Of a stretch of DNA of 64,000 nt, positions 1 through 64,000 are shown one piece after another (positions within the stretch are counted from its first letter, which is position 1; every line of letters starts with the position of its first letter). Position numbers and translations under genes: made by a program. Origin of the DNA: Ruminococcus sp. (GTDB lineage Bacteria; Bacillota; Clostridia; Oscillospirales; Ruminococcaceae); the NCBI GenBank assembly GCA_017529875.1, contig JAFXNC010000027.1:18112-82111 (forward strand). Reading direction: 5' to 3'. The notes beneath the pieces were generated by a model. That model searched no databases. It worked only from the letters and a program-made list of their open reading frames with translations, and had not been told where the DNA came from.

Positions 1-832
1 TTGCCGGAGTTGTGCTGCCCTCTGCGCATATCACAATTGAGGATTCAACGATCCCCTCGCTCCCGCAGAAAGCGACCTTGTCATTGTCCTGCGATGTATA
101 TACCGCTGCCGTATAATGAGCTGCAAGCCTCGGCTGTATTGCCTTGACATCTGCTATGCTCGTTGATACTGACTTCGCCCAGTATTCATATGCACCGCTC
201 GGACCTGCCGTGCTGTACCCGTCAAGACCTCTGCGCATAAGATCGTAATATTCCTCATCGTCCGCCTGCTCGGCGCCGCCATCTGATGTGTCGGTGTTGG
301 TGCAGGAGGAATAATACGGTATATTGTCAACATCAATCAATACGTTTATCTGTCCTGCTACATAGCCGTTTCCGATAACGCCCACCTGCTCGCATTGAGC
401 CATAACGGTTGTCGAGGTATCTCCAATCGCTATAATAGCGTCCTCGGTGGTGTCCCATACAAGGCTGTTGCTCTCGTCGGTGACTCTCGTTCCCTGCGGA
501 ATGACGATTGATGTAGGCTGTGCTGCGCTGATCGTAAACTGCATTGTACACTTTGAAGCCTGCGCCGACAGCCGGATAATGGAATAGATCCATTCACCGA
601 GAGCATCGAGGTTTTCTCCCTCTGCCCTTGACGGCAAGTTCTGATTGCCGATGTAGTTCTGCAGCACTCGTTCCTGAATGATTACTGATGTCACCCATGC
701 AATGAAAAGCCTGTCCGGATCGCTCGGCTGTAAGCTGCGCTGGGTAATATTTTCGTAGGCGGCTATAAGCCGAGCCTCGACCTCCGCTGCATCTTCGCTC
801 ACGAACTGATAGTCTGTTCCTCTGCTGCTCAT
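1..832 (-). CDS. Baseplate wedge protein J-like (partial)
   Basis: Subunit of the baseplate wedge of a contractile tail, comparable to P2 gpJ. About 277 N-terminal residues are visible before the gene leaves the window at base 1. The start at 832 forms an ATGA overlap with the stop of the gp25-like gene upstream. Family features seen are SDPDRL at residues 37-42, EGENLDALG at 71-79 and IPQGTRV at 111-117. Gene order D-V-U-W-J matches P2-type tails. Tail fibre and lysis genes are expected further left, beyond the window. Confidence 0.9.
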   Translation of the reverse strand, partial: MSSRGTDYQFVSEDAAEVEARLIAAYENITQRSLQPSDPDRLFIAWVTSVIIQERVLQNYIGNQNLPSRAEGENLDALGEWIYSIIRLSAQASKCTMQFTISAAQPTSIVIPQGTRVTDESNSLVWDTTEDAIIAIGDTSTTVMAQCEQVGVIGNGYVAGQINVLIDVDNIPYYSSCTNTDTSDGGAEQADDEEYYDLMRRGLDGYSTAGPSGAYEYWAKSVSTSIADVKAIQPRLAAHYTAAVYTSQDNDKVAFCGSEGIVESSIVICAEGSTTPA

Positions 833-1137
833 AGTATTTCAACTCCTATCTTTATAATCAACCTGCCCTCCGTCGATGATCGGACGACGTGTGCATCGAC
901 TACCTCAGCTCTCGGTTCGTAGGTTGATACTGCATCTATCGCCTCGGAGAGCAGGATCGTATCGGCAATATTGGAGGGCTTATCGAGAAACATCATCGGA
1001 AGCCCGAACCCCCGATACATTGGCACCGAGCCCTTGCGTGTCGATATGATCAGAGAGATGTTTTGGAGTATAGATTTCAGCTTATTGTTTTCGCACAAGC
1101 TGAAATCATGGTCATCAGAACTTACACTGTATATCAT
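829..1137 (-). CDS. Baseplate wedge protein, gp25/gpW-like
   Basis: Small baseplate protein of 102 residues of the GPW/gp25 family, which in T4 and P2 tails joins the wedge to the sheath-initiating ring. The C-terminal part (VVDAHVV then RLIIKIGVEI) and the central I-L-L-S-E-A-I-D-A stretch fit the family, as does the place between U-like and J-like genes. The ATG follows a good GGAGGG site. The stop overlaps the start of the J-like gene by four bases, which suggests coupled translation. Confidence 0.85.
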   Translation of the reverse strand: MIYSVSSDDHDFSLCENNKLKSILQNISLIISTRKGSVPMYRGFGLPMMFLDKPSNIADTILLSEAIDAVSTYEPRAEVVDAHVVRSSTEGRLIIKIGVEIL

Positions 1138-1150
1138 CCTATCCCTCCGA

Positions 1151-1537
1151 TCAGTATTCTGTAAGCGTTATCGAAAAGTCGATATCGCTTATTGCGCCCT
1201 TTTTGTCGTAATTTTTTACTGTTGCCTTGAACTTAGTCACGAGCCAGCTTGTTCCTTGCTTGGATCCCGATAGGATCAAGGTCACAGTTTTTCCGTTCTT
1301 GATATAATTCCGGAGAGTATTGAGTACGGACTTAGGATCACCCGAAAGAGCCTTTGTGACTCTCATATTAAAGGTGATCGTTTCCGGTTCTGCACCTGTA
1401 AACTCCGTCAAAGCCTTTTTCAGATGCAGCTTGTGGGTACCCGTACTCGCTTGTCCGCTCCAGGTCATATCTCGAATGGTCTGTATCGTCTGATCGGAGA
1501 CCTCAAAAAGAATATCTCCGAGCTGTCCTATCTTCAT
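1151..1537 (-). CDS. Tail protein, P2 gpU-like
   Basis: Protein of 128 residues that resembles the P2 gpU family of tail proteins. It begins with an I-G-x-L-G-D-I-x-F-E-V strand and ends with the family-typical I-D-F-S-I-T-L-T segment. gpU acts at the tail end or baseplate during assembly. It lies between the V-like spike gene and the gp25-like gene. The start shares one base with the V stop (TGATG), with GGAGG a few bases upstream. The assignment rests on these motifs and on gene order. Confidence 0.7.
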   Translation of the reverse strand: MKIGQLGDILFEVSDQTIQTIRDMTWSGQASTGTHKLHLKKALTEFTGAEPETITFNMRVTKALSGDPKSVLNTLRNYIKNGKTVTLILSGSKQGTSWLVTKFKATVKNYDKKGAISDIDFSITLTEY

Positions 1538-1770
1538 CAGAGACCTCCTATCACATAACCCTGCCCGTTGAACGATGTATCATAAATGCACAGTACCATA
1601 TCTCCGACTTTCGGGAACCAATCTGTTATCGTACCATTGCTTGATGTAGGCTTGTGCTTGACTATCGGGAGCCAATCAGAAACCATATCGTCCTCGGGAA
1701 AATTAACTCTAACCTTGTTTGTCGAAGCGTTTCGGTCTGATACCGTTCCGATCCTTACTGCCGTTTCCAT
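1537..1770 (-). CDS. Short baseplate spike/assembly protein V-like
   Basis: Only 77 residues, with an OB-fold pattern typical of the N-terminal domain of gpV/gp5-type spike proteins (V-R-I-G-T-V then V-R-V-N-F-P-E, D-W-L-P-I-V and G-Q-G-Y-V-I-G). Usual gpV proteins are near 200 residues and carry a C-terminal beta-helical needle. That part is absent here. The ATG at 1770 is chosen over an in-frame GTG at 1776 because it lies at better distance from the AAGGTG site. It follows the hub gene directly and precedes the gpU-like gene. Confidence 0.75.
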   Translation of the reverse strand: METAVRIGTVSDRNASTNKVRVNFPEDDMVSDWLPIVKHKPTSSNGTITDWFPKVGDMVLCIYDTSFNGQGYVIGGL

Positions 1771-1772
1771 AG

Positions 1773-3692
1773 TCACACCTTCTTAAGATACTTTTTGTCA
1801 ACGGCGCCTGTAATAGCTCCGTACTGATTGATAGAAACTACAATTCTTGAGCCGCTGATCTCCCTCACGAACATTACCCAGCCGTAAACATAAGATGCAA
1901 AGCGCTGATTTGTTCCGTACACAACAGCGTTTGATGTAAGCATGACCTTGTCTCCGACTTTGAATGTCGTTGTTGTGGATGTGCTCGAGCTGCTCGATGA
2001 TGAACCGCTTGATGATGAGCTGCCCGAGGAAGAAGACGAAGAAGATGAGGAGGACGAGGATGTGATCTTGTTCACAATGCCCATTCTCAAACTGATCTGC
2101 GTGGTGTACCCTGAATCGCTCACAGTATGCTTGGCCTGTTTTATGATATACTTACCGTCAAAAGCCCCGAATCCCTTCAAGGTAACATTCTTTCCTGCAA
2201 CCAAATTCGGATCCCCGGGGAACGTGAACGAGGCCATATACTCATACTTGTTATAAAGCCTCAGCATCTTTTCAGCAAGCGTTTTCGCCTCCGCAATGCT
2301 TGACACTTTCTGTCTGACTTCCAGGCATTGATTATGCTCGGCATCGTCCTTGTAGTCCGCTATGTAGGCTCTGCCGCTGATTGTAGTACCGTTCGGCGCC
2401 GTGTAGCAAACATGGCAGCTTGTGTAGCTGTTGTTTTCTCCGGTGCTCAACTTATACTTGATGTAGCCCCCGCCCTTTTTGATTGTCATTATTGACGATT
2501 TCTTCTCGTATTCGCCCTGATCGTAAATAATCAGAATATTGTTCGATACTTTCAGCGAACATCCTCTATCCCGGCAGAGTTTCTGCAAGAATGTGATATC
2601 GCTCTGTCGGAACTGCTCAACACGGGTGTACTTGGCATCGGAACTTGAAAGAAACATACACGCCATACCGTTTTTGCTTGCGATCTCCTGCGCTATGCTC
2701 GACAGCTTGTAGTTCTCCCACGACTTGGATTTCAACGTCTGCCGCACAGTTGAGCTGTAAGTCAGCGAGGTTCCTTTGATCGTGATTACCGCAGGCGGTC
2801 CCGAAGCAGTAACGCTGTCAAGCTCAAATTCTCCGCAGTCCATAACCTCGTCCTTGCCGTCGCCTTTCCAGTTCTGCCGGGCGATAACCGCTTGAATTCG
2901 CAGACCTTTGTTTGTGGCGACCGTAGTTTGCGTTGATGATGAGCCGCTGGAACTTGAAGAACTTGACGAGCTTGATGTTCCGTAGTGTTTGACCTCGGAA
3001 GTTTTGAACCAACCGAGAACGCCTACTGCTATCGGATAAGGCACACCGCTTTTCAAGTTCAGATGTGTGATTGTGCCTTTATAGTTTGTGACCTTCGTGC
3101 CGGGCGTGCCTGTTCCGTATGAAGAATACTGCGGAATGCCGGTAACGATAACAGCATCACCGATTTTCCAGCTGTCCGAAGAACTTGAAGAACTCGTTGA
3201 GGATGCCGTCGATGTCGATGTCACTTTCTGCAGATACTGTGCCTGCACATAGGCGTTTTTACCGCTGTATGTGATGTTTGCCCAGCCCGCAGAAGAAATC
3301 GACTTTACCGTTATGATCGTACCGTAGGCCAATGTGCCGTATTTGTAATACTGCGTACCCTCCCGGGAGCGAACAGCAAGCCCGGAGGTTGATATTACCT
3401 TATACTGATTTGTCTGCGTTGTGGTACTTGTTGTAGTAGTTGTAGTTTTGGCTTTGACGGCAGACACCGACTTTGCGGAGCCTGCCGCAGCTGCCATTAT
3501 GGCCGTATCAAGCCATTTTTCAAGCCATACACCCTCTCGGTCTTGTAGCTTGATCTGTAGATCGTCCGTTTCATCTTCTTCATTGTCTGTGTAGGTAAGA
3601 GATATGAGGTACTGCTGTATCGACTTTGTTATATTAACGCCGCCGAAGCTGACCTCTACTGATGACCGTCTTGCATTATTCTTATCGCTCAT
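1773..3692 (-). CDS. Tail hub protein (gpD/gp27-like) with inserted SH3-like modules
   Basis: Central hub of the baseplate, 639 residues. Residues 1-65 and about 262-565 match the late-control D/gp27 hub. Between them sit an SH3-like module at about 97-156, a second beta module at about 174-238 and a poly-Ser linker at 239-253. A longer Ser-rich linker precedes a third similar module at the C-terminus. Similar modules bind cell wall in endolysins, so an added wall-contact role is inferred. The start at 3692 is preferred over an upstream in-frame start because it gives an ATGA overlap with gene X. P2 gpD is near 390 residues. Confidence 0.85.
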   Translation of the reverse strand: MSDKNNARRSSVEVSFGGVNITKSIQQYLISLTYTDNEEDETDDLQIKLQDREGVWLEKWLDTAIMAAAAGSAKSVSAVKAKTTTTTTSTTTQTNQYKVISTSGLAVRSREGTQYYKYGTLAYGTIITVKSISSAGWANITYSGKNAYVQAQYLQKVTSTSTASSTSSSSSSDSWKIGDAVIVTGIPQYSSYGTGTPGTKVTNYKGTITHLNLKSGVPYPIAVGVLGWFKTSEVKHYGTSSSSSSSSSSGSSSTQTTVATNKGLRIQAVIARQNWKGDGKDEVMDCGEFELDSVTASGPPAVITIKGTSLTYSSTVRQTLKSKSWENYKLSSIAQEIASKNGMACMFLSSSDAKYTRVEQFRQSDITFLQKLCRDRGCSLKVSNNILIIYDQGEYEKKSSIMTIKKGGGYIKYKLSTGENNSYTSCHVCYTAPNGTTISGRAYIADYKDDAEHNQCLEVRQKVSSIAEAKTLAEKMLRLYNKYEYMASFTFPGDPNLVAGKNVTLKGFGAFDGKYIIKQAKHTVSDSGYTTQISLRMGIVNKITSSSSSSSSSSSSGSSSSSGSSSSSSSTSTTTTFKVGDKVMLTSNAVVYGTNQRFASYVYGWVMFVREISGSRIVVSINQYGAITGAVDKKYLKKV

Positions 3693-3901
3693 CCTTCCAC
3701 CTGCTTCCAAGGCGGGAGATCTTCGGCTGTCGCCAGCTCGTCAACCTCGGGAATATTCAGCACCACGCCCGAGGAAAAGATATACACATCAACATACTGG
3801 CTATTCGCCCGCATCAGAGATTCGGTGTAGGCCTCGCTTCCAAGCATCTGTACTGCGATCTTATCCCACATATCCCCTTGCACGGTAGTATATGTAATCA
3901 T
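3689..3901 (-). CDS. Tail protein X-like (LysM-like)
   Basis: Protein of 70 residues of the P2 gpX family, a small LysM-like tail protein. It has the expected N-terminal Y-x-T-V-Q-G-D-M-W-D-K-I-A pattern and a later V-V-L-N-I-P-E strand. It lies between tape measure and hub, as in P2-like tails. Both ends overlap neighbouring genes through ATGA junctions, so it is translationally coupled to each. Its exact place in the baseplate is inferred from the family. Confidence 0.85.
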   Translation of the reverse strand: MITYTTVQGDMWDKIAVQMLGSEAYTESLMRANSQYVDVYIFSSGVVLNIPEVDELATAEDLPPWKQVEG

Positions 3902-6900
3902 GCATACACCCCTCTCTTAGCGTCAACTCCTGCCTCCTCGAGAGTTTCCATGACGAGCTCGACAATGCCGTCTGCCGCCTCTTGAATTCGCTCTCTGATA
4001 TCCGTACCGCCCTCTGAATTGACCGATATTGACGGTGATACAGATATCACTATGCTTGTTCTCGCCGATTCGACCTCGGCTTCACGCTGTTGAGCCTCCA
4101 TGCTCGACAGCAGTTCTTGTGTTTTCGCTGCGTTAAGGATCCTCTCACCGCCTCGGAGCATCATAAGTTCCGGGCCGTTCTCGCCGACGAGCTTAATGCC
4201 TGCTTCGGCGTTCTCGGTACCGCTTGCATACCCTTGACTGAATATGCTGTCTGGGTACATAGTGCTTGTGTTCCGCCACGAGTTAAGCGTTGAGTGTATC
4301 GTTGAAAGCGACTGCTGAACAGCATCCTGCGGTGTCGCAAGAGCCCTTGAAATGACATTCCTTAACTTGTTGGCCTCCGATTCTATATCGGCTTCACCGT
4401 TTCTCAATGCTCTGAGGTATCCGTCAAGCGTTGACTTGGCTGCCTTTTCAGCCTCGGTACTCATATCAAACGATTCGACCTGTCTCCGCAGCGCTCCCTC
4501 GAGCTTGTTCATTTCACCAAGATAGTCGGTTGTAAGATCTACAAGGGATTTGGTAGTCGCCTCCTGCTCCTCCTTGACCTTGTTCCAACTATCGACCATT
4601 TTCTGCAGATCTTCGTCCGAGGCTGCCGCCATACCTGCAATGGCGTTAACGCTCTCGGTCGAGCCGTCTGCGAAGCTCGCAATTACCTTTGACAGCCCCT
4701 TGATCTTGTCTGTGCGCCCTAAGAGGTTGCCTATATCCTTGTTGTAGTCCGACCAGTACGCTATCTGCGTTTCAAGCCCGGTGTTGATCTCTCCTATGCT
4801 CGTAGGCGCCACAGTTGCCGCCTGATCCCATAGCTGATACTGTCCTTGTATCGACTTTTCAGCGGCTTCCTTGGCCTTATCATAGGATTCTTTAAGCGTA
4901 TTGATCTGCGTGATGATATCGTCTATTCCCTGATAAGTGGTAATGGCGTTTGCAGATACACCGTACACCCTTGCGGCTTCCTCGGCGGAGTAGAAACCGT
5001 CTGATACTGCATTTATCGCATCGTTAAGGCTCTCCTGGTATGCAGCAGCCTCCTCGGCAGCGGCTTTCATATCATCAACGCTCTGTCCGTATGCCCTGGC
5101 TGCCTGCTCTGCATCGAGATATCCCATTTGCACGGCATAAACAGCCTCGTTGTAAGCCTCCGTCTGCTTTCGAGCTTCTTCCTGCGACTTGGCAAGGGCT
5201 TCACTCTCGTTTGTTGCCCTGTTGAGTTCTTCGGTATAGTCGGCCATGAGCTTGATGTCGTTATTGTATTGATCTTCGGCGGCTTTTTTCTTTTTCTCGA
5301 TTGTTGCGATACTTTCTTTTCGGAGCTCGATATTTTGAGTCAGCCTGTCATGTTCTGCTTTCGCAGCAGCTACCTGATTCCGTGTATAATTACCTCTCTC
5401 GTCGCCGACCTGATAATTGCCCCAGTTTTTCCACTGATCGGAGTTCTCATAGTCAGCAAGCTCCTTTTCAGCCTGGAGAAGATTTTGTTTGGCTTGTTCA
5501 AGGTTTTCTGTTGCTTCCTGTTGCTTTATGAGGTTTTCCATAGCGTTGCTCGAGGTTTCTTCAAGCCGCTTTTGAGCAGCCTGCGCCTCGATCATGCGCT
5601 TTATGGCATCGGTAGATGTATCTATTGCGCCTGTGGTGGTATTAAGATTGAGATTGAGCCCCGGGATGCTCTCGTTGAGCATTCCGACAATGGTCTCCAT
5701 TTCTCTGATCTCTGCATTGGATTTATTGGTCTTGTTCTGGAGGTTTTCAAGTCTTACCGCCAGCGACAGCAGCGAGGCTTCCTCTGCGTCGATAGTCTCC
5801 ATATGCTCACGGTAGAGCTTGTTTGCTTCCTCCATTTCTTTGGCATCGTTGGCGACCTTTTCATCGAATTCTGCAAGGGTCTCCTTGGAACTTTCAAACT
5901 CCCTTGATAATGCCTCATACTCGCCTTTGAGAGCCCTCGCCTCGTTGCTGTTCTCGCCGTAAAGATCCTTTGCTCTCTCATACTCTTCATTGAGTTCCTC
6001 GAGATGATCTTTCTGAGCCTGCGAGGATGCCGTCAGCTCCTCTTGCGCCTCCTGGCTTTCCTTATTCGCATCGGAAAAGGCTATCAGCCCCACCGTGAGA
6101 GCTGCGATACCCGCAAAGAGCAGAGTGTAAGGATTCAGGAGCATAGCTGCATTAAGACCTGTCTGCGCTGCCGTAGCGGATTCCGTAGCCGTTGCCTGTG
6201 CTGTTGTTGCTACTGCCGCCGTTGTCGCTGCAGCTGCCTCCTTGGCCGTGAGTGCCGTTGTGATCGCAGATAGAGTGTTGTGCAGCTTCTTGATCGTGGT
6301 GAATGCCTTGTATACCGCAAACATCACGGCTGCCTCTGCTGCAATGGCCATAATGCTCTTGACTACAACCGGGCTGTTTTGTGTAAACTTGGTCAGACCC
6401 GATATAAATCCGTTCCATATCTTCGTGAGATTGGTGATTTCGGGAGCGAATGCAGCGCCGAGCGTATTTTTCAAAGCCTCGGTGTTGGCCTTGCTGCGCT
6501 GGAACTCATCATCCATCGCCGTAAGAGATGCAAGAACATCATCCGACAGTATATATCCAACGTCCTGCGCTTCCTGTTTGTAGGACTGCATTACACCGGA
6601 GCCCGCCTTGATAAGCGTGTTCAGCTCCAGCGCCGATCTTCCGAGAAGCTGTTGGGCTATCGCATCTCTCTCGGTCTCATTGGTCATAGTGTGTAGGCCG
6701 TCTATGACCTCCCAATATACCGTATCAGAATCCCTTAAAGAGCCATCTACATTTTGTATCTCGACACCAAGTTTTTCATAGGCCTCTTTTGTTGCCTGGG
6801 TACCGTTTGCGGCCGAGGACATCGACTTGATTTGCTTGGACATGGAACTCGTGAGAGTATCAACAGATACGTCTACAAGTTCGGCTGCGTAGTAATATGC

Positions 6901-7560
6901 TTGGAGATCGTCAGTTGCTATTCCATACTGTGTCGATACGGTACTGATAGTATCGGCATACTCGGCTGCGCCCTTGACCGCCTCCATATATCCGTCGGCA
7001 ATTTTCTTCAACCCGGCTACTATGCCTGTAGCCGCAAGAGCAGAGCCTATCGACTCTAAAGCAGATGTGCCTTGTTTTCCAAACGCAGCAGCCTCAGAGC
7101 CCGCCTGTTCCTCTGCCTCTTTGAGTTCGTTTATCTCGCCTTTCAGCCTTTCGCTTTCGCCTGCGAGATTGCTCATATCGACACCGGATTCGGTAAGCTC
7201 GGTTTCCATTTGCTGGAGTTTTGCATTTTTGGCCGCAAGAGCTTCCTCGGTATCTCTGATTTTGGCTTCAAGAGCAGCCTCTTTATTTGCAAGCGATGAC
7301 GAGAACATCTCGTTGTTGCTCATTTCCGTGCGGACGTTTTCAAGCTGTGTCTTGTAGAGATCGAGCTTTTGTGAAGTCTTCTCTACAGACTGCTGCTGCC
7401 TCTCATATGCGGATATATCTGCCTGCTGCTCATTGAGCTGTTGTATCTCTTTCTGTGTTTCGCTTAAGATTTTCTGTGCAGAGCTGAACGTGCCGTTGAA
7501 GTCCTTGCCGAGCTGGGCACCGAGCTTCCATAGCATCTCATATTCTGTTCTCGCTGCCAT
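3898..7560 (-). CDS. Tail tape measure protein
   Basis: Sets tail length and sits inside the tail tube. The 1220 residues begin with a long coiled coil (about 25-165), followed by a TP901/PhageMin-type conserved region and two hydrophobic segments near 405-430 and 475-500. Such segments are thought to act in membrane passage of DNA. A second coiled-coil region covers about 505-820. No peptidase or lysozyme domain was recognised. GGAGAGGTG precedes the ATG. It lies directly after the E/E' chaperone gene, the normal position. Confidence 0.95.
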   Translation of the reverse strand: MAARTEYEMLWKLGAQLGKDFNGTFSSAQKILSETQKEIQQLNEQQADISAYERQQQSVEKTSQKLDLYKTQLENVRTEMSNNEMFSSSLANKEAALEAKIRDTEEALAAKNAKLQQMETELTESGVDMSNLAGESERLKGEINELKEAEEQAGSEAAAFGKQGTSALESIGSALAATGIVAGLKKIADGYMEAVKGAAEYADTISTVSTQYGIATDDLQAYYYAAELVDVSVDTLTSSMSKQIKSMSSAANGTQATKEAYEKLGVEIQNVDGSLRDSDTVYWEVIDGLHTMTNETERDAIAQQLLGRSALELNTLIKAGSGVMQSYKQEAQDVGYILSDDVLASLTAMDDEFQRSKANTEALKNTLGAAFAPEITNLTKIWNGFISGLTKFTQNSPVVVKSIMAIAAEAAVMFAVYKAFTTIKKLHNTLSAITTALTAKEAAAATTAAVATTAQATATESATAAQTGLNAAMLLNPYTLLFAGIAALTVGLIAFSDANKESQEAQEELTASSQAQKDHLEELNEEYERAKDLYGENSNEARALKGEYEALSREFESSKETLAEFDEKVANDAKEMEEANKLYREHMETIDAEEASLLSLAVRLENLQNKTNKSNAEIREMETIVGMLNESIPGLNLNLNTTTGAIDTSTDAIKRMIEAQAAQKRLEETSSNAMENLIKQQEATENLEQAKQNLLQAEKELADYENSDQWKNWGNYQVGDERGNYTRNQVAAAKAEHDRLTQNIELRKESIATIEKKKKAAEDQYNNDIKLMADYTEELNRATNESEALAKSQEEARKQTEAYNEAVYAVQMGYLDAEQAARAYGQSVDDMKAAAEEAAAYQESLNDAINAVSDGFYSAEEAARVYGVSANAITTYQGIDDIITQINTLKESYDKAKEAAEKSIQGQYQLWDQAATVAPTSIGEINTGLETQIAYWSDYNKDIGNLLGRTDKIKGLSKVIASFADGSTESVNAIAGMAAASDEDLQKMVDSWNKVKEEQEATTKSLVDLTTDYLGEMNKLEGALRRQVESFDMSTEAEKAAKSTLDGYLRALRNGEADIESEANKLRNVISRALATPQDAVQQSLSTIHSTLNSWRNTSTMYPDSIFSQGYASGTENAEAGIKLVGENGPELMMLRGGERILNAAKTQELLSSMEAQQREAEVESARTSIVISVSPSISVNSEGGTDIRERIQEAADGIVELVMETLEEAGVDAKRGVYA

Positions 7561-7575
7561 AGTGTCACCTCTCCG

Positions 7576-8057
7576 TCACTTTTGTTTCTGCTCCTCTATG
7601 ATCTGATTGTTGGCCTCGATCCACTCACCCAAAGATCGGAGGGATAACGAAAGCCAAAATGGAATGGGAGTGTAGTTGTTCTTGGAAAGGATCAAGCAGG
7701 TTTTCCTTAACCACACTCCGGCGTCTCCGACCTTTATTCCAAATTGAGTAAAAAATTCTTGGCAGCGTTCCTCACTCTCTGATAGTCCTTAATGTTCATG
7801 CCGAGGAAGATGTCGGAACCGATAGGCTCCTTGCAGGCCTTGGCCGCAAATCTGATCAGATATTCGCTGCTCAGAGCAGGTACCAGCGCAGACTTACCGA
7901 GCGCCATAAGCTCGTCCTCGATAGCGAGCGAATCGCTGCCTGTGAGAGCATCAAAATCAAAGGTGAGTTCGGTGTACTCTTTGTCGTTGTAGGATATCGG
8001 CTTTTTCAGCTCAATAGTTACAAAACTTGTGTCTTCTGTTTTCTTTTCGATGGCCAT
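7576..8057 (-). CDS. Tail assembly chaperone E-E' made by -1 frameshift
   Basis: Extended form of the tail chaperone, about 160 residues. The E frame carries a slippery heptamer T-TTT-TTA at 7755-7749, five codons before its TAA. A slip of -1 there opens a frame that continues for 57 codons to a TGA at 7578-7576. The added part reads T-Q-F-G-I-K-V-G-D-A-G-V-W-L-R-K and ends in a charged helix. P2 makes E+E' in the same way, and its fusion recruits the tape measure. The new frame ends just before the tape measure ribosome binding site, which supports a real product. Confidence 0.8.
7734..8057 (-). CDS. Tail assembly chaperone E
   Basis: Unshifted product of 107 residues, comparable to P2 gpE. 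It has an acidic N-terminus, a predicted beta strand P-I-S-Y-N-D-K-E-Y-T-E-L-T-F and a helical C-terminal half. It lies between the tube gene and the tape measure. Together with the E-E' fusion it is expected to coat the tape measure before tube polymerisation. It is not a virion protein in known systems. Confidence 0.85.
   Translation of the reverse strand: MAIEKKTEDTSFVTIELKKPISYNDKEYTELTFDFDALTGSDSLAIEDELMALGKSALVPALSSEYLIRFAAKACKEPIGSDIFLGMNIKDYQRVRNAAKNFLLNLE
7749..7755 (-). promoter_or_regulatory. Slippery site for -1 frameshift
   Basis: On the minus strand the heptamer reads T-TTT-TTA in the X-XXY-YYZ register of gene E. The codons before it are AAG-AAT. A stem-loop downstream is not obvious by eye. 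The open -1 frame that follows, 57 codons, is the main support. Confidence 0.75.
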
Positions 8058-8112
8058 AGTTCATAGCTCCTTTCTATAGCCGCCGACGAGCGACGGCTAT
8101 TATCAACTTTTC

Positions 8113-8625
8113 TTAATTTTTGCCGAGCAGCTTCCTTACGGTTGCGAGATAGTCGGTGCCTTTCACCTTGTAGACGTTGTTAAGCGGCTGATAATCAAGC
8201 ACGCATTCGCTGCCGATATAGTCCTTGCGGGCAATGCAGGAATAGTCGCCGGACATAGACTGTGCTGTTGCAGGCGCATACTGCCCCGTGGTAAGCTTTG
8301 TGGGGATGATCTGAAGAATATACTTAGTCACGTACTGAGTAAAGCCTGTGCTCTTAAGTCCCTCGTGAACAGCTCTGCAATCTATCGTATGAACCGTAGG
8401 TTTGAGCAGCGTGTATGCTGACAGCGAAATGTCGATCCACTGGATATTGACCGTCATAGCATCGCTGCTGCCGATTACAGGCATAGAAATATCACCTGGA
8501 ATACCTGCGCCGTTAGTCGTGAAGGTCTTAGCAGAGATGTCCGGGAGAGTTATTCTTGCGGTACCGAGGTACTCGCTGCCGTTTTCGTAAATCGCATAAT
8601 CAATGATTCCGCCTTTAACTTCCAT
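8113..8625 (-). CDS. Major tail tube protein, FII-like
   Basis: Protein of 170 residues of the P2 FII tube family, which polymerises into the inner tube of contractile tails. The N-terminal part (Y-E-N-G-S-E-Y-L-G-T-A-R-I-T-L-P-D-I) and the central G-I-P-G-D-I segment are typical. It directly follows the sheath gene, in the standard order sheath-tube-chaperone-tape measure. A GGAGGG site precedes the ATG. Confidence 0.9.
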   Translation of the reverse strand: MEVKGGIIDYAIYENGSEYLGTARITLPDISAKTFTTNGAGIPGDISMPVIGSSDAMTVNIQWIDISLSAYTLLKPTVHTIDCRAVHEGLKSTGFTQYVTKYILQIIPTKLTTGQYAPATAQSMSGDYSCIARKDYIGSECVLDYQPLNNVYKVKGTDYLATVRKLLGKN

Positions 8626-8637
8626 TCTAATCCCTCC

Positions 8638-10074
8638 TTATTCTGCAAATGCCGCCGTGAGCAGATCGACATCATACTCAACGTACATATCGATTTCCTG
8701 TGCGGGTACGGGTGATGCGATCTTTGTGTCAAGCCTGAACTTGCCGCTGATCAGTGCAGTTGTAGGATTGTTGTCCTCGTTAAACTGGATCTCGCCGCCG
8801 TAGAGCTGACCGTCGGAGGTCATACCGTTGAGCCAGCTGTTGTAACTGTTTATGATAGCATCAACAAGAACAGGGGTAAGCGGTCTGTCGAGATAGCCCC
8901 AGAACATAGTCACAAAGACATTGCAGAGGTAGTCCATCATTCTCGATGTGCAGATAAAGTTCTTGGCAACATCGGTCTCGCCGGGCCAGCAGCCTGTGTA
9001 GTTGCCCCAAGCTCTCCAACCATCATTGTTGAGAACGGTGACAACGCCATCGCTGTAGCTTACAACATCAGCCTGCGGGATAGAAAGATAAACTTCTGTG
9101 CCTGCCTTTACGCAAGCCCCGGTGATAGGTATGGTCTTGTTGGAAGGAGACTCGTAAGGACTTCCGTTTTCGGAGTCGATCTGAGCCATAAGGCCGCACA
9201 TAATGGTCGAGAGTGCAAATACCTTGTCCCCACTCTTGACAAGAGGCCAGCAAACGATCATGTTAGGATCGTTGTAGCCGTTGCTGTTCTTAACCGAAAG
9301 CACCTCGGAATAGTCATCGGCACCGCTTGCGGAGGTGTCGAGGTCAACGACAGCCTTTGCCTTGAATATGCCATTGATGCTTGAAGCCTTTGCAGCCATA
9401 ACCGCTGCAACAGAGGCGGTAGAAGACCAGCCGGGAGCGCAGATCAGATCGGGAACGATGCCGAGTATAGACTTGCACTTCTCGATTTCTTCGACAGCAT
9501 TCTCGATGTCTGTCGCTGTGATTGCTCCGGGATTTGCCTTGTTATAGGCTACCGAGAGAGATGTTGCTGAATAGCTTGTGCTTGCCGGAAGCAGCTCTAC
9601 GATGCAGTTCTCGCCGCTGTAGTACACCTCATAGTCGGTGTCCTTTACAAGCGTTGCAGGAGTGTTTCCTGTAGTCTTGACAACGAGATTACTGTCATCA
9701 ATGCAGTCAACAGGGAGTTTGATCTGATGATTTTTGACCGTCGCTGTCGCTGCTGCCACAGCGGTGTTGTGTGTAGCCGGATTGAACACGTTGTAGAAGA
9801 TTGCGGGCTTCATTCCGAACAGCTTAAAGTGGCTATATGCTGCCTCGCAGAGTGTCCACTTTGGAGCGCCTGTGCTGTCTCTCCACTCGGACGAGTAGCC
9901 GCCGAGCGTTACCGCCTCAGCAAAGCTGTTGAGCAGCTGCACCTTGCCGACATATCCGGCTCCTGCGTGGCAAGGCCACGCACCGATAAAAAACGGAATG
10001 CCGACAGGGGTTTCAGCAGCTACCGCAAAATCGGTGTCCGACTTATAGGTGTTGATGCCGTGATTAAGGGACAT
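8638..10074 (-). CDS. Tail sheath protein
   Basis: Contractile sheath subunit, 478 residues, close to the usual length. The N-terminus has the typical V-A-A-E-T-P-V-G-I-P-F-F-I-G segment. The C-terminal third shows the conserved N-x-x-R-x-M-D-Y-like region (here I-C-T-S-R-M-M-D-Y-L) and the G-M-T-S-D-G-Q stretch. GGAGG precedes the ATG. The sheath settles this phage as a myovirus type. Confidence 0.95.
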   Translation of the reverse strand: MSLNHGINTYKSDTDFAVAAETPVGIPFFIGAWPCHAGAGYVGKVQLLNSFAEAVTLGGYSSEWRDSTGAPKWTLCEAAYSHFKLFGMKPAIFYNVFNPATHNTAVAAATATVKNHQIKLPVDCIDDSNLVVKTTGNTPATLVKDTDYEVYYSGENCIVELLPASTSYSATSLSVAYNKANPGAITATDIENAVEEIEKCKSILGIVPDLICAPGWSSTASVAAVMAAKASSINGIFKAKAVVDLDTSASGADDYSEVLSVKNSNGYNDPNMIVCWPLVKSGDKVFALSTIMCGLMAQIDSENGSPYESPSNKTIPITGACVKAGTEVYLSIPQADVVSYSDGVVTVLNNDGWRAWGNYTGCWPGETDVAKNFICTSRMMDYLCNVFVTMFWGYLDRPLTPVLVDAIINSYNSWLNGMTSDGQLYGGEIQFNEDNNPTTALISGKFRLDTKIASPVPAQEIDMYVEYDVDLLTAAFAE

Positions 10075-10089
10075 ATTTTATTCCTCCTT

Positions 10090-10359
10090 TTACTTGGAAA
10101 CAGTCTCGTATGCATGTGCGAGACTTGTTCCGCCTTTTCTTATTTCTGCTCTTGCAGCAGACAGCTCCGTATCCTTGACGATCAGCCTTGCGATCTTGGG
10201 ATATTTCTCGATAGCCGCTGCGAGCTTTCTGTGGATCTTATCAAGTGATCCGTGATAGATAGTACCCTCCTGGATAACTCCCTTGATTGAGGGGCCAACA
10301 TATACATATATGCCGTTATCCTCGGAGGGCTTCTTGTCTTTGTTTTTAAATGCTGCCAT
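10090..10359 (-). CDS. Conserved phage protein upstream of the sheath
   Basis: Protein of 89 residues with no function I can name. It has a lysine-rich N-terminus, a beta-like stretch (G-I-Y-V-Y-V-G-P-S-I) and a helical C-terminal half. It overlaps the preceding gene by 14 bases and lies 15 bases before the sheath gene. That position suggests a role in tail completion or sheath assembly, by context alone. Confidence 0.6.
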   Translation of the reverse strand: MAAFKNKDKKPSEDNGIYVYVGPSIKGVIQEGTIYHGSLDKIHRKLAAAIEKYPKIARLIVKDTELSAARAEIRKGGTSLAHAYETVSK

Positions 10360-10840
10360 AATCGACCTCTCTTTCTATTGGCGGGAGCTGAAACGTTCCG
10401 ACCATTTCTCCGGCGTAATACGGTGCCGTGTCATCTTCATAGATAAGGGTTTCAAGCCCCTTTTCTTTGTCAAGTCGGAAAGCGTTTCCGACTACAACCT
10501 TTTTCAGCAGCTTGATCCTCACCGAATCCATAACATTGACGAGATTGAGAGCGCCTTCCTCTTCATCCTTGCCGTAAACGCAGAATATCATGCGGATAAC
10601 AGCGTTGTACTCTGTTTTCTGCCCGTCTGCCTCTTTTGAGATGCTTGTAACATAGCGTATGAGGATGTACGGTGCTATTTTGGTAACAGATCTGCTGTCG
10701 GGCAGACGCATCAAGTGCACTGCCGGGGCTCTCGTTTCAATCTGCTGATCACCTTTCTGCAATGACGTCGGGAGCTTATAGTCCTTAACAGCATCAGCTA
10801 CGACCTTTTTGAGTTCATCAAGTAAAAATTTGATTGTCAT
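10346..10840 (-). CDS. Tail completion/terminator-like protein
   Basis: Protein of 164 residues. I do not recognise the family securely. Length, position between the gpZ-like gene and the sheath, and the alternating strands around P-Y-I-L-I-R-Y-V-T-S-I and V-I-R-M-I-F-C-V-Y-G would suit a tail terminator. The start at 10840 is chosen because it overlaps the upstream stop as TAATG and has GGAGGG in front. An in-frame ATG at 10852 lies inside that ribosome binding site. Confidence 0.6.
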   Translation of the reverse strand: MTIKFLLDELKKVVADAVKDYKLPTSLQKGDQQIETRAPAVHLMRLPDSRSVTKIAPYILIRYVTSISKEADGQKTEYNAVIRMIFCVYGKDEEEGALNLVNVMDSVRIKLLKKVVVGNAFRLDKEKGLETLIYEDDTAPYYAGEMVGTFQLPPIEREVDYGSI

Positions 10841-11427
10841 TATGCCCTCCAACCGTTAAGGATAGCCGAGATTTCGTGTTCGAGCCTCTTTTCAAAGGTC
10901 TCACGAATCTTATCTGCTACCTCCTGCTCAAGATCGTCATCACTGTCCATCATCTGCGGAGTAGAAGGTCCAAACTTTTCTTCTACAGGCAGTCTGGCGC
11001 TTGTCACACGCTCATACAAGCCCCTGTGTCCTCCCATGCGTCCCTCAAAGACGCTGTTAAGCACAGTCCTTGATGATGAGCGTTTCACTCTCACAGACAC
11101 ACGCCCGTTGCGGTCAACTCTCGTTTCAAACTTGGACAGAGGTATATGATACCCTCTGAACTCAATATCAACGTTTGTCTGTCCGGCAGAAGCGGTGATA
11201 TGACGCTTGGACTTTGTGTACTCCTTGAAAGTGCCTGCATTTACGATGTAATGCTCACGAACACCTCTGGCAGCCATAGTCTCGCCAGTCTGTGCAGCTC
11301 GCTTGATTGCAGAGCCTATCGCCTTATCAGCACCGTGCGGAAATCCTGCAAGCAGTTTCTGCGCTCTCTCGATTGAGTTATTCTCGTTTACACCATCGAC
11401 AAGATATACATCATAAGGCTTACTCAT
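10840..11427 (-). CDS. Minor tail protein Z-like
   Basis: Protein of 195 residues that fits the prophage minor tail protein Z family (lambda gpZ). The N-terminal half has the usual A-x-x-x-A-I-K-R-A-A-Q-T-G pattern and the R-E-H-Y-I-V segment. The C-terminal half ends in a helix E-Q-E-V-A-D-K-I-R-E-T-F. gpZ helps couple tail and head. It overlaps the upstream gene by eight bases and the downstream one by a TAATG junction. Confidence 0.75.
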   Translation of the reverse strand: MSKPYDVYLVDGVNENNSIERAQKLLAGFPHGADKAIGSAIKRAAQTGETMAARGVREHYIVNAGTFKEYTKSKRHITASAGQTNVDIEFRGYHIPLSKFETRVDRNGRVSVRVKRSSSRTVLNSVFEGRMGGHRGLYERVTSARLPVEEKFGPSTPQMMDSDDDLEQEVADKIRETFEKRLEHEISAILNGWRA

Positions 11428-11788
11428 CTCGTGCCTCCAGTTCCAGCGTTATCATACCCTCGGCACAGCTCACGGAGGCAATATCATATTTTTTGATGTA
11501 GATATGCCCCATAGCTGTACCGTCCTCAATGCCAATGGTCTGATTTTTCTGCGGAATGATACCTTTGAGATCAGTTTCCGAAACGTGCATAACCTCGCTG
11601 ACGGTGTATATTCCGTCCAGATGTCCGCCGTTGATAGCCGGAAGCTCTGTTTGCTTTATGTGGGTGAGTATGATCGGAATATTCTCAAAGGATCTTCCGT
11701 CATAAATAACGGTGCGCCTTTCAGCGAATTCGGAATCGTTGAGGAACACGTTCCGAACATCTGCCGCTACCATTTCCTTGAAGGTCAT
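11420..11788 (-). CDS. Head-tail joining (head closure) protein candidate
   Basis: Protein of 122 residues between the HeH-domain protein and the gpZ-like gene, the usual place of a lambda FII-type connector. It reads as mostly beta strand (R-T-V-I-Y-D-G-R, I-P-I-I-L-T, H-I-Y-I-K-K-Y-D). I cannot assign a family by motif, so the call rests on gene order. It starts in an ATGA overlap with the upstream gene. Confidence 0.6.
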   Translation of the reverse strand: MTFKEMVAADVRNVFLNDSEFAERRTVIYDGRSFENIPIILTHIKQTELPAINGGHLDGIYTVSEVMHVSETDLKGIIPQKNQTIGIEDGTAMGHIYIKKYDIASVSCAEGMITLELEARDE

Positions 11789-12129
11789 ATCGGGCTTTCA
11801 GCGGTAAGATCAGGCATATCGGACAGCGTGTCGACCATTTCCTCCTTGGTCGTTCCGACCTTGAATGTGATGCCTCTCTCTTTCGCTATTTCCCGAAGCT
11901 CCTTGACACTCTTGGATGACAGATCATCAAGCTCAGTATCTTCGGGCTCTTCAACAGGCACATTGACAGCGTCCTCCTCTGTGCTGACGATCTCCGCTAC
12001 ACCGAGCGACACAAGCCGCTCGGCTTCACGGTCATCAACCTCAAAGGGTTCGCTTTCCTTGTTCTTCGGACATAAACGCCCGCCTATATGCAGACCGTAT
12101 ATGCCCGAGATTACTCTTACAGTAGTCAT
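11785..12129 (-). CDS. Head protein with C-terminal HeH/LEM-like domain
   Basis: Protein of 114 residues. The C-terminal part reads S-V-K-E-L-R-E-I-A-K-E-R-G-I then a K-E-E-M-V-D-T-L helix, the helix-extended loop-helix pattern of HeH/LEM or SAP-type DNA-binding domains. The N-terminal half carries a small beta region (V-R-V-I-S-G-I-Y-G-L-H-I-G-G), followed by an acidic linker. Lambda-like phages have a packaging accessory protein at this place. Binding DNA or the connector is inference. Confidence 0.6.
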   Translation of the reverse strand: MTTVRVISGIYGLHIGGRLCPKNKESEPFEVDDREAERLVSLGVAEIVSTEEDAVNVPVEEPEDTELDDLSSKSVKELREIAKERGITFKVGTTKEEMVDTLSDMPDLTAESPI

Positions 12130-12154
12130 TCCTTATGCTCCTTTCAGTATCGGT

Positions 12155-13222
12155 TTACGAAACTACGTTAGCTGCATAGATGTACGGGCAATATGCCTTA
12201 GGCGCTGCAAGCGGTCTTGCTGCAAGCCTGAGCTTGCGGATATCTCTTTCCTGATCTACCACGAGCTTGGGTACTCTCTTGGCTGCAACGGTAACGAAAT
12301 CCTTCATACCGTAGGGTATCTGAGTGATCTGGCCGTACATCATATGGCCACAGTCGGGAGCAGTAACCATAGCCGATGTTTCAGGGAAATATGCTGTGGT
12401 AACGCCTGCATCGCTCACATAGGTTTCCATTACACTAAAGATGTTAAGGATAAAGCCGCCGAAATTAAGTCTGCCGATATATGCCACACCGGGATACTTA
12501 ATAGAGGGCTCGATGCTGCCTATGTCGATTCTTCTGTTGTCGAGAAGCTTCTGCACCTTATCAATGTCGAGGATTGCATCAGCTGCCTGCGAGCCGAGGA
12601 CAAGATCGACAGCGGGGAGTCCGCGGGATGCAAGCGCCGCACACATAGCCTTAACATCTCCGAAGAAATCACCGCCCGATGCATTCCAAGCAGGGTTTAC
12701 GGTGTAAGTATGATCGGATGTACTGTCGTAGAACTGCACATACTTGGGATCGCCGGCGGTATTGGCATCGATGTACTCCTGCATAGTGCAAGCGTTGTTG
12801 ATCATCGTCTGCACAGCCATCCACTCTTCACGTCTTTCAATACGTCTGTTGAGATCGGTAAGATCCTCGAGCTGAATCTTTGCTGCTCTCTCAGCAGGTG
12901 TGGAGCCGGGATAGAGTGCCTCGCCAAATCCTCTCTTTTTCAGATCGTCAAGTGTAAGGAGCCTTGACGGAGCGATATATGCAGGCTGATACTCATGGAT
13001 TTCATAGCCTCTGCGATCCACAGGGATATCTCCGGCTCTTTCAGCTACGAAAGCGGCCATCTTGCGGTCACCCTTGCGGTACTCGGTGAGCACCTTGTCG
13101 GCCTTGAAAATGTCACCGGCTCCGGTCGGGAAATAGCGATCTCTGAAGAACGTTGCCTGAGGCACGATCTCTTCTGTAATCGCAATCAGAGCGTAGTTGT
13201 CGAAAAGATTAAGTTCTGCCAT
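12155..13222 (-). CDS. Major capsid protein, lambda gpE family
   Basis: Capsid subunit of 355 residues, near the usual 340-350. It has the gpE-type start (L-N-L-F-D-N-Y-A-L), the R-D-R-Y-F-P segment, and P-A-Y-I-A-P-S-R-L-L-T near residue 80. The E-R-R-E-E-W-M-A segment near residue 128 also belongs to this family. It follows a decoration protein gene, as in lambda. An AAAGGAG site precedes the ATG. Confidence 0.95.
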   Translation of the reverse strand: MAELNLFDNYALIAITEEIVPQATFFRDRYFPTGAGDIFKADKVLTEYRKGDRKMAAFVAERAGDIPVDRRGYEIHEYQPAYIAPSRLLTLDDLKKRGFGEALYPGSTPAERAAKIQLEDLTDLNRRIERREEWMAVQTMINNACTMQEYIDANTAGDPKYVQFYDSTSDHTYTVNPAWNASGGDFFGDVKAMCAALASRGLPAVDLVLGSQAADAILDIDKVQKLLDNRRIDIGSIEPSIKYPGVAYIGRLNFGGFILNIFSVMETYVSDAGVTTAYFPETSAMVTAPDCGHMMYGQITQIPYGMKDFVTVAAKRVPKLVVDQERDIRKLRLAARPLAAPKAYCPYIYAANVVS

Positions 13223-13236
13223 TTTTTCATTCCTCC

Positions 13237-13638
13237 TTAAATTCCGAGTTTGTCCTTAAAGACAATGCCATACTTACGCAGGGTGTCCTTGTCGGCTGCG
13301 GTCAAGGTATAGCCGGACTTGACGGTTGTCTTGCCGGAGTCGAAGCAGCCCGCGGTATAGACGGTTGTTGCAACATCTGCGGTTGTGCCAACATCCACAT
13401 CATCGGTAAGAATGCAGTCCGGTGTCAGAGTCTCGTTGCTCACTGCGGTTGTGCCAAGGACAACGAGCTTGCCGTCTCCTGCGGTGCCAGAGCTCTTGGC
13501 CATTATAGTGCCTCTTTTGAGGGTTGCGGCGGTACCGAGCTTTCTGATAGTTCCGGCTCTGACCTGTACCTGCGGAACAGTATCGGAGATCAGTCCGTCA
13601 TACTCCATTTCGCCGATCTTCTTGTAAAGATTACTCAT
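13237..13638 (-). CDS. Head decoration protein, gpD-like
   Basis: Protein of 133 residues with the core of the lambda gpD/HDPD family: a G-T-I-R-K-L-G-T-A-A-T-L-K-R-G-T-I segment followed by alternating strands and an A-A-C-F-D-S-like motif (T-A-G-C-F-D-S-G). Such proteins trimerise on the expanded capsid and hold it against DNA pressure. It starts one base after the protease/scaffold gene stop. Confidence 0.9.
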   Translation of the reverse strand: MSNLYKKIGEMEYDGLISDTVPQVQVRAGTIRKLGTAATLKRGTIMAKSSGTAGDGKLVVLGTTAVSNETLTPDCILTDDVDVGTTADVATTVYTAGCFDSGKTTVKSGYTLTAADKDTLRKYGIVFKDKLGI

Positions 13639-14046
13639 TTACTTTTCCTCCTTCTTTCTGAGCAGAGCCTTAATCTCGCTCTTCATTTCCTCCTCGGTCT
13701 TTTCCTCGGAGCTTTCGGGTGCAGCTCCTACATCATCAATGCCGGACTTCTTGTAGTCTTCACTGATTGATGTCATAAAAGCCTTGCCTGCCTTTGCGGC
13801 CTCCTGTGCCGCATTGAATGCAAGCTCCTGAGCCGTGCAAGGCTTTTCATACTTGGCCGCCTCGACGAGATAATCGCTGAAAAGACCTGCTATCTCATCG
13901 ATCTCTTTCAGACGGCTGCGTTCTGCCTGAACAGCCGCATCGATTGCCTGAGTATTCTCTGCCAGTATGGCAGCTCTTACTTCGCCCTCGATCACGGCGG
14001 CAAGCTCTGCGTTCTCTGTACGCAGTTCTTCGAGATTTGTTGCCAT
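13639..14046 (-). CDS. Nested scaffold protein, Nu3-like (internal start)
   Basis: An in-frame ATG at codon 263 of the protease gene is preceded by AAGGAGGAAAT at seven bases' spacing, a stronger site than most in this operon. Translation from it yields 135 residues of coiled-coil scaffold starting M-A-T-N-L-E-E-L. Lambda makes Nu3 from gene C in the same way. No separate scaffold gene was seen in the window. Confidence 0.7.
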   Translation of the reverse strand: MATNLEELRTENAELAAVIEGEVRAAILAENTQAIDAAVQAERSRLKEIDEIAGLFSDYLVEAAKYEKPCTAQELAFNAAQEAAKAGKAFMTSISEDYKKSGIDDVGAAPESSEEKTEEEMKSEIKALLRKKEEK

Positions 14047-14832
14047 TAGATTTCCTCCTTCATTTGCGCCGGCAGTTTCCGGCGAAGTATTGATATCATC
14101 GGGCTGGCTGTCCGTTGATATTGGTATTGATTCGGGGATGCTCATTCCCCTGGCAAGATGTATTGTCCTGCCGTTGACCTTTATTGCGGTCCTGTCGGCG
14201 CTTGCCGATATTGCCAAAGGCTCTGCGTCCTCGATAAGCTCGTCTGCAAATCCTTTCTCAACCGCTTCCTTGCCGGTCATATATGTGGTGTCTGCCATCA
14301 TATGCAGGATGACTGTTTCGCTCATTCCTGTCTTGCGGGCGTATACTGCCGCCTGAGCCTTGTCCCAGGCTTCATTGGATGTTGCCACTTGTTTCAGCTC
14401 GTCGGCGTTGTATGCTCCCCAGATGTATGTCCAGCACTTGTGAATCATTATTATGCTCGAGGGATTGACTTTTACCTTCGATGCAGCGCACATTATCAGC
14501 GAACCGCCCGACATTGCTATGCCGTCAACTATACACTCAATTTCAGTCCCTGCATTCGCAAGCTCGCGGAGCCTGTTGTGTATCAGTAGCGATACTCCTG
14601 CATCGCCTCCGCCGGAGTTCATCCGCAGCGTCAGCTTTTTACAGCCGGCTATTTGTTCAAGATCATCGAGAAATTCCTTCTGAATGATGTACTGTCCCTC
14701 TATGGGTTTTCCAGTCCACCAATCAATAGGCTGTTTTTCAACGATCTCGCCGTACATTGTGATCTCACCGTTCACGCCGTCGCTGCTCGCCATAGCGTAG
14801 CACGGTCTGTTTATCTGAATTTTCGGCATCAT
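13639..14832 (-). CDS. Head maturation protease with C-terminal scaffold (S49/ClpP-like)
   Basis: Protein of 397 residues. The N-terminal 200 residues form a ClpP-like serine protease with G-G-G-D near residue 74, the nucleophile serine in A-M-S-G-G near 108 and the histidine in M-I-H-K near 131. The C-terminal third is a charged, helical scaffold. The order matches lambda gpC with nested Nu3. The start overlaps the portal stop (ATGATG). The protease processes the prohead after the scaffold has guided its assembly. Confidence 0.92.
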   Translation of the reverse strand: MMPKIQINRPCYAMASSDGVNGEITMYGEIVEKQPIDWWTGKPIEGQYIIQKEFLDDLEQIAGCKKLTLRMNSGGGDAGVSLLIHNRLRELANAGTEIECIVDGIAMSGGSLIMCAASKVKVNPSSIIMIHKCWTYIWGAYNADELKQVATSNEAWDKAQAAVYARKTGMSETVILHMMADTTYMTGKEAVEKGFADELIEDAEPLAISASADRTAIKVNGRTIHLARGMSIPESIPISTDSQPDDINTSPETAGANEGGNLMATNLEELRTENAELAAVIEGEVRAAILAENTQAIDAAVQAERSRLKEIDEIAGLFSDYLVEAAKYEKPCTAQELAFNAAQEAAKAGKAFMTSISEDYKKSGIDDVGAAPESSEEKTEEEMKSEIKALLRKKEEK

Positions 14833-16373
14833 TCTTCTCCTTTCTTGGTGTTTTGGTTATTCGGAAGCATTTCAACTATCTTTGCGGCGAATTTCTGTGC
14901 CTCACGCAGAACTATTTCTGCATTCTCGTCCCAGTCGCCGCCGTAGCTCTCTCTGGTGACCTGTGCATTTGTTTTCCAACCATTACGCACCTGTATCTCG
15001 TTGGCGTTTGCCTCCTTAACAGGATCAAGATGTATCTGTGCAGGACCGTCCCACCGCGCTGCACTCCAAGCTGACCTTATCAGCGGATCGGTGAAGAAGC
15101 CCGGTGCTTTGATTCTGCCTGTGGCAACAGCCTCCGCAAGCCATATCTCATATACTGGCTGGCAAAGGTCATCAACAAGCCAAGTTCGGCGCATCAATAC
15201 CGCCTCTCTCGCTTCTTCCAAAGCGCCCTTGGCGGCAGAGTAGCTGCTGTTGAACTCTTTGAGAAGAACATCATAGGGAAGCTCCAAAGACGAGCCGATC
15301 ATCTTGATTATGGTCTTGGTAAACGTTTCAAAGCCCGCTGTCGGTATGTTTGGATTGCCGAGGACAACATTCTCACCGGGCTTTAAGTGGTTTATAACAC
15401 CCGGTCCCATTTCATACTCGTTCTCATCTTCGCTTACCGTATCTTCGGCGCCGTTCTCATCTGTCGGATTTACTTCATTAAGCGGATACTCTGTCGTATC
15501 GCTCTCTGTAGTAACCCACGCTGTCAAGAATGACTGCACCAAAGCAGCCATAAGCTCGCTCTCGGTGTATCGCCTCAGCTGCAAGACCGTTTCGATGTCC
15601 GATGCAAGGATCGTGACACCTCTGTACTGATCCGGGCGTTCGGCATCCATTATCTGCAGCACATTAGCCAGTCCCAAGCTGTTAACAGCCTCTATCCTAT
15701 ACCATTTGGCCGTATCAAGGAATACCTGCTGCGGGTACACGCTGCAAATATGATATGCAACAACTTTTCCCTGCTGATTGACTTCCACACCGTCGTGTAT
15801 CGGATTTTTGTTATTCGGATTGATGCCCTCGGTAATAAGTTGAGATTTCATCGAGTGCGGGGTACATATTCTGTCCGCCTCGATCAAATGCAATCTCAAA
15901 GTGTACGGATTGAGCGGTGTTGCTTTCTCTCTTTTGATCAGAGCAAACGTGTCACCGGACATCAGCCAGGACATGACTGCGAGCTGCTGAATCCCGTAGA
16001 AGTTGTTCATTGCCAAAGCATCACAGTTCTGCTTTCGCTCCGCCCAAAGCTTCCACTCGGCCTCGGTCTTATCCTGCCATTCCTTGACAGCTTCTTCCGA
16101 CAGTCCGAGGATCTTACGGTTAATCGCACACTTCATATGCAGCCCCGGGCCGACAATCTTTGTGCGATATGTATTGACGGCAGCGGATGCTATGGGAGAT
16201 GCCATATATAGCATTCTGCCACGCTGCCGCATAGTGGCGTTGTTAAAGTCTATGTCCTCGCTCGGATTGCTGCTCCGTGCAAGAAAGCCCTTTAGCGCCC
16301 GCTTGACAAAGCTCGCTCCCGCGTCGGAGTAGCCGCTTGCCTTTGGTGCCCTTCTCCTTCGGAAAAAACTCAT
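14829..16373 (-). CDS. Portal protein, lambda gpB family
   Basis: Dodecameric DNA gate of the head, 514 residues, typical length for the family. It has an arginine-rich N-terminus, R-G-R-M-L-Y near residue 52, and N-T-Y-R-T-K-I-V-G-P-G-L near 67. The central S-G-D-T-F-A and L-I-E-A-D-R-I segments are typical of this portal type. It lies after the gpW-like gene and overlaps the protease start. Confidence 0.95.
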   Translation of the reverse strand: MSFFRRRRAPKASGYSDAGASFVKRALKGFLARSSNPSEDIDFNNATMRQRGRMLYMASPIASAAVNTYRTKIVGPGLHMKCAINRKILGLSEEAVKEWQDKTEAEWKLWAERKQNCDALAMNNFYGIQQLAVMSWLMSGDTFALIKREKATPLNPYTLRLHLIEADRICTPHSMKSQLITEGINPNNKNPIHDGVEVNQQGKVVAYHICSVYPQQVFLDTAKWYRIEAVNSLGLANVLQIMDAERPDQYRGVTILASDIETVLQLRRYTESELMAALVQSFLTAWVTTESDTTEYPLNEVNPTDENGAEDTVSEDENEYEMGPGVINHLKPGENVVLGNPNIPTAGFETFTKTIIKMIGSSLELPYDVLLKEFNSSYSAAKGALEEAREAVLMRRTWLVDDLCQPVYEIWLAEAVATGRIKAPGFFTDPLIRSAWSAARWDGPAQIHLDPVKEANANEIQVRNGWKTNAQVTRESYGGDWDENAEIVLREAQKFAAKIVEMLPNNQNTKKGEE

Positions 16374-16400
16374 GCTATCCCTCCCGTTGTGATTTTGAAA

Positions 16401-16440
16401 AGAGGTCGTATCAGAAAAGGAGCAATCCGCTGCGACCTCT
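16401..16440 (-). other. Stem-loop between gpW-like and portal genes
   Basis: AGAGGTCG at 16401-16408 pairs with CGACCTCT at 16433-16440. On the minus strand the stem is followed by TTTTC, so it resembles a weak terminator or an RNA-processing site within the head operon. The 95-base gap around it holds no gene. Confidence 0.4.
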
Positions 16441-16468
16441 TAGCACATGGAACTTGTCCATTATGCCC

Positions 16469-16732
16469 TTAATAGTCCCTCGGAACAACTGCAACAGCTT
16501 TCCGAGGTGCTTTGCCGTTCATCAGAGACTCATATTCAGCCCTTTTGAGAACAGCCTTGTCTATTTCTTCGGTAAGCTTATCGAGATCAAACCTTGTAAG
16601 GCTGCGATCATCAATGGTATAGGATTTCACACCGCCCTCGAGCAGCGCTATTTTCGCATCCATCAACTTACCGATCAATCTGTCATAGTATTCATACATT
16701 GCTCTTGCCTGTGTCTTTGTAATCATAATCAT
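16469..16732 (-). CDS. Head-tail joining protein, gpW-like
   Basis: Small helical protein of about 87 residues between terminase and portal, the place of lambda W. It has the helix-beta-helix layout of gpW, with an S-Y-T-I-D-D-R-S-L-T hairpin flanked by charged helices. The start codon is an ATG at 16732 (TGATG overlap with the terminase stop) or at 16726. gpW closes the filled head for tail joining. Confidence 0.75.
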   Translation of the reverse strand: MIMITKTQARAMYEYYDRLIGKLMDAKIALLEGGVKSYTIDDRSLTRFDLDKLTEEIDKAVLKRAEYESLMNGKAPRKAVAVVPRDY

Positions 16733-18636
16733 CACCAATCGTCATAGAATTTCTTTCGCTGCTTTTTGGCAGGCGGCTGTTTTCGTACAACAGGCGTTTC
16801 GGATTCTTTGCTCGCTTTGAACTTCTTGCCTATTGCATCAAAGTCAGGAGAAAGAGCTTTCGCAGCCGCCTGTGCGTAGTTTCGACAGTCAAGAGCCTCG
16901 TTTCTCTCGTGTCCCGGTATTTTTTCCCACACCCACGGATTTTTTCTGCCTGATTTATACACAAGCCTCTCTGAGAGCAGCCCCTTGAAGAATGCGGGAC
17001 CGTAATCATCCCGCAGCGGGAAGTGACAATACTTGCCTCCGGGCGTTTGCACCCGCAGATTGTCGAATATGAGTTGCTTTCCGGCATCAACGCCGATCTC
17101 ATATACCCACGTTTGCCCTATAGCTTTGCCCTTGACTACGATTTTCTGCTTTTTCGGCGCTGTGGTGTACGGAATGCCGTCACCGCCGCGACCTTTTATC
17201 GCAAATACCTTTTTTCCAAGCCGATCTCGGCAGCGTTGCCGAACATCTTGCGTAAAATGGCCGCCCTCGTCAACGAACGTGCAGGATATTTTCAGCCCTC
17301 GTCCGTTCTGGAACTTGTAAACGTGATCTATCACTTGATCGAGCCGTTCCCACGTTTCATCGAGGTCAGGCCGTCCCATAATAATGCCCTTGGCAATGCC
17401 CCAGGACTCCCAGAAATGCCCGAAGCCGACCACTTCATACTCCAAGCGGTCATCTTGCGTATCAACCCCGCAGGTCAGGCACAAAACGCCGTCCGGCAGT
17501 TCTGCCGGGTATTGTTCCCGGCGAGCCATAACGCTGTCCTCGTCCTCGAGATCGCCTCTATCTTCCCACAGCAAGCCGAAGCGGGTATTATACACAACCT
17601 GCATTTTCCGGCTGTTGCCGATTGCTTTAAGATATTGCAGTATGGTCGATTTCCAGCTCGCCCACGGAGATACCCACGATGAAAGCCAGAACGACCTTGT
17701 GCCGTGCTGCTCGTAGGCGTCGGGGTTTTCGGCGACCCATTTTGACGGCTGTCTTTTGATTTCATCCTCTGTTGATGTCGCCCCGCACTCGGGGCAGATG
17801 TAGTAGATGTTGAATACCTTGTAGGTTTTGTCGTTTCCGACAACGGTTTCCTCTTTATCAAAGCGGATGTTCTCAAACGTGATCTCGCTGTACTTTCCGC
17901 AGTGAGGGCAGCGTGTTTTCCACCGTTCCTTGGTACCGTCCGCATACGCTGTCTCAATGGCGCTGGCGCCTTTGATAGTCGGGGTTGATACCTCAACCGA
18001 TTTGGCGTTATAGAACGTGATCTGTCGGGCTGTGGCAAGTTCCCACGGGTCGCCCTCGTTTCCTGCCGACGTTGCCCAGCGGTCACGCTCGTCACCGAAA
18101 ATGTATCTTATAGGCTTTGAAGCCAGTGCGTGAGCCTCGGTGGAGCCGCACATCGTTAAAATACCGCCCGGATAAGCTTTTTGTAGAATAGTGTTTGCGC
18201 TGTCCCGGCTTTTTGGATCAGACACCTTGCTCTTAAGACATTTGGTGTCTCTGATCATAGGAGCAATTCTTAATTTCGAGTATTCTTTGGCATCAATGGT
18301 TGTGGGCTGTATAAAAAGTATCGAGCCGGGGTCTTGGTCGATGATATATCCGATCAGATTGTTGATACACTCTGATTTGCCGACCTGTGAAGATGCCACA
18401 ATGACTATGTGGCGGACTTTCGGATCGTTAAATGAATCCATAGGCTCTTTGAGATACGGCGTTCTTGACGTTCTCCAGGAGCCGACCTCGGCGGAGCTTT
18501 CGGGCGACAGTTTTCTTTTTCTGTCCGCCCACTCCGATACGGTGAGCTTTTCGGGAGGCTTGAAGCCGGATATAGCGGGTGCAATAGCCCTGTTCAGCTT
18601 TTCGGCTGCTATGGCTTGCAGCTCACTCTTGGTCAT
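16732..18636 (-). CDS. Terminase large subunit, GpA family
   Basis: Packaging motor and nuclease, 634 residues, like lambda gpA. The ATPase shows a Walker A variant A-S-S-Q-V-G-K-S at 81-88 and Walker B I-F-G-D-E at 179-183. A zinc ribbon (C-P-H-C and C-P-E-C) sits between ATPase and nuclease domains. The nuclease begins at C-G-V-D-T-Q-D-D. A gpA-type terminase implies cos-type packaging. It overlaps the small subunit gene by 14 bases. Confidence 0.95.
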   Translation of the reverse strand: MTKSELQAIAAEKLNRAIAPAISGFKPPEKLTVSEWADRKRKLSPESSAEVGSWRTSRTPYLKEPMDSFNDPKVRHIVIVASSQVGKSECINNLIGYIIDQDPGSILFIQPTTIDAKEYSKLRIAPMIRDTKCLKSKVSDPKSRDSANTILQKAYPGGILTMCGSTEAHALASKPIRYIFGDERDRWATSAGNEGDPWELATARQITFYNAKSVEVSTPTIKGASAIETAYADGTKERWKTRCPHCGKYSEITFENIRFDKEETVVGNDKTYKVFNIYYICPECGATSTEDEIKRQPSKWVAENPDAYEQHGTRSFWLSSWVSPWASWKSTILQYLKAIGNSRKMQVVYNTRFGLLWEDRGDLEDEDSVMARREQYPAELPDGVLCLTCGVDTQDDRLEYEVVGFGHFWESWGIAKGIIMGRPDLDETWERLDQVIDHVYKFQNGRGLKISCTFVDEGGHFTQDVRQRCRDRLGKKVFAIKGRGGDGIPYTTAPKKQKIVVKGKAIGQTWVYEIGVDAGKQLIFDNLRVQTPGGKYCHFPLRDDYGPAFFKGLLSERLVYKSGRKNPWVWEKIPGHERNEALDCRNYAQAAAKALSPDFDAIGKKFKASKESETPVVRKQPPAKKQRKKFYDDW

Positions 18637-19246
18637 CCGTTGTGCTTGCGAGAGCCTCAGACTTTATCCTCTCTCGCACCCTTTCTTCATACTTAGCAGG
18701 ATCATACTTGTACTGCGAGAGTTCTTCCATGACCTTATAGACCTCGCTGCGTATGATCTCTGCCGTGTCCGCTGCGTCCTTGGCGTTTACCACCGCAACG
18801 GCTAATCTGCCGGGGAGAGCGAGCAATGCACCACGCACGGCGAATACAAGATCGGCGGTCATATCCGCAACATCTGTTGACCTGTGCATCTGTCCTGTCC
18901 GCTCGCTCGCTTCAAGCGTTGCTATCTGCGCCTTTGCTTTTTTCAGCTTCGCCTCATACTTTCTCCTATCACGTTCAATGTTGGCGCTCTCGCCGTCTTT
19001 CTCGTCAGTTCTTTCCTCGATCATCGTGATATAATCTCTGATGTTGTCGGAAAGATTGTAGAGCGAGCCGCAGGGAGTGTTCTGCTTGTTGAGTGTGCCT
19101 TGACTTGTGAGCTGCCCCACCCACTGATTGGATTTACCGATGATCGAGCAGATGTCAGCCGTTTTCACATAGATAGGCGTACCCGCTTGCAGCACATATA
19201 CTGCGCCGTCCTTGATTTCTGCAATAGGTTTCTGCTTTGATGCCAT
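18623..19246 (-). CDS. Terminase small subunit, Nu1-like
   Basis: DNA-recognition subunit of the terminase, 207 residues. The N-terminal part holds a winged-helix-like HTH (V-K-T-A-D-I-C-S-I-I-G-K-S). Residues 85-125 form a charged coiled coil, as in Nu1 proteins. An AAAGGAG site precedes the ATG. It is the first gene after the 345-base gap that probably carries the cos/packaging site. Confidence 0.85.
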   Translation of the reverse strand: MASKQKPIAEIKDGAVYVLQAGTPIYVKTADICSIIGKSNQWVGQLTSQGTLNKQNTPCGSLYNLSDNIRDYITMIEERTDEKDGESANIERDRRKYEAKLKKAKAQIATLEASERTGQMHRSTDVADMTADLVFAVRGALLALPGRLAVAVVNAKDAADTAEIIRSEVYKVMEELSQYKYDPAKYEERVRERIKSEALASTTDDQE

Positions 19247-19591
19247 TCGAGTTATGCTCCTTTCTCGTCTGACTATGGTCTGACTTGCGGTATCGCCCCG
19301 CTTGTCAGCGTACAGCGAGAAACCTTTCGGTTGAGCCGGGACTCCCGCCGTTCCCTCTCGCTTTTTGGCTCAAATTCCCTCCTCAATTGGCAGGCTTTGT
19401 ATTAAAATTTTCACCATATTTCAATTAAAGTTTCATATTTTCGGATTGGTAACTATGCGAAATTCGGGGTTGGCAAGCCCGCAATGAAATCCAACCCCGT
19501 CACAGTACCTTGACGAAAATCAAAAGTTCAAAAAATGGTGGAAAAAATTTGTAGGTTTTATATCTGCGGGCTTGATGAAAGATATATGTGA
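19247..19591. other. Gap upstream of terminase; candidate cos/packaging and promoter region
   Basis: No convincing gene lies here. It holds two inverted repeats: CGGGGTTGG at 19465-19473 with CCAACCCCG at 19491-19499, and AGCGAGA at 19314-19320 with TCTCGCT at 19356-19362. A repeated GTCTGAC occurs near 19267 and 19278. A weak minus-strand promoter TTGAAA-17-TACAAA lies at 19396-19424. AT-rich flanks and the place next to a gpA/Nu1 terminase suggest cosN/cosB, but this is inference. Confidence 0.45.
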
Positions 19592-20110
19592 TCAGAGTTT
19601 CGTGAGTATCTCGGCTCTGCTGTAGTGTTTACCCTGTGACATCATAAGTAAGAAGTCCTCTTTGGAGAAGTCGGATAGTCTGAATACTTCTTCCGGCTTC
19701 ATACCCAGCTGCTTACTGATCTCGTCGACTGTCTTTCCTTCGTTCATCAGTCTCTTTACGATTGCCTTCATAGGTTCGAGCAGATGCGTTCCTCTTGCTC
19801 GGTTGTGAGTGACTGTGCCGTAGATGTCCTCGGACTCTTCCTTGTGATCGACTATCACTATCGGAACTTTGCCGTCGAGCATAGACCTTAAAGGCTCCTC
19901 GCCCGATACTGTCCACCTGTGGAAGCCGTCTATGATAGTCAGGTCTGGCCTCACCACGATAGGCAGCGTCCAGCCGTTGGTCATTATCGACTGCGTGAGC
20001 AGCTTTAAGTTTTCCTTGCTTACCTTGTTCGGGTTGTAGTCGTTCGGCTTCAGCTTGTCGTGTTCTACCCATTGGAGCGTGCTCAATGGAGCAGACAGCT
20101 TTTTATCCAT
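19592..20110 (-). CDS. ParB-like nuclease-fold protein, IbrB-like
   Basis: Protein of 172 residues with a ParB/sulfiredoxin-fold domain (L-K-P-N-D-Y-N-P-N, then I-I-D-G-F-H-R-W). It continues with the T-H-N-R-A-R-G and K-Q-L-G-M-K-P-E-E-V segments seen in IbrB proteins. IbrB is always found with an IbrA reductase-like partner, here the gene directly upstream with an eight-base overlap. The start at 20110 follows GGAGGTGA. The biochemical role of IbrB is not established. It is distinct from the 436-residue ParB at 32408. Confidence 0.8.
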   Translation of the reverse strand: MDKKLSAPLSTLQWVEHDKLKPNDYNPNKVSKENLKLLTQSIMTNGWTLPIVVRPDLTIIDGFHRWTVSGEEPLRSMLDGKVPIVIVDHKEESEDIYGTVTHNRARGTHLLEPMKAIVKRLMNEGKTVDEISKQLGMKPEEVFRLSDFSKEDFLLMMSQGKHYSRAEILTKL

Positions 20111-21257
20111 TGCTCTCACCTCCTTTGCGGAAGTGTTTGCAATGCTCGGCAAATGCTGTGAATACGTCCTGATATACTGCTCGCAAGGTGCGGAGCTTTG
20201 GATCGCCTGCGATAAGTGCCTCATGCATCTTGCGGTAGTCCTTGGGTCTTGCCATACCGTCCAGCTTAATCAGCGCCTTGCGGTACTGATCGGCAACGTG
20301 CTTCTGATGTTCCGTATGGAAATACTTACTCGGACTCTTTATCAGCATATCAATGAGGGCTGCTTTGTGGTCTTTTTGCTCTTGACCCTCCGCTTTCTTC
20401 CTGCTCTTGGTGCTGCGTCCGAACATCTCGCTATCCCAGTACAGAGCTGCAAGGTAAGCGTTCGGCTCCCTGCGTATCACTCGCTCCATAAGGTCGGGAT
20501 AGTATTCATTCATTCGCACAAGGCAGGAGGCTGTGTCAGATGAAAAGAACTGTGACACTCTCAGCTGCCGCTTGCTTATGCCCGCTTGCCACATATACAG
20601 ATATATGGACGGGATCTCGACCTTCTGCTCCCGGAGGAACAGCCATACGTCAGAATCTTTCCAATCATATATCGGAAAGATCATTCGCTTACCTGTCAGC
20701 CCTTTCTTGCCGACATTGGCAGCGGCCATATACTGCAAGCGCTGTATCGACTCCGCAGCCCTCACTCCGGTAATCATAATGCCGTCCTTGGTAACTCTCG
20801 GGAGGAATGATTGGTAGTTGTCCACCCTCGGCTTCAGCTGCGGATCTGACCTTATGGCAAAAGGAGGAGGCTTTCGCACCCACACTTTCTGTTTCGTGCT
20901 GTCCCAGCAGATGAATGACTCATCTGCCGTAAGTTGATTGAAGCAGTTGTAATGCCGAACCTCAAGGCAATACCAACGGAATTCGGCGCCGGATATAAGG
21001 AACTTTTTGCGCCATGCCTTGACGATCTCTTCGATGCAGGGGAAGATCGCTTCCTCGTCTATGAATATCACTACAAGCTGTGATGAATCTATCTCTTTGC
21101 GTTGGATAAGATCATATACGATCTTCGCAACGCACAAGCTGTCTTTCCCTCCCGAGAAAGACATATACACCCGCAGGCCGTTCGAGAACACGTTTTTGAT
21201 CCGTGTCTTTGCAGCCTCGACAACATCAATGTTCGACAAGATATGTTTTACAGCCAC
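20103..21257 (-). CDS. PP-loop PAPS-reductase-like protein, IbrA/DUF3440-like
   Basis: Protein of 384 residues of the adenine nucleotide alpha hydrolase superfamily. The PP-loop S-F-S-G-G-K-D-S lies at 33-40, and a G-V-R-A-A-E-S motif near residue 165 is typical of PAPS reductases. The R-W-Y-C-L-E-V-R-H-Y-N-C-F-N-Q segment and the C-terminal P-K-D-Y-R-K-M-H fit the IbrA/DUF3440 type. Relatives activate a substrate with ATP for sulfur or amide chemistry. The substrate here is unknown. It is coupled to ParB-like genes on both sides. Confidence 0.85.
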   Translation of the reverse strand: MAVKHILSNIDVVEAAKTRIKNVFSNGLRVYMSFSGGKDSLCVAKIVYDLIQRKEIDSSQLVVIFIDEEAIFPCIEEIVKAWRKKFLISGAEFRWYCLEVRHYNCFNQLTADESFICWDSTKQKVWVRKPPPFAIRSDPQLKPRVDNYQSFLPRVTKDGIMITGVRAAESIQRLQYMAAANVGKKGLTGKRMIFPIYDWKDSDVWLFLREQKVEIPSIYLYMWQAGISKRQLRVSQFFSSDTASCLVRMNEYYPDLMERVIRREPNAYLAALYWDSEMFGRSTKSRKKAEGQEQKDHKAALIDMLIKSPSKYFHTEHQKHVADQYRKALIKLDGMARPKDYRKMHEALIAGDPKLRTLRAVYQDVFTAFAEHCKHFRKGGESNG

Positions 21258-21844
21258 ATCTTTTCACCGCATTTCGGGCAGATAACGTACTTTCGTGTGT
21301 CGATCTCGACCTCTCTGCCTCCGCTGTCGGCCTCCGGTGGTGCGGTCTGAATAGGTGCTGGGCTTACCGCAGGAGCTTCCGCAGCTCTGATGATAGGCTC
21401 CTTGTCCTCATCATCGAGCATCCCATACTCCATTAGGGTCTCCGTTGTTTCCTCGTCGTTCATGATAAGCGAATTCAGCAGCTCGTCGCTGTAGCCGGGA
21501 ATGTCAAAGTCCCCGTCAAGCTCGGCTATGAATTCATCGAAAACAGAAAGATCGTCAGTCCCCAGGCTGAATATCCTGTTGTCTGACAACATAAGTTTCT
21601 TCTTATCGTTTGAGGAAAGCCCGGTCTTTACAAGGCAGTCCACCTTGTCCCACTCCAGGGCGAGAGCGGCAGCGTAAAGCCCATTGCCGATGAGTATCTC
21701 GTTGTTCTCATCGACCACGATAGGCTTGATCTGTCCGTTCTTCACCAAAGAGCGCTTGTATTCCTCGATCTGCTCCGGCGGGTGCATTCTCACATTCCTC
21801 TTTGCCGGGTGCAGATCTGACAGCTTTATTGATACGATTTTCAT
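21248..21844 (-). CDS. Second ParB-like protein with C-terminal CxxC
   Basis: Protein of 198 residues with a ParB-like domain over about 1-95 (L-H-P-A-K-R-N-V-R, P-I-V-V-D-E-N-N-E-I-L-I-G-N-G). An acidic middle and a Pro/Ala linker follow. The protein ends in C-P-K-C-G-E-K-M-W-L, half of a zinc ribbon. Catalytic ParB domains usually have G-H-x-R at the G-N-G-L-Y position, so a changed active site is possible. It overlaps both neighbouring PP-loop genes and so forms a second ParB/PP-loop pair. Confidence 0.8.
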   Translation of the reverse strand: MKIVSIKLSDLHPAKRNVRMHPPEQIEEYKRSLVKNGQIKPIVVDENNEILIGNGLYAAALALEWDKVDCLVKTGLSSNDKKKLMLSDNRIFSLGTDDLSVFDEFIAELDGDFDIPGYSDELLNSLIMNDEETTETLMEYGMLDDEDKEPIIRAAEAPAVSPAPIQTAPPEADSGGREVEIDTRKYVICPKCGEKMWL

Positions 21845-22626
21845 TTGTTCTCACCCCCTCCCTCAAGGAAGAGGCGGGCGCTCTCTATCTTTTCGGCCGC
21901 ACCCTCGACAATAGATCTGTCAATGTCGTATATCTCCTGCCAGCCGTTCTCGATGCTCTGCGTGTATTGTCTTGCAGGCCAGGGGTGAGTACCGCACAGA
22001 TAGCCGTTTTTCCAATCATAGATCGGCGGTAACGGCAGCCCTTTGTATATGATAAATGCAAGGATATCCTCGTGCCTCCAATCCGCAAGCGGGCTGTAGA
22101 ACGTATATCCTTTCGCATCTGTGTAATAGTTATTTCCTCTGCCGACGTGATTTCCGTCAGCTCTACGTCTGCCCAGCAGCATTACATCGATCTGATGTGC
22201 TTTGTAATACTGCCTTTGGGCTTTGTGCTGCACGATGTCGAACCACCTTGCAGCAAGCGCATTGGTCTGCGGGAAAAGCATATTCGGGTGCTTTACAAGC
22301 CAGTCAAGGTTGATCCCGGTGTTGATGATCTCGCATTTATCAGGCTTGTTCTCATTTATCCATTTCAGAAAAGCCGGATATTCGAGATCACATATCCCAA
22401 TCATACAATCCTCGATCTTTGCCTGCTTACACAAGGCTCCGAGAACGATGCTGTCTTTTCCGCCACTCCACGCATAAGCAGCCTTTTGCCCTTTGGTGAA
22501 TGCCTTGATCTCGGCTACGGTGCGCTTGGTCAAAGCATTGATATCTTTCTCCGGCACGGTCTCTTTTATCGTTTCAAGAGCCTTGATCCAGTCGCTGTTG
22601 GCTATGGACTGTTTTCTTCCAAGCAT
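21841..22626 (-). CDS. Second PP-loop PAPS-reductase-like protein
   Basis: Protein of 261 residues with PP-loop A-W-S-G-G-K-D-S at 52-59. Later motifs L-L-G-R-R-R-A-D-G-N and P-L-A-D-W-R-H-E-D-I-L match phosphoadenylyl-sulfate reductase relatives such as CysH and DndC. The catalytic E-C-G-I-H of CysH is not present, so simple sulfate assimilation is unlikely. It starts in a TGATG junction with the symporter stop and overlaps the next ParB-like gene by ATGA. Confidence 0.85.
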   Translation of the reverse strand: MLGRKQSIANSDWIKALETIKETVPEKDINALTKRTVAEIKAFTKGQKAAYAWSGGKDSIVLGALCKQAKIEDCMIGICDLEYPAFLKWINENKPDKCEIINTGINLDWLVKHPNMLFPQTNALAARWFDIVQHKAQRQYYKAHQIDVMLLGRRRADGNHVGRGNNYYTDAKGYTFYSPLADWRHEDILAFIIYKGLPLPPIYDWKNGYLCGTHPWPARQYTQSIENGWQEIYDIDRSIVEGAAEKIESARLFLEGGGENK

Positions 22627-23996
22627 CAGGCCTCAGCTCCTTTCTTTGGATAAAGGAGAGCCACAAGCCCGCTTGTTAAAACAGTCACAAGGCTGCCGAC
22701 AGTCTTGTAAACAGCTATGCCGTTAATGTTGCCGTAAGCAAATATCGGCATACCGATCAACAGTGCTGCTATGATACCGAAGAACACGCCGTTTGCTGAA
22801 AGCTTCTTATTCATCAATGTGAGCGCCGTCGGCAGGAGTGTCGATGCTCTCAACGTGCAATAGAAAAGGAACAAGGTTGTAACAGTCATTCCGGGAATGT
22901 TCGCTACAGCTATTCCGAGCACAAGAAGAACGAGCATACTGATCTTTGCGCCCTTGACACCGCACTTGTAGTCGCTCGTGAGCGAAGCCACAGCGCATAG
23001 ATTACTGTCAATAGTCGAAAGCAAGCCCGATACTACCATAAACAGGAACGGCAGCATTACCCATTTCGGGAACAGATGACCTATCAGTTCAAAGTTTACA
23101 AGCCCGGTGTCAGTAGCTTTATAGCCTGATCCTGCTGCTATGTAGCCGAGAATACCCATAGACAGAGGCACTATTGCAAAGAGCAGGGCACCAAGCAGGA
23201 ATGATTTCCCGATTTTGCCCTTGCGGATTGTGAAAGCCCGCTGCCAAAAGCACTGATCTCCGAACGGTCCGGCTATAAGACCGATTGCGGTAGGAATGCC
23301 GAAAGAAATCATTACGGAAACTCCGTTGCTGTCGAACAAGCTGCCGAACTTTCCGCTTTCGCCGCTCAATCCGTTGATAAGATTTGTAACACCGTTATCC
23401 ATTGAGAGTGCCCACGGCACAAACACGGCGCAGGCTGCAAGCATTAAGATCATCTGCATTGCATCTGTAAGCACCGAGGCTTTGATGCCGGAAAACTGCG
23501 AATACGAGAAAGCGATAACTGCAAGTATGATCGTCAGCGGGAATAATGGTATTCCTGTGATGACCGACAGTATCTTACCGCCTGCCAGGAGCTGAACGCC
23601 CGTTGACAGAATAGATAGTAATGAGAGCTGTCCGAGATACACCTTACGGACTTTCTCTGATTTGTAGGTTGTTGCCATAAAGTCGGATAAGGTGATGCCC
23701 TCCGGCATCCTCTGCCTGATCCGCTTTGCAAATGGAATGAAGAATATAAGGCACAGAACGTTCGGCACCAAGAACCAAAACAGTCCGGGTATGCCGCTGC
23801 TGTATGCCTTTTCTGCTGATGTGAACAATGCAGGCGCCCATATCCAAGTAGCTGCAATGCTCATAGCTGATTGCCACGTTCCGAGGTTTCTGTCGGCAAC
23901 GTGAAAATCGTTGGCGTTTCTGCTCTTATGTGAGAACATTATTGTAACGCCGATCATTAAGACCGCATACACGATCATAACGATAATACCATACAT
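22626..23996 (-). CDS. Sodium/solute symporter (SSS family) carried by the phage
   Basis: Integral membrane protein of 456 residues with about 13 hydrophobic segments, the SSS/PutP layout. Residues F-H-V-A-D-R-N-L-G-T-W in the first loop and L-L-S-T-I-D-S-N in the eighth core helix match the family's conserved loop and sodium-site region. The substrate cannot be told from sequence. It is the first gene of an overlapping five-gene cassette with two PP-loop/ParB pairs and has its own leader with promoter and terminator hairpin. A GGAGG site precedes the ATG. A full transporter inside a phage structural-gene block is unusual. Confidence 0.9.
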   Translation of the reverse strand: MYGIIVMIVYAVLMIGVTIMFSHKSRNANDFHVADRNLGTWQSAMSIAATWIWAPALFTSAEKAYSSGIPGLFWFLVPNVLCLIFFIPFAKRIRQRMPEGITLSDFMATTYKSEKVRKVYLGQLSLLSILSTGVQLLAGGKILSVITGIPLFPLTIILAVIAFSYSQFSGIKASVLTDAMQMILMLAACAVFVPWALSMDNGVTNLINGLSGESGKFGSLFDSNGVSVMISFGIPTAIGLIAGPFGDQCFWQRAFTIRKGKIGKSFLLGALLFAIVPLSMGILGYIAAGSGYKATDTGLVNFELIGHLFPKWVMLPFLFMVVSGLLSTIDSNLCAVASLTSDYKCGVKGAKISMLVLLVLGIAVANIPGMTVTTLFLFYCTLRASTLLPTALTLMNKKLSANGVFFGIIAALLIGMPIFAYGNINGIAVYKTVGSLVTVLTSGLVALLYPKKGAEA

Positions 23997-24102
23997 TTGG
24001 TACTTCCTCCTTTTCGTTTAGTCCGCTGGCGAAGCGAACTCCAAGTAGCTGCAATGCAAGGAGCAACATTGCAATACGGTTTGAGCTATCCTCCTTTCTG
24101 CA

Positions 24103-24130
24103 TAAAAATACCGCCCGGGGTACCGAGCGG
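24103..24130 (-). terminator. Intrinsic terminator/attenuator in symporter leader
   Basis: On the minus strand CCGCTCGG and CCGGGCGG pair over an eight-base stem (one G-T pair) with a TACC loop and are followed by TATTTTTA. It sits between the promoter at 24158-24163 and the symporter start at 23996. It can end early transcription from the right or act as an attenuator of the cassette. Confidence 0.65.
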
Positions 24131-24157
24131 CGCTATATGTTAGAATTCTATGTATAC

Positions 24158-24163
24158 AGTATA
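24158..24163 (-). promoter_or_regulatory. Extended -10 promoter of the symporter cassette
   Basis: TATACT preceded by TG-T gives an extended -10 on the minus strand. No good -35 is seen at the right distance. It lies just after the stop of the late-regulator-like gene and about 160 bases before the symporter start. Confidence 0.5.
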
Positions 24164-24182
24164 ACACATATCATCGGGACAT

Positions 24183-24590
24183 TTAGGACAACTTTTCAGA
24201 TTTTTTAAGAAATCTGTAACAGGCCTTTTTCACGCTGTCCTCTGTGTTCTGTCCTCCAATCTTTCGGGCGACCTGTATCCATGACAGCAAATCTACGAAT
24301 CGATACGCCAAAATCAGCCTTATTTGCGGATCCTCTACGGTGTCAATGAACGTTTCGAGGTTTCTTGTTTCAGCTTCGTACTGCGCCCTCTCCTTTCTGA
24401 TCCTATCACACAAATCAAGTATAATCGGCGTGATATTTTCGATAGCGTTTCCGGGAGATGTGCTGTGCGGCATTCCGCTCATATCCATTCCGCCCGGCTG
24501 CAGCTTTGCTTCGAGCCTTGCCAGCTTCTCGGTATCACGCTCAATGAGCTTTTTGAGATAATACAGTTTGCTCATATCCTTTAATGTCAT
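24183..24590 (-). CDS. Late transcription regulator, ArpU/sigma-region-4-like
   Basis: Protein of 135 residues. The N-terminal half is a charged coiled coil. The C-terminal half has a sigma-70 region 4-like pattern (I-L-A-Y-R-F-V-D-L-L-S-W-I-Q-V-A-R-K-I, then V-K-K-A-C-Y-R-F-L). Such ArpU/RinA-type proteins switch on late genes in Firmicute phages and lie just before terminase. Here the symporter cassette separates it from terminase. Control of the late operon is inferred from this position. Confidence 0.75.
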   Translation of the reverse strand: MTLKDMSKLYYLKKLIERDTEKLARLEAKLQPGGMDMSGMPHSTSPGNAIENITPIILDLCDRIRKERAQYEAETRNLETFIDTVEDPQIRLILAYRFVDLLSWIQVARKIGGQNTEDSVKKACYRFLKKSEKLS

Positions 24591-24614
24591 TTTTATTTCC
24601 CTCGCTTTTCCTGT

Positions 24615-25295
24615 TTATGTGATCCAAAGCTGCTCCGGCAGCTCGCTGATGAGCCTGTCAAACTCTTTCCAATCTCGGCTCCACTCCTGCTCGCCCTGCG
24701 CTTTATCGTAGGCCTGTTCTATAGCCTTGATCTGCGTTATGATAGAGGTGTTCCGCTCCCGCAGGACATCAATAGTAGCCTTGAGCGCTTCGTATTTCAT
24801 TTCGATGTTATGGAAGGCAAGGATCATTCCAAGTATCTGCCCGATCTGAGAGAGCATCTCCGCTTTCGTGAGCCGCATTACTCGCTTGCCCGCCTCTGTA
24901 GCCGCCAGCTCCTGTTCATAGGAACAGAGACTATAGTAATCTTCTTCGTAACCGTCATAGCCTATGACATTAAAGCGATTTCCGATCAGAGCGACAGAAA
25001 AATCGTTCCACGTTCGTTCCGGATCATCAACAGCATACCCAAACTGATCTGTTATCTGCTCCCACAGCTGATAGGATTCGGCCTCGAGCGAACCGAACAA
25101 CATCTTGAACTCCCACGCTTCCTCTTCATTACCGTCAAGGGCGTCAACGAGAGTGTCATCGTCTGCAAAAGCCCAGTGGATCTCGGAGCAGGCTTCCTGC
25201 ATATCTTCAAGCCTATTTGTAATATCCTCGTAGGAGAGGCCGGATAGTGCCGGCCTCTTGTATCTGAGGTTTCTGCTGATCTCTGCCTTTGTCAT
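24615..25295 (-). CDS. Phage protein of unknown function
   Basis: Protein of 226 residues, acidic and largely helical, with many Trp and Tyr residues and no signal or membrane segment. I recognise no domain. It starts three bases before the stop of the preceding small gene region ends at 25298 and has only a weak ribosome binding site, which suggests coupling. Neighbours are early accessory genes and the late regulator. Confidence 0.65.
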   Translation of the reverse strand: MTKAEISRNLRYKRPALSGLSYEDITNRLEDMQEACSEIHWAFADDDTLVDALDGNEEEAWEFKMLFGSLEAESYQLWEQITDQFGYAVDDPERTWNDFSVALIGNRFNVIGYDGYEEDYYSLCSYEQELAATEAGKRVMRLTKAEMLSQIGQILGMILAFHNIEMKYEALKATIDVLRERNTSIITQIKAIEQAYDKAQGEQEWSRDWKEFDRLISELPEQLWIT

Positions 25296-25297
25296 TG

Positions 25298-25639
25298 TTA
25301 TTTTTTCTCGCTTCCTGCATACTCAACCTCGATGCGGAACTCTTTCGTCAGGTCGATATCGTATGCGTTCTTGATGTACTCCACATTGTCTTTGGCGTTC
25401 CAGTCAACCGGAGTGCCGTCAAATCTCTTGGCTGTCCGCATCATAAGGTCGGTGTCCTTTACTGCATCTACAAACAGTCTCATGCGCTTTTTGCCAAATC
25501 CGAAGCTCCTTGACAGCGTATAGAGTACATTGGCAAGGACTTGGTGCATTATGGCCTCGGCATCTTTTTCGTTGAGAGCGTACATCTCTTTTACTGCTGC
25601 TTTCACAGCTTGTCTGTCTGTTCTTGGTATAGCTTTCAT
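25298..25639 (-). CDS. Small phage protein of unknown function
   Basis: Protein of 113 residues, helical in its first half (D-R-Q-A-V-K-A-A-V-K-E-M-Y-A-L), with F-G-F-G-K-K-R-M-R-L-F near the middle. I cannot assign a family. The ATG at 25639 is preferred over a GTG six bases upstream because AAAGGAG then stands at nine bases' spacing. Confidence 0.65.
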   Translation of the reverse strand: MKAIPRTDRQAVKAAVKEMYALNEKDAEAIMHQVLANVLYTLSRSFGFGKKRMRLFVDAVKDTDLMMRTAKRFDGTPVDWNAKDNVEYIKNAYDIDLTKEFRIEVEYAGSEKK

Positions 25640-25677
25640 AATCACGGGCTCCTTTCAATGCGATTATATTTACATCT

Positions 25678-26049
25678 TTAAGTAATGATCTGATAAAAGC
25701 AATACTCCACGAATGCCTCTATTGTATCTTCCTCGCAGACTTTTATGCCTCTTTTACCATAATTGTGATAACCAGTGCTATGTTGATTTTCACATCTTTT
25801 CAACATACTTTTCCACGTTTGATATAGTCTTTCCCCCGAACCATTGTGAATAGTTATCGCCTTACGATGCACACATCCGCAGGATACAACTTTTCCGCTT
25901 TTTAAATCTTGTGCTGAAACGGGCTTTTCTTTAACTCTTCCGCAGTCGCATATACAATTCCAACGAGCGTGTCCGTCTTTAGCATTTTCTCCTCGACCAA
26001 TAACCGTTAAGTTTCCAAATCTTTCACCCGTCAAGTCTATTAGTTTCAT
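25678..26049 (-). CDS. AP2/HNH-type DNA-binding protein, C-terminally degraded
   Basis: The N-terminal part (L-T-G-E-R-F-G-N-L-T-V-I-G-R-G, then C-I-C-D-C-G and S-C-G-C) is the zinc-binding start common to phage HNH/AP2 homing-type endonucleases. Their usual Y-x-x-W-x-x-M-x-x-R-C segment follows. The G-R-G-I-x-V-C region is reached, but the sequence then ends after about 18 residues where family members carry a further catalytic or AP2 part. The gene is visibly more AT-rich than its neighbours, which suggests a transferred element in decay. Start at 26049 follows GAGGGTG. Confidence 0.65.
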   Translation of the reverse strand: MKLIDLTGERFGNLTVIGRGENAKDGHARWNCICDCGRVKEKPVSAQDLKSGKVVSCGCVHRKAITIHNGSGERLYQTWKSMLKRCENQHSTGYHNYGKRGIKVCEEDTIEAFVEYCFYQIIT

Positions 26050-26063
26050 TGCTACACCCTCAC

Positions 26064-26345
26064 TCATATATCAAGGTAGTTCCTGCCAAAGATAGAAATG
26101 AACATTTGCTTATCCCACCCCTGCTCACGCATAGCCTTTTCCTGGCCGTACCTATGCAGATAGTCGGCGGTTTCCTTGTTGTAATGTGCCCCTCTTGGCG
26201 GCTCATTGTGGCAGTTGTGGCAGAGCATCACGGTCAGGCCGTACTTTTCAGACAACTGTCTGTTGGCTCCTCCGAAGATGTGATGCCGTTCCAGACCGAG
26301 GTAGTCCGTTTCCAATCTGCCACACAAGAAGCATTTACGCCTCAT
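26064..26345 (-). CDS. HNH-type nuclease-like protein
   Basis: Protein of 93 residues with two zinc-binding C-x-x-C pairs (C-F-L-C and C-H-N-C) and L-E-R-H-H-I-F-G-G between them, the core of an HNH fold. Small proteins of this type are common beside recombination genes in Firmicute phages. Strand 2 (Y-G-L-T-V-M-L-C) leads into the second zinc knuckle. The start at 26345 follows GAGGTGCG. The stop overlaps the next gene region. Confidence 0.75.
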   Translation of the reverse strand: MRRKCFLCGRLETDYLGLERHHIFGGANRQLSEKYGLTVMLCHNCHNEPPRGAHYNKETADYLHRYGQEKAMREQGWDKQMFISIFGRNYLDI

Positions 26346-26358
26346 ATTTCGCACCTCG

Positions 26359-26886
26359 TCACTTCTCGGGAATATAGCCGAGGGCATAACTTTGCATTGC
26401 CAGCAATGCAGCCTTTATGTTTTCCTCGGAATTCCCCTGTTTTCTTCCGGCCTCGACTACCTGTTTGAGCCCTATTGCTATTGTCGTGATAGAATCCTCG
26501 AATTTATCATCAACTTTAACTTTGATTTTATTATGGGTTGGCTGCTCATTTGGATCCTCCTTTACAACAATATCCTCGCTTTCGGGCGTGCTGACATAAG
26601 CTCGGTATATCTTTTTCAGCAGCGCCCAAGAAAAAGCCTTGCCCTCGTGACCGTGCATATCGTAACCCTCTTTTTCTTTACTGTACAAGAGGTCTGCAAG
26701 CTGTGCATCGCTCATATTGCGGATGTTGTCACCGTTCGTCGGCTCATATCCCGCTGTTTGCTGTGCTTTCCCGCAGAAGAACATCGGGGAACGCTCTGTA
26801 ATGATCATGCGCTGGTGGTCGATGTAGTTCATCGGGCAGGTCAGCTCGTTTGCGAGAGCGCAGTCCTTACATCTGATTACTTTCAT
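26359..26886 (-). CDS. Phage protein with N-terminal cysteine motif
   Basis: Protein of 175 residues. The N-terminus has C-K-D-C and later C-P-M-N, a possible small zinc site. The segment N-M-S-D-A-Q-L-A-D-L-L is typical of short phage proteins of unknown role. The C-terminal half is helical. No function can be named. It lies in the block of small accessory genes and has AAAGGAG before the ATG. Confidence 0.65.
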   Translation of the reverse strand: MKVIRCKDCALANELTCPMNYIDHQRMIITERSPMFFCGKAQQTAGYEPTNGDNIRNMSDAQLADLLYSKEKEGYDMHGHEGKAFSWALLKKIYRAYVSTPESEDIVVKEDPNEQPTHNKIKVKVDDKFEDSITTIAIGLKQVVEAGRKQGNSEENIKAALLAMQSYALGYIPEK

Positions 26887-26898
26887 TGCTTTCTCCTT

Positions 26899-27243
26899 TC
26901 ATACAAGCATTGTCGGCGGTGTTTCAAAATCCTCTCCGCACTTTCTCCACAGATGTAGACAGTATTGGTGATGATTTATATACTCCGACTGTCTCGGGTG
27001 ATACTGTACGACCACCTCTTCGGGATTGAAGAACATTTCCTTTACCCTACACATTTCCTCCCAGGTCGGGCAACGGTTTTTGTAGCTTACCGAAACGTGT
27101 TCCCAGCCCTCACCAAAACTCCAGATGATAGCCGCAGGCTTTGCATTAACTCCATTCAAGTAAATATACCCGCTGCCGCCATCAATTCCTATACCTGCAA
27201 CTTTCAGCCGCTTGTTTTTGATGATTTCCTTATGGCTTTTCAT
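26899..27243 (-). CDS. Conserved small phage protein
   Basis: Protein of 114 residues with a beta-rich N-terminal half (A-A-I-I-W-S-F-G-E-G-W-E-H-V-S-V-S) and a conserved-looking C-terminal segment (Q-Y-H-P-R-Q-S-E-Y-I-N, Y-C-L-H-L-W-R). I have seen this pattern in phages of Clostridia but cannot give a function. Its start shares one base with the stop of the following-numbered gene, so translation is coupled. Confidence 0.7.
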   Translation of the reverse strand: MKSHKEIIKNKRLKVAGIGIDGGSGYIYLNGVNAKPAAIIWSFGEGWEHVSVSYKNRCPTWEEMCRVKEMFFNPEEVVVQYHPRQSEYINHHQYCLHLWRKCGEDFETPPTMLV

Positions 27244-27527
27244 TAGTCGGCTCCTTCCTGATTGGCCGAGTGCTTTACCCTGTCAGCTTCCTCGGCTCTC
27301 TTAGCATCATTGAAACGATCAAGGGTACCTACGAGGTAGCCTGTGATCCTGCGGATCCTCTCAAACCTCACCGGGTCGGCGGTAAGTGTCAGCTCCACCT
27401 CATCACCGTCAGCTTTAATGTCCAGTGTTCCACTTGTGATCTCCGGGTGCTGCTTTGCCATATAGTTCTTGTAAGCATTAGCCTCGATCTCCGAAACGTC
27501 GCCTTTGATACTGCCTATCTTAATCAT
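27243..27527 (-). CDS. NrdD C-terminal-like mini-protein
   Basis: Protein of 94 residues. The C-terminal half R-I-T-G-Y-L-V-G-T-L-D-R-F-N-D-A-K and R-V-K-H resembles the C-terminal end of anaerobic ribonucleotide reductase NrdD. The rest of NrdD, including catalytic cysteines and the glycyl radical loop, is absent. Such short proteins are often labelled reductase in phages, but an enzymatic role is not possible for this piece alone. It overlaps the upstream gene by eight bases. Confidence 0.65.
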   Translation of the reverse strand: MIKIGSIKGDVSEIEANAYKNYMAKQHPEITSGTLDIKADGDEVELTLTADPVRFERIRRITGYLVGTLDRFNDAKRAEEADRVKHSANQEGAD

Positions 27528-27795
27528 TACTATTCCTCCGTTCTTTTTCTGCTTTAAGCTCCTGCTCCCAGCGCAGCCATCCGGGCTTGTCTATGGTCTC
27601 GTCACCGTAGCTGTTTGTCCCCCTCTGATAATCACAATCGTTTATCATCACGGCTAAGTCTTTATCAGATAGCTCTTTGAGGTGCGGTCTTACTATATCT
27701 CTGATCGTGTCCGGTATATACGTCTGCCTGCCCTGACAATACCTCACCGCACAGATTGCAAGAGTTCCAAACTTACCTTCATCAATCTTGATCAT
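27520..27795 (-). CDS. Conserved small phage protein
   Basis: Protein of about 91 residues with R-Y-C-x-G-R-Q-T-Y-I-P-D, L-S-D-K-D-L-A-V-M-I-N-D and a C-terminal W-x-x-W-E-Q-E-L-K-A-E segment. The set is known to me from phages of gut Firmicutes, without function. Three in-frame starts lie close together. The ATG at 27795 has the best distance from GAGG. Confidence 0.65.
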   Translation of the reverse strand: MIKIDEGKFGTLAICAVRYCQGRQTYIPDTIRDIVRPHLKELSDKDLAVMINDCDYQRGTNSYGDETIDKPGWLRWEQELKAEKERRNSND

Positions 27796-28234
27796 CTTCA
27801 TCACCCTCTATCTCGCATCCAAGGCAGCCTTTCTGCGGATCAAAGTTTGTGCATCCGCAGGTAGGCATTAGCCTGTGTCCAAGTTCAAGCTCGTGTCGGA
27901 ACACAGCCTTGATCTCTTCAACATCGGTAAGCTCTCTGCCGTTATCATCGATCAAGCAGCCGATGAAATCCTCCGGGCATTTAAGAGCCCCCTCAATATC
28001 AATCGAAACGTGAAGAATTTTCTTTTTCATTTTGTCCTCCTTAGCTCTTTTGATTGCAGCCTCCTTTGCATACTCCAAAGCTGCGCTGATTTGCTCAAAG
28101 GTAAATCCCTGTCTGAATGCAGCGCTGACAATCGCGAACAGAGCTGAACGCAGCTTGTAATAGTCATCTTCTGTCTGCTCATTTATCATAACTGATTCAT
28201 AGCTTCTATCTTCTTCAATATTTATCTTTATCAT
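27782..28234 (-). CDS. Two-part phage protein, possibly a fusion
   Basis: Protein of 150 residues from an ATG at 28234 after GAGGTGAAA. The first 67 residues are helical (F-R-Q-G-F-T-F-E-Q-I). An internal ATG at 28030 has a strong GGAGGACAAA site and opens a separate-looking part of 82 residues with a cysteine cluster (C-G-C, C-L-G-C). The two parts look like neighbouring small genes that lost the stop between them, or a fusion that kept the second start. Function unknown. Confidence 0.65.
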   Translation of the reverse strand: MIKINIEEDRSYESVMINEQTEDDYYKLRSALFAIVSAAFRQGFTFEQISAALEYAKEAAIKRAKEDKMKKKILHVSIDIEGALKCPEDFIGCLIDDNGRELTDVEEIKAVFRHELELGHRLMPTCGCTNFDPQKGCLGCEIEGDEDDQD

Positions 28235-28244
28235 TGTTTTCACC

Positions 28245-28451
28245 TCAATCACGATATCCGCACGTTTTTTCCCATATATCAACTTTCGGCACATCACGCA
28301 AAGCATAGATTGCAAGCACTATACCTGCTGCTATGTCACTCTTCCTTTTATATTCTTTTTCATTTTTTGCGGTTTCCTTTTCCTGCTTAATCAAATTCAA
28401 CAAATCGTGCAGCGTTTTATCTGCTTTGTCTGCATCAATATACTTCGGCAT
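28245..28451 (-). CDS. Small phage protein
   Basis: Protein of 68 residues starting M-P-K-Y-I-D-A-D-K, a start shared by many short Firmicute phage proteins, including the next upstream gene here (M-P-R-Y-I-D-A-E). The rest is one or two helices. It overlaps the upstream gene by 17 bases. Function unknown. Confidence 0.6.
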   Translation of the reverse strand: MPKYIDADKADKTLHDLLNLIKQEKETAKNEKEYKRKSDIAAGIVLAIYALRDVPKVDIWEKTCGYRD

Positions 28452-28812
28452 CACTCGCCACCGCCTTTCCGTCCATTTTTGCACTGCAGTTCGGGCAATA
28501 ACTTGCATTTATCCAACCACCTTCGCAGTAGGGTCTTACCCGGTGTAGCGCTCCACATTCAGAGCAGCACAAAAGGTGATACACATTTATGCCAGGTCTC
28601 GGATAGTTTTCAAGCACACCCTTATCAATCCAATGCCCGGGCTTGACCTCCTGCACATCGGCTGTGGGCGCATTTTCAATCATTCTTATACACTCTGCAA
28701 TGTCGCACGCAGAATTTTTAGTCTTGATCGGAGAACAATGAATAGAACAACTTGCGCATAAATACCTCTGAATATCTGCTGTAAGCAATTCCGCATCAAT
28801 GTATCTCGGCAT
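28435..28812 (-). CDS. Small phage protein with C-terminal zinc ribbon
   Basis: Protein of 125 residues starting M-P-R-Y-I-D-A-E. A middle segment I-E-N-A-P-T-A-D-V is widespread in short Clostridia phage proteins. The C-terminus holds C-S-E-C and C-P-N-C pairs of a zinc ribbon plus H-W-I-D. The start at 28812 is chosen to keep only a short overlap with the YopX gene. A role in nucleic acid or protein binding is inferred only from the ribbon. Confidence 0.7.
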   Translation of the reverse strand: MPRYIDAELLTADIQRYLCASCSIHCSPIKTKNSACDIAECIRMIENAPTADVQEVKPGHWIDKGVLENYPRPGINVYHLLCCSECGALHRVRPYCEGGWINASYCPNCSAKMDGKAVASDAEVY

Positions 28813-29215
28813 TTTCCTCACCTCCTATCAGCTCCGGGTTGTCGTGGATGTTGCCGATGACCTTCATTCTATCGCAGGGGGTTGAAGCGTCAAATCTCCA
28901 TATTTCTCCTCTTTCGGGCATTGCTATGCCGAAAAATGCGCACCCGTTTATATTGCAAAATACAACCTTGTGCAATGTCCTGCCATAACTCACTATATCC
29001 CCCTCGAAGATTTTCATGCCGTTCTTGTCGGTCAAACCTGTGTACTGTCCGACGGTCTCAAGTGCAACATAATGAGCAGTATTACGTTCATCGGGGTTGC
29101 CTGCCGGAACGTGCATAAAGCAAACCGACCCTGCCGCATCGGGAAGTTTCACATAATATCCGTACACCCACTCGCCATTATCTTCTCGCTTGCCTCTGAA
29201 AAGTATCTCACGCAT
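28796..29215 (-). CDS. YopX family protein
   Basis: Protein of 139 residues with the YopX-type start (M-R-E-I-L-F-R-G-K), G-E-W-V-Y-G-Y-Y and the conserved G-Q-Y-T-G-L-T-D-K-N-G and I-F-E-G-D-I-V segments. It also has the C-terminal I-G-N-I-H-D-N-P-E-L. YopX proteins are common in Firmicute phages and plasmids and have an SH3-like fold, with unknown role. Both ends overlap neighbours. Confidence 0.9.
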   Translation of the reverse strand: MREILFRGKREDNGEWVYGYYVKLPDAAGSVCFMHVPAGNPDERNTAHYVALETVGQYTGLTDKNGMKIFEGDIVSYGRTLHKVVFCNINGCAFFGIAMPERGEIWRFDASTPCDRMKVIGNIHDNPELIGGEENAEIH

Positions 29216-29531
29216 CTTGATACTCCTCCTCTCTTTCGTATCTTAGGCAATAGTCTTTAGCGCAACAGTTTTTGCTGTCGCACTCAAAATCCCCCGAGCA
29301 ATACCATCCCGCCTTTACCAATGTGAGCCGGTCTTTCGGATCTGTCCAGTCCATTTCGTGATGTCCACGGTAACAGCTATCGAACTGCGGCGCCCGGTGA
29401 ACATCAAACTCCAGGAAGCCGACGTCCTCACCTATTGCGGTGTGCATTGCCACGGTCCTTGCTTTTCCTCTGGTCTCCGCAAAAACTATTGTGCTGCCTT
29501 CGTATGTGTTGATTTCATAAGCTTTCATCAT
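29208..29531 (-). CDS. Small phage protein with cysteine-rich C-terminus
   Basis: Protein of 107 residues. The first half shows A-Y-E-I-N-T-Y-E-G and V-F-A-E-T-R-G-K-A-R-T-V-A, a pattern of short phage proteins that may adopt an alpha-beta fold. The second half has five cysteines (W-Y-C, F-E-C, N-C-C, Y-C). GGAGG stands before paired ATG codons. Function unknown. Confidence 0.65.
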   Translation of the reverse strand: MMKAYEINTYEGSTIVFAETRGKARTVAMHTAIGEDVGFLEFDVHRAPQFDSCYRGHHEMDWTDPKDRLTLVKAGWYCSGDFECDSKNCCAKDYCLRYEREEEYQDA

Positions 29532-29979
29532 CCTGCACCTCCTTCGGCGGTTCGGGGAGAGGCATCCAGTGTGTTACACCTGATATCTCAATCCAATCTA
29601 TAAGAGTGTTTCCTATTTCATCTATTTCTTTATCTTCATATCCGAACGGGTAAAGCCCCTCTTGTGCCGCCTCCTTGTCATACGGTGCTATTTCTATCCT
29701 ACCGTCGTTGAGAACCATATAATCTCCGCTGTCTTCCGGCATCCTGTCCTTAACGGAAATCCAGCCGGTCTGTGTTGACTCTTCACACCTTATTGTACGG
29801 CGCATTAAGTCTCGCATCTCTCGGTCTATAAATTCGTCGGTCATAGATCTGACCTGATCTGCTTGCTTAACCTTTTCCAAAGCATTGGCAATTCTCTCGA
29901 GGCTTTTCGCTATCTTAGGGATGTGGTGATCATAGTATTCTGCACCTCTGCGAGTGTTTTCAAATGGTATTCCGCTCAT
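29515..29979 (-). CDS. Phage protein with DUF551 domain
   Basis: Protein of 154 residues. The C-terminal part W-I-S-V-K-D-R-M-P-E-D-S-G-D-Y then T-H-W-M-P-L-P-E-P-P is the DUF551 pattern, common in phages and of unknown role. The N-terminal part is a helical region (Y-D-H-H-I-P-K-I-A-K-S-L-E-R). The start at 29979 is chosen because AAAGGAGC precedes it and the upstream extension has no family likeness. Confidence 0.75.
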   Translation of the reverse strand: MSGIPFENTRRGAEYYDHHIPKIAKSLERIANALEKVKQADQVRSMTDEFIDREMRDLMRRTIRCEESTQTGWISVKDRMPEDSGDYMVLNDGRIEIAPYDKEAAQEGLYPFGYEDKEIDEIGNTLIDWIEISGVTHWMPLPEPPKEVQDDESL

Positions 29980-30037
29980 TTTTGCTCCTTTCCTCCGATC
30001 AGGCTGCCGCCGAAGCAGCAGCCCCCCGGATAAGTAT

Positions 30038-30235
30038 TCATTCCTTGTAGATCTTGCAAGTATTCTTACAGATTGGGCAATGACAGTTGAGCGTTGTGTA
30101 TGTTTTCGGGCACTCCTCGTCATAGGGACCTTCCTTGCTGACGTAGTATTCTCCTGCCATTGCCTCAAAGATCGTGTGGCAATACCCGCACTTGAACTGT
30201 GCGGGCTTCGGGTCGCCCTCTTTGATGATTACCAT
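30038..30235 (-). CDS. Small zinc-ribbon phage protein
   Basis: Protein of 65 residues with two C-x-x-C knuckles (C-G-Y-C and C-P-I-C) and extra cysteines. It is a stand-alone zinc ribbon of unknown partner. The start overlaps the stop of the MazG-like gene by seven bases. Confidence 0.7.
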   Translation of the reverse strand: MVIIKEGDPKPAQFKCGYCHTIFEAMAGEYYVSKEGPYDEECPKTYTTLNCHCPICKNTCKIYKE

Positions 30236-30561
30236 ATATGCCCTCCTTCGTCCTGCCTGATCCTTTCGGTCTGCCTTTTCAGCTTGTAGTCGATCTGACC
30301 GTGAAGATAGTCATACTCCAAAGGCGACATTACCTGTATAAGCTGCATGAGCATTATCTGAACATCAACTATCTCTTCCAGCATATCAGTTGTGATGCAC
30401 ACCTTGTCCGGCTCAAATCTTCTCTTGGCCTTGCATATTGCCTTAGTCAGTTCAGAGCATTCCTCGACTACTATATCGAGCTGCTTCGGGAGCCCGTAGT
30501 GATCGATGATCTCTTTGCAAGCCGTTTGAGCGCTTTCGCTCATTTTGAAAACTCTTTCCAC
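30229..30561 (-). CDS. MazG-like nucleotide pyrophosphohydrolase candidate
   Basis: Protein of 110 residues with the all-alpha NTP pyrophosphohydrolase pattern: E-E-C-S-E-L near residue 34 and E-E-I-V-D-V-Q near residue 62 supply the acidic metal ligands. Relatives hydrolyse non-canonical or signalling nucleotides. The start is a GTG at 30561 with GGAGG at seven bases. It sits among small early genes. Confidence 0.75.
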   Translation of the reverse strand: MERVFKMSESAQTACKEIIDHYGLPKQLDIVVEECSELTKAICKAKRRFEPDKVCITTDMLEEIVDVQIMLMQLIQVMSPLEYDYLHGQIDYKLKRQTERIRQDEGGHIW

Positions 30562-30563
30562 CT

Positions 30564-30938
30564 TTATACCTCCAAATTCATAAACTCCGGCGGCTCCTGG
30601 TCTGCCGTCTTGATCAGCCCAGCAGACAGAGCCTCCATTTTGACAATGATATTTATAAGCTGCGCCTTGTCCATTTTGATGATGCTTTTTCTCGGTGCAG
30701 TTAGGATATTCAGCTCACGGATGACTGTTGTATTTGCTCTTGCCCTCTCTCTGAGGCTCTTGAGCCATTCAATACCCTCCGTCTTTATCTTCTTGGCCAT
30801 AAGCTCGTCAATGACCTTATCCTCAAGATCCGCATACGCAGTACGGCATACGCAGTAAACGATAACGTCCTCGGGCGCTGCGCCTTTCGGTAGCCCTCTT
30901 TTGTACCATGCAGCCTCTTCAATCGTTTTTAAGTCCAT
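30564..30938 (-). CDS. Small phage protein of unknown function
   Basis: Protein of 124 residues with A-W-Y-K-R-G-L-P-K near the start and a helical remainder. I cannot assign it. It overlaps the arginase-like gene by 20 bases and precedes the MazG-like gene with a two-base gap. Confidence 0.6.
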   Translation of the reverse strand: MDLKTIEEAAWYKRGLPKGAAPEDVIVYCVCRTAYADLEDKVIDELMAKKIKTEGIEWLKSLRERARANTTVIRELNILTAPRKSIIKMDKAQLINIIVKMEALSAGLIKTADQEPPEFMNLEV

Positions 30939-31611
30939 TGATTCTCTCCCTCAATTCTTTTTCGTAATCCTCATAGCTTCTGTTCGTCAGATTATCGACC
31001 ATACAGCAGGTGGTGAATACCTTGCAGCATACCGACAGTTCTGTGAAATACTTGTCCAAGTGTGGCGGTACCCAATTATCGCTCCGGCAGAGGAAGATTG
31101 CATCAAAGGCGGTGTTTTCATATTCCGAAAGTGATTTTTTTACATAAGGTCGGAAATCCTCACCGTCAATGACATTGAGAGATTCGGGATTTACCACCCA
31201 ATCAAGTTTAAGCGCTTTATCATCACGTATCAGTGCCTCTGTGAGATGTCCTATCCAGTTGCCGCAGTCGAGCCTCTTGTTGTCGTTTGTGATGTCGTGA
31301 TGAAAATCTGCATTGACGAGTGCTACCTTTTTCTTGTCTTTGAGATTGTCGAGGATAAACCTATAAGCGTGAACATGGCTCTGCGCTATCATACACGGCG
31401 TGGAGCGTTTCTGACGGCTTATGATCTTTTCGAGCATATCCAGCTCTGCTCTGTTTATCTCAATCTTTTTAAGCTCTGGGTATGTAGCATATCTCGAAGC
31501 CCATACAATGCGGCTGATCTCTGCAGGCTGATCCACACCGTCCGGGAACTTGTAGAGTATGTCCTTGTCGACTATTGGGAAATAGTCATAGTCAATACTA
31601 AGTACCTTCAT
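30919..31611 (-). CDS. Arginase/deacetylase-fold protein, UPF0489-like
   Basis: Protein of 230 residues. The start V-L-S-I-D-Y-D-Y-F and the central V-N-A-D-F-H-H-D, followed by C-G-N-W, resemble metal-binding motifs of UPF0489-type arginase/deacetylase-fold proteins. Arginase-type enzymes bind two metals through such D-x-H-x-D motifs. The substrate is unknown. The start at 31611 keeps a short overlap with the upstream zinc-ribbon gene. The family call rests on three short motifs. Confidence 0.6.
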   Translation of the reverse strand: MKVLSIDYDYFPIVDKDILYKFPDGVDQPAEISRIVWASRYATYPELKKIEINRAELDMLEKIISRQKRSTPCMIAQSHVHAYRFILDNLKDKKKVALVNADFHHDITNDNKRLDCGNWIGHLTEALIRDDKALKLDWVVNPESLNVIDGEDFRPYVKKSLSEYENTAFDAIFLCRSDNWVPPHLDKYFTELSVCCKVFTTCCMVDNLTNRSYEDYEKELRERINGLKND

Positions 31612-31870
31612 ATTTGCTCCGCACCTCCTCGGGAATAGCATTCAGAAACCTGTTGATCAGAGCAGCATCCACATAATCATCGCAAGGGTGAGGCCTGGTA
31701 TATCCCCAACAGAATTCGTGATGAATGCAGTAGTAGCATTTTTTCTGCCTCGGTTCGGGAGCATCAATAGAGATCACCACAGCGCCCGGCGCCATCTTTT
31801 CGGAACAGATGCCGCACACTTGAAGTCCCTCGGGGATAATGCTGCCGCATATTACGCACCGATTATCCAT
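31598..31870 (-). CDS. Small zinc-binding phage protein
   Basis: Protein of 90 residues with two cysteine knuckles near the start (C-V-I-C and C-G-I-C) and a second cysteine group (C-Y-Y-C, F-C-W-G). It is probably a small zinc-binding protein. It overlaps the HTH gene upstream by eight bases. Function unknown. Confidence 0.65.
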   Translation of the reverse strand: MDNRCVICGSIIPEGLQVCGICSEKMAPGAVVISIDAPEPRQKKCYYCIHHEFCWGYTRPHPCDDYVDAALINRFLNAIPEEVRSKYEGT

Positions 31871-32411
31871 TCGTTTCACCCTCTGCTTTTGAGACAGTTT
31901 CCACAACGGTCTTAAGCTTCTTGTAGCCCTCCGTTAATGTAAACAGATCTTCGGTCAGATTACATTCAATAGCAGCATCGAATATCTTCTTCATCAGCTC
32001 CTTGAACTCGGCGAGAAGATCGTCCGCTGGAACAGGGCTCTCGCCCTGCTCCTTTGTGATCTCCGGTTCAGCTGCGGGCTCCTGCTCCTGGCGGTATTTC
32101 TTAAGTCTATATACAACCGTTTCGACACAGCAACCGAAATGATCTGCAATGGCCATATTGGAATAACCCTGCTTGTGCATTTCCATCATTTCAGCCTCGA
32201 TCTCGGGAGTTGCCTTAAAATGATGCCGGCCTTTCGGAGCTCCGCTCTTCTTGGAGGTCTTAGTCTTTTTACTCTTGGCAGGCTGCTTGCCTCTCTCGGT
32301 CAGGAATGCCTCGATTTCATCACTCGGGATCCCGCTTTCGGAGGCCATTTCCTCCAAAGTCATTCCCTTGGCGTTCATAGCTGCGATCTGCAATTTCTGT
32401 TCCTGTGTCAT
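31863..32411 (-). CDS. Helix-turn-helix DNA-binding protein
   Basis: Protein of 182 residues with two HTH-like segments. The first is M-T-L-E-E-M-A-S-E-S-G-I-P near residue 17 and the second Y-S-N-M-A-I-A-D-H-F-G-C near residue 83. A lysine-rich linker separates them and a helical tail follows. The ATGA overlap with the ParB gene suggests a shared role in DNA binding, which is inference. Confidence 0.7.
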   Translation of the reverse strand: MTQEQKLQIAAMNAKGMTLEEMASESGIPSDEIEAFLTERGKQPAKSKKTKTSKKSGAPKGRHHFKATPEIEAEMMEMHKQGYSNMAIADHFGCCVETVVYRLKKYRQEQEPAAEPEITKEQGESPVPADDLLAEFKELMKKIFDAAIECNLTEDLFTLTEGYKKLKTVVETVSKAEGETNG

Positions 32412-33718
32412 TTGGAGCCCTCCTTGATATAAAGTTCACTTGTTCCGTCCAGCAGCTTCTTTTCTTCATCCGATATCACATAGCCCATGCTTTTAAGTAT
32501 GTCGTAGATTTCTTCAAGCTGTTCGTTTCTCTCATACTCGCCGTCCCAGGAGAAACAATCCAACCTGTCTCCATCTCCGAGACAAGCATAAGCTGTCCTC
32601 CACAGCGAACGGTATTCGTGCTTCTCGAAATCCTTTTCCACATCAGAGAAATCATAGCCCTGCTCGCTGTCGGGGGGATTTTCAAAGAAATCCTCTGCTT
32701 CAAAGTCATAGGCGTACCCCTCGAAGCAGCTGAGAATAATTGCCTTGAATACCTCCTTGTATCTGTTCTTGGCTCTGATCTCGCTGACGGCAAACACGAA
32801 CTTGCGGCGGAGCATGTAAGCGGTCTTAAAAGCTTCTTCGAGTTTTTCAACTGCTTTTTCCATCTTTGCTCTTTTTGCGGTCTCTTTTGACTTGGCTTTC
32901 TGTTCTTCTGCACTATCTACGGTTTTATAAAGCATAACCGTATTCCAAGAAAAATAGAACATTTCAGCATCGCCGAGCGGGAGCTTTTTAGGATCAGAGT
33001 TCAGATCAGACGAGACTACACTTTGGAGTCCGTAGCTGTTGCTGTAATTCGTAAATTCTTTAAGGCCGTTGGCAGTGAGATGCTTTCTCCACGCCTCTCT
33101 TTTTTCCTCTTTCGCTTCCTCGCTTTTTGCCTGCTCCAATTTCCAGTTAAACGTAGGCGTGCCTATGTATTCCAAAAGGCTTTCACGAGTTTTGGCATTC
33201 TTGACCTTTTCGAGATCATCAAAATCGGAAAGCTTGATCTGCCTGCCCTCGAGCTGAGATATTTTCTCGGCATCGTATTCGGCAATTTTAAGCCTACGTC
33301 TGACCGTACTCTCGGAAAAACCGCTTGCCTTGCTGATTTCCTCAACACTCTTGCCGAAATCAAACGCCAGCTGCTTGAAACTTTGCGCCTGCTCCAACAG
33401 GGTAAGATCGGTTCGCTGCATATTCTCGGTAAGCATTACCTCAATCTGCCCGTCCTCAGACAGATTAACAATGGTACACGGTACCTCTTTCAGCCCTGCG
33501 AGTTTGGCAGCTGCAAGGCGCCTGTGTCCGATCAGCACCGTGTACTCGCCCTCGGCTTCGGCAGGAACTACGGTGAGGTTCTGGAGGATCCCGCTTGCCT
33601 TAATGCTGTCGGCAAGCTCGGTGATGTCTCCAATATCTTTCCTCGGGTTCTTCGGGTGCGGGCTGATATGATCCACGCCGATCAGCGTGATGCCCGCTGT
33701 TTTCTTCTTTGCTGTCAT
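32408..33718 (-). CDS. ParB/RepB-type DNA-binding protein
   Basis: Protein of 436 residues with a ParB domain: P-H-P-K-N-P-R-K-D-I near 18, I-G-H-R-R-L-A-A-A near 63 and T-E-N-M-Q-R-T-D near 97. An HTH domain follows (S-E-S-T-V-R-R-R-L). The C-terminal 200 residues are charged and unlike chromosomal ParB. No ParA lies in the window, so partition is uncertain. Phage proteins of this type may act in replication or gene control. TAAAGGAGC precedes the ATG. Confidence 0.85.
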   Translation of the reverse strand: MTAKKKTAGITLIGVDHISPHPKNPRKDIGDITELADSIKASGILQNLTVVPAEAEGEYTVLIGHRRLAAAKLAGLKEVPCTIVNLSEDGQIEVMLTENMQRTDLTLLEQAQSFKQLAFDFGKSVEEISKASGFSESTVRRRLKIAEYDAEKISQLEGRQIKLSDFDDLEKVKNAKTRESLLEYIGTPTFNWKLEQAKSEEAKEEKREAWRKHLTANGLKEFTNYSNSYGLQSVVSSDLNSDPKKLPLGDAEMFYFSWNTVMLYKTVDSAEEQKAKSKETAKRAKMEKAVEKLEEAFKTAYMLRRKFVFAVSEIRAKNRYKEVFKAIILSCFEGYAYDFEAEDFFENPPDSEQGYDFSDVEKDFEKHEYRSLWRTAYACLGDGDRLDCFSWDGEYERNEQLEEIYDILKSMGYVISDEEKKLLDGTSELYIKEGSK

Positions 33719-33742
33719 AAAATCTGCTCCTTTATTTAGACT

Positions 33743-34177
33743 TTATCGTTCCGGCTCCAAGGCCGTTACTGTTACAACTACTTTCGGGACGTCCGCATAA
33801 AACTTGCATACATGAGCATCTATGATAGACTTGTCATCATAATACGCAACCTTGTTGAGACCGTCTCCGATCAGCTTTGCCACATTGTCATAGTCCGGCT
33901 TGACTGTTGGCCTGATCTCTCCCCGGCGCATCTTTTCCTTGATGTACTTGGGTGCGCTCTCGGGGATCTGATAGTATGCAGCTATGTCAATCACGATATA
34001 GGCATTGTCAGGCGCTCTTCTTCCGCCTGCTGCTATAAAAGCGATTTTCACCTCTTGCTCTCTCTGACGTGTTTTGTCTTGCGTGTATATCTTTTTGTTC
34101 TTCCAGTTCTGCCCGGATCTCTGCCACCCTGTAGGCTGTCCATATATCACAAACTTTGTTGTTCTTATTCTTCTCAT
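33743..34177 (-). CDS. rusA: RusA-type Holliday junction resolvase
   Basis: Endonuclease of 144 residues that resolves Holliday junctions. The catalytic segment K-P-D-Y-D-N-V-A-K at 93-101 and the aspartates in G-D-G-L-N near 105 and Y-D-D near 114 match RusA. It lies between the DnaC/membrane gene pair and ParB. Its first 57 codons overlap the 3' part of the upstream gene in another frame. Confidence 0.9.
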   Translation of the reverse strand: MRRIRTTKFVIYGQPTGWQRSGQNWKNKKIYTQDKTRQREQEVKIAFIAAGGRRAPDNAYIVIDIAAYYQIPESAPKYIKEKMRRGEIRPTVKPDYDNVAKLIGDGLNKVAYYDDKSIIDAHVCKFYADVPKVVVTVTALEPER

Positions 34178-34505
34178 GCTTTTCCCTCCGCAGGTGATTG
34201 ATATATGATGCCGACAGAGCTTTCAGCATCTCACGTTCTTTGTTCAGCAATCTCTCTGCCCGGCATACCTTGGAATCGTACACGAGGATCGTACCTTGTA
34301 TGGCTATGTCCAATGCCAGGATCCACAGCGCCCAGGTCTTGCCCTCAAAGAACAGATCCATTGTGATGCAGAACACTGCCTCGAAGATCAGACAGAACTT
34401 GCAGCAAGCATCGTTGTCCTTTTCGCTCTGTGTCCTGCCCCGTTTCTTGGCCTTGAAGATGCTCAGATCTGCATAAACAAACATTACAAGTATGAATACC
34501 CACAT
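34008..34505 (-). CDS. Small membrane protein overlapping rusA
   Basis: Reading frame of 165 residues with hydrophobic segments near 1-14, 37-55 and 58-76, then a charged tail. The last 57 residues are read out of frame from the start of rusA. The tail is Arg/Lys/Glu-rich, as expected if a stop codon was lost and coding ran on into the neighbour. The hydrophobic part starts three bases after the DnaC-like stop. Function unknown. Confidence 0.55.
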   Translation of the reverse strand: MWVFILVMFVYADLSIFKAKKRGRTQSEKDNDACCKFCLIFEAVFCITMDLFFEGKTWALWILALDIAIQGTILVYDSKVCRAERLLNKEREMLKALSASYINHLRREKHEKNKNNKVCDIWTAYRVAEIRAELEEQKDIHARQNTSERARGENRFYSSRRKKSA

Positions 34506-34508
34506 AAT

Positions 34509-35357
34509 TCAACCCTCCAACAGTTTTTTCATTTCGGCGAAGTCGCTTGCGAGCGACGCCTTGCGCCTGTCTATCCCGATTACATTAACAGGATAACATC
34601 TTTCCAGGATACGGCTGTATATCCTCTTCTTGTTCTTGTCCTGAGCCATAAGCATTTCCTTGCGGGTGAGATTGGTTGTGACGATCAACGGCTTGCCTGA
34701 CTGATGCCGTCCGTCTACGACCTCAAAGATAACCTCGTTCACGAACTCCGTGTTTCTCTCGGCATCGAGATCATCGAGGATGAGCAGCTCGTATCTGCAG
34801 AGCTTATCGAAATACTCATTCCGGCCTGATAAGCTGCCTTGAAGATCATTTACGATCCGGGCGATCGTTGTCATTCGTACCGAGAGATTGAGATCAATCA
34901 ATCCGTTGGCAATGCACGCTGCCTGAAAGGTCTTTCCTGTGCCGACATCACCAAAGAACAGCAGCCCTCTTCCGTCTGCTTTGAGCTTGTCAAAGTTTTT
35001 GACGAAGTTCTTTGATATCTTGGATGTCTCTTCCTGCTTACCGTCATCGGCATCAAAGCGCCATTTCCGCATCTCGGCGCTGTCGAAGCACGCAGCCCGC
35101 AGCCTTATGATGTTATTTGCAATTTCGGCCTGCCGTTCTTCTTCTTTCTTCCGATCATTTTCTGCTTTCTCACATTTGCAGATGCAAGGCAGGATCATCT
35201 CTTTGCCGAGTATCTCTTGCCTACATTGAATAGGTGCTCCGCAGATATCGCAGTAGAGCAGGCCGTCATCCTCGAGATGCGAGGGTAGCGTTCGTTTTTT
35301 GGCCTTTTCGACTGCCTTGTCAATGAATCCAAATAGGGCTTTCTCGATTGCTCCCAT
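34509..35357 (-). CDS. DnaC-like replicative helicase loader ATPase
   Basis: AAA+ ATPase of 282 residues. Walker A G-D-V-G-T-G-K-T lies at 136-143 and Walker B L-L-I-L-D-D-L-D at 191-198. An N-terminal zinc knuckle (C-D-I-C at 36-39 and C-I-C-K-C near 60) is typical of phage DnaC/DnaI proteins. It loads host helicase at the phage origin. It shares one base with the stop of the replisome organizer, so both are made together. Confidence 0.92.
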   Translation of the reverse strand: MGAIEKALFGFIDKAVEKAKKRTLPSHLEDDGLLYCDICGAPIQCRQEILGKEMILPCICKCEKAENDRKKEEERQAEIANNIIRLRAACFDSAEMRKWRFDADDGKQEETSKISKNFVKNFDKLKADGRGLLFFGDVGTGKTFQAACIANGLIDLNLSVRMTTIARIVNDLQGSLSGRNEYFDKLCRYELLILDDLDAERNTEFVNEVIFEVVDGRHQSGKPLIVTTNLTRKEMLMAQDKNKKRIYSRILERCYPVNVIGIDRRKASLASDFAEMKKLLEG

Positions 35358-36097
35358 TAACTATCACCCTCTAAAAGAGCTAACATCTGTTCGTCCTGCT
35401 CACGCCGCAGGCGTTCTGCTTCGGTCTCATGCTTTGGCTGCCGCTTTACCTTCCAATTAAGATAGTTTTCAAACTTGTTCCCAAAGAGCGTTGAGGGTCT
35501 GAGATACTGTTCAAATTCTGTACCCGCCCAAGCCTGTACCATATTGTCAATGACCTTTTTGCAGTCATCAACAGTATAGGGATTTTTACCTGTCAACAGA
35601 TTTTTAAGTAGTCTTTGAGTTTCTTTGCCGGAGGCTCGGTAGCTTGTTTGAGCTTTTTCGTTCAAATACGAGATAATATTATTTATTTTATTATCTAAAT
35701 CTATATTATCTTCTATATTATTGGGTGCAATTTTTGCACCCCCCCGGTGCAATTTTTGCACCCCCTCTGGTGCAATTTCTGCACTAACCCCGTGCAATTT
35801 TTGCACCCCCGGTGCAATTTCGTACTCGTTGAACTTTATCCCATTCTTTTCCGTCTCATGCTTTATTAAGTACCCTTTTTCTGTAAGCTCTTTAAGACTG
35901 TATATGACGGTTCGTCTGCTTGCTCCTGTAAAATCCATTAAGTATTGCAAACTCCCTGCAAACCGACTTTCTCCGTCTTGTGAAAAGCCATAGATTATAG
36001 CGAAGATTTTAAGAAGCGTGCCTTTAAGTCCGAGGCGATTTATCATCCAGCCAGATATTTGAAAATAATTATCATCTCCTATCTTGCTCGCTTTCAT
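35357..36097 (-). CDS. Phage replisome organizer (origin-binding)
   Basis: Protein of 246 residues. A winged-helix N-terminus (residues 1-100, I-A-x-I-Y-G-F-S-Q-D-G and T-G-A-S-R-R-T-V) leads to a low-complexity middle that carries the peptide repeat G-V-Q-K-L-H, encoded by the DNA iterons. The C-terminal 80 residues (I-I-S-Y-L-N-E-K, then L-R-P-S-T-L-F) are the conserved phage replication C-terminal domain. It should bind the iterons and recruit the DnaC-like loader encoded next to it. Start at 36097 follows GGAGG. Confidence 0.9.
   Translation of the reverse strand: MKASKIGDDNYFQISGWMINRLGLKGTLLKIFAIIYGFSQDGESRFAGSLQYLMDFTGASRRTVIYSLKELTEKGYLIKHETEKNGIKFNEYEIAPGVQKLHGVSAEIAPEGVQKLHRGGAKIAPNNIEDNIDLDNKINNIISYLNEKAQTSYRASGKETQRLLKNLLTGKNPYTVDDCKKVIDNMVQAWAGTEFEQYLRPSTLFGNKFENYLNWKVKRQPKHETEAERLRREQDEQMLALLEGDS
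35665..35722. other. AT-rich stretch beside iterons, candidate unwinding element
   Basis: About 58 bases with almost no G or C, within the replisome organizer gene and directly next to the iteron array. This is the usual order of unwinding element and initiator boxes in a replication origin. Confidence 0.6.
35724..35827. repeat. Iterons of the phage replication origin
   Basis: Four 17-base near-palindromes of form GGTGCAA-TTT-TTGCACC at 35724-35740, 35746-35762, 35769-35785 and 35791-35807, plus a half copy at 35811-35827. The period is 20-23 bases, about two helix turns. They lie within the initiator gene, as in lambda O and many Firmicute phages. Confidence 0.8.
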
Positions 36098-36152
36098 ATT
36101 CAACCTCCGCTTTCTCTTCATCTTTGTCTGCCTGCATATAGATCTTTATCAT
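36072..36152 (-). CDS. Possible 26-residue peptide gene upstream of replisome organizer
   Basis: An ATG at 36152 with AAAGGAGGATC at good distance opens a frame of 26 codons rich in Glu, Asp and Lys. It ends 26 bases inside the replisome organizer gene in a different frame. The strong ribosome binding site suggests real translation, perhaps only to couple the next gene to SSB. No function can be given. Confidence 0.4.
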   Translation of the reverse strand: MIKIYMQADKDEEKAEVEYESEQDRR

Positions 36153-36165
36153 TATGATCCTCCTT

Positions 36166-36609
36166 TCAGAACGGTACTCTGTCCTCATCCAAGGTGAACT
36201 GTTCCATATCATCTTCGGGAACGACTGTTGCTGGAGCCGCGGGAACTGTCGGCGCGGTCGGAGCATTATTTGATTTGCTCGCCTTGCTCTCCACAAAGTT
36301 TGCCTCGTTGACCATTACCTCAGTCACATAGCGGGTAGAGCCGTCCTTGGCCTGATATGACCTCTTCTGGAGCGATCCCACAATGCATATGGGATCGCCC
36401 TTAGTGAAGTACCTGCTGACGAACTCGGCTGTCTGCCGCCAAGCTACGCAGTCGAGGAAATCAGTCTGCCGTTCCTCGCCCTGCTTGGTATAGCTTCTAT
36501 CGACAGCCAATGAGAATGCCAGTACGCTTATGCCGTTCGGTGTCTGTTTCAGCTCCGGCGCTGCGGTGAGCCTGCCGGCGATGATAACCTTATTCAGATT
36601 CAGAGCCAT
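36166..36609 (-). CDS. ssb: Single-stranded DNA-binding protein
   Basis: SSB of 147 residues. The OB fold covers about 4-105 (N-K-V-I-I-A-G-R-L-T, then D-F-L-D-C-V-A-W-R and E-V-M-V). A Pro/Ala linker follows, and the acidic tip D-E-D-R-V-P-F is the usual partner-binding tail. It serves phage replication and recombination. It overlaps the upstream gene by 20 bases. Confidence 0.95.
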   Translation of the reverse strand: MALNLNKVIIAGRLTAAPELKQTPNGISVLAFSLAVDRSYTKQGEERQTDFLDCVAWRQTAEFVSRYFTKGDPICIVGSLQKRSYQAKDGSTRYVTEVMVNEANFVESKASKSNNAPTAPTVPAAPATVVPEDDMEQFTLDEDRVPF

Positions 36610-36883
36610 TGATTTTCACCTCTTTCGGGAAGGTCACGCCCGCTACAGCCTCCCAAGCCGACTTTTCAGAAGAGTAAGGATTGGTAGTGAGAAGATACTG
36701 CTGAACGATCTTGAGCCTTACCGAATCGGCAAGGAGCTGATCGTACTCGCTGCGGGGAATTGTCACCGTGTCCTTTTTTGGCTTAAGCCTGATCTCTGTG
36801 CAGTTTGCAAGTTCGCCGATGCCCTCTCCCCAGAACTCGGGCTCGTTGACAGTCTCTTCAACTGTGATATTCTTTTCGTCCAT
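36590..36883 (-). CDS. Small phage protein upstream of ssb
   Basis: Protein of 97 residues, acidic at the N-terminus, with I-P-R-S-E-Y-D-Q-L-L-A-D-S in the middle. The latter resembles short helical segments in phage recombination-operon proteins, but no function is known to me. The start at 36883 lies five bases after the stop of the NinB-like gene. Confidence 0.65.
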   Translation of the reverse strand: MDEKNITVEETVNEPEFWGEGIGELANCTEIRLKPKKDTVTIPRSEYDQLLADSVRLKIVQQYLLTTNPYSSEKSAWEAVAGVTFPKEVKINGSESE

Positions 36884-36888
36884 AGTAA

Positions 36889-37464
36889 TTACTCCTTTTC
36901 TTGTGGGGCTGTCGCCCACAGTGATTTAAGATTGTCGATATACTCCGGTGTTTCTGTTGGAATGTCGAGCGCCTGACAGTCCTGCACGAGGTTGTCTATC
37001 AGCCGTGACATTTGCTTGGTGTTATATTGGCTGCTGCCGTAATAGCAGCGGATTGTGACATGATCTCTGTCCTGCGACCAGTCAACTTGTTCTGTGATCC
37101 AACCTGTGCCGAGCATTTCCCATGCGTGCCGTAAGGTTCCCGCCTGCGGTATCGGCAGATCTTCAAAGTCCCGATACACTCCGACATCCTTTATAGCCGC
37201 ACGGTAAACGTCCTCTTTGGTCGTGATCGTGCCGTCATTGCACAGCTTGTCGGCTATCCTGGTACACAGTACCCAACAGTAGTTATTGGCGCTCATTGAG
37301 CGTTTCTCTCGGTGCCGCTTTACCTCAATATCGAGGTCTTTGTCTTTCAACTCGTCAAGTGCCTCGGAAATGTCCGAGCGGACTATGAATGAGACGATCT
37401 GCTCACCGTTCCGCCCGAACGTGATTTCCTTGAACTTGCCGATTGTCTTTACTTTGCTATCCAT
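36889..37464 (-). CDS. NinB/Orf-like recombination protein
   Basis: Protein of 191 residues that fits the NinB family of phage recombination mediators: R-S-M-S-A-N-N-Y-C-W near residue 55, K-E-D-V-Y-R near 82, and Q-M-S-R-L-I-D near 150. The last is followed by the T-P-E motif. Lambda NinB binds single-stranded DNA and helps recombinase loading. It overlaps the PD-(D/E)XK gene upstream by 16 bases. Confidence 0.85.
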   Translation of the reverse strand: MDSKVKTIGKFKEITFGRNGEQIVSFIVRSDISEALDELKDKDLDIEVKRHREKRSMSANNYCWVLCTRIADKLCNDGTITTKEDVYRAAIKDVGVYRDFEDLPIPQAGTLRHAWEMLGTGWITEQVDWSQDRDHVTIRCYYGSSQYNTKQMSRLIDNLVQDCQALDIPTETPEYIDNLKSLWATAPQEKE

Positions 37465-38063
37465 TTCTCTTCGTAGATGCCGAAGAGCCCGCTTGCCTTA
37501 AGGAACTTGACAAACTCCTCGACGATCTCCTCAAACGGCCTGCTCATGCTGCGTGTGTAAACCTCTGGATAGAGGTCCTGCCCGTCAGATACAAGATAAG
37601 TGAACTTGTAAGCCTCGGGAACAAGGTAGAAATATGCGGGGTGCTGTGCGCTTTCAAGATACTTGCCTGCAAGCTCTGCCGAGCCAAAGCCCTTGTTGGA
37701 AAACTTGACATCGTATATCTCCCCGGCTTTGAGAGCGTCGAGAATGCCGTACACAAGGAACTCGTGTCCGCAGACATTCATCAAGCGCTGTTCACGGACT
37801 TGGAACTGTCCGCCTCGGATAACCTTAGCGACTGCCTGTATGCCGCTCTCCCACTTCGGATGAGGCTCTCTGGGTACTCCGCTTGCCTCGGCGTATACAG
37901 CGTTCTCAAAGTCTATGCCGTTCTGCATTTCAAGGGTAGCCTCTTTCTTGATGCGGTTGAGAGCGTTGATGAATTCCTCATAAGCGCTGTCCTGGCTCTC
38001 TTCACGGCAGTCCATCATATAGTTCCAGGAGCTTAACAGCGACTGTGTGATAAGTATAGCCAT
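37449..38063 (-). CDS. PD-(D/E)XK nuclease-like protein
   Basis: Protein of 204 residues. G-I-L-D-A-L with Asp109 and I-Y-D-V-K-F-S with Asp118 and Lys120 form the D...DxK core of a PD-(D/E)XK nuclease. An upstream acidic helix (G-I-D-F-E-N-A-V) supplies a further conserved Glu. It is likely the exonuclease partner of the Sak4-like ATPase encoded directly upstream with no gap. Confidence 0.8.
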   Translation of the reverse strand: MAILITQSLLSSWNYMMDCREESQDSAYEEFINALNRIKKEATLEMQNGIDFENAVYAEASGVPREPHPKWESGIQAVAKVIRGGQFQVREQRLMNVCGHEFLVYGILDALKAGEIYDVKFSNKGFGSAELAGKYLESAQHPAYFYLVPEAYKFTYLVSDGQDLYPEVYTRSMSRPFEEIVEEFVKFLKASGLFGIYEEKWIAK

Positions 38064-39020
38064 TTACTCACCCTCTTTGCTCGATGCTGTGTACTCCTTC
38101 TTTTCGGCATCCCATACAAGACCAAGAGCCTTGACCTTATCGCCGAACATTGCTCTTGCCTCCTTGAGCGAGGTCAGAGCGTGATTGATACCTGGAATGC
38201 TATTTACAGCCCTTGTCGCCGTTACTCCGTCGGTGATGCTGTCGATGATCTCTCTGACCTCAGACATTGCCTGCTCGTACTGCTCCTTGATAGGTCCGAA
38301 AGCCTCCTGTTCTGATGCGATATTGGCTCTCGCCTCGTCGAACAGCTTTGTGAGAAAATCATTAGGTGTGTCCTTTGTCAGCTTAGGGATATTCCTCTGT
38401 CCCTCTATGCCGTAGCAGCCCTTAGCGAAAAATTCCGTCTCGGGCGTGAAACAGATAACTCTCTGTGTGCCGATCATCTGCACATAGCCGCCAAGATCGC
38501 AAGGCTGCCATACGATGTTTTTCGTGGACCCCTCACAAAGCAGTCTCTGGATGGGCGTTCCGTCTTTATCCTGCTTTTCGTCAGAATGGAAAACATAAAT
38601 GATGTTCTTGTGCATCACATCTCTGATGTGGCTTGTAAATCTTGCGAACTCTGCCTTGACGGTACCGTAGCCTTTGATTGAGAAGGAGCCATTCTTGTTC
38701 CTGTTGGTCTTAGGATCGGTACGCATCGCCCAGTCCTGAAGATAGGTCACGAACGAGCCGCCCGTGTCGATAATGATCGTCTTGCAAGCTGCAACCTCGG
38801 GGCTCTGAATGTCATACAGTACCTCCTCGTAGGTGCTGCTCTCGATCGTCAGCTTTCTGTGCTGTGCCTTTACTCTCGATACACCTCTGTCAAAATCGAT
38901 CAGAACAGGATCGGGGGCGGACAGTGCCAGAGTTGTCTTGCCAAGTCCGGGTGAGCCGTAGATGATCATTGAGAATGTCTTGTCGGTGAATGTGAGTTCT
39001 TCGGGTCTCTTGATTGCCAT
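38064..39020 (-). CDS. RecA-fold ATPase, Sak4-like recombinase
   Basis: Protein of 318 residues. Walker A G-S-P-G-L-G-K-T is at 22-29 and Walker B T-I-I-I-D-T at 80-85. The fold and gene context (nuclease, NinB-like, SSB) fit the AAA_24/Sak4 type of phage single-strand annealing proteins. Residues 230-318 form a helical tail. An alternative is a general phage NTPase of the same family without annealing activity. Confidence 0.8.
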   Translation of the reverse strand: MAIKRPEELTFTDKTFSMIIYGSPGLGKTTLALSAPDPVLIDFDRGVSRVKAQHRKLTIESSTYEEVLYDIQSPEVAACKTIIIDTGGSFVTYLQDWAMRTDPKTNRNKNGSFSIKGYGTVKAEFARFTSHIRDVMHKNIIYVFHSDEKQDKDGTPIQRLLCEGSTKNIVWQPCDLGGYVQMIGTQRVICFTPETEFFAKGCYGIEGQRNIPKLTKDTPNDFLTKLFDEARANIASEQEAFGPIKEQYEQAMSEVREIIDSITDGVTATRAVNSIPGINHALTSLKEARAMFGDKVKALGLVWDAEKKEYTASSKEGE

Positions 39021-39040
39021 AATTTTTACTCCTTTATGTC

Positions 39041-39069
39041 TTGATTTTTGTTGTCAAGTGTGATATAAT
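39041..39069 (+). promoter_or_regulatory. Plus-strand promoter in a gap of the minus-strand operon
   Basis: TTGATT at 39041-39046 and TATAAT at 39064-39069 are 17 bases apart. It faces opposite to the surrounding genes and would start a transcript near 39076. Confidence 0.5.
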
Positions 39070-39075
39070 ACTTGT

Positions 39076-39152
39076 AGCGATGCGCCAACATCGCTTTAGA
39101 GAATTCGGAGAACGGACTGCATTACTTGACGGGGTGCAGCCCGTTTCATTTT
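39076..39152 (+). ncRNA. Candidate short antisense-oriented RNA
   Basis: Downstream of the promoter lies a hairpin GCGATG-loop-CATCGC at 39077-39094. A ten-base stem with one mismatch follows at 39112-39144 (ACGG.CTGCA with TGCAG.CCGT), then TTCATTTT as a weak U-tract. The predicted RNA is about 75 bases and overlaps the last codons of the DUF932 gene. No open frame was seen in it. Confidence 0.4.
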
Positions 39153-40225
39153 ATGTCGATCACTTCCTTTCGTGCATTAGAGAGAATGTTGTTGAACAGA
39201 GCGGGAGCCAGAGAAATCACACGGTAGCCGATAGCCTCAAGGTCTGTCGATCTGTCGTAGCTGCTGACGTCCTGTGCGTAACGTGTAACAGCATTTCCTA
39301 TGCCATAGAGGGAGAGGTCGCCGCCTGCGATCAGATGTCCAAGCACGCCCTCGGTCTCAAACTGCGTGATGCCGACCTGCTTTGCTGTCAGCTCAACCAC
39401 CTTGTGAGCGATTACCGGCTCTATCTTGGCATCCTTGCTATCCTGCAGCTCCTTGACACGGGTGCGGAACATAGCCTCGTCCGTGGCTGCCGTAACAGCG
39501 TCCTGGAGCATCATGATAAACGCCTTGTCCTCTGCCTCTATGGTCTCCGAGCGCAGTATTGAATAATCAACATCGCTCTCGTTAGTACGGCCTATGTGAT
39601 TCTTGCGGACCTGTCCGTCGGTGATTACCATTCCGTTGCTGCATACCAGGCGGTAGATAAGCGGAGTGACCATAACGGAGCCAAGTCCTATCTCACTGTT
39701 GCTTATGAGGATCCCGCCCTGCACGGTGTCACCAACAGACACGTTCTCGGTCAGACGAGGGTTGACCACCTTGATATACATCTTGTTATCGGTGATCTCA
39801 CAGCTCTTGACCTCTGCACCGGGCATCCTTGCTATGATCGGCAGTACAGCCTCGGCGACCTGTACATTGTCTATACGGCGGTACTTGTCGCTGAGGAATG
39901 CCCTTGCCCGTCCGTCAAGCGTTCTCACCATTCTACTGGCGGGAGGTGTCCTCTCGAGCCAGCCGTTGACGTTCTCGACGAGAAGATCGGGGTTGCTATC
40001 CCTCATGCGCTGGTAGTACCTTGACGGTATCTCCAGATATGCACCAATCTGAGAGTGAGCCACATCGGTTAAGCCCATAGGATCCATGCCCGGGATATCA
40101 AGCGTCGTGTACCCGTTGTCATTGCTCATTCTGAGCGCCTCTGTGCTTACGAGGTAGTCTTTCTTGGCGTTATTCTGCCGTTCGATCTCCACCGCAAGCT
40201 CTTGTAATGTTCTTCCCTGTTTCAT
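39146..40225 (-). CDS. DUF932 protein
   Basis: Protein of 359 residues of the DUF932 family, found in phages and plasmids near recombination genes. Typical segments are I-P-S-R-Y-Y near residue 68, R-A-F-L-S-D-K-Y-R-R near 108 and V-C-S-N-G-M near 214. The biochemical role is unknown to me. The start at 40225 lies inside the 3' end of the upstream gene by 56 bases. Confidence 0.85.
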   Translation of the reverse strand: MKQGRTLQELAVEIERQNNAKKDYLVSTEALRMSNDNGYTTLDIPGMDPMGLTDVAHSQIGAYLEIPSRYYQRMRDSNPDLLVENVNGWLERTPPASRMVRTLDGRARAFLSDKYRRIDNVQVAEAVLPIIARMPGAEVKSCEITDNKMYIKVVNPRLTENVSVGDTVQGGILISNSEIGLGSVMVTPLIYRLVCSNGMVITDGQVRKNHIGRTNESDVDYSILRSETIEAEDKAFIMMLQDAVTAATDEAMFRTRVKELQDSKDAKIEPVIAHKVVELTAKQVGITQFETEGVLGHLIAGGDLSLYGIGNAVTRYAQDVSSYDRSTDLEAIGYRVISLAPALFNNILSNARKEVIDIK

Positions 40226-40376
40226 TAGCTTGTCCTTTCTGCCTTTCGGCTTTCCATTTTTCGTAATCCTCTTTTACTCCGGGCTGTGCAAAATATTTTC
40301 TGACAGCCTCATCGAGCATTCTGCACCCGCAGACCATTATGCTGTCAGGTATCTCGGAGACATTGATTCTACACAT
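40170..40376 (-). CDS. Small early phage protein
   Basis: Protein of 68 residues, starting M-C-R-I-N-V-S-E-I-P. The C-terminal part is basic and overlaps the DUF932 gene by 56 bases, so its tail may be a run-on extension. The start overlaps the upstream stop. Function unknown. Confidence 0.55.
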   Translation of the reverse strand: MCRINVSEIPDSIMVCGCRMLDEAVRKYFAQPGVKEDYEKWKAERQKGQANETGKNITRACGGDRTAE

Positions 40377-40641
40377 CGTCGATCTCCTTTCCGATGCCCT
40401 CGGCATACATCCGCACCTTAGCCGCCAGCTCGTCGAGCTCTCTCGCCTTTCTTCTCAGCACCGACACCTTGTCTATTATGACCTCGGGATTCGGGTTGAC
40501 CTCGGCAGCAGCAGCGGCAGCATATTCAGCCCAGCGCATTACGCTCTGCGCTTTTTCATAGACTGCCTCAGCCGTATCAACGATCTTGTTGCTGTTGTTC
40601 ATAGCCCGCTTGAGATGTTCGGTTACGTTGCATTCAAGCAT
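40369..40641 (-). CDS. Small helical early phage protein
   Basis: Protein of 90 residues that is almost wholly helical, with an alanine-rich stretch in the middle. It begins inside the last bases of the cro-like gene and lies close to the operator at 40666-40682. Function unknown. Confidence 0.6.
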   Translation of the reverse strand: MLECNVTEHLKRAMNNSNKIVDTAEAVYEKAQSVMRWAEYAAAAAAEVNPNPEVIIDKVSVLRRKARELDELAAKVRMYAEGIGKEIDDV

Positions 40642-40880
40642 ACATTCGCCTCCTTTCCTTGGTCGGTAACTTTACAAGTTACCACTCCGTCAAAAAAAAT
40701 AGTCATGGGATCACGAATCTCGAGCAAGGGGATAAGCTTCTCTATTTCCTCAGTTCCGAAACGTTTCATTTTTATGCGTTCACAGAACGTTCTCTCCGAA
40801 ATACCGAGCTTTTCCGCAAGCGTTTTCTGATTATAACCCTTTCTGACCATCGCTGCTTTGAATTCAGGAACGTTTAACAT
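40623..40880 (-). CDS. Cro-like XRE-family regulator
   Basis: Protein of 85 residues with an HTH (Y-N-Q-K-T-L-A-E-K-L-G-I-S-E-R) at about 17-40. It is the first gene of the minus-strand lytic operon and is transcribed divergently from the repressor, the place of cro. GGAGGTGAG precedes the ATG at 40880. A repressor operator lies inside its 3' end. Confidence 0.85.
   Translation of the reverse strand: MLNVPEFKAAMVRKGYNQKTLAEKLGISERTFCERIKMKRFGTEEIEKLIPLLEIRDPMTIFFDGVVTCKVTDQGKEANVCLNAT
40666..40682. promoter_or_regulatory. Operator O3 inside the cro-like gene
   Basis: Perfect palindrome GTAACTT-TAC-AAGTTAC. It shares its half sites with O1 and O2 at the divergent promoters, about 230 bases away. 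Confidence 0.65.
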
Positions 40881-40892
40881 CTTCTCACCTCC

Positions 40893-40909
40893 GTATCTTT
40901 TTAAGTTAC
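40893..40909. promoter_or_regulatory. Operator O1
   Basis: GTATCTT-TTT-AAGTTAC, one mismatch from the palindrome of O3. It covers the predicted transcription start of the cro-like promoter, so binding would block the lytic operon. Confidence 0.6.
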
Positions 40910-40913
40910 TCTT

Positions 40914-40942
40914 ATAATACCACACGATGAGTAACTTGTCAA
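40914..40942 (-). promoter_or_regulatory. Promoter of the lytic (cro-like) operon
   Basis: On the minus strand TTGACA at 40942-40937 and TATTAT at 40919-40914 are 17 bases apart. O1 and O2 flank and overlap it. Confidence 0.8.
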
Positions 40943-40947
40943 GTAAT
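40931..40947. promoter_or_regulatory. Operator O2
   Basis: GTAACTT-GTC-AAGTAAT, one perfect half site and one with two mismatches. It overlaps the -35 box of the lytic promoter. Confidence 0.6.
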
Positions 40948-40975
40948 TTTTTGCATTTTTTGTGAAAAATTTTTC

Positions 40976-41004
40976 TTGACAGTTTACATATTAAGGTGTA
41001 TAAT
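40976..41004 (+). promoter_or_regulatory. Promoter of the repressor operon
   Basis: Consensus TTGACA at 40976-40981 and TATAAT at 40999-41004 with a 17-base spacer, 24 bases before the repressor ATG. Confidence 0.85.
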
Positions 41005-41027
41005 TGAAATACAAGGAGGTGCTCGAT

Positions 41028-41519
41028 ATGACGATCGGCGAAAGAATAAGACTTTTAAGAGAACAAAACAACGTATCTCAAACTGAACTTGCTGCTATTG
41101 TAGGAACCACAAAGCAGAACATATATAAGTATGAAAACAATATTGTAACAAATATCCCCTCGGACCGCATTGAGATAATTGCTAAATATTTCCACGTTAG
41201 CCCTGCATACCTTATGGGTTGGGAAACTAATGACGATAAATACTCTCTGTCTTTCCGTAAGATGTTAGAGATTGAACTGTCCTTGCGGCCAAGAGCCGAT
41301 TTGGATAGATTCAATGCTTTAATCAATAGAGATATGCCGATAACTTTGTCGGAGGCTTGTTCTGTTGCTGAAGCTCTGGGGGTATCTCTTGATTATTTGG
41401 TAGGATTACAGAAATCAGATGCTCAGTCAGACGAATTCTTTGGAATGTTCAGTAAGCTCTCTGGCGACCAAAAGAAAATGCTTATAATGCAACTGAAAGG
41501 ACTGTTGACAAATGAATGA
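41028..41519 (+). CDS. CI-like repressor, XRE family
   Basis: Protein of 163 residues. The HTH (V-S-Q-T-E-L-A-A-I-V-G-T-T-K-Q-N-I) lies at about 16-38. A linker and a helical C-terminus follow, with a second helix set (I-T-L-S-E-A-C-S-V-A-E-A-L-G-V-S). No LexA-type peptidase domain is seen, so induction would not follow the lambda self-cleavage route. GGAGG stands eight bases before the ATG. It likely binds the three GTAACTT operators and keeps lysogeny. Confidence 0.85.
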   Translation: MTIGERIRLLREQNNVSQTELAAIVGTTKQNIYKYENNIVTNIPSDRIEIIAKYFHVSPAYLMGWETNDDKYSLSFRKMLEIELSLRPRADLDRFNALINRDMPITLSEACSVAEALGVSLDYLVGLQKSDAQSDEFFGMFSKLSGDQKKMLIMQLKGLLTNE

Positions 41520-42147
41520 CAAGAACTATATGATTAAAGTTTCTAAGGAACAGATTTCAATTCTTAAAAAAGAATTTGAAAAGAAGGTCAAAGACTTTGA
41601 AATCAAAGGTCTTATGTGTGCAAAAGGGCAATTCGATACAATGGGCTGGAACGGCTGGTCTGATAAGCAATTCGCATCAGAGGGACAGTACGAAAGGCTA
41701 ATGAAGGGCTATGAAGGTAGCAAAATGATGATTGTATCTGTTGCCGCCGACGGTAAGTCCGGAGTGGTGAGAGGCTCAAACGATTATACGGTATCAGCAA
41801 AAGGCTGTAGCTGCTCTGACTTTACGCACCGATATTTGCCTTGCAAGCATATGTTTTTCTTTGCCTTGCACAAAGACATTGCAAATCAGATCAACGAAGA
41901 TCAGCCTGCTCCGACGGTTCCGAGCCGTGATCTAACCATCGTTATTGCTGGCACTTTTAAGGAAATGTCTAAAGACGAGCTGACGGCTCTTGTATCTGAA
42001 AATGGTTTCAAATTGTCTGGATCAGTTTCGGCAAAAACCAATTATCTTATTGCGGGGGAGAACGCTGGAACCAAAAGAGAACGAGCTGAGGCTCTTGGCG
42101 TGCCTATCATAACTCTTGCTCAATTTCTTGTGATGATAAACAAATAG
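41512..42147 (+). CDS. SWIM zinc finger-BRCT fusion protein in the lysogeny operon
   Basis: Protein of 211 residues. Residues 99-113 hold the SWIM zinc motif C-S-C and C-K-H. Residues 139-211 form a BRCT domain of the NAD-dependent ligase type (L-T-I-V-I-A-G-T-F, then T-N-Y-L-I-A-G and I-I-T-L-A-Q-F). SWIM domains bind DNA or proteins, and BRCT domains bind DNA ends or phosphopeptides. It overlaps the repressor gene by eight bases and is thus expressed in the lysogen. A role in superinfection immunity or DNA sensing is inference. Confidence 0.8.
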   Translation: MNDKNYMIKVSKEQISILKKEFEKKVKDFEIKGLMCAKGQFDTMGWNGWSDKQFASEGQYERLMKGYEGSKMMIVSVAADGKSGVVRGSNDYTVSAKGCSCSDFTHRYLPCKHMFFFALHKDIANQINEDQPAPTVPSRDLTIVIAGTFKEMSKDELTALVSENGFKLSGSVSAKTNYLIAGENAGTKRERAEALGVPIITLAQFLVMINK

Positions 42148-42171
42148 CTCGCCACCCAAAAGGCAGCGAGC
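42147..42171. terminator. Stem-loop between convergent genes
   Basis: GCTCGC at 42147-42152 pairs with GCGAGC at 42166-42171, with an inner GCC/GGC. On the minus strand TATTTGTTT follows, so it may end the 48-residue gene. On the plus strand no T-run follows. Confidence 0.4.
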
Positions 42172-42185
42172 CTACCGTGTTGAGC

Positions 42186-42332
42186 TTAGGACTTTTTCAG
42201 CATTTCACGCAATGCTTTAAGTATGTTTTTCTTGTCCTCTTCCTTAAGGCAATTGAACATACCGACAGTAAGCAATGCAATGACAGCTTCTTCAATGTCC
42301 TCTTTTTTGACTGCTTTTTTCTCTTTTTCCAT
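42186..42332 (-). CDS. Small charged helical protein in the immunity region
   Basis: Protein of 48 residues, rich in Lys and Glu, with a hydrophobic helix (E-E-A-V-I-A-L-L-T-V-G-M). GGAGG is eight bases before the ATG, and an extended -10 (TGC-TATACT) lies at 42365-42370. It is convergent with the SWIM-BRCT gene and divergent from the lipoprotein. Size and lone promoter would suit an antitoxin-like or regulatory peptide, but nothing proves that. Confidence 0.6.
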   Translation of the reverse strand: MEKEKKAVKKEDIEEAVIALLTVGMFNCLKEEDKKNILKALREMLKKS

Positions 42333-42364
42333 AGGGATAACCTCCTCAAAATTTTTACAATCCA

Positions 42365-42370
42365 AGTATA
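42365..42370 (-). promoter_or_regulatory. Extended -10 of the 48-residue gene
   Basis: TATACT with TG one base upstream on the minus strand. A matching -35 is weak. A TATAAT for the divergent lipoprotein gene lies nearby at 42402-42407 on the plus strand. Confidence 0.45.
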
Positions 42371-42433
42371 GCACAACTGTTATTATTTGTCTGAAATTCG
42401 TTATAATATAACATTCGACAAGGAGGGATGTTT

Positions 42434-43252
42434 ATGTTGAAAAGACTGTTAATCATCCTCATAGCTGCTCTGATGCTCGCAGCTTGCAAGCCATCGGATA
42501 TTGATGATGAATACTACAAGTATGGTATGAAAGCCCTGGAGATCGTCGACAGTTATCTTGACTTTGAAATCAATGCAAACGAGGCTTATGAACAAATGAA
42601 TGAGCTTTTCGGCAGAGAAGAAACTTTGCCTGATAATGAAATAGGGAACGATAATTTTTTGAAGAATCTCGATGTTAAAAGTGCCGTTTTTAACATCAAT
42701 ATAGACCTTCGAGCACTAACACGTGAATACGGAGATCATCAAGAAGACCACGAAGAGCTAAAAAGAAATAGGAACAAACTGGCTGATGCTCTCGGTGAAG
42801 ATTTGATTGATGCTAAAGAAGCTCCAGAGCCGACATCTTCCGTTGAAGAGGATTCGGTTGAAGAAACGGCAGTTACCACAACAACGCCCTCGCTTATGTC
42901 AGAGGAAGATTTACCCTCTTGTGAACAGGAGCTTAAAGACCTGCTATCCAAAGAGGCTGACCTGGAATCAGCCGACCTTATGATTGGAGAATCTGCTGTT
43001 ACTGTCAACGTTCATTTGAGCAAATACGATATGAAGGAATTTGTCAAAGCCTCAGAAATTGCCGTAAATTTCGCCAAAGATAAGAAATCTAAATACGGCT
43101 CGTCGTTCCGTGTTACCATAAGCACTCCTTTTGATCCTAAAGATTACGCCTCTTGGGTATCAGAGGACCTTAGCAAAGGAACATTCTATGACGGGGCAAG
43201 CTCTGACAAATTAACATTAGACGACCTCAAAAGAATATACAACGTGCATTAA
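42434..43252 (+). CDS. Prophage lipoprotein, candidate superinfection-exclusion factor
   Basis: Protein of 272 residues with a lipoprotein signal peptide: basic L-K-R-L, hydrophobic core and lipobox L-A-A-C near residue 18. The mature part is acidic and helical with a Thr/Ser/Glu-rich linker near 135-160. The start at 42434 has GGAGG seven bases upstream. A lipoprotein between repressor and integrase, expressed in the lysogen, recalls Ltp of Streptococcus phage TP-J34, which blocks DNA entry of related phages. No Ltp sequence likeness is claimed. Confidence 0.75.
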   Translation: MLKRLLIILIAALMLAACKPSDIDDEYYKYGMKALEIVDSYLDFEINANEAYEQMNELFGREETLPDNEIGNDNFLKNLDVKSAVFNINIDLRALTREYGDHQEDHEELKRNRNKLADALGEDLIDAKEAPEPTSSVEEDSVEETAVTTTTPSLMSEEDLPSCEQELKDLLSKEADLESADLMIGESAVTVNVHLSKYDMKEFVKASEIAVNFAKDKKSKYGSSFRVTISTPFDPKDYASWVSEDLSKGTFYDGASSDKLTLDDLKRIYNVH

Positions 43253-43374
43253 GCAAGCCCTTGCAAGCCTCTGAGAGTCGTTTTGCTATCGGGCGGGTAG
43301 TTTTAAGGCTAAAGGGGCTGACGTGGCTCTCCGTGCGCCACAGAACACGACAGAGGCATTAAGGATGTGAAGTA

Positions 43375-44952
43375 GTGGAAGATAAGAAAACCGAAAAGGC
43401 TGTTATCTATGCGAGATACAGCAGCAGCGGACAGCGTGAGGAATCTATCGAGGGGCAGCTAAGAGAGTGCCACGCATACGCAAAGCGTTTCGGGCTGACC
43501 GTCATCGGCGAATACTGCGATCACGCTCTGTCTGGAACGGTAGATGCCCGCCCTGAGTTCCAGAGGATGATCAAGGACTCCGCCAAGAAACAGTTTACTG
43601 TTGTTCTGACCTGGAAGCATGACCGTTTCGCTCGCAACAGATATGATGCAGCCATTTACCGCAGCAAGCTCAAGTCTAACGGGGTACGCATTGTCTACGC
43701 AAAAGAGGCTGTTCCCGAAGGTCCAGAAGGAATTATACTCGAATCTGTTATGGAGGGAATGGCTGAGTATTATTCCGCAAATCTTTCGCAGAATGTCAAG
43801 CGAGGGCTTTATGACAGCGCTTTGAAACGTGGCACCCTCGGACAGTCCGCTTTCGGTCTCCGCAAAAGCTCTACAGGTACCTTTGAGATTGATCCCGATA
43901 CAGCCCCGATAGTCAAGCGAGTATTTGAACAGTACGCCGCTGGTGTGCCTGCAAAAACTATCTGCAAGGAACTGAATGAAGCAGGTTACACTACGCCAAG
44001 GGGCGGGAAGTTCGACAACAATTCCATTCGCAGGATAATCAAGAATGAAAAATATTGCGGAGTATATGAGTATGCCGACATCAGAGACGAGAACGGTATT
44101 CCGGCTATCATAAGCCGCATGCTATGGGAGAAGGCGCAGGAAATGCAGAGGAAGCATCACGAAAAGCCCGCTGCGAAGAAAATAGACGGTGGATTTCTGC
44201 TGACCGGCAAACTCTTCTGCGGTCACTGCGGAAATCCTATGACTGGAGACAGCGGAACATCAAAGACAGGAAAGATATATGAATATTACACTTGCATAGA
44301 ATTCCGAAAGCACAAGTGCGATAAAAAGAGGGCTCCGAAGCAGGCTATTGAGGACATCATAGTGCATAAGCTAATGGAGATTGCAGCTGACGATAATCTG
44401 ATAGATGCCTTTGCTGATCGGTATATGATCTGGCAGGAAAAAGAAAAAGACCGCACAGAGCTGAAAGCCCTGGAGGTCAAGCTGAAAAGTATTAACGCTG
44501 CAATAGCCAATACTATGAAAGCCATCGACAGCGGTATTATTACCGAAAGCGTAAAGTCACATCTGATAGACCTTGAATCCCAGAAGGCCGACATCGAGGC
44601 CGGGATAGGCAAAGAAATGATAGAGGATCCCGTTCTCGAACGTGACCAGGTCGTTTTCTTCCTCTCTCGGTTCCGCGATGGTGATGCCGACGATGTAGCT
44701 TTCAGGATATTCCTTGTCGAAACATTCTTGAAGGCTGCCTATCTCTATGATGACGGACGGCTGATTTTAAGCCTTAATTTCTCTGGAGAAAAGAGCGAGG
44801 TAACGCTGTCAATCGCCGAAGCTGCGACGGTTGAGGGGGACGTCGTGTGTTCGGATTTGGCGTCATCTGCCCCGCCAGCGGGAGCGGCCGCGCGCAATTC
44901 CCTCGCCATTTACTTTGGCGAGGGCTTTTCATTTTGTTTGGCTCGGGGCTGA
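43375..44952 (+). CDS. Large serine recombinase (phage integrase)
   Basis: Site-specific integrase of 525 residues. The resolvase domain has Y-A-R-Y-S with catalytic Ser16, the W-K-x-D-R-F-A-R region near 80 and E-S-V-M-E-G near 118. A recombinase domain, a zinc ribbon (C-G-H-C, then a C-I-E/K-C-D pair) and a coiled coil near 365-420 follow. The start is GTG at 43375. The last 35 or so residues are Ala/Gly-rich and run into a terminator hairpin. They look like a run-on across the attachment junction. Confidence 0.93.
   Translation: MEDKKTEKAVIYARYSSSGQREESIEGQLRECHAYAKRFGLTVIGEYCDHALSGTVDARPEFQRMIKDSAKKQFTVVLTWKHDRFARNRYDAAIYRSKLKSNGVRIVYAKEAVPEGPEGIILESVMEGMAEYYSANLSQNVKRGLYDSALKRGTLGQSAFGLRKSSTGTFEIDPDTAPIVKRVFEQYAAGVPAKTICKELNEAGYTTPRGGKFDNNSIRRIIKNEKYCGVYEYADIRDENGIPAIISRMLWEKAQEMQRKHHEKPAAKKIDGGFLLTGKLFCGHCGNPMTGDSGTSKTGKIYEYYTCIEFRKHKCDKKRAPKQAIEDIIVHKLMEIAADDNLIDAFADRYMIWQEKEKDRTELKALEVKLKSINAAIANTMKAIDSGIITESVKSHLIDLESQKADIEAGIGKEMIEDPVLERDQVVFFLSRFRDGDADDVAFRIFLVETFLKAAYLYDDGRLILSLNFSGEKSEVTLSIAEAATVEGDVVCSDLASSAPPAGAAARNSLAIYFGEGFSFCLARG
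44900..44929 (+). terminator. Terminator at the integrase end
   Basis: CCCTCGCC at 44900-44907 pairs with GGCGAGGG at 44917-44924, followed by CTTTTC. It lies inside the last codons of the integrase frame. Confidence 0.7.
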
Positions 44953-45421
44953 ACATTGTTATTGATTTTTTAATAACATTCAAGAGCTCACATCAATTGA
45001 AAAGCAGCGGGTGGATCACTTTTTTACTAAACTCAGTCAAGCGACGAAGGGATGTACTCGATCATGGCGTAGGCCGCCTGAAGTTTTCTTTCGTTCAACT
45101 GCACCTCCGGGGTCATGTGACTGCTCATTGGGAGTGTTATATCACCTGCCATGACATCCGTCAAGGCTGTTTTCAAAGCTTTTTTCGTTTTTGCTTTTTG
45201 AGTACAAAAGGTTGGACTTTTGAGACTCTTTATGCTAAATGCTTTATCAAGCGACGGTCTGTGACGGTGGTTTACCTTATATGGTTTGACCGTCATTGCC
45301 GTCACAAGTGTCATAAGTGTCACCAAATAAAAAAGCTTACTGATCCCAAATGACAAAAGGCTATACACCGCCGGGAAAGCGATGCATAGCCTTTATTGTT
45401 TTCATTGGAGCATTTCAGCTC
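44953..45421. other. Prophage-host junction region
   Basis: No convincing gene. The attachment site is expected here or in the last 100 bases of the integrase gene, but the matching site lies beyond the left edge, so it cannot be fixed. At 45291-45326 there are four tandem nine-base units of form CCGTCATTG/GTGTCACCA. A dyad TGACGGT (45262-45268) with ACCGTCA (45289-45295) precedes them. A minus-strand frame of 111 codons at 45033-45368 begins inside a terminator and is probably a remnant. Confidence 0.5.
45358..45400. terminator. Bidirectional terminator after the host surface-protein gene
   Basis: AGGCTATACA pairs with TGCATAGCCT (one mismatch) around a GC-rich loop. T-rich tracts follow on both strands. 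It would end the minus-strand gene whose stop is at 45422. Confidence 0.65.
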
Positions 45422-48070
45422 TTACGCCGCGACATTATCTCCCTTTTTCCTGCGGGCGATGAAGAAACATATCAGTGCACCGAGCGCCGCCGAGCCTGCG
45501 CAGGAAGCGACCATTGTGCCGGTGCCGACAACGGAACCTGTCGCCTTGTTGTCTGACTCGCCGGAGGTGTCCTCTGTGGCGGCGGCTGCCTGAGAAGAAG
45601 TGTCGGCTGCCGAAGCGGTCTCAGCCTCAGAGGATGTATCTGCTGGGACTGAACTTGGATCGGTCTGCTCTGCGGGAGTTTCAGCCGGATCTTCATCAGC
45701 CTTAGCCGTTCCGCTGAAAATGTAGAGCCCGCCGAGCTTATCGTTGTAGCAGTATTCCTCGCTTACAAGGTTGACCGTATCGTTCTTGCCGAACAGGCGG
45801 ATGCCTGTGCCCTTGTCGGTGGGTACCTTGTTGCTGCCTTTCTGTGCGATGATGTCCGCGGTTATGGGGTCGCCTGCGGCTTTGTCCTTTGTTGTGTAAA
45901 GCGCCAGCCATTGTTTGCCCACGTCGCCGTTCATATCGCCGTATGCTCCGAGATCAGCTTTCCCGAAGCCCTGAGCATCACGGTTGCAGAGGGTGCAGTC
46001 GAACACCGTATATACATACCGCCCCTTGTCATCGGTGCTTTCGTGGACTATCCTTCCGGGGATAGGCGCATAGCTCTGATGATAGTAATTGTAAAGATCA
46101 TAGACCGTAGTCACCGCCGAGCCCAACGCAAGAAGCGTGCCTGCAACGCAGAGGATCACTCCTGCGGCCTTCCATGCGGTACCGCTTTTATTGAATTTAT
46201 TTATCAAGGCCCGGCTTTCATTGAGCCTTGCTTCATTTCCGGTCCCTGCGAACTGTGAACTGTCCAGAACCTTATAATACTCGTCCATGTCTGACAAGTA
46301 TTGATCTCTATGAGCTTTGATGTCCTCAACAAATGCATTGAAGAACTCTTCGCGGTCAATTGTTTCTTCTATCAGCTCATTGTTGACCAGCCTTTTGATC
46401 GTGTATTCCTTGATATTTCCGCTGGCTCTCGGTTCAAACTTCAAAAATGAATTGAACCTGATTTCTGGAGAGCCTTGAAGGATCTTAATGTTTTCGATAT
46501 ACTGTATGTCTTTGTACTCCGCATATATTGCAAAAGCATCTGATATCCTGTCCAGCTCACGATTATATGCTGCAAGGTCATTTTCAACTGAAAGGCGCAA
46601 ATTTGCAGCGGTATTCTTAAGACTCCCCGCATGGGACAGTGCCACCATACCGGCACCGACAAGTATGATACCCGTGGTGAAGCCTGCGATCTCATAGTAT
46701 GTCGAGTACTCACCGAAAAGCCTGTTTGAGTAATTCGCACCCGTGGCAGACTGTAGCTTCCGGGCTTCACTGGTGAGTGCTACTCCCGCAGGCTTGAATA
46801 TGCTGCGGTCAACGCCCTGATATACCGATGTGCTTACTGTGCTTTCAAGAGTCGTCTTTGCGTCCTCTGCGGCCTGCTTCCAGCCGTTTTCATCAAGGCT
46901 GCCGTATATCAGCAGCTCGCCGGCATCCACATAGGAAAGCAGCGCCCGCTGCCCCTCGGACATAGCGTCGATAAGGGGATAAAGCACAGCTCTGTCATCG
47001 GGATCTTCAAAGTCATATTTAGTACCTGTGACAAGCTCTGCAAGGGTGGAGCCCTCATATTTCGTTTCATTCAAAAGCAGATATTCCGAGCCTGCAAGCA
47101 GCCAGTCGGCCTGGCTTTTATCCGTATGCTCCTTGAAATAAGCCTCGATCTCCGTTTCACTCGAATCGGAGTTTACGGGACATTCGGTATAGGTCTTCAG
47201 GAACTCTTTGAGCTCGGTGAACTTATCCGCAAGTATCTTTGCCTGTTCATCGTATTTGCTCGCCAGTACGGCGGTGAGCTTCGACTCGGACAGCTGGGGA
47301 AACTCCTTTTCGCAGCGGCTCACAAGCTCATCATACCCGCCTTCCGCCTTGATGCGGGAGAGCCAGCCTGTTTCCGAGGTATCAGCCGCCATACACAGAT
47401 CGGACATAAGGGTATTCACCTGGCTGAGATTGCCCTGCATAACAAGGGTTGTCATATCGGCGTGCTCTTTGGCGGCGGTGTTATATTCCTCCTCCGTCAT
47501 CTCTTCCTTTATAGGTTTCAGCAGCAGATCACCGAGACCTGTCAGGCCGCTGTCGTCGTCATAGAGCTTGTTCATCTTATCGTGAGCATACTTTGCTTTG
47601 GCTGTACCTTTTTCGTAGTTGCTGCGGTATTCGGCAAGGGCGGTCTTCATATCGGCGATGAAGCTGTTTATCTCCGACTTTTTGTTTTCGAGGAGCTTTT
47701 CGTATTCGTCATAGCTGTATTCGCCGTTCATGTTCATAGCCCGCATATCGCGGATAGCATCCTCGCTGTCCGTTGTGGTCTTGTAGCCGAGATAAACACT
47801 CCGCTTGTCCGAGAAATTGATGCCCAGCCAGGAGATACCGCTGGCTGCATCCTCGTTAAGATCCTGATCGAGGACGGTGTAGCCGTTGTCGGTGAGCCAC
47901 CGCTTGGCTTTTTCGGGAGTATCGCCGTAGCTCAAATACACTTCGCTTATGTATTCCGGTGTATCGGCTGCACTTGCAAGCGTCGGGGCGTAGGCAGATG
48001 CAAACACCGCTGCGCCCGTAACCGCAGCAAGAGCTTTACTACATATCTTTTTGATAAACCGTTTCTTCAT
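45422..48070 (-). CDS. Large secreted, membrane-anchored protein of unknown function
   Basis: Protein of 882 residues with a signal peptide (K-K-R-F-I-K-K, hydrophobic core, A-S-A-A). Hydrophobic segments lie near 480-500 and 660-690, and a C-terminal membrane segment is followed by R-R-K-K. A Thr/Ser/Glu-rich spacer precedes the last segment, as in Gram-positive surface proteins. The large middle is helical and acidic, with no recognised domain. The start at 48070 is chosen for its GGAGGG at eight bases. A promoter ATGACA-17-TACAAT and a palindrome lie upstream. Confidence 0.75.
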   Translation of the reverse strand: MKKRFIKKICSKALAAVTGAAVFASAYAPTLASAADTPEYISEVYLSYGDTPEKAKRWLTDNGYTVLDQDLNEDAASGISWLGINFSDKRSVYLGYKTTTDSEDAIRDMRAMNMNGEYSYDEYEKLLENKKSEINSFIADMKTALAEYRSNYEKGTAKAKYAHDKMNKLYDDDSGLTGLGDLLLKPIKEEMTEEEYNTAAKEHADMTTLVMQGNLSQVNTLMSDLCMAADTSETGWLSRIKAEGGYDELVSRCEKEFPQLSESKLTAVLASKYDEQAKILADKFTELKEFLKTYTECPVNSDSSETEIEAYFKEHTDKSQADWLLAGSEYLLLNETKYEGSTLAELVTGTKYDFEDPDDRAVLYPLIDAMSEGQRALLSYVDAGELLIYGSLDENGWKQAAEDAKTTLESTVSTSVYQGVDRSIFKPAGVALTSEARKLQSATGANYSNRLFGEYSTYYEIAGFTTGIILVGAGMVALSHAGSLKNTAANLRLSVENDLAAYNRELDRISDAFAIYAEYKDIQYIENIKILQGSPEIRFNSFLKFEPRASGNIKEYTIKRLVNNELIEETIDREEFFNAFVEDIKAHRDQYLSDMDEYYKVLDSSQFAGTGNEARLNESRALINKFNKSGTAWKAAGVILCVAGTLLALGSAVTTVYDLYNYYHQSYAPIPGRIVHESTDDKGRYVYTVFDCTLCNRDAQGFGKADLGAYGDMNGDVGKQWLALYTTKDKAAGDPITADIIAQKGSNKVPTDKGTGIRLFGKNDTVNLVSEEYCYNDKLGGLYIFSGTAKADEDPAETPAEQTDPSSVPADTSSEAETASAADTSSQAAAATEDTSGESDNKATGSVVGTGTMVASCAGSAALGALICFFIARRKKGDNVAA

Positions 48071-48122
48071 ATCCGATCCCTCCTGTAGATACAAGGGTGT
48101 TAGTATATTCTTCTATATTATA

Positions 48123-48151
48123 ATTGTATCACAGTTCTGCCGGGTTGTCAT
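48123..48151 (-). promoter_or_regulatory. Promoter of the surface-protein gene
   Basis: On the minus strand ATGACA at 48151-48146 and TACAAT at 48128-48123 are 17 bases apart. Each box has one mismatch to consensus. Confidence 0.6.
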
Positions 48152-48167
48152 TAACCGCAACGGTTAA
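48151..48167. promoter_or_regulatory. Palindromic operator candidate
   Basis: TTAACCG-CAA-CGGTTAA, a perfect seven-base inverted repeat. It abuts the -35 box of the surface-protein promoter, so a regulator bound here could control it. Confidence 0.5.
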
Positions 48168-48330
48168 AATGTAAATATTTGGTGAACAGAGAATCTGATA
48201 CCAAAGCTCACCCCTCTTTCTTTAAGATCCTGATACCACGCACTAACGCGCTTTTCAATAAGTATGCCTCCGCGCATCTCAGCGATCGGAGTTTTTCGTC
48301 TTGTGCAAGCCAAACTTTAACTGTCCAAAT

Positions 48331-48375
48331 AAAAAGACAGCACGTCAGACAGTGCTGCCTTTCTGTTTTTTTATC
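48331..48375. terminator. Bidirectional terminator after the GH59/MFS operon
   Basis: GACAGCAC at 48336-48343 pairs with GTGCTGCC at 48352-48359 (one mismatch). On the minus strand TTTTTATTT follows, and on the plus strand a long T-run. It ends the minus-strand operon whose last stop is at 48438. Confidence 0.75.
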
Positions 48376-48437
48376 TGCCTGTTTCTGCATACAGCTGCGA
48401 GCTGTTCCGGATACTCACGATGATGCTGTATCCGCAG

Positions 48438-49619
48438 TCATGCATCATGAGATTCTTGATCCCGGTGATGTATCCGTCGGTAAGCAAATTCGAGCAAGCC
48501 GAGATTGAGCACCGCAAAGACCGTAAGATATACCGGCATTATCCCGATGCCGACGGCCTGCTGCAAAAGCCCGAAGACCATAGGCATAAACGTACTGCCG
48601 ATATATGCAGAGGCCATTTGCAGACCTATCACTGCGGCGCTGTTTTTTCTGCCGAAGTTGTCAGGCGCCATGTGCTGAATGGCGGGGTATACGGGTCCCA
48701 TTCCGATGCCTGTTATCACAAATGCGGCGGCAGCGAAAACATACCCAGGCAGCGGCAGGAAAAGCAGCAGTATACCGAATGCCTCGATGCCGATGCCGAT
48801 GCGTATGAGCAGCCTGTCACCAAGCCTGTTGGACACAAACGCGGAGATGAGCCTTCCCAGCATAAGACCGCCGAATATCAGCGAGCCGAATGCAGCCGCA
48901 AGCTTGGGGCTCACGCCTTCTTTTGCTCCTGCAAAATAGCTGGACGTCCAGAGAAAGCAGGTCGCCTCGCCCGAACAGTAGGCAAAAAAAGCTATCAGCG
49001 TCGGGATAACGCCACGTATCTTCAAAGCTTCTCTGATGCCTGAGCTGTCGCTTTCGTCGTCATCCTCCGTATTTGAATTACGCTTCCACAGCGGCAGGGA
49101 AAGCAGGCAGATAAGCATGATCCCCGACTGTATGTAAGCCGTCCAGCGGTAGCCCTCATTCCAGTGTGCGCGGGCAAGCGCCAGCGACATGATGTAGGGG
49201 CTTATCATCGCGCCCACGCCATAAAAGCAGTGCAGAAAATTCATTACCGACGAGGAATAGTGCTTGGCGACGTAGTTGTTGAGCGCCGAGTCAACTGTGC
49301 CTGCACCGAAGCCGTAGGGTACAACGAACAGGAAAAGCATAGCGTAGCTCGTCGAGAAGGAGAACCCGATTAGTCCGATCACGGTCAGCAGTATCGAGCA
49401 GACGACGAGCCACTGTGTTCTGATCTTCCGTATCAGCGTCGGCGCGATCAGGGCTGACAGTATCGTCATAAAGGAGATCGACATCGAAACATATCCTGCA
49501 TAGGACGATGGCACGCCGAAGTCGGTCTGCATCGTCGGCCAACCCGAACCGAGCAGCGAATCCGGCAGCCCGAGGCTGATAAATGCAAGATAAATCACTG
49601 CAAGCAGCAGGCCGGTCAT
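48438..49619 (-). CDS. MFS transporter, sugar-type, next to GH59
   Basis: Membrane protein of 393 residues with about 12 hydrophobic segments. The first helix pair (L-G-L-P-D-S-L-L-G-S-G-W-P) resembles FucP-type sugar MFS proteins, and V-P-Y-G-F-G-A-G-T-V-D lies in helix 4. A charged loop near 178-192 separates the halves. It lies 18 bases after the GH59 gene and should import the sugar set free by that enzyme. The substrate is inferred. Confidence 0.85.
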   Translation of the reverse strand: MTGLLLAVIYLAFISLGLPDSLLGSGWPTMQTDFGVPSSYAGYVSMSISFMTILSALIAPTLIRKIRTQWLVVCSILLTVIGLIGFSFSTSYAMLFLFVVPYGFGAGTVDSALNNYVAKHYSSSVMNFLHCFYGVGAMISPYIMSLALARAHWNEGYRWTAYIQSGIMLICLLSLPLWKRNSNTEDDDESDSSGIREALKIRGVIPTLIAFFAYCSGEATCFLWTSSYFAGAKEGVSPKLAAAFGSLIFGGLMLGRLISAFVSNRLGDRLLIRIGIGIEAFGILLLFLPLPGYVFAAAAFVITGIGMGPVYPAIQHMAPDNFGRKNSAAVIGLQMASAYIGSTFMPMVFGLLQQAVGIGIMPVYLTVFAVLNLGLLEFAYRRIHHRDQESHDA

Positions 49620-49637
49620 ATCATCACTTCTTTCGGT

Positions 49638-52010
49638 TTATTTGGTCTCAACAGTATCGAGCAGCAGCTTTCCCTCGTGAACGGTTACGCGCAGATCATG
49701 GGCGTTACTGATGTCAAAGCTATGCCACAGCGCGGCGCGTGGGACAGTGTTGCGAACGGTTATCCGGTCGGCGATCAGCTTGCCGTCCGCTTCGACGGAG
49801 ATGACTGCGCCATCCGACTGCGCGATGATCGCGGCGGCGGTGCCGATGCCTTTGACCTCAAAGCTCGCCTCACCGTCGTTTTCGGCTGAGGTGCGGTTGT
49901 GGAGGATGAAGGAGCCCATTGTGTTTTTGTGCCAGTTGCCCGAGCAGTTAATGCGGCTGTCAAGAGCGTCGATGCGCTGGACAAAGCCTTCCCTGCCCGC
50001 AGGTTCAACGGAGATATCCGCGAATACAACGTTGTGATAGGACGAGAACAGCGAGGCTCTCCCCGAGAAGAGCAGCCCCTCAGTGACAGCGAGGCTTGCA
50101 AGCTCCTCACCATCGACGGAGCATGATATTTGCGCGTCGGAGCAGGTCAGGGAAAGGCGGTGCCATGCTTTGACATCGAACCGAGTAAGGGTACCCTCCG
50201 ACAGAACGGTCATCATCGAGTACAAACGCCATGTGGCATCGCTGCCGATCTCAAGGCGGTATCCGCTGCGAGACTGGTCGCAGGCACTGAGCAGATATCT
50301 TGCGCCGATGCCGGCCTTGCAGCCATCGTCTGAGGTCAGGCGGACGTTGGCACAGAGGGTATAATTTGCCCAGCGGTCGTCGCCGAAAGAGGTCACGGGG
50401 TCGGGGGTGAAGCCCCATTCAGATCCGCGAAGTTCTTCGGTGGTCTTCTGCATCAGAACATTCCTGCCGCCCTCGCGGACGATCTCAAAGGCACCGCCCT
50501 GATCGGTCATATATCGCGGTGCAAAGCCTCTTTCGGCGAGGAAGTTTTCACCGTATTCGGAGTATGAAAAATCATCCCAGTACGGAATTGCCAGCGGCTC
50601 ATCGGGCAGCGGCTCGTCAAGCTGCATCGGCTTTGTGTCAAGGGTAGTCGCGGTGACGATAGAATAGGGGCAAACTGTCAGACTGTAACTCCCCTCCTGC
50701 GGAATGATTCGCTCGCGCAGTTTCAGATAGTTCTCGTCGAAGCTGCCGCTGTCGGGGCCGCGGGTCTCCCAGACCTTGACCTCAGCGCAGGATAGGTTTT
50801 TGAGCTGCACATCATAGCTGCGCTCGTCGGGGGTGTTGTTGACAAAGATCATGGAGTAGTCTCCGGAGGCGGGGTCGCAGAGCACAAGGCGGTTGTCAGA
50901 TGTATCCCGCAGGACGTGATCGCGCGCTGTTCCGTCGCCGTAGCAGGCGCTCTGAACAAAACGCCAGCCCTTGCGGGAGAACCGTGCAAAATGCTGTGCC
51001 ATATATATGCCGGAGCCGTATTCAGTGTGTCCCGACCAGGGCTCATTGGCTCTGATAAGCTGTTTCGGGAAGAAGTTGACGCCGCTGTAATATGCGGCGA
51101 CAGCGGGCTGAAACTCGTATGCGGTGAAGCCGCCGTTAGGGTACATATTAACGATCCTGCCCGCCACATCAAGGGCGCCGTTGACACCGCCGAGGCCGCT
51201 GCCGTCGGCATTGACGGCAAGGCGGGAAACATTCGCGGGAGCAAGCCCCTCGCTGTACCAGAGCTCCTTGCCAAACTCGTCCTTGCAGCGGCGGGTGTTT
51301 TCGTCAGAGGCCGAGATGTAGTGTATGCCGATCACATCCACGGCGTTCATCAGATCAGGGTCACGGAGCATATCCCCGGCGGCGTTGAAGCAGGCATCCT
51401 CGTCGGCGATGACGATCTTTATCTGTGAGTATGGATAGGGGCAGTCGGTCTCGCTTTTGAGCCGTGCCGAGAAGTATTTTATCCATTCTTTCTCGACGGT
51501 ACGCTCATTGATGTTCGGGTCGATATAGGAGAATTTTAAACCGTATTTCTCATAGGCCGCATCGAGTGTTTCCTTGAACCAGCGGTAGCGGAGCTCCCGC
51601 TTTTCGTTATCGGGAGCGTGGTCGATATAGCCGGGTACTCCCCAGGAGAGAAGTTCAAGAGTTATATCGGGGGCGATCTTCAAGGCATCGGCGGCAAGAA
51701 TAAATCCTGCGCCCCGCGTGACGTCTGCGGGCTCTTCTGCGGAACGCTTGACGCTTGGCTCGGTGCCGCTGGTGGAATTGATATCCGCGCCCAGTTCAAG
51801 CTTAATGTGCCCCATGCCGAGACCCTTCTCCGCATCGAACATATAGGTAAGCAGCCTGTCATAGGCCTCCCGGTGCTCCGTCCTGTAATCCAGCAGCAGC
51901 CGCGAGGAATTGTTGGCGCTGATATATCCGAAGCCCCGCCAGAAGCTGTTAGTGCGCATATCGGCTGTGCTGCCGTCGGCGGTGAGATGAATAACTTTGC
52001 GTTCGATCAT
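49638..52010 (-). CDS. GH59 galactocerebrosidase-like glycosidase
   Basis: Protein of 790 residues matching GH59 (galactosylceramidase type), which cleaves beta-galactosides such as galactosylceramide. H-I-K-L-E-L-G-A-D then T-S-G-T-E-P-S near 68-86, N-E-R at 168-170 with the acid/base Glu169, and L-W-Y-S-E-G with the nucleophile Glu254 match GALC. A further E-P-W-S-G-H motif lies downstream. The C-terminal half holds beta-sandwich, lectin-like parts. No signal peptide is seen, so it probably acts in the cytoplasm on imported glycosides. It has its own consensus promoter. Confidence 0.88.
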   Translation of the reverse strand: MIERKVIHLTADGSTADMRTNSFWRGFGYISANNSSRLLLDYRTEHREAYDRLLTYMFDAEKGLGMGHIKLELGADINSTSGTEPSVKRSAEEPADVTRGAGFILAADALKIAPDITLELLSWGVPGYIDHAPDNEKRELRYRWFKETLDAAYEKYGLKFSYIDPNINERTVEKEWIKYFSARLKSETDCPYPYSQIKIVIADEDACFNAAGDMLRDPDLMNAVDVIGIHYISASDENTRRCKDEFGKELWYSEGLAPANVSRLAVNADGSGLGGVNGALDVAGRIVNMYPNGGFTAYEFQPAVAAYYSGVNFFPKQLIRANEPWSGHTEYGSGIYMAQHFARFSRKGWRFVQSACYGDGTARDHVLRDTSDNRLVLCDPASGDYSMIFVNNTPDERSYDVQLKNLSCAEVKVWETRGPDSGSFDENYLKLRERIIPQEGSYSLTVCPYSIVTATTLDTKPMQLDEPLPDEPLAIPYWDDFSYSEYGENFLAERGFAPRYMTDQGGAFEIVREGGRNVLMQKTTEELRGSEWGFTPDPVTSFGDDRWANYTLCANVRLTSDDGCKAGIGARYLLSACDQSRSGYRLEIGSDATWRLYSMMTVLSEGTLTRFDVKAWHRLSLTCSDAQISCSVDGEELASLAVTEGLLFSGRASLFSSYHNVVFADISVEPAGREGFVQRIDALDSRINCSGNWHKNTMGSFILHNRTSAENDGEASFEVKGIGTAAAIIAQSDGAVISVEADGKLIADRITVRNTVPRAALWHSFDISNAHDLRVTVHEGKLLLDTVETK

Positions 52011-52036
52011 ATTACTGTCTCCTCCTGTTGATACAT

Positions 52037-52065
52037 ATTATAATATGAAATCTGCAAACTGTCAA
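52037..52065 (-). promoter_or_regulatory. Promoter of the GH59 operon
   Basis: Consensus TTGACA at 52065-52060 and TATAAT at 52042-52037 on the minus strand, spacer 17. The GH59 ATG follows about 30 bases later with GGAGGAG in front. No operator was recognised. Confidence 0.85.
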
Positions 52066-52128
52066 GAATAAATAACTGTGATTTAAAAACATCTTCAACA
52101 TCACGCTGCTGTTTATGCCGGTCGTCAG

Positions 52129-52157
52129 TTGACTTTTCAGCGGTTTTGATGTATAAT
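52129..52157 (+). promoter_or_regulatory. Promoter of the MFS exporter
   Basis: TTGACT at 52129-52134 and TATAAT at 52152-52157, spacer 17. The leader to the start codon is about 160 bases. Confidence 0.8.
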
Positions 52158-52167
52158 AACCGTAACG

Positions 52168-52194
52168 GCAGGCTCGGCTTGCTTATCTGTTTTT
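52168..52194 (+). terminator. Weak promoter-proximal hairpin with U-tract
   Basis: GCAGGC-TCG-GCTTGC stem at 52168-52182 followed by a T-rich run ending TGTTTTT. It starts about five bases after the predicted transcript start. Confidence 0.45.
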
Positions 52195-52207
52195 CGAGGT
52201 GATACAA

Positions 52208-52246
52208 ATGAAAAGAACCACTGCTTATGCTCCATGCAAGGTTTGA
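52208..52246 (+). CDS. Possible leader peptide of 12 residues
   Basis: GAGGTGATACAA precedes an ATG that opens MKRTTAYAPCKV and a TGA. Its last codons overlap the 5' arm of a hairpin (ATGCAA near 52233 with TTTGCAT near 52281, and GAGGG at 52245-52249 with CCCTC at 52273-52277). A ribosome stalled on the peptide would alter that hairpin, as in drug-induced attenuation of exporters. This is inference. Confidence 0.4.
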   Translation: MKRTTAYAPCKV

Positions 52247-52323
52247 GGGAACTGCGTGGAGTATAAATGATACCCTCGGGCTTTGCATTTCTGATGATAC
52301 TATATCAAAAGGAGCAAAGTCAA

Positions 52324-53382
52324 ATGAAACAAATATGTAAACCTATCAAAAGCTATCTCCTGCTGTGGAGTACGCAATCTCTTTCCGCACTGGGCAGCTC
52401 TATGACCGGCTATGCCCTTGGTCTGTGGCTGTATCAGAGCACAGGCTCGGCACTGAAAGCATCCCTGCTCACGGTATGCTCCTATGCACCGTATGTGCTG
52501 ATGAGCATTCTTGCAGGTGCTCTGCGTTCATTTTCACAGTCTATGATCACGCTGCTTACGCCGGTGCTTGCGACAATGCTTTTTACTCTCGGCGGCGTGT
52601 CGACGGTCATCATCGCTGACCTCGCATCTTTTGCCGTTGCGTTCACGGCGCTGCTGTTTATCCGCATACCCGAACCACATAATTCAGGCAAAGAAAGCGA
52701 GTCGTTTTTCCGGTCGGTAAAGTCGGGACTTTCATGGCTGAAAGCCAATCCGCTGATACTGAAGCTGATATTCTTTCTGTCGGGTATCAACCTGATCGCC
52801 TCGGCAAACAATGCGGCGCTTACGCCTTTGATACTCTCCAAAACATACAATAACAAGAGCGTACTGAGCGCAGTCTATTTCTTTATCGGTGCTGCCACAT
52901 TTGCGGGCAGCTTCATCGCGTCCTATACATCGGCGCCCAGAAACCGCGTAAAAGCGATATGTCTGTCGCTGTTCATCTCCATGAGCACCGAGAATTTCAT
53001 CCTTGCTTTCAGCGATTCACCGATCCTGTGGTGTATCGGCGTTGTTTTGGGGTGGCTGTTCATTCCCTTCATGGGAGCGAATCTTGACGTTGTTTTCAGA
53101 AGCACCATACCCGCCGAAATGCAGGGGCGGGTATATGCCTGCCGCAACACGATGCAGTTTTTTACTATACCCATAGGAAGTCTGTCAAGCGGTGCGCTTA
53201 TAGACAACTGCTTTGAACCCTTCATGTCAAGGCAGAACGGCGAAAGCGTTTTGTGTACAGTTTTTGGGACAGGTAAAGGTTCGGGAGCAGCACTGCTCAT
53301 GGCTGTTCTCGGAGCGGCAGGAGTGGCTGTGTGCGTGATCTTCAGCTTACTGCTGAAACATGAAAAATACGATAATGGTTGA
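52324..53382 (+). CDS. MFS exporter with apparent internal deletion
   Basis: Protein of 352 residues. Its start (S-T-Q-S-L-S-A-L-G-S-S-M-T-G-Y-A-L) and C-terminal parts match a Firmicute MFS drug-exporter family of about 420-440 residues. The usual sequence between S-I-L-A-G-A-L and the R-S-F-S-Q-S segment, about 85 residues, is missing in frame, so helices around 2-5 are lost. The reading frame remains open. It is likely a non-functional or altered transporter. AAAGGAG precedes the ATG. Confidence 0.75.
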   Translation: MKQICKPIKSYLLLWSTQSLSALGSSMTGYALGLWLYQSTGSALKASLLTVCSYAPYVLMSILAGALRSFSQSMITLLTPVLATMLFTLGGVSTVIIADLASFAVAFTALLFIRIPEPHNSGKESESFFRSVKSGLSWLKANPLILKLIFFLSGINLIASANNAALTPLILSKTYNNKSVLSAVYFFIGAATFAGSFIASYTSAPRNRVKAICLSLFISMSTENFILAFSDSPILWCIGVVLGWLFIPFMGANLDVVFRSTIPAEMQGRVYACRNTMQFFTIPIGSLSSGALIDNCFEPFMSRQNGESVLCTVFGTGKGSGAALLMAVLGAAGVAVCVIFSLLLKHEKYDNG

Positions 53383-53471
53383 CGCGACCGTTCCGACCTA
53401 ACACATCCTATTCGGAAAGAACGACAAACAAAGGCCTGTTCCGCAGAAGATGCCTGTCACCCGATCATCTC

Positions 53472-53500
53472 TTGACAACCCCTGCAAGCTATGCTATAAT
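53472..53500 (+). promoter_or_regulatory. Promoter of the FUSC-HAD gene
   Basis: Consensus TTGACA at 53472-53477 and TATAAT at 53495-53500, spacer 17. Confidence 0.85.
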
Positions 53501-53509
53501 AATTACAGC

Positions 53510-53540
53510 AACGGCGCTGAGATATCTCGGCGTCGTTTTT
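53510..53540 (+). terminator. Promoter-proximal terminator hairpin (FUSC-HAD leader)
   Basis: A stem of about 12 pairs (AACGGCGCTGAG with CTCGGCGTCGTT, two G-T pairs) with a four-base loop, followed by TTTTT. It begins about three bases after the predicted transcript start and ends about 20 bases before the gene's start codon. Confidence 0.7.
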
Positions 53541-53557
53541 GTTTTGAGGTAACAGTC

Positions 53558-54841
53558 ATGAGAACTATCAGAAAGCTCCCGCCGGTGGGCGGGAGGATCA
53601 TCAAATCGGCGGTGTCGGTGGCGCTTTGCATGGTGATATACTATATCCGCACGCTGCTGCCCATCGGCAACGGCATCCCCTTTTACAGCGCCCTTGCCGC
53701 GCTGTGGTGCTTGCAGCCCTATCATGAGACCACCAGGCATAACGCAGGTCAGCGCTCTATCGGAACGTTCATCGGAGCCTTGTTCGGGCTGGGGTTCATT
53801 GATGCAGTAAGAGCTGCGGGGATCGAAACTCCGGTGCCGGTTTATCTGCTGGCGTCTGCCGTGATAATCCCGGTGATATATCTGACGGTGCTGCTGAACA
53901 AGAAAAACGCTGCTTTCTTTTCCTGCGTGGTGTTTCTGAGCATCGCGCTTACACATTCCTTTGACGACGATCCCTATATCTTTGTGCTGAACCGTGTGCT
54001 CGATACCTTCATCGGTATAGGCGTAGGACTTGGGGTGAACAACTTCCGTCTGCCGGTACGCCACGACAGCGACACCCTCTATGTCAGCGGCATAGACCAG
54101 GTACTTATCCCCGACGACCACAGTGGGACGCAGTACAGCAAGGTGGAACTGAACCGGCTGATAGAAGCGGGTGTGCGGTTCACCATCTCGACTATACATA
54201 CTCCGGCGGTGGTGATGTCGCTGATGAAGGGCGTTGATCTGCGGCTGCCGCTGATCGTTATGGACGGCGCGGCAATTTACGATATCAAAGAGAAAGAGTA
54301 CATCGAAGCGGAATTTCTGCCCTCGGATGTCAGTGAAAAAGCCGAGCAGACCATCGCAGATGCGGGCATACACTGCTTTGTGAATGTGATGTTCGATTCG
54401 ACGCTGCTGATCTTCTACGGAAAGTTTCAGAACAGTGCCGAGAGGGAGCTGTTTTCCTCCTACAAACATTCACCCTACCGCAACTACATCCATTCGTCGT
54501 ACAGGCGCTTTGATAAGAACGAGAAGATTCTCTATCTGACTGTGCTCGAATCGGCTGAGAAGATATATCCCCTTGAAGAAAGGCTCAAAGCACAGCTCGG
54601 AGACTCAGTGCGGATCACGGTCTCCGAGTCGGGGTACGAGGGGTATCTGTATCTGAAAGTCTTCTCGCCTCTCGCTTCAAAGCAGGAGATGATGAAAAAG
54701 CTGAAAGCCCGCACGGGAGCAGAGAGAGTTGTGACCTTCGGGAGCATCAAGGATCAGTACGATGTATATATCGGTGACGGCGGCGGGAATGCTACCGTGA
54801 AGAAGCTGAAAAAGCTGTACCGGAGCGATGTTTACCGTTGA
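53558..54841 (+). CDS. FUSC/ArAE-type membrane protein fused to a degenerate HAD domain
   Basis: Protein of 427 residues. Residues 1-165 have the FUSC/aromatic-acid-exporter pattern with about five to six hydrophobic segments and Q-P-Y-H-E-T-T-R-H-N near 53-62. Residues 172-427 match Cof-type HAD hydrolases (F-T-I-S-T-I-H-T-P-A, then L-P-L-I-V-M-D-G-A-A-I-Y). The catalytic motif D-x-D-G-T reads G-I-D-Q-V at 178-182, so the nucleophile Asp is replaced by Gly178. The late G-D-G-x-N-D motif is G-D-G-G-G-N. It is thus a sensor or binding module rather than a phosphatase. Start at 53558 follows GAGGTAA. Confidence 0.8.
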   Translation: MRTIRKLPPVGGRIIKSAVSVALCMVIYYIRTLLPIGNGIPFYSALAALWCLQPYHETTRHNAGQRSIGTFIGALFGLGFIDAVRAAGIETPVPVYLLASAVIIPVIYLTVLLNKKNAAFFSCVVFLSIALTHSFDDDPYIFVLNRVLDTFIGIGVGLGVNNFRLPVRHDSDTLYVSGIDQVLIPDDHSGTQYSKVELNRLIEAGVRFTISTIHTPAVVMSLMKGVDLRLPLIVMDGAAIYDIKEKEYIEAEFLPSDVSEKAEQTIADAGIHCFVNVMFDSTLLIFYGKFQNSAERELFSSYKHSPYRNYIHSSYRRFDKNEKILYLTVLESAEKIYPLEERLKAQLGDSVRITVSESGYEGYLYLKVFSPLASKQEMMKKLKARTGAERVVTFGSIKDQYDVYIGDGGGNATVKKLKKLYRSDVYR

Positions 54842-54878
54842 AATACAGATAAATCTCTGATATTGTACGGATATGCGC

Positions 54879-54907
54879 TTGACAAATATCTGACAGTATG
54901 ATAGAAT
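54879..54907 (+). promoter_or_regulatory. Promoter of the ATP-grasp/alpha-E operon
   Basis: TTGACA at 54879-54884 and TAGAAT at 54902-54907, spacer 17. Confidence 0.8.
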
Positions 54908-54927
54908 AATAACATAAAAACGTAAGC

Positions 54928-54963
54928 AACGGCGCTTCTCACATTTTGAGAGGCGCCGTTTTT
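54928..54963 (+). terminator. Promoter-proximal terminator hairpin (ATP-grasp leader)
   Basis: A 14-pair stem (AACGGCGCTTCTCA with TGAGAGGCGCCGTT, one G-T pair) with a CATTT loop and then TTT, giving TTTTT with the stem end. It lies between promoter and start codon and has the same AGCAACGGCGCT left edge as the preceding gene's leader hairpin. Confidence 0.8.
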
Positions 54964-54984
54964 AATATGATCGGAGTGAGTGCT

Positions 54985-56319
54985 ATGAAAGACCTTGAAC
55001 AAAAGCATTTTACGAAAGCAGTCGGGAATGCAAACGAAATAAACGAGCTTCTGAGAAGATTCGGAGTGAAATTCGGGATATACAAAAACGGAGTATTCAA
55101 TGAACAGTTTTTTCCCTTTGACCCTATCCCGCGGGTGATAACAGCGGAGGATTTTGCCTGCATCGAAAAGGGACTTGTTCAGCGTGTGGATGCCCTGAAT
55201 GAGTTCCTTTTTGATATTTACCACGACAAAAAGATCGTCCGGGACGGCATCATTCCTGAGGATTTCATCTACATATCGAAGGGATATCTTGCCGAGTGCG
55301 AGGGCATCACGCCGAAGAACAGGATATACAGCCATATCTCCGGCATTGATCTTGTTCAGGGGAAGGACGGCGTGTGGTACATACTGGAGGACAACCTGCG
55401 CATACCCTCGGGGGCTTCATACCCGCTTATCGCAAGGGAGCTTACCCGCATCGCCGCGCCCCAGGCCTTCGAGGAAAACGAGATAGTCGATAACAGGGGC
55501 TATGCACAGCTCCTGAAAGAGACTATGGAATATGCAAACTGCGGCGGCATCAGGGCGATACTCACCCCGGGGCGGTATAACGCGGCCTATTTTGAACATT
55601 CCTATCTTGCGGAGCATACCGGCTCGGTACTGGTTCAGAACGACGAGCTTTTCGTTGAGGACAATATGCTCTATCACCGGACCTATTCGGGCGGCAAGAC
55701 CCGGATAGGCGTACTCTACCGCCGTATTGCAGACGAGTATCTCGACCCGCTGACCTTCCTGCCGGAATCGCTGATAGGCATACCGAACCTTATGGAGGCT
55801 TACCGCAGCGGCAACGTGGGCATAATCAACGCGCCGGGCAACGGTGTTGCTGACGACAAGGGCATCTATTACTTCGTGCCGAAGATGATCAAATACTATC
55901 TCGGCGAGGAGCCTATTCTCCGAAACGCCCCCACCTATCTGCCTTTCTACAAGGAAGATATGAAATACGTTATGGACAACCTCGAAAAGCTGGTCATCAA
56001 GGACGTTGCCGAGGCCGGCGGCTACGGCGTAGTCTTCGGCAGCGACCTCACCAAGGAAAAGCTGGAAGAATTCCGAAAGACAATAATCGCGGAGCCGAGG
56101 CGCTTCATCGCGCAGGAGGTCATTGACTTTCTCGACCTGCCGATACTCGATAACGGCGAGACCGTTATGCGAAAGGCCGACCTGCGAGCCTTTGTCCTCT
56201 CCGGCGAGACCACAAGGGTATGGGCGTCGGGACTGACACGTTTTTCACGCAACCCGGATTCCTTCGTCGTCAACTCCTCGCAAGGCGGAGGATTCAAAGA
56301 TACCTGGGTGCTGAAATGA
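54985..56319 (+). CDS. Circularly permuted ATP-grasp ligase
   Basis: Protein of 444 residues of the circularly permuted ATP-grasp type 2 family. Y-I-L-E-D-N-L-R-I-P-S-G near residue 135, Y-R-R-I-A-D-E-Y-L-D-P-L near 246, and the K-D-V-A-E-A-G-G-Y-G-V region near 338 are typical. Relatives pair with alpha-E proteins and transglutaminases and are proposed amide ligases that build peptides or tag proteins. It is the first gene of a six-gene operon. Start at 54985 has GGAG at eight bases. Confidence 0.88.
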   Translation: MKDLEQKHFTKAVGNANEINELLRRFGVKFGIYKNGVFNEQFFPFDPIPRVITAEDFACIEKGLVQRVDALNEFLFDIYHDKKIVRDGIIPEDFIYISKGYLAECEGITPKNRIYSHISGIDLVQGKDGVWYILEDNLRIPSGASYPLIARELTRIAAPQAFEENEIVDNRGYAQLLKETMEYANCGGIRAILTPGRYNAAYFEHSYLAEHTGSVLVQNDELFVEDNMLYHRTYSGGKTRIGVLYRRIADEYLDPLTFLPESLIGIPNLMEAYRSGNVGIINAPGNGVADDKGIYYFVPKMIKYYLGEEPILRNAPTYLPFYKEDMKYVMDNLEKLVIKDVAEAGGYGVVFGSDLTKEKLEEFRKTIIAEPRRFIAQEVIDFLDLPILDNGETVMRKADLRAFVLSGETTRVWASGLTRFSRNPDSFVVNSSQGGGFKDTWVLK

Positions 56320-56339
56320 TAACTGTAAAGGAGCAATAT

Positions 56340-57041
56340 ATGAGCACTATCTCAAAAGAACACAGCGACCGCCTTTACTGGCTGGGACGCTACACCGAAA
56401 GATTTTTCACCACGCTGAAAGCCCTTGATAAGATGTTTGACAGGATGCTGGGTCAAAGCCACATCTACACGGAGTATCTCGATCATTTCGGGATAGTGAA
56501 TACATATTCTGATTCCCGGGAATTCATCAGGAGCTTTCTCTATGACGAGTTCAATCCCAACTCTGCGGCCTACTGTCTCGAACGCGCCTACGACAACGGC
56601 ATAGTGCTGAGAGAGGAGATCTCCACTTCGGCGCTGTCATTCCTGCAAATGGCAAAGGACACCCTCAGACGCGCCGAGAACAGCCCGAACCCGAGGCTGT
56701 CGCTGCTGCCGCTGGAGGACATTGTTTACGGTTTCTGGGGCAGCATCAACGAGCATATCTACGACGACGAGATCAGGAACATCATCTACATCGGCAAGAC
56801 CATAGAGCGGCTCGATCTCTATATCCGGATGAGATATCCTTATGAGATTTCCCGCAAGGAATACATCCGCCTGCTGAAAAACCTCCGCCGGGTGCCCAAG
56901 GACACGCCCTACCGCTACAACACAAAAGCCCTCTCCGCTATCGAGGAGATCATGGGCTCGGAGGAGGATTATCTCAGCCGCACCGATGATGCAGTATCAA
57001 GTCTCGGGCAGCTTTTCGAGACCTCGGAGGTGTTTGTATGA
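56340..57041 (+). CDS. Alpha-E domain protein
   Basis: All-helical protein of 233 residues with the alpha-E start (R-L-Y-W-L-G-R-Y-T-E-R) near residue 11 and N-I-I-Y-I-G-K-T-I-E-R-L-D near 142, both typical. Its exact role is unknown, but it occurs with circularly permuted ATP-grasp and transglutaminase partners, as here. AAAGGAGC precedes the ATG 21 bases after the ATP-grasp stop. Confidence 0.88.
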   Translation: MSTISKEHSDRLYWLGRYTERFFTTLKALDKMFDRMLGQSHIYTEYLDHFGIVNTYSDSREFIRSFLYDEFNPNSAAYCLERAYDNGIVLREEISTSALSFLQMAKDTLRRAENSPNPRLSLLPLEDIVYGFWGSINEHIYDDEIRNIIYIGKTIERLDLYIRMRYPYEISRKEYIRLLKNLRRVPKDTPYRYNTKALSAIEEIMGSEEDYLSRTDDAVSSLGQLFETSEVFV

Positions 57042-57808
57042 AGCGAGTGAATTTCTATTTTTCCACAAAGCTGACCTTCGACGATTACGTCCACGACCAC
57101 AGCTTTGCCCTGCGTATCATCCCGCCTGATACCGACACCCAGAAGATACTCTCCTGTTCGCTGAACATCTCGCCCTGCGTTCCCACGCAGCAGACCGATG
57201 ACGCCTTCGGAAACAATGTCACAGCGGGTTATCTGAAAGGCGACCACCGCTTTCTTGATTTTGAGATCAAGGGTACTGCCGAGATTGACTGTTCAAAGCA
57301 CCGCACCGACTATATGCCCTGCTATCTCTATCAGTCGGGGTACACTCAGCCCGACGAAAGGCTCAGGGCGTTTTATGACGGGATAAAGGGCAAGTGTACC
57401 GGCACAGTTCAGGACAGAGCTGCCTATCTCTGCGATGCGCTGTCCGATGCATTTGAATATCAGAAAGGCTCTACCGACACCGACACCACGGCGGCACAGG
57501 CATTTGCTATTGGCAAGGGCGTGTGTCAGGATTTCTCCCATATACTTATATCGCTTTTGCGGATGGACGGCATTGCTGCCCGGTATATCGCGGGTCTGGC
57601 CTTCTGCAACGGCGAGACCCATTCCTGGGTAGAATTTTGGACAGGAGACCATTGGGAGGGCATCGACCCCGCCAACAACTGCCCTGTCTTTGACGGCTAT
57701 CTCGTGATCTCCCAGGGCAGGGATTTCCGGGACTGCGCTATTGACAGAGGCGTGATGTTCGGCAACTACACAAGGCAGTTACAGCTTGTCAGGTCGGTGC
57801 TGACCTGA
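57038..57808 (+). CDS. Transglutaminase-like cysteine peptidase
   Basis: Protein of 256 residues with the catalytic triad Cys163 (G-K-G-V-C-Q-D-F), His195 (T-H-S-W-V-E) and Asp210 (G-I-D-P-A-N-N). An N-terminal beta domain, as in bacterial transglutaminase-like peptidases, precedes it. No signal peptide is present, so it acts in the cytoplasm. It overlaps the alpha-E gene by ATGA. In this gene set it is proposed to cleave or transfer the amide product of the ATP-grasp enzyme. Confidence 0.9.
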   Translation: MKRVNFYFSTKLTFDDYVHDHSFALRIIPPDTDTQKILSCSLNISPCVPTQQTDDAFGNNVTAGYLKGDHRFLDFEIKGTAEIDCSKHRTDYMPCYLYQSGYTQPDERLRAFYDGIKGKCTGTVQDRAAYLCDALSDAFEYQKGSTDTDTTAAQAFAIGKGVCQDFSHILISLLRMDGIAARYIAGLAFCNGETHSWVEFWTGDHWEGIDPANNCPVFDGYLVISQGRDFRDCAIDRGVMFGNYTRQLQLVRSVLT

Positions 57809-57827
57809 CCGGAAGGAATGAAAAGGA

Positions 57828-58766
57828 ATGATCGAAACAGTGGCAAGCGTGGGGCTTGCAGTACATGAAAATCTAAGAATACAAAAGCGGCGGATCCGCA
57901 ACGGAATAAGCAATACCCGCCTGAGCCTTGTCACGGGAACTCACGGCGACGAGCTGGAGGGGCAGTACCTTGCTTACATGGTGGGGAGCTTTGTTGACAG
58001 GCATATCGACCTGCTGGACGGCGTCCTCGACATATACCCGGCGCTCAATCCCATGGGCATCGACAGCATAACCCGGGGCATACCCATGTTCGATCTCGAC
58101 ATGAACCGTGTCTTCCCGGGCAGCAGGGACGGCACTATGGCGGAGGCGGTCTGCGCCGCCATAGTTGACGACATAAGCGGCTCGGATGTATGCATCGACG
58201 TACATTCGAGCAACATCTTCCTCAAAGAGATTCCGCAGATACGCATAAGCGTCCCGACTGCCGAAATACTTGTGCCTTACGCAAAGCTGATGAACGTTGA
58301 CTTCGTGTGGATACACGATGCCGCGACGGTGCTTGAATCCACCCTCGCCCATACACTCAACACCCGCGGCACAAAGACCCTCGTCGTTGAAATGGGCGTT
58401 GGTATGCGTATCACAAAGGAGTACTGCGAGCAGCTATTTGACGGCGTACTGAACCTGATGAAGCAGCTCGGTATGTGGAATGGCGAGACCTCCACGGTGC
58501 GGGAGCCTGTGATCTCTGAAGGGCGCGAGGTGGGGTTCGTCAATTCCGATGCGGCGGGGATATTCGTTCCCTGTGCGGACTTCGGTGAGAACGTAAAGCA
58601 GGGGGATCATATCGGTGACGTTCTCGACCCGCTCACCGGAACTGTGGTCGAAAAGGTTGCGGCGGTCTGCGACGGGATGATCTTCACGCTCCGGGAATAC
58701 CCGGTAGTCTACGGCGGATCGCTGCTTGCGCGGATATTGCAGCCTGCGGGAGGTGAGCCCAAATGA
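57828..58766 (+). CDS. AstE/AspA-type zinc deacylase, active-site intact
   Basis: Protein of 312 residues of the succinylglutamate desuccinylase/aspartoacylase type in the M14-like fold. Zinc ligands are His39 and Glu42 (G-T-H-G-D-E) and His126 (I-D-V-H-S-S). The catalytic Glu is Glu188 (V-V-E-M-G). D-M-N-R-V-F-P-G near 91 binds substrate in relatives. A C-terminal beta-barrel domain follows. It would remove an acyl or aminoacyl group from an amino-acid product. Start codon follows GGAAGG and overlaps none. Confidence 0.88.
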   Translation: MIETVASVGLAVHENLRIQKRRIRNGISNTRLSLVTGTHGDELEGQYLAYMVGSFVDRHIDLLDGVLDIYPALNPMGIDSITRGIPMFDLDMNRVFPGSRDGTMAEAVCAAIVDDISGSDVCIDVHSSNIFLKEIPQIRISVPTAEILVPYAKLMNVDFVWIHDAATVLESTLAHTLNTRGTKTLVVEMGVGMRITKEYCEQLFDGVLNLMKQLGMWNGETSTVREPVISEGREVGFVNSDAAGIFVPCADFGENVKQGDHIGDVLDPLTGTVVEKVAAVCDGMIFTLREYPVVYGGSLLARILQPAGGEPK

Positions 58767-59686
58767 ACAAAAGGATACTTTTCTCCCTGCGCTCACCCTA
58801 CCGCGAGCAGCTGGATGTGGTGGGGTTTCAGTTCGGCCACGGCAGGAAGTCGCTGGCGATAGTCGGGGCAATGCGGGGAAATGAGGTACAGCAGATGTAC
58901 GTCTGCTCACGCATGGTGCAGGAGCTCAAAAAGCTGGAAGCCCGCGGCCTGATCGCCGGGGACTGCGAGATACTTGTGGTGCCCTGCGTGAACTACTACT
59001 CCATGAACATCGGCAAACGCTTCTGGGCTATGGACAACACCGACATCAACCGTATGTACCCCGGCTACGACCAGGGCGAGACCACCCAGCGCATCGCGGA
59101 CGGCGTTTTCAGCGAGATCAAGGGCTACGAATATGGCATACAGCTTGCAAGCTTTTATCAGCAGGGCATTTTCCTGCCCCATGTCAAGATGATGGACACG
59201 GGCTTCACCGACCCGGAGATAATGAAGGACTTCGGCCTGGAATTCGGCATCATCCGCAAGCCCAGACCTTATGACACCACCACACTCAACTACAACTGGC
59301 AGGTGTGGGAGACCAAAGCGTTCTCGGTCTACGCCAACGCCACCGACGAGATCGACCAGCACGCCGCGGAGGAGGCCGTCAACGCCATACTCCGGTTTAT
59401 GAACAACCGGGGGATCGTCAAGGTCAAGACCCCTCCGGGCTACATCACAGCGATTCTCAACGAGAGCGAGACCAAGCAAATACGCTCTGAACACGCGGGG
59501 ATATTTTTCAGCATGACCGAAATAGGCAGGCGCATCGAGCGCGGGGATATCCTCGGCAGGATCACCGACCCCTTTGAGGGTGAGCTTGTGAGCGAGATCA
59601 GGTCGCCGGTCTCGGGAACGGTGTATTTTGCCTATCACAGCCCGCTTATAAACGCCAAGACGGTGTGCTTCAAGATCATAAAGTGA
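58763..59686 (+). CDS. AstE/AspA-type paralog without metal histidines
   Basis: Protein of 307 residues, same fold as the preceding gene, with which it overlaps by ATGA. The H-G-x-E motif reads M-R-G-N-E, so Arg38 replaces the zinc His, and the D-V-H-S position reads I-Q-L-A-S with Leu128. The I-N-R-M-Y-P-G substrate motif is kept. A C-terminal barrel domain is present. It is probably a catalytically dead partner of its neighbour or has another chemistry. Confidence 0.8.
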   Translation: MNKRILFSLRSPYREQLDVVGFQFGHGRKSLAIVGAMRGNEVQQMYVCSRMVQELKKLEARGLIAGDCEILVVPCVNYYSMNIGKRFWAMDNTDINRMYPGYDQGETTQRIADGVFSEIKGYEYGIQLASFYQQGIFLPHVKMMDTGFTDPEIMKDFGLEFGIIRKPRPYDTTTLNYNWQVWETKAFSVYANATDEIDQHAAEEAVNAILRFMNNRGIVKVKTPPGYITAILNESETKQIRSEHAGIFFSMTEIGRRIERGDILGRITDPFEGELVSEIRSPVSGTVYFAYHSPLINAKTVCFKIIK

Positions 59687-59697
59687 GGTTGTGAACT

Positions 59698-60405
59698 ATG
59701 CAAAAACCGATGATCGGCGTTCTGCCGCTGTTTGATACAGAACGGGACAGTCTTTGGCTCGTCCCCGGATATATGGACGGGCTTACTCAGGCGGGGGCGC
59801 TGCCGGTGATGCTGCCGCTGACGACGGATGCGGCTGATATCAGCATGATCGCCGGGGGCTTTGACGGTTTTCTGTTTACCGGCGGGCAGGATATCGACCC
59901 GGCGTATTACAACGAGACCGACCCCGGACACCTCTGCGGGGAGCACTGCCCTGCCCGGGACAAAATGGAACAGCTGCTTTTTCACGAAGTCTTGAAAAGG
60001 GACAAGCCCATGCTTGGGATATGCCGGGGCATACAGGTCTTCAACGTGTTCTGCGGGGGAACACTTTGGAAAGACCTGCCGACTGAAAGGCCGTCAGCAA
60101 CCGAACATCATCAGAAACCGCCCTATGACAAGCCGGTACACCGGGTGGATATTGTCAGCGGGTCACCGCTGCACACGCTGCTCGGGGCAAATCGCCTTGC
60201 AGTCAACAGCTATCATCATCAGGCGGTGAAGCAGCTTGCGCCCGGGCTTTCGGCTATGGCCTATTCCGAGGACGGACTTGCAGAGGCGGTGTATATGCCG
60301 GATAAGTGTTTCGTATGGGCAGTACAATGGCACCCGGAGTTTTCCTGCGCTGTCAGCAGGGAGAGCAGGATGATCTTCGGGGAATTCGTGAACAACTGCA
60401 AATGA
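59698..60405 (+). CDS. Gamma-glutamyl hydrolase family protein (peptidase C26)
   Basis: Class I glutamine-amidotransferase-like hydrolase of 235 residues. G-G-Q-D-I-D-P near 62, nucleophile Cys109 (G-I-C-R-G-I-Q-V), His212 and Glu214 (Q-W-H-P-E-F) are complete. Relatives such as PuuD cleave gamma-glutamyl amides. As last gene of the operon it hints that the ligase product carries a gamma-glutamyl bond. It ends at a bidirectional terminator. Confidence 0.92.
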   Translation: MQKPMIGVLPLFDTERDSLWLVPGYMDGLTQAGALPVMLPLTTDAADISMIAGGFDGFLFTGGQDIDPAYYNETDPGHLCGEHCPARDKMEQLLFHEVLKRDKPMLGICRGIQVFNVFCGGTLWKDLPTERPSATEHHQKPPYDKPVHRVDIVSGSPLHTLLGANRLAVNSYHHQAVKQLAPGLSAMAYSEDGLAEAVYMPDKCFVWAVQWHPEFSCAVSRESRMIFGEFVNNCK

Positions 60406-60433
60406 AAAGGGACTGTCCGCGCAGTCCCTTTTT
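60405..60433. terminator. Bidirectional terminator between the operon and nadE
   Basis: AAGGGACTG at 60407-60415 pairs with CAGTCCCTT at 60422-60430 with a six-base loop. T-runs follow on both strands, and the two genes converge on it. Confidence 0.9.
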
Positions 60434-60434
60434 G

Positions 60435-62345
60435 TTATATCTCGATCAGGTCTATCTCGTTTAGCCACATCTGCGCTGAGGCGTCACTGGGCATTCGCCA
60501 GTCGCCCCGGGGCGAGAGGGTGACGGTGCCGACCTTGGGACCGTCGGGCAGGCAGGAGCGCTTGAACTGCTGCTGGAAGAACCTCCTGATGAACGTCCTC
60601 AGCCATTTCAGTATGACCTCGTCAGCATATTCTCCCGCGAAAGCGATACGTGCTATGCGGAAGATCTTCGACGGCGAAAACCCGAATCTGAGCATATAGT
60701 ACATAAAGAAATCGTGCAGCTCGTAGGGGCCGACTATGTCCTCTGTCTTCTGGGAGATCGTGCCGTCATTCTCCGGCGGGAGCAGCTCCGGGCTGACGGG
60801 TGTGTCCAGAATATCGGACAGCACGCTGCTTAGCTCGCCCTGGGATATCTCCGCCTCGTAATTGACCAGCCAGCGCACAAGAGTTTTCGGGATCGAGCAG
60901 TTGACCGCATACATGGACATATGGTCGCCGTTATAGGTCGCCCAGCCAAGGGCAAGCTCCGAGAGATCACCCGTGCCGATAACGATACCGCCCAGCTGAT
61001 TTGCCTTGTCCATAAGCACCTGGGTGCGCTCCCGAGCCTGGGCATTCTCAAAGGTCACATCCCGGGCATCGAGGGAGTGACCGATATCCGCAAGGTGCTG
61101 CGTCACGGCGGCGCAGATGTTTATTTCTTCGAGAGTCGTTCCGTAGGCCGCCGCCAGCTTGCAGGCGTTGTTGTAGGTACGTCCGGTGGTGCCGAAGCAG
61201 GGCATGGTGATGCTGTGAATGCCCCTGCGGTCAAGCCCCAGCATATCAAAGGCGTGAACAGCGACGATCAGCGCAAGCGTAGAATCAAGCCCGCCCGATA
61301 GCCCGAGGACAACATTCTTGCAGCCGATATGTTTGAGCCTCGTCATCAGCCCCACCGCCTGCATGGTGAGTATTTCCTCGCAGCGGCTGTCAAGAGCTTG
61401 CTTGTCAGTGGGTACAAAAGGTGTTTTCGGAAAGTATCTTTCGAGGGGCGTTTCGGAGACTTCAAGGGAGAAATATGCGGCAGCGATATCCGGTGATGCC
61501 GGAAAGGTGTTCATTCTCCTGCGCTCGTAACCGAGCTTTTGAATGTCGATATCCGCGACCGTCAGGCCACCTGTGAAATGCTTTGATTCACTCAGTACGG
61601 AACCGTTTTCCGCGATGATGTTATGCCCCGCAAAGACCATGTCCTGGGTGGATTCACCGATGCCGCAGTCGGCGTAAGCATAGGCGCAGGCCAGGGAGCC
61701 GGAACGGGCTTTGATAAGAGTTCTGCGGTAGTCGGCCTTGCCGATGACCTCGTCGCTGGCGGAGAGGTTGAATATCAGCACCGCGCCCGAGGTTGTAAGC
61801 CTTTCGCTGGGCGGCGAGCTTACCCACATATCCTCGCAGATCTCAATTCCGAAACAGAGCTCCGGCAGCTCCCTGCATACGAATACCCGGTCTTCAAGAT
61901 GTAAGGTGTATTTGCCGACACTGATATCCGCACTGAGGCCGTCGGGTGCGGGAGTGAAGTGGCGCACCTCGTAAAACTCGCTGTAATTGGGTATGTTCTT
62001 CTTGGCTATGGCGCCGACTGCCTCGCCTCTGTTAATGACCACTGCGCAGTTACAGAGCTTGCCGCAGACCGCAAGAGGCACCCCGACTATCGAAACAATG
62101 TCGAGGTTCGCGGTCTCCTCGATTATCCGCGCAAGCTCGGACTTTGCCGAAGTCAGGAGCATTTCCTGCAAGAACAGGTCGCCGCAGGTATAACCTGTGA
62201 CCGACAGCTCCGGAAAGCAAACTATCTTCACCCCCCTGCCGTGAGCCTCTTTGATAAGCTCGATGATCCTATCCGCGTTAAATTTGCAGTCTGCGACCTT
62301 GAGCTCCGGCGTGGCGCAGGCGATCTTTATAAAACCGTCTTTCAT
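60435..62345 (-). CDS. nadE: Glutamine-dependent NAD+ synthetase
   Basis: Protein of 636 residues that makes NAD+ from nicotinate adenine dinucleotide, ATP and glutamine. The N-terminal nitrilase domain has Glu46 (F-P-E-L-S), Lys116 (K-K-N-I-P-N) and Cys170 (E-I-C-E-D). The C-terminal synthetase has the PP-loop L-G-L-S-G-G-L-D-S near 345 and a later T-G-D-L-S-E. Domain order and length are those of the two-domain NadE. It has its own promoter with a terminator hairpin in the leader. Confidence 0.96.
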   Translation of the reverse strand: MKDGFIKIACATPELKVADCKFNADRIIELIKEAHGRGVKIVCFPELSVTGYTCGDLFLQEMLLTSAKSELARIIEETANLDIVSIVGVPLAVCGKLCNCAVVINRGEAVGAIAKKNIPNYSEFYEVRHFTPAPDGLSADISVGKYTLHLEDRVFVCRELPELCFGIEICEDMWVSSPPSERLTTSGAVLIFNLSASDEVIGKADYRRTLIKARSGSLACAYAYADCGIGESTQDMVFAGHNIIAENGSVLSESKHFTGGLTVADIDIQKLGYERRRMNTFPASPDIAAAYFSLEVSETPLERYFPKTPFVPTDKQALDSRCEEILTMQAVGLMTRLKHIGCKNVVLGLSGGLDSTLALIVAVHAFDMLGLDRRGIHSITMPCFGTTGRTYNNACKLAAAYGTTLEEINICAAVTQHLADIGHSLDARDVTFENAQARERTQVLMDKANQLGGIVIGTGDLSELALGWATYNGDHMSMYAVNCSIPKTLVRWLVNYEAEISQGELSSVLSDILDTPVSPELLPPENDGTISQKTEDIVGPYELHDFFMYYMLRFGFSPSKIFRIARIAFAGEYADEVILKWLRTFIRRFFQQQFKRSCLPDGPKVGTVTLSPRGDWRMPSDASAQMWLNEIDLIEI

Positions 62346-62359
62346 AGTTATCCCTCCAC

Positions 62360-62395
62360 AAAAAAAGGCGCTCCGATCCCGTGACCGAAGCGCCT
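62360..62395 (-). terminator. Promoter-proximal terminator hairpin (nadE leader)
   Basis: On the minus strand AGGCGCT and AGCGCCT pair around an 16-base loop that can extend the stem by C-G pairs, followed by seven T. It lies between the nadE promoter and its GGAGGG site. Third strong case of this layout in the host part. Confidence 0.75.
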
Positions 62396-62407
62396 TTGCT
62401 TTATGCT

Positions 62408-62436
62408 ATTATACCGCAGGCCGTTGGATTTGTCAA
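62408..62436 (-). promoter_or_regulatory. Promoter of nadE
   Basis: Consensus TTGACA at 62436-62431 and TATAAT at 62413-62408 on the minus strand, spacer 17. Confidence 0.85.
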
Positions 62437-62478
62437 GATGCCTGTGCAGATCCACCGGCATACAATCCCCCCGGCTTG

Positions 62479-62987
62479 TTACAAACCCGCCTTTTCTTTC
62501 AGGATCGTTACCGCCTTCTCCAAAGCCCTGTCACGGCCTTCGGTCTGATCCGCGAGACTGTGCTCCACTCTGATATCCGGGGCAAAGCCCTTGTTGTAGA
62601 TATCCTCGCCGTTCTGAGCAAAGCAGCACCTTGTGCAGATACGGAACCATCCGCCGCTTTCGAGCTTGATTTGCAGGGGCTGCCCCGAGGGCTGTCGATA
62701 AATACCGCGTCTGTGTGGGCTTTCATAACATCCACAAAGTCCTCCCCGGCAGAGAAGGTGTACCCGTTCGATACATCCGTATGTCTGTCGCAAAGCAAAG
62801 CGGCAAACCTCCTGAGCTCTTTGTAGTAATCATAGACATCTTTTGCAGCCAGAACGCGGGGCAGGGCTGCCTTGTACTCCGCGTCCCAGTCGATATGGAG
62901 CTTATCCCAGAATGCGAAATCATACTCCGCTTCCTTCCAGAGCTTTGACAGTTCATATATTTTAAGTTCATCGGGTACAGTACGCAT
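62479..62987 (-). pseudogene. S41 peptidase pseudogene
   Basis: The first 74 codons from 62987 (E-L-K-I-Y-E-L-S-K-L-W-K-E-A-E-Y) match the N-terminal part of S41-type peptidases. The frame then jumps to G-Y-T-F-S-A-G-E-D-F, the region of the catalytic serine, so the middle, perhaps 170 residues or more, is missing near 62765. About 25 codons later, near 62690, the frame shifts. The C-terminal part (G-Q-P-L-Q-I-K-L-E-S-G-G, then N-G-E-D-I-Y-N) is in another frame to the stop at 62479. GGAGGTC still precedes the ATG. Confidence 0.8.
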
Positions 62988-63134
62988 AGATATGACCTCC
63001 TTCGGCATAGTTCCCTTTCATATTATTAGAAAGGGGAAAGTCAATCACGACTCAAACTGATTCAATGCCGTTGCTTTTTGCCGCAGGCTGTGTTAGAATT
63101 GTAATGATATAGCACGTTTCAAGCTATGCACATG

Positions 63135-63162
63135 GCACAAATTCAGTCTTTCAGTTTTGTGC
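63135..63162. other. Inverted repeat upstream of the sigma factor operon
   Basis: GCACAAA at 63135-63141 pairs with TTTGTGC at 63156-63162. It lies about 85 bases before the first gene of the sigma operon and could be an operator or part of an ECF-type promoter region. No clear sigma-A promoter was found nearby. Confidence 0.35.
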
Positions 63163-63246
63163 AAAGAGTAGAATCCGCAAAAATCCGATAAGCAAAATGC
63201 CCCCTGCCGCGACTAATAAGCAGACACTCTTGAAAGGGGCGGTATC

Positions 63247-63393
63247 ATGGAGCTGACTATCGACGAGCTGATCGTCTGGCTGCTGAGACAGCTTGAATTC
63301 GATGCTGCGCTCGACAGCGAGCGCGAGGCGCGGATACGTGCGCGAGTATTTTCAGCAAAAGCAAAGGAGGATGAGGGCGATGAACAGGAGTGA
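63247..63393 (+). CDS. Small protein preceding the ECF sigma factor
   Basis: Protein of 48 residues, acidic, with a helical E-L-I-V-W-L-L-R-Q-L segment and an Arg-rich middle. AAAGGGG precedes the ATG. Its last 14 bases overlap the sigma factor start in another frame, so translation is coupled. The function is unknown. Its place suggests a regulator of the sigma factor. Confidence 0.6.
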   Translation: MELTIDELIVWLLRQLEFDAALDSEREARIRARVFSAKAKEDEGDEQE

Positions 63394-64000
63394 GATATCT
63401 GCTCTTGCCGAGCGGGCAAAGCAGGGCGACAGCGCGGCTTTTGAACAGCTGTATACAGAGTTCCGCTCACAGGTGTATTATTTCTGCAAGCGCTGTGTCG
63501 GCTCGGAAAGTGCCGCCGAGGACCTGACCTCAGAAACCTTTATCGACGCTATGGAAAAGATCGGCTCTCTGCGTTCGGGCGCAGCGTTTTCGGGATGGCT
63601 GTACGCGATAGCATATAACAAATGCTCCGATCATCTGAGATCAAATGACCGCAGCGAGGTGGCGGCCACACCGGAGCAGCTCTCCGAAGCCGTCCTCAAC
63701 GCCCCCCTCCTCCTCCCCGACGACTATGCCATAAACGCGGATACTCGCTCGCAGCTCCAAAGCATAATCGACGGTCTCTCCCCCGACCAGCGCTCGGCAG
63801 TGATAATGTACTATTACGACGAGATGTCCGTCGCGGAAGTTGCGGAAGCTATGGGGACGAACGAGAACAACGTCTCGCAGAAGCTCCACCGCGCACGGAA
63901 AAAGATACGCGCTCAGATTGAAAAGCTGATCGGCAAGGGCGCAATGTTCGGGGCGGTGCCGATGCGTGCGCTGCTGGGCGAGCTGGACACCTCGACTGTC
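63380..64000 (+). CDS. ECF-type RNA polymerase sigma factor (partial)
   Basis: At least 207 residues, open to the window's right edge. Region 2 has A-F-E-Q-L-Y near residue 21 and A-A-E-D-L-T-S-E-T-F near 45. Region 4 has L-S-P-D-Q-R-S-A-V near 133 and a V-A-E-V-A-E-A-M-G HTH near 151. After region 4 the chain continues, so a C-terminal extension or fusion follows beyond the window. GGAGG lies nine bases before the ATG at 63380. Confidence 0.9.
   Translation, partial: MNRSEISALAERAKQGDSAAFEQLYTEFRSQVYYFCKRCVGSESAAEDLTSETFIDAMEKIGSLRSGAAFSGWLYAIAYNKCSDHLRSNDRSEVAATPEQLSEAVLNAPLLLPDDYAINADTRSQLQSIIDGLSPDQRSAVIMYYYDEMSVAEVAEAMGTNENNVSQKLHRARKKIRAQIEKLIGKGAMFGAVPMRALLGELDTSTV

What the first reader, a model, noticed from the sequence alone, without database searches (positions are those of the whole stretch)
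19592..24163. Phage-borne symporter plus two PP-loop/ParB pairs
Five overlapping genes between the late regulator and terminase encode an SSS symporter, two PAPS-reductase-like PP-loop proteins and two ParB-like proteins. Overlaps of one to ten bases at every junction show that they work as a unit. One pair looks like IbrA/IbrB. PP-loop and ParB-type folds also meet in DNA phosphorothioation (DndC, DndB). A hypothesis is that the symporter imports a small precursor which the paired enzymes attach to nucleic acid or nucleotides, as protection of phage DNA or as lysogenic conversion. I know of no described system with this set.
Basis: partly seen in the sequence, partly recalled or inferred. Interest (0 to 1): 0.9.

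Follow-up and report, generated by a model that had tools for sequence, protein, structure and literature searches.

The report
Phage module that imports its precursor
Many bacterial viruses carry, close to their DNA-packaging genes, a conserved gene set that joins a membrane transporter to ATP-using enzyme-like proteins, and it likely takes a small molecule into the cell and would attach it to the virus's own DNA, a self-supplied modification route not described in the papers we could search.

Summary
The five genes are real, lie on the minus strand, overlap by 1, 4, 10 and 8 bases, and sit between a late regulator and the terminase genes. They are no chance cluster. Of 182 distinct phage loci found with the second PP-loop protein (PP2), 156 can be judged and 155 carry a transporter gene in the cassette: this symporter (96), a 330-residue protein without a Pfam model that AlphaFold folds as a LeuT/SSS-type transporter (52), or an ABC permease plus binding protein (7). 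On a PP2 tree the transporter type changes at least 12 times: the slot is refilled, almost never empty. In 12 loci a predicted 12-strand outer-membrane barrel joins the symporter. In 129 of 139 loci a terminase gene follows within 3 kb. PP2 and its ParB partner are IbrA/IbrB homologues; distant IbrA/IbrB pairs lack the transporter. Best reading: a late phage module that imports a small solute which PP-loop/ParB enzymes attach to nucleic acid, probably phage DNA before packaging. Import coupling is well supported by comparison; solute, chemistry and target are inferred. The Dnd comparison is not supported. Carriers exist in culture collections.

The parts
22626..23996 (-). SSS: sodium:solute symporter family protein, 456 aa, predicted importer
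   Evidence: PF00474 77.5 bits; phrog_20720 610 bits, unknown function; nearest solved relatives DUR3 urea symporter (E 2.8e-21) and CHT choline transporter (E 1.5e-18)
21841..22626 (-). PP1: PP-loop ATP-pyrophosphatase-like protein, 261 aa (optional member of the cassette)
   Evidence: PF01507 42.7 bits; SGGKDS loop; nearest solved chains PAPS reductase, ATP sulfurylase, GMP synthase, all weak
21248..21844 (-). PB1: ParB/sulfiredoxin-fold protein with a C-terminal CxxC tail, 198 aa
   Evidence: PF02195 26.0 bits (cut-off 26.3); phrog_620 149.8 bits and the N-terminal part of methyltransferase family phrog_498 100.4 bits; C189 and C192 in 17 of 17 rows
20103..21257 (-). PP2: IbrA/YbdN-like PP-loop protein without DUF3440, 384 aa
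   Evidence: PF01507 41.8 bits; phrog_2302 299.5 bits; PP2 profile against E. coli YbdN 127.6 bits
19592..20110 (-). PB2: IbrB/YbdM-like ParB protein, DGFHRW motif, 172 aa (mechanical ORF starts at 20224)
   Evidence: PF02195 27.5 bits; phrog_2159 245.6 bits; PB2 profile against YbdM 116.1 bits; start set by family alignment
24110..24131 (-). terminator-like hairpin in the leader, upstream of the symporter, downstream of a promoter-like site (24174-24145)
   Evidence: consensus scan, (promoter-like sites in the scanned region are no more frequent than in shuffles); similar arrangement upstream of the transporter in related phages
24183..24590 (-). late transcription regulator (context)
   Evidence: phrog_36 53.8 bits
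18623..19246 (-). terminase small subunit (context, next gene downstream of the cassette)
   Evidence: phrog_57 87.1 bits
16732..18636 (-). terminase large subunit (context)
   Evidence: phrog_15 778.5 bits

Best explanation
The cassette is a conserved phage gene module in which a predicted importer likely brings a small solute into the cell and PP-loop/ParB proteins would use ATP to attach it, probably to phage DNA just before packaging. Shown here: transporter, PP-loop and ParB genes stay together across distant phages, the transporter slot is refilled by different transporter families, and the module lies just before terminase genes of at least four families. Inferred: direction of transport (import), because one variant uses a substrate-binding protein with an ABC permease and another adds an outer-membrane barrel; late expression, from the position and the leader; chemistry (PP-loop adenylation of the target and attack by an imported amine or amide, not sulphur transfer), from the intact SGGKDS loop, the invariant DEE acids, the lack of a universal cysteine, and a glutamine amidotransferase gene between PP1 and PB1 in two phages; target (phage DNA), from the place beside the terminase and from DNA methyltransferase genes beside distant relatives. 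PB1 and PB2 would act as nucleotide-dependent DNA-loading or specificity partners. The solute is unknown; a urea-, amine- or choline-like compound is the weak first guess from the symporter's closest solved relatives.
Against: No experiment shows transport, modification or target. Distant IbrA/IbrB pairs do without a transporter: none recognised in 9 of 10 annotated phage regions fetched around PP2 relatives, in the 3 weak host hits, or beside E. coli ybdNM. PJN03, inside the transporter clade, and L410 lack one. Four bacterial loci keep a symporter but lack part of the cassette without a contig end being the reason I could see (L089, L118, L143, L147), and L057 lacks PB1 and PP2. PP1 is missing in 59 of the 155 transporter-bearing loci. 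None of the 7 ABC loci holds an ABC ATPase signature (LSGG[QEM]), so they would depend on a host ATPase. The glutamine amidotransferase is in only 2 of 219 distinct loci. The place beside the terminase bears on timing, not on target. The tree is a quick one with long branches.
Confidence: 0.45

Rival explanations
1. The module modifies or makes something other than phage DNA: an imported solute is ligated to tRNA, a nucleotide pool or a small metabolite by the PP-loop enzymes to support the lytic burst.
For: PP-loop enzymes act on tRNA and free nucleotides at least as often as on DNA (recalled: TilS, TtcA, GMP synthase); weak matches of PP1 and PP2 to tRNA thiolases, GMP synthase and FAD synthase; glutamine amidotransferase in two loci.
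Against: Two ParB-fold partners, a terminase gene downstream in 129 of 139 loci, and methyltransferase neighbours in distant relatives point to DNA.
Confidence: 0.25
2. Lysogenic conversion: the symporter feeds the lysogen with a nutrient and the other genes regulate it.
For: Many carriers lie in genomes of Clostridia, that is, as prophages.
Against: The cassette stands just before the terminase genes behind a leader that in 135 of 183 upstream regions holds a promoter-like TAAAATTCT, against 148 of 915 base shuffles; PB1, PP2 and PB2 accompany the transporter in 74 of 80 viral loci.
Confidence: 0.1
3. IbrA/IbrB-like regulator: PP2/PB2 co-activate gene expression and the transporter supplies or senses a signal.
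For: Homology of PP2/PB2 to YbdN/YbdM; IbrA/IbrB are named co-activators of prophage gene expression in records.
Against: No DNA-binding HTH family above its cut-off in PB1 or PB2; PP-loop and acids are conserved as in enzymes; a regulator would hardly need an outer-membrane barrel.
Confidence: 0.1
4. Envelope-level competition: the membrane protein blocks superinfection or disturbs the host membrane, and the neighbours are passengers.
For: Late membrane proteins of phages can have such roles (recalled, general knowledge).
Against: W51, W53, D247, S327 and T328 of the symporter are invariant in 18 of 18 rows, and ABC and barrel variants keep the same partners.
Confidence: 0.05
5. Chance or hitchhiking: a recently inserted single symporter gene with no link to its neighbours.
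For: None found.
Against: 155 of 156 loci; at least 12 changes of transporter type with the slot kept filled.
Confidence: 0.01

Closest known systems
IbrA/IbrB (E. coli YbdN/YbdM and phage relatives)
   Same: PP2 and PB2 are homologues in the same order.
   Different: No DUF3440 in PP2; the E. coli pair, CHPC1230, CV-1-33 and the three weak host hits have no PB1, PP1 or transporter recognised beside them.
Dnd DNA phosphorothioation (DndB/DndC)
   Same: A PP-loop protein and a protein formerly placed in the ParB superfamily in one modification operon (passages of PMC10853773).
   Different: PP2 far below the DndC cut-off (22.3 against 290.4 bits); no universal cysteine; none of the five proteins matches a cysteine desulfurase, DndD or DndE.
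Phage 7-deazaguanine DNA modification with YhhQ preQ0 transporter
   Same: A phage-borne importer for a DNA-modification precursor is the nearest functional precedent (passages of PMC6884629); several transporter superfamilies can import one precursor (passages of PMC11130926).
   Different: That paper reports no correlation of YhhQ with any group of phages; here linkage is nearly complete. None of the five proteins matches a TGT/DpdA or passes a QueC model.
Dpd island (DpdB, a ParB-like ATPase, with DpdA)
   Same: ParB-like ATPase used in putting a base into DNA (passages of PMC12839542).
   Different: No DpdA/TGT homologue among the five proteins.
DUR3 / CHT1 branch of the SSS family
   Same: Nearest solved relatives of the symporter and nearest folds of the short transporter.
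   Different: Low identity; the choline-site Trp W298 of sfCHT lines up with an invariant Asp (D247) that DUR3 shares.

Membership tests
IbrA/IbrB | PP-loop protein homologous to IbrA/YbdN | tested here: met
   YbdN scores 127.6 bits with the PP2 profile
IbrA/IbrB | ParB partner homologous to IbrB/YbdM | tested here: met
   YbdM scores 116.1 bits with the PB2 profile
IbrA/IbrB | C-terminal DUF3440 domain (PF11922) | tested here: not met
   no match in PP2 at E 0.1, none in the whole genome, controls ring
IbrA/IbrB | co-activation of prophage gene expression | not testable with these tools
   needs an experiment
Dnd phosphorothioation | DndC above its curated cut-off | tested here: not met
   TIGR03183 22.3 bits against 290.4
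Dnd phosphorothioation | conserved Fe-S and sulphur-relay cysteines in the PP-loop protein | tested here: not met
   no cysteine universal in 105 PP2 rows (best 101); PP1 C66 18 of 19, C211 17 of 19
PAPS reductase | catalytic ECG(L/I/V)H motif (motif recalled) | tested here: not met
   0 of 18 PP2 and 0 of 19 PP1 rows
SSS symporters | PF00474 above gathering score | tested here: met
   77.5 bits against 22.8
SSS symporters | Na+-site Ser/Thr pair (position recalled from PutP) | tested here: inconclusive
   S327 and T328 in 18 of 18 rows, but the match to the PutP site is from memory and Na+ coupling is untested
Short transporter as LeuT/SSS fold | LeuT-type fold | tested here: met
7-deazaguanine / Dpd | TGT/DpdA-like transglycosylase in the cassette | tested here: not met
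   none among the five proteins in Pfam, PHROGs or NCBIfam; rest of the phage not searched for it

The most novel reading that the evidence does not exclude
An import-coupled DNA hypermodification system: phages bring their own uptake route (symporter alone, ABC permease with binding protein, or outer-membrane barrel plus symporter, fitted to the host envelope) for a precursor that PP-loop/ParB ligases join to a base of the phage genome at packaging time, giving a DNA modification of a chemistry not yet known.
Probability: 0.35. Interest if true: 0.95.

Novelty: categorically new. Interest (0 to 1): 0.85.

Why it matters
Phage transporters tend to be read as single host-derived passenger genes. 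Here the transporter slot has changed its occupant at least twelve times on the tree while its PP-loop/ParB partners stayed, which is strong comparative evidence for a phage pathway that depends on a transporter. It gives IbrA/IbrB, a widespread pair whose reaction is not known to me, a concrete hypothesis (ATP-dependent ligation of a small molecule), brings to notice a minimal LeuT-fold transporter family with no Pfam match, and can be tested with gut bacteria held in culture collections.

Tried and rejected
Rfam on the leader 23900-24400: no match up to E 1, so no known riboswitch. PDB sequence search with the short-transporter profile: no match up to E 0.1; its fold was found only by structure. 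PADLOC: only weak DndC, BrxP and methyltransferase matches, so no filing as a defence system. PHROGs on two short transporters and one barrel: none at E 0.001; Pfam on 12 barrels: one weak Porin_2 and one weak MBG match. The substrate was not resolved: the symporter points to DUR3/choline, the ABC binding protein to sulfonate, taurine, nitrate, bicarbonate or urea-type families, all below curated cut-offs. Ten symporter relatives of 50% identity or less (L137, L138, L139, L142, L145, L146, L148, L149, L152, L154) have no PP-loop/ParB cassette by profile search; L137, L138, L139 and L149 sit near a gene whose product begins like an asparagine synthase, and in the three scanned (L137, L138, L149) it matches PF00733. 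I did not use this for the substrate. Two phages with a related terminase, Toutatis and Roseburia phage Shimadzu, show no cassette gene in the stretches fetched. Prior description: (open-licence PubMed Central papers) listed no paper that I recognised as describing this gene set; one search failed; preprints and most subscription journals were not covered. PMC5883640 was seen in passages only (0 hits for transporter and IbrA); PMC13432834 gave no hit for the terms tried; PMC11589582 and PMC4541368 were seen in listings only.

Rows dropped before the 155 of 156: 26 loci with under 1.2 kb upstream. Rows dropped before the 129 of 139: 43 loci with under 3.5 kb downstream; the 10 without a terminase match were not examined further.
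Full report
Observation. PB2 is listed mechanically from 20224, but the family alignment puts the start at the ATG at 20110. Upstream lies a late regulator (phrog_36), downstream the terminase small and large subunits. Pfam finds SSF, PAPS_reduct twice and ParB_N twice, PB1 just under its cut-off. DUF3440 is not there.

Linkage. 80 viral contigs with a relative of the symporter (57-77% identity) were read (88 were found, the best 80 kept). 74 of 80 also hold PB1, PP2 and PB2 and 60 of 80 all five genes; of the other 6, five end at the contig end and one (L057) lacks PB1 and PP2. In contigs of one genome per bacterial or archaeal species, 53 of 74 symporter loci hold PB1, PP2 and PB2, 44 of 74 all five; record titles are mainly Clostridia, with four Treponema. 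The other 21 are 6 contig ends (L084, L093, L112, L140, L144, L153), 4 loci with missing or short genes (L089, L118, L143, L147), and 11 distant symporters of about 51% identity or less (one of them, L155, a fragment at a contig end).

The transporter slot. Searching from PP2 instead of the symporter avoids the obvious bias. Four scans gave 182 distinct loci after removal of identical PP2 centres. 26 have too little upstream sequence. Of the remaining 156, 155 carry a transporter: 96 the symporter, 52 a protein of about 330 residues, 7 an ABC permease with a binding protein; one (L410) has none recognised. PP1 is absent in 59 of these 155 (23, 31 and 5). The seeds were cassette members and each scan kept its best 80, so this is a statement about the clade, not about every IbrA homologue.

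Other import parts. L200, L212, L221, L241, L357, L363 and L415 carry a permease and a binding protein in the symporter's place; those of L200, L212 and L221 that were scanned match BPD_transp_1 and the NMT1/SsuA group, and the binding proteins of L212 and L221 have a lipobox-like start by eye. No ABC ATPase signature was found in the sequence held for these seven. In 12 distinct loci a gene of about 200 codons joins the symporter; its product has a signal-peptide-like start and is modelled as a 12-strand barrel (pLDDT 84.0), matching a designed 12-strand membrane barrel and KdgM porin. This fits uptake across two membranes. In these loci the order is SSS, barrel, PP1, PB1, PB2, PP2 (PP1 not found in L385), and elsewhere SSS stands after PB2 or after PP1.

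Tree. On a 112-row PP2 tree (quick method, long branches present) the label SSS, short, ABC or none needs at least 15 changes (shuffled mean 38.7). Without the rows that have no transporter it needs at least 12, and between LeuT-fold and ABC at least 6. Starred branches alone force 10 for SSS, 6 for the short type and 4 for ABC, each against the rest. The slot is thus exchanged often and kept filled.

Place. In 129 of 139 loci with at least 3.5 kb downstream, an ORF of a terminase large-subunit cluster starts within 3 kb of the cassette; one representative of each cluster was scanned, and they fall into phrog_2, 9, 15 and 38. The cassette keeps this place although the terminases are of different families.

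Where the linkage ends. The E. coli pair ybdN/ybdM matches PP2 and PB2 with 127.6 and 116.1 bits and has no transporter directly beside it. Of 10 annotated phage regions around PP2 relatives, only Faecalibacterium phage FP_Taranis has a transporter (gp35, the short type, 398 bits), followed by PB1, PP2, PB2 and, two small genes on, the terminase genes. In PJN03, Akoma, CHPC1230, CV-1-33, Mwe-JY13, FCL-2, 031MP002, Wheelbite and L338C none is recognised. In a sample of 295 genomes of the host's order, 8 have PP2 relatives: the 5 strong ones, the window's own included, all have the symporter, the 3 weak ones have only a PP2-PB2 pair (two of the five contigs have the same lengths as those of L083 and L086 and are probably the same records). 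So the transporter is a trait of one phage clade of the IbrA/IbrB lineage.

Chemistry. In 105 PP2 rows of that clade the PP-loop (S35, G37, K38, D39) and the acids D67, E68, E69 are conserved (S35 in 104, the others in all), while no cysteine is (C97 101, C105 87, C117 83). The PAPS-reductase motif (recalled) is absent in 18 PP2 and 19 PP1 rows. Sulphur transfer is therefore unlikely and AMP-forming ligation with an amine or amide more likely. In L090 and L095 a class II glutamine amidotransferase with the N-terminal cysteine stands between PP1 and PB1, as expected for an amide-nitrogen reaction; it is rare (2 of 219 loci). PB2 keeps DG(F/Y)HRW in 16 of 16 rows and PB1 ends in a CxxC tail in 17 of 17.

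Substrate. The symporter's nearest solved relatives are DUR3 urea symporters and the CHT choline transporter. By the HMMER alignment W51 lines up with the choline-site W99 of sfCHT, and D247 stands where CHT has W298 and DUR3 has Asp. This is a hint towards small amide- or amine-like solutes and no more.

Expression. 135 of 183 distinct regions upstream of the transporter hold a promoter-like TAAAATTCT with at most one mismatch, against 148 of 915 plain base shuffles, none of them the 5 ABC ones; in most of the examples printed a terminator-like hairpin follows. The window has a promoter-like site at 24174-24145 and the hairpin at 24131-24110. The cassette thus seems to open the late, packaging transcription unit, which favours a lytic role over lysogenic conversion.

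Verdict. The unit is real and conserved, and I found no description of it in the searches made. Coupling of a transporter to PP-loop/ParB proteins is well supported by comparison. That the transporter imports, that the enzymes ligate, and that phage DNA is the target are inferences of falling strength.

Noticed in passing
window 24057-24040 and 23860-23843 (-): An exact 18-base repeat: once in the leader, once inside the symporter gene where it encodes the conserved SIAATW motif; possibly a scar of a transporter exchange.
   Followed up: no
window 24174-24110 (-) and upstream of the transporter in related loci: Promoter-like element followed closely by a terminator-like hairpin at the start of the late unit, seen with SSS and with short-transporter phages; looks like an attenuation or antitermination start.
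   Followed up: partly
L137, L138, L139, L149: Distant relatives of the symporter outside the cassette stand near an asparagine-synthase-like protein (glutamine amidotransferase plus PP-loop; scanned in L137, L138, L149) and a CxxC-rich protein, with a weak Toprim match in L137 and L149.
   Followed up: partly
L013, L074, L236, L128: Homing-endonuclease-like genes inserted between PP2 and PB2 (L013, L074, L236; by eye, not scanned), and a transposase-like gene within split PP1 in L128.
   Followed up: no
window 32408-33718 (-): A third ParB, with HTH domain (PF02195, PF17762), in the early region of the same prophage.
   Followed up: no
window 43375-44952 (+) and 49638-52010 (-): Serine recombinase (prophage integrase candidate) and, beyond it, a glycosyl hydrolase family 59 protein that probably belongs to the host chromosome.
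   Followed up: no
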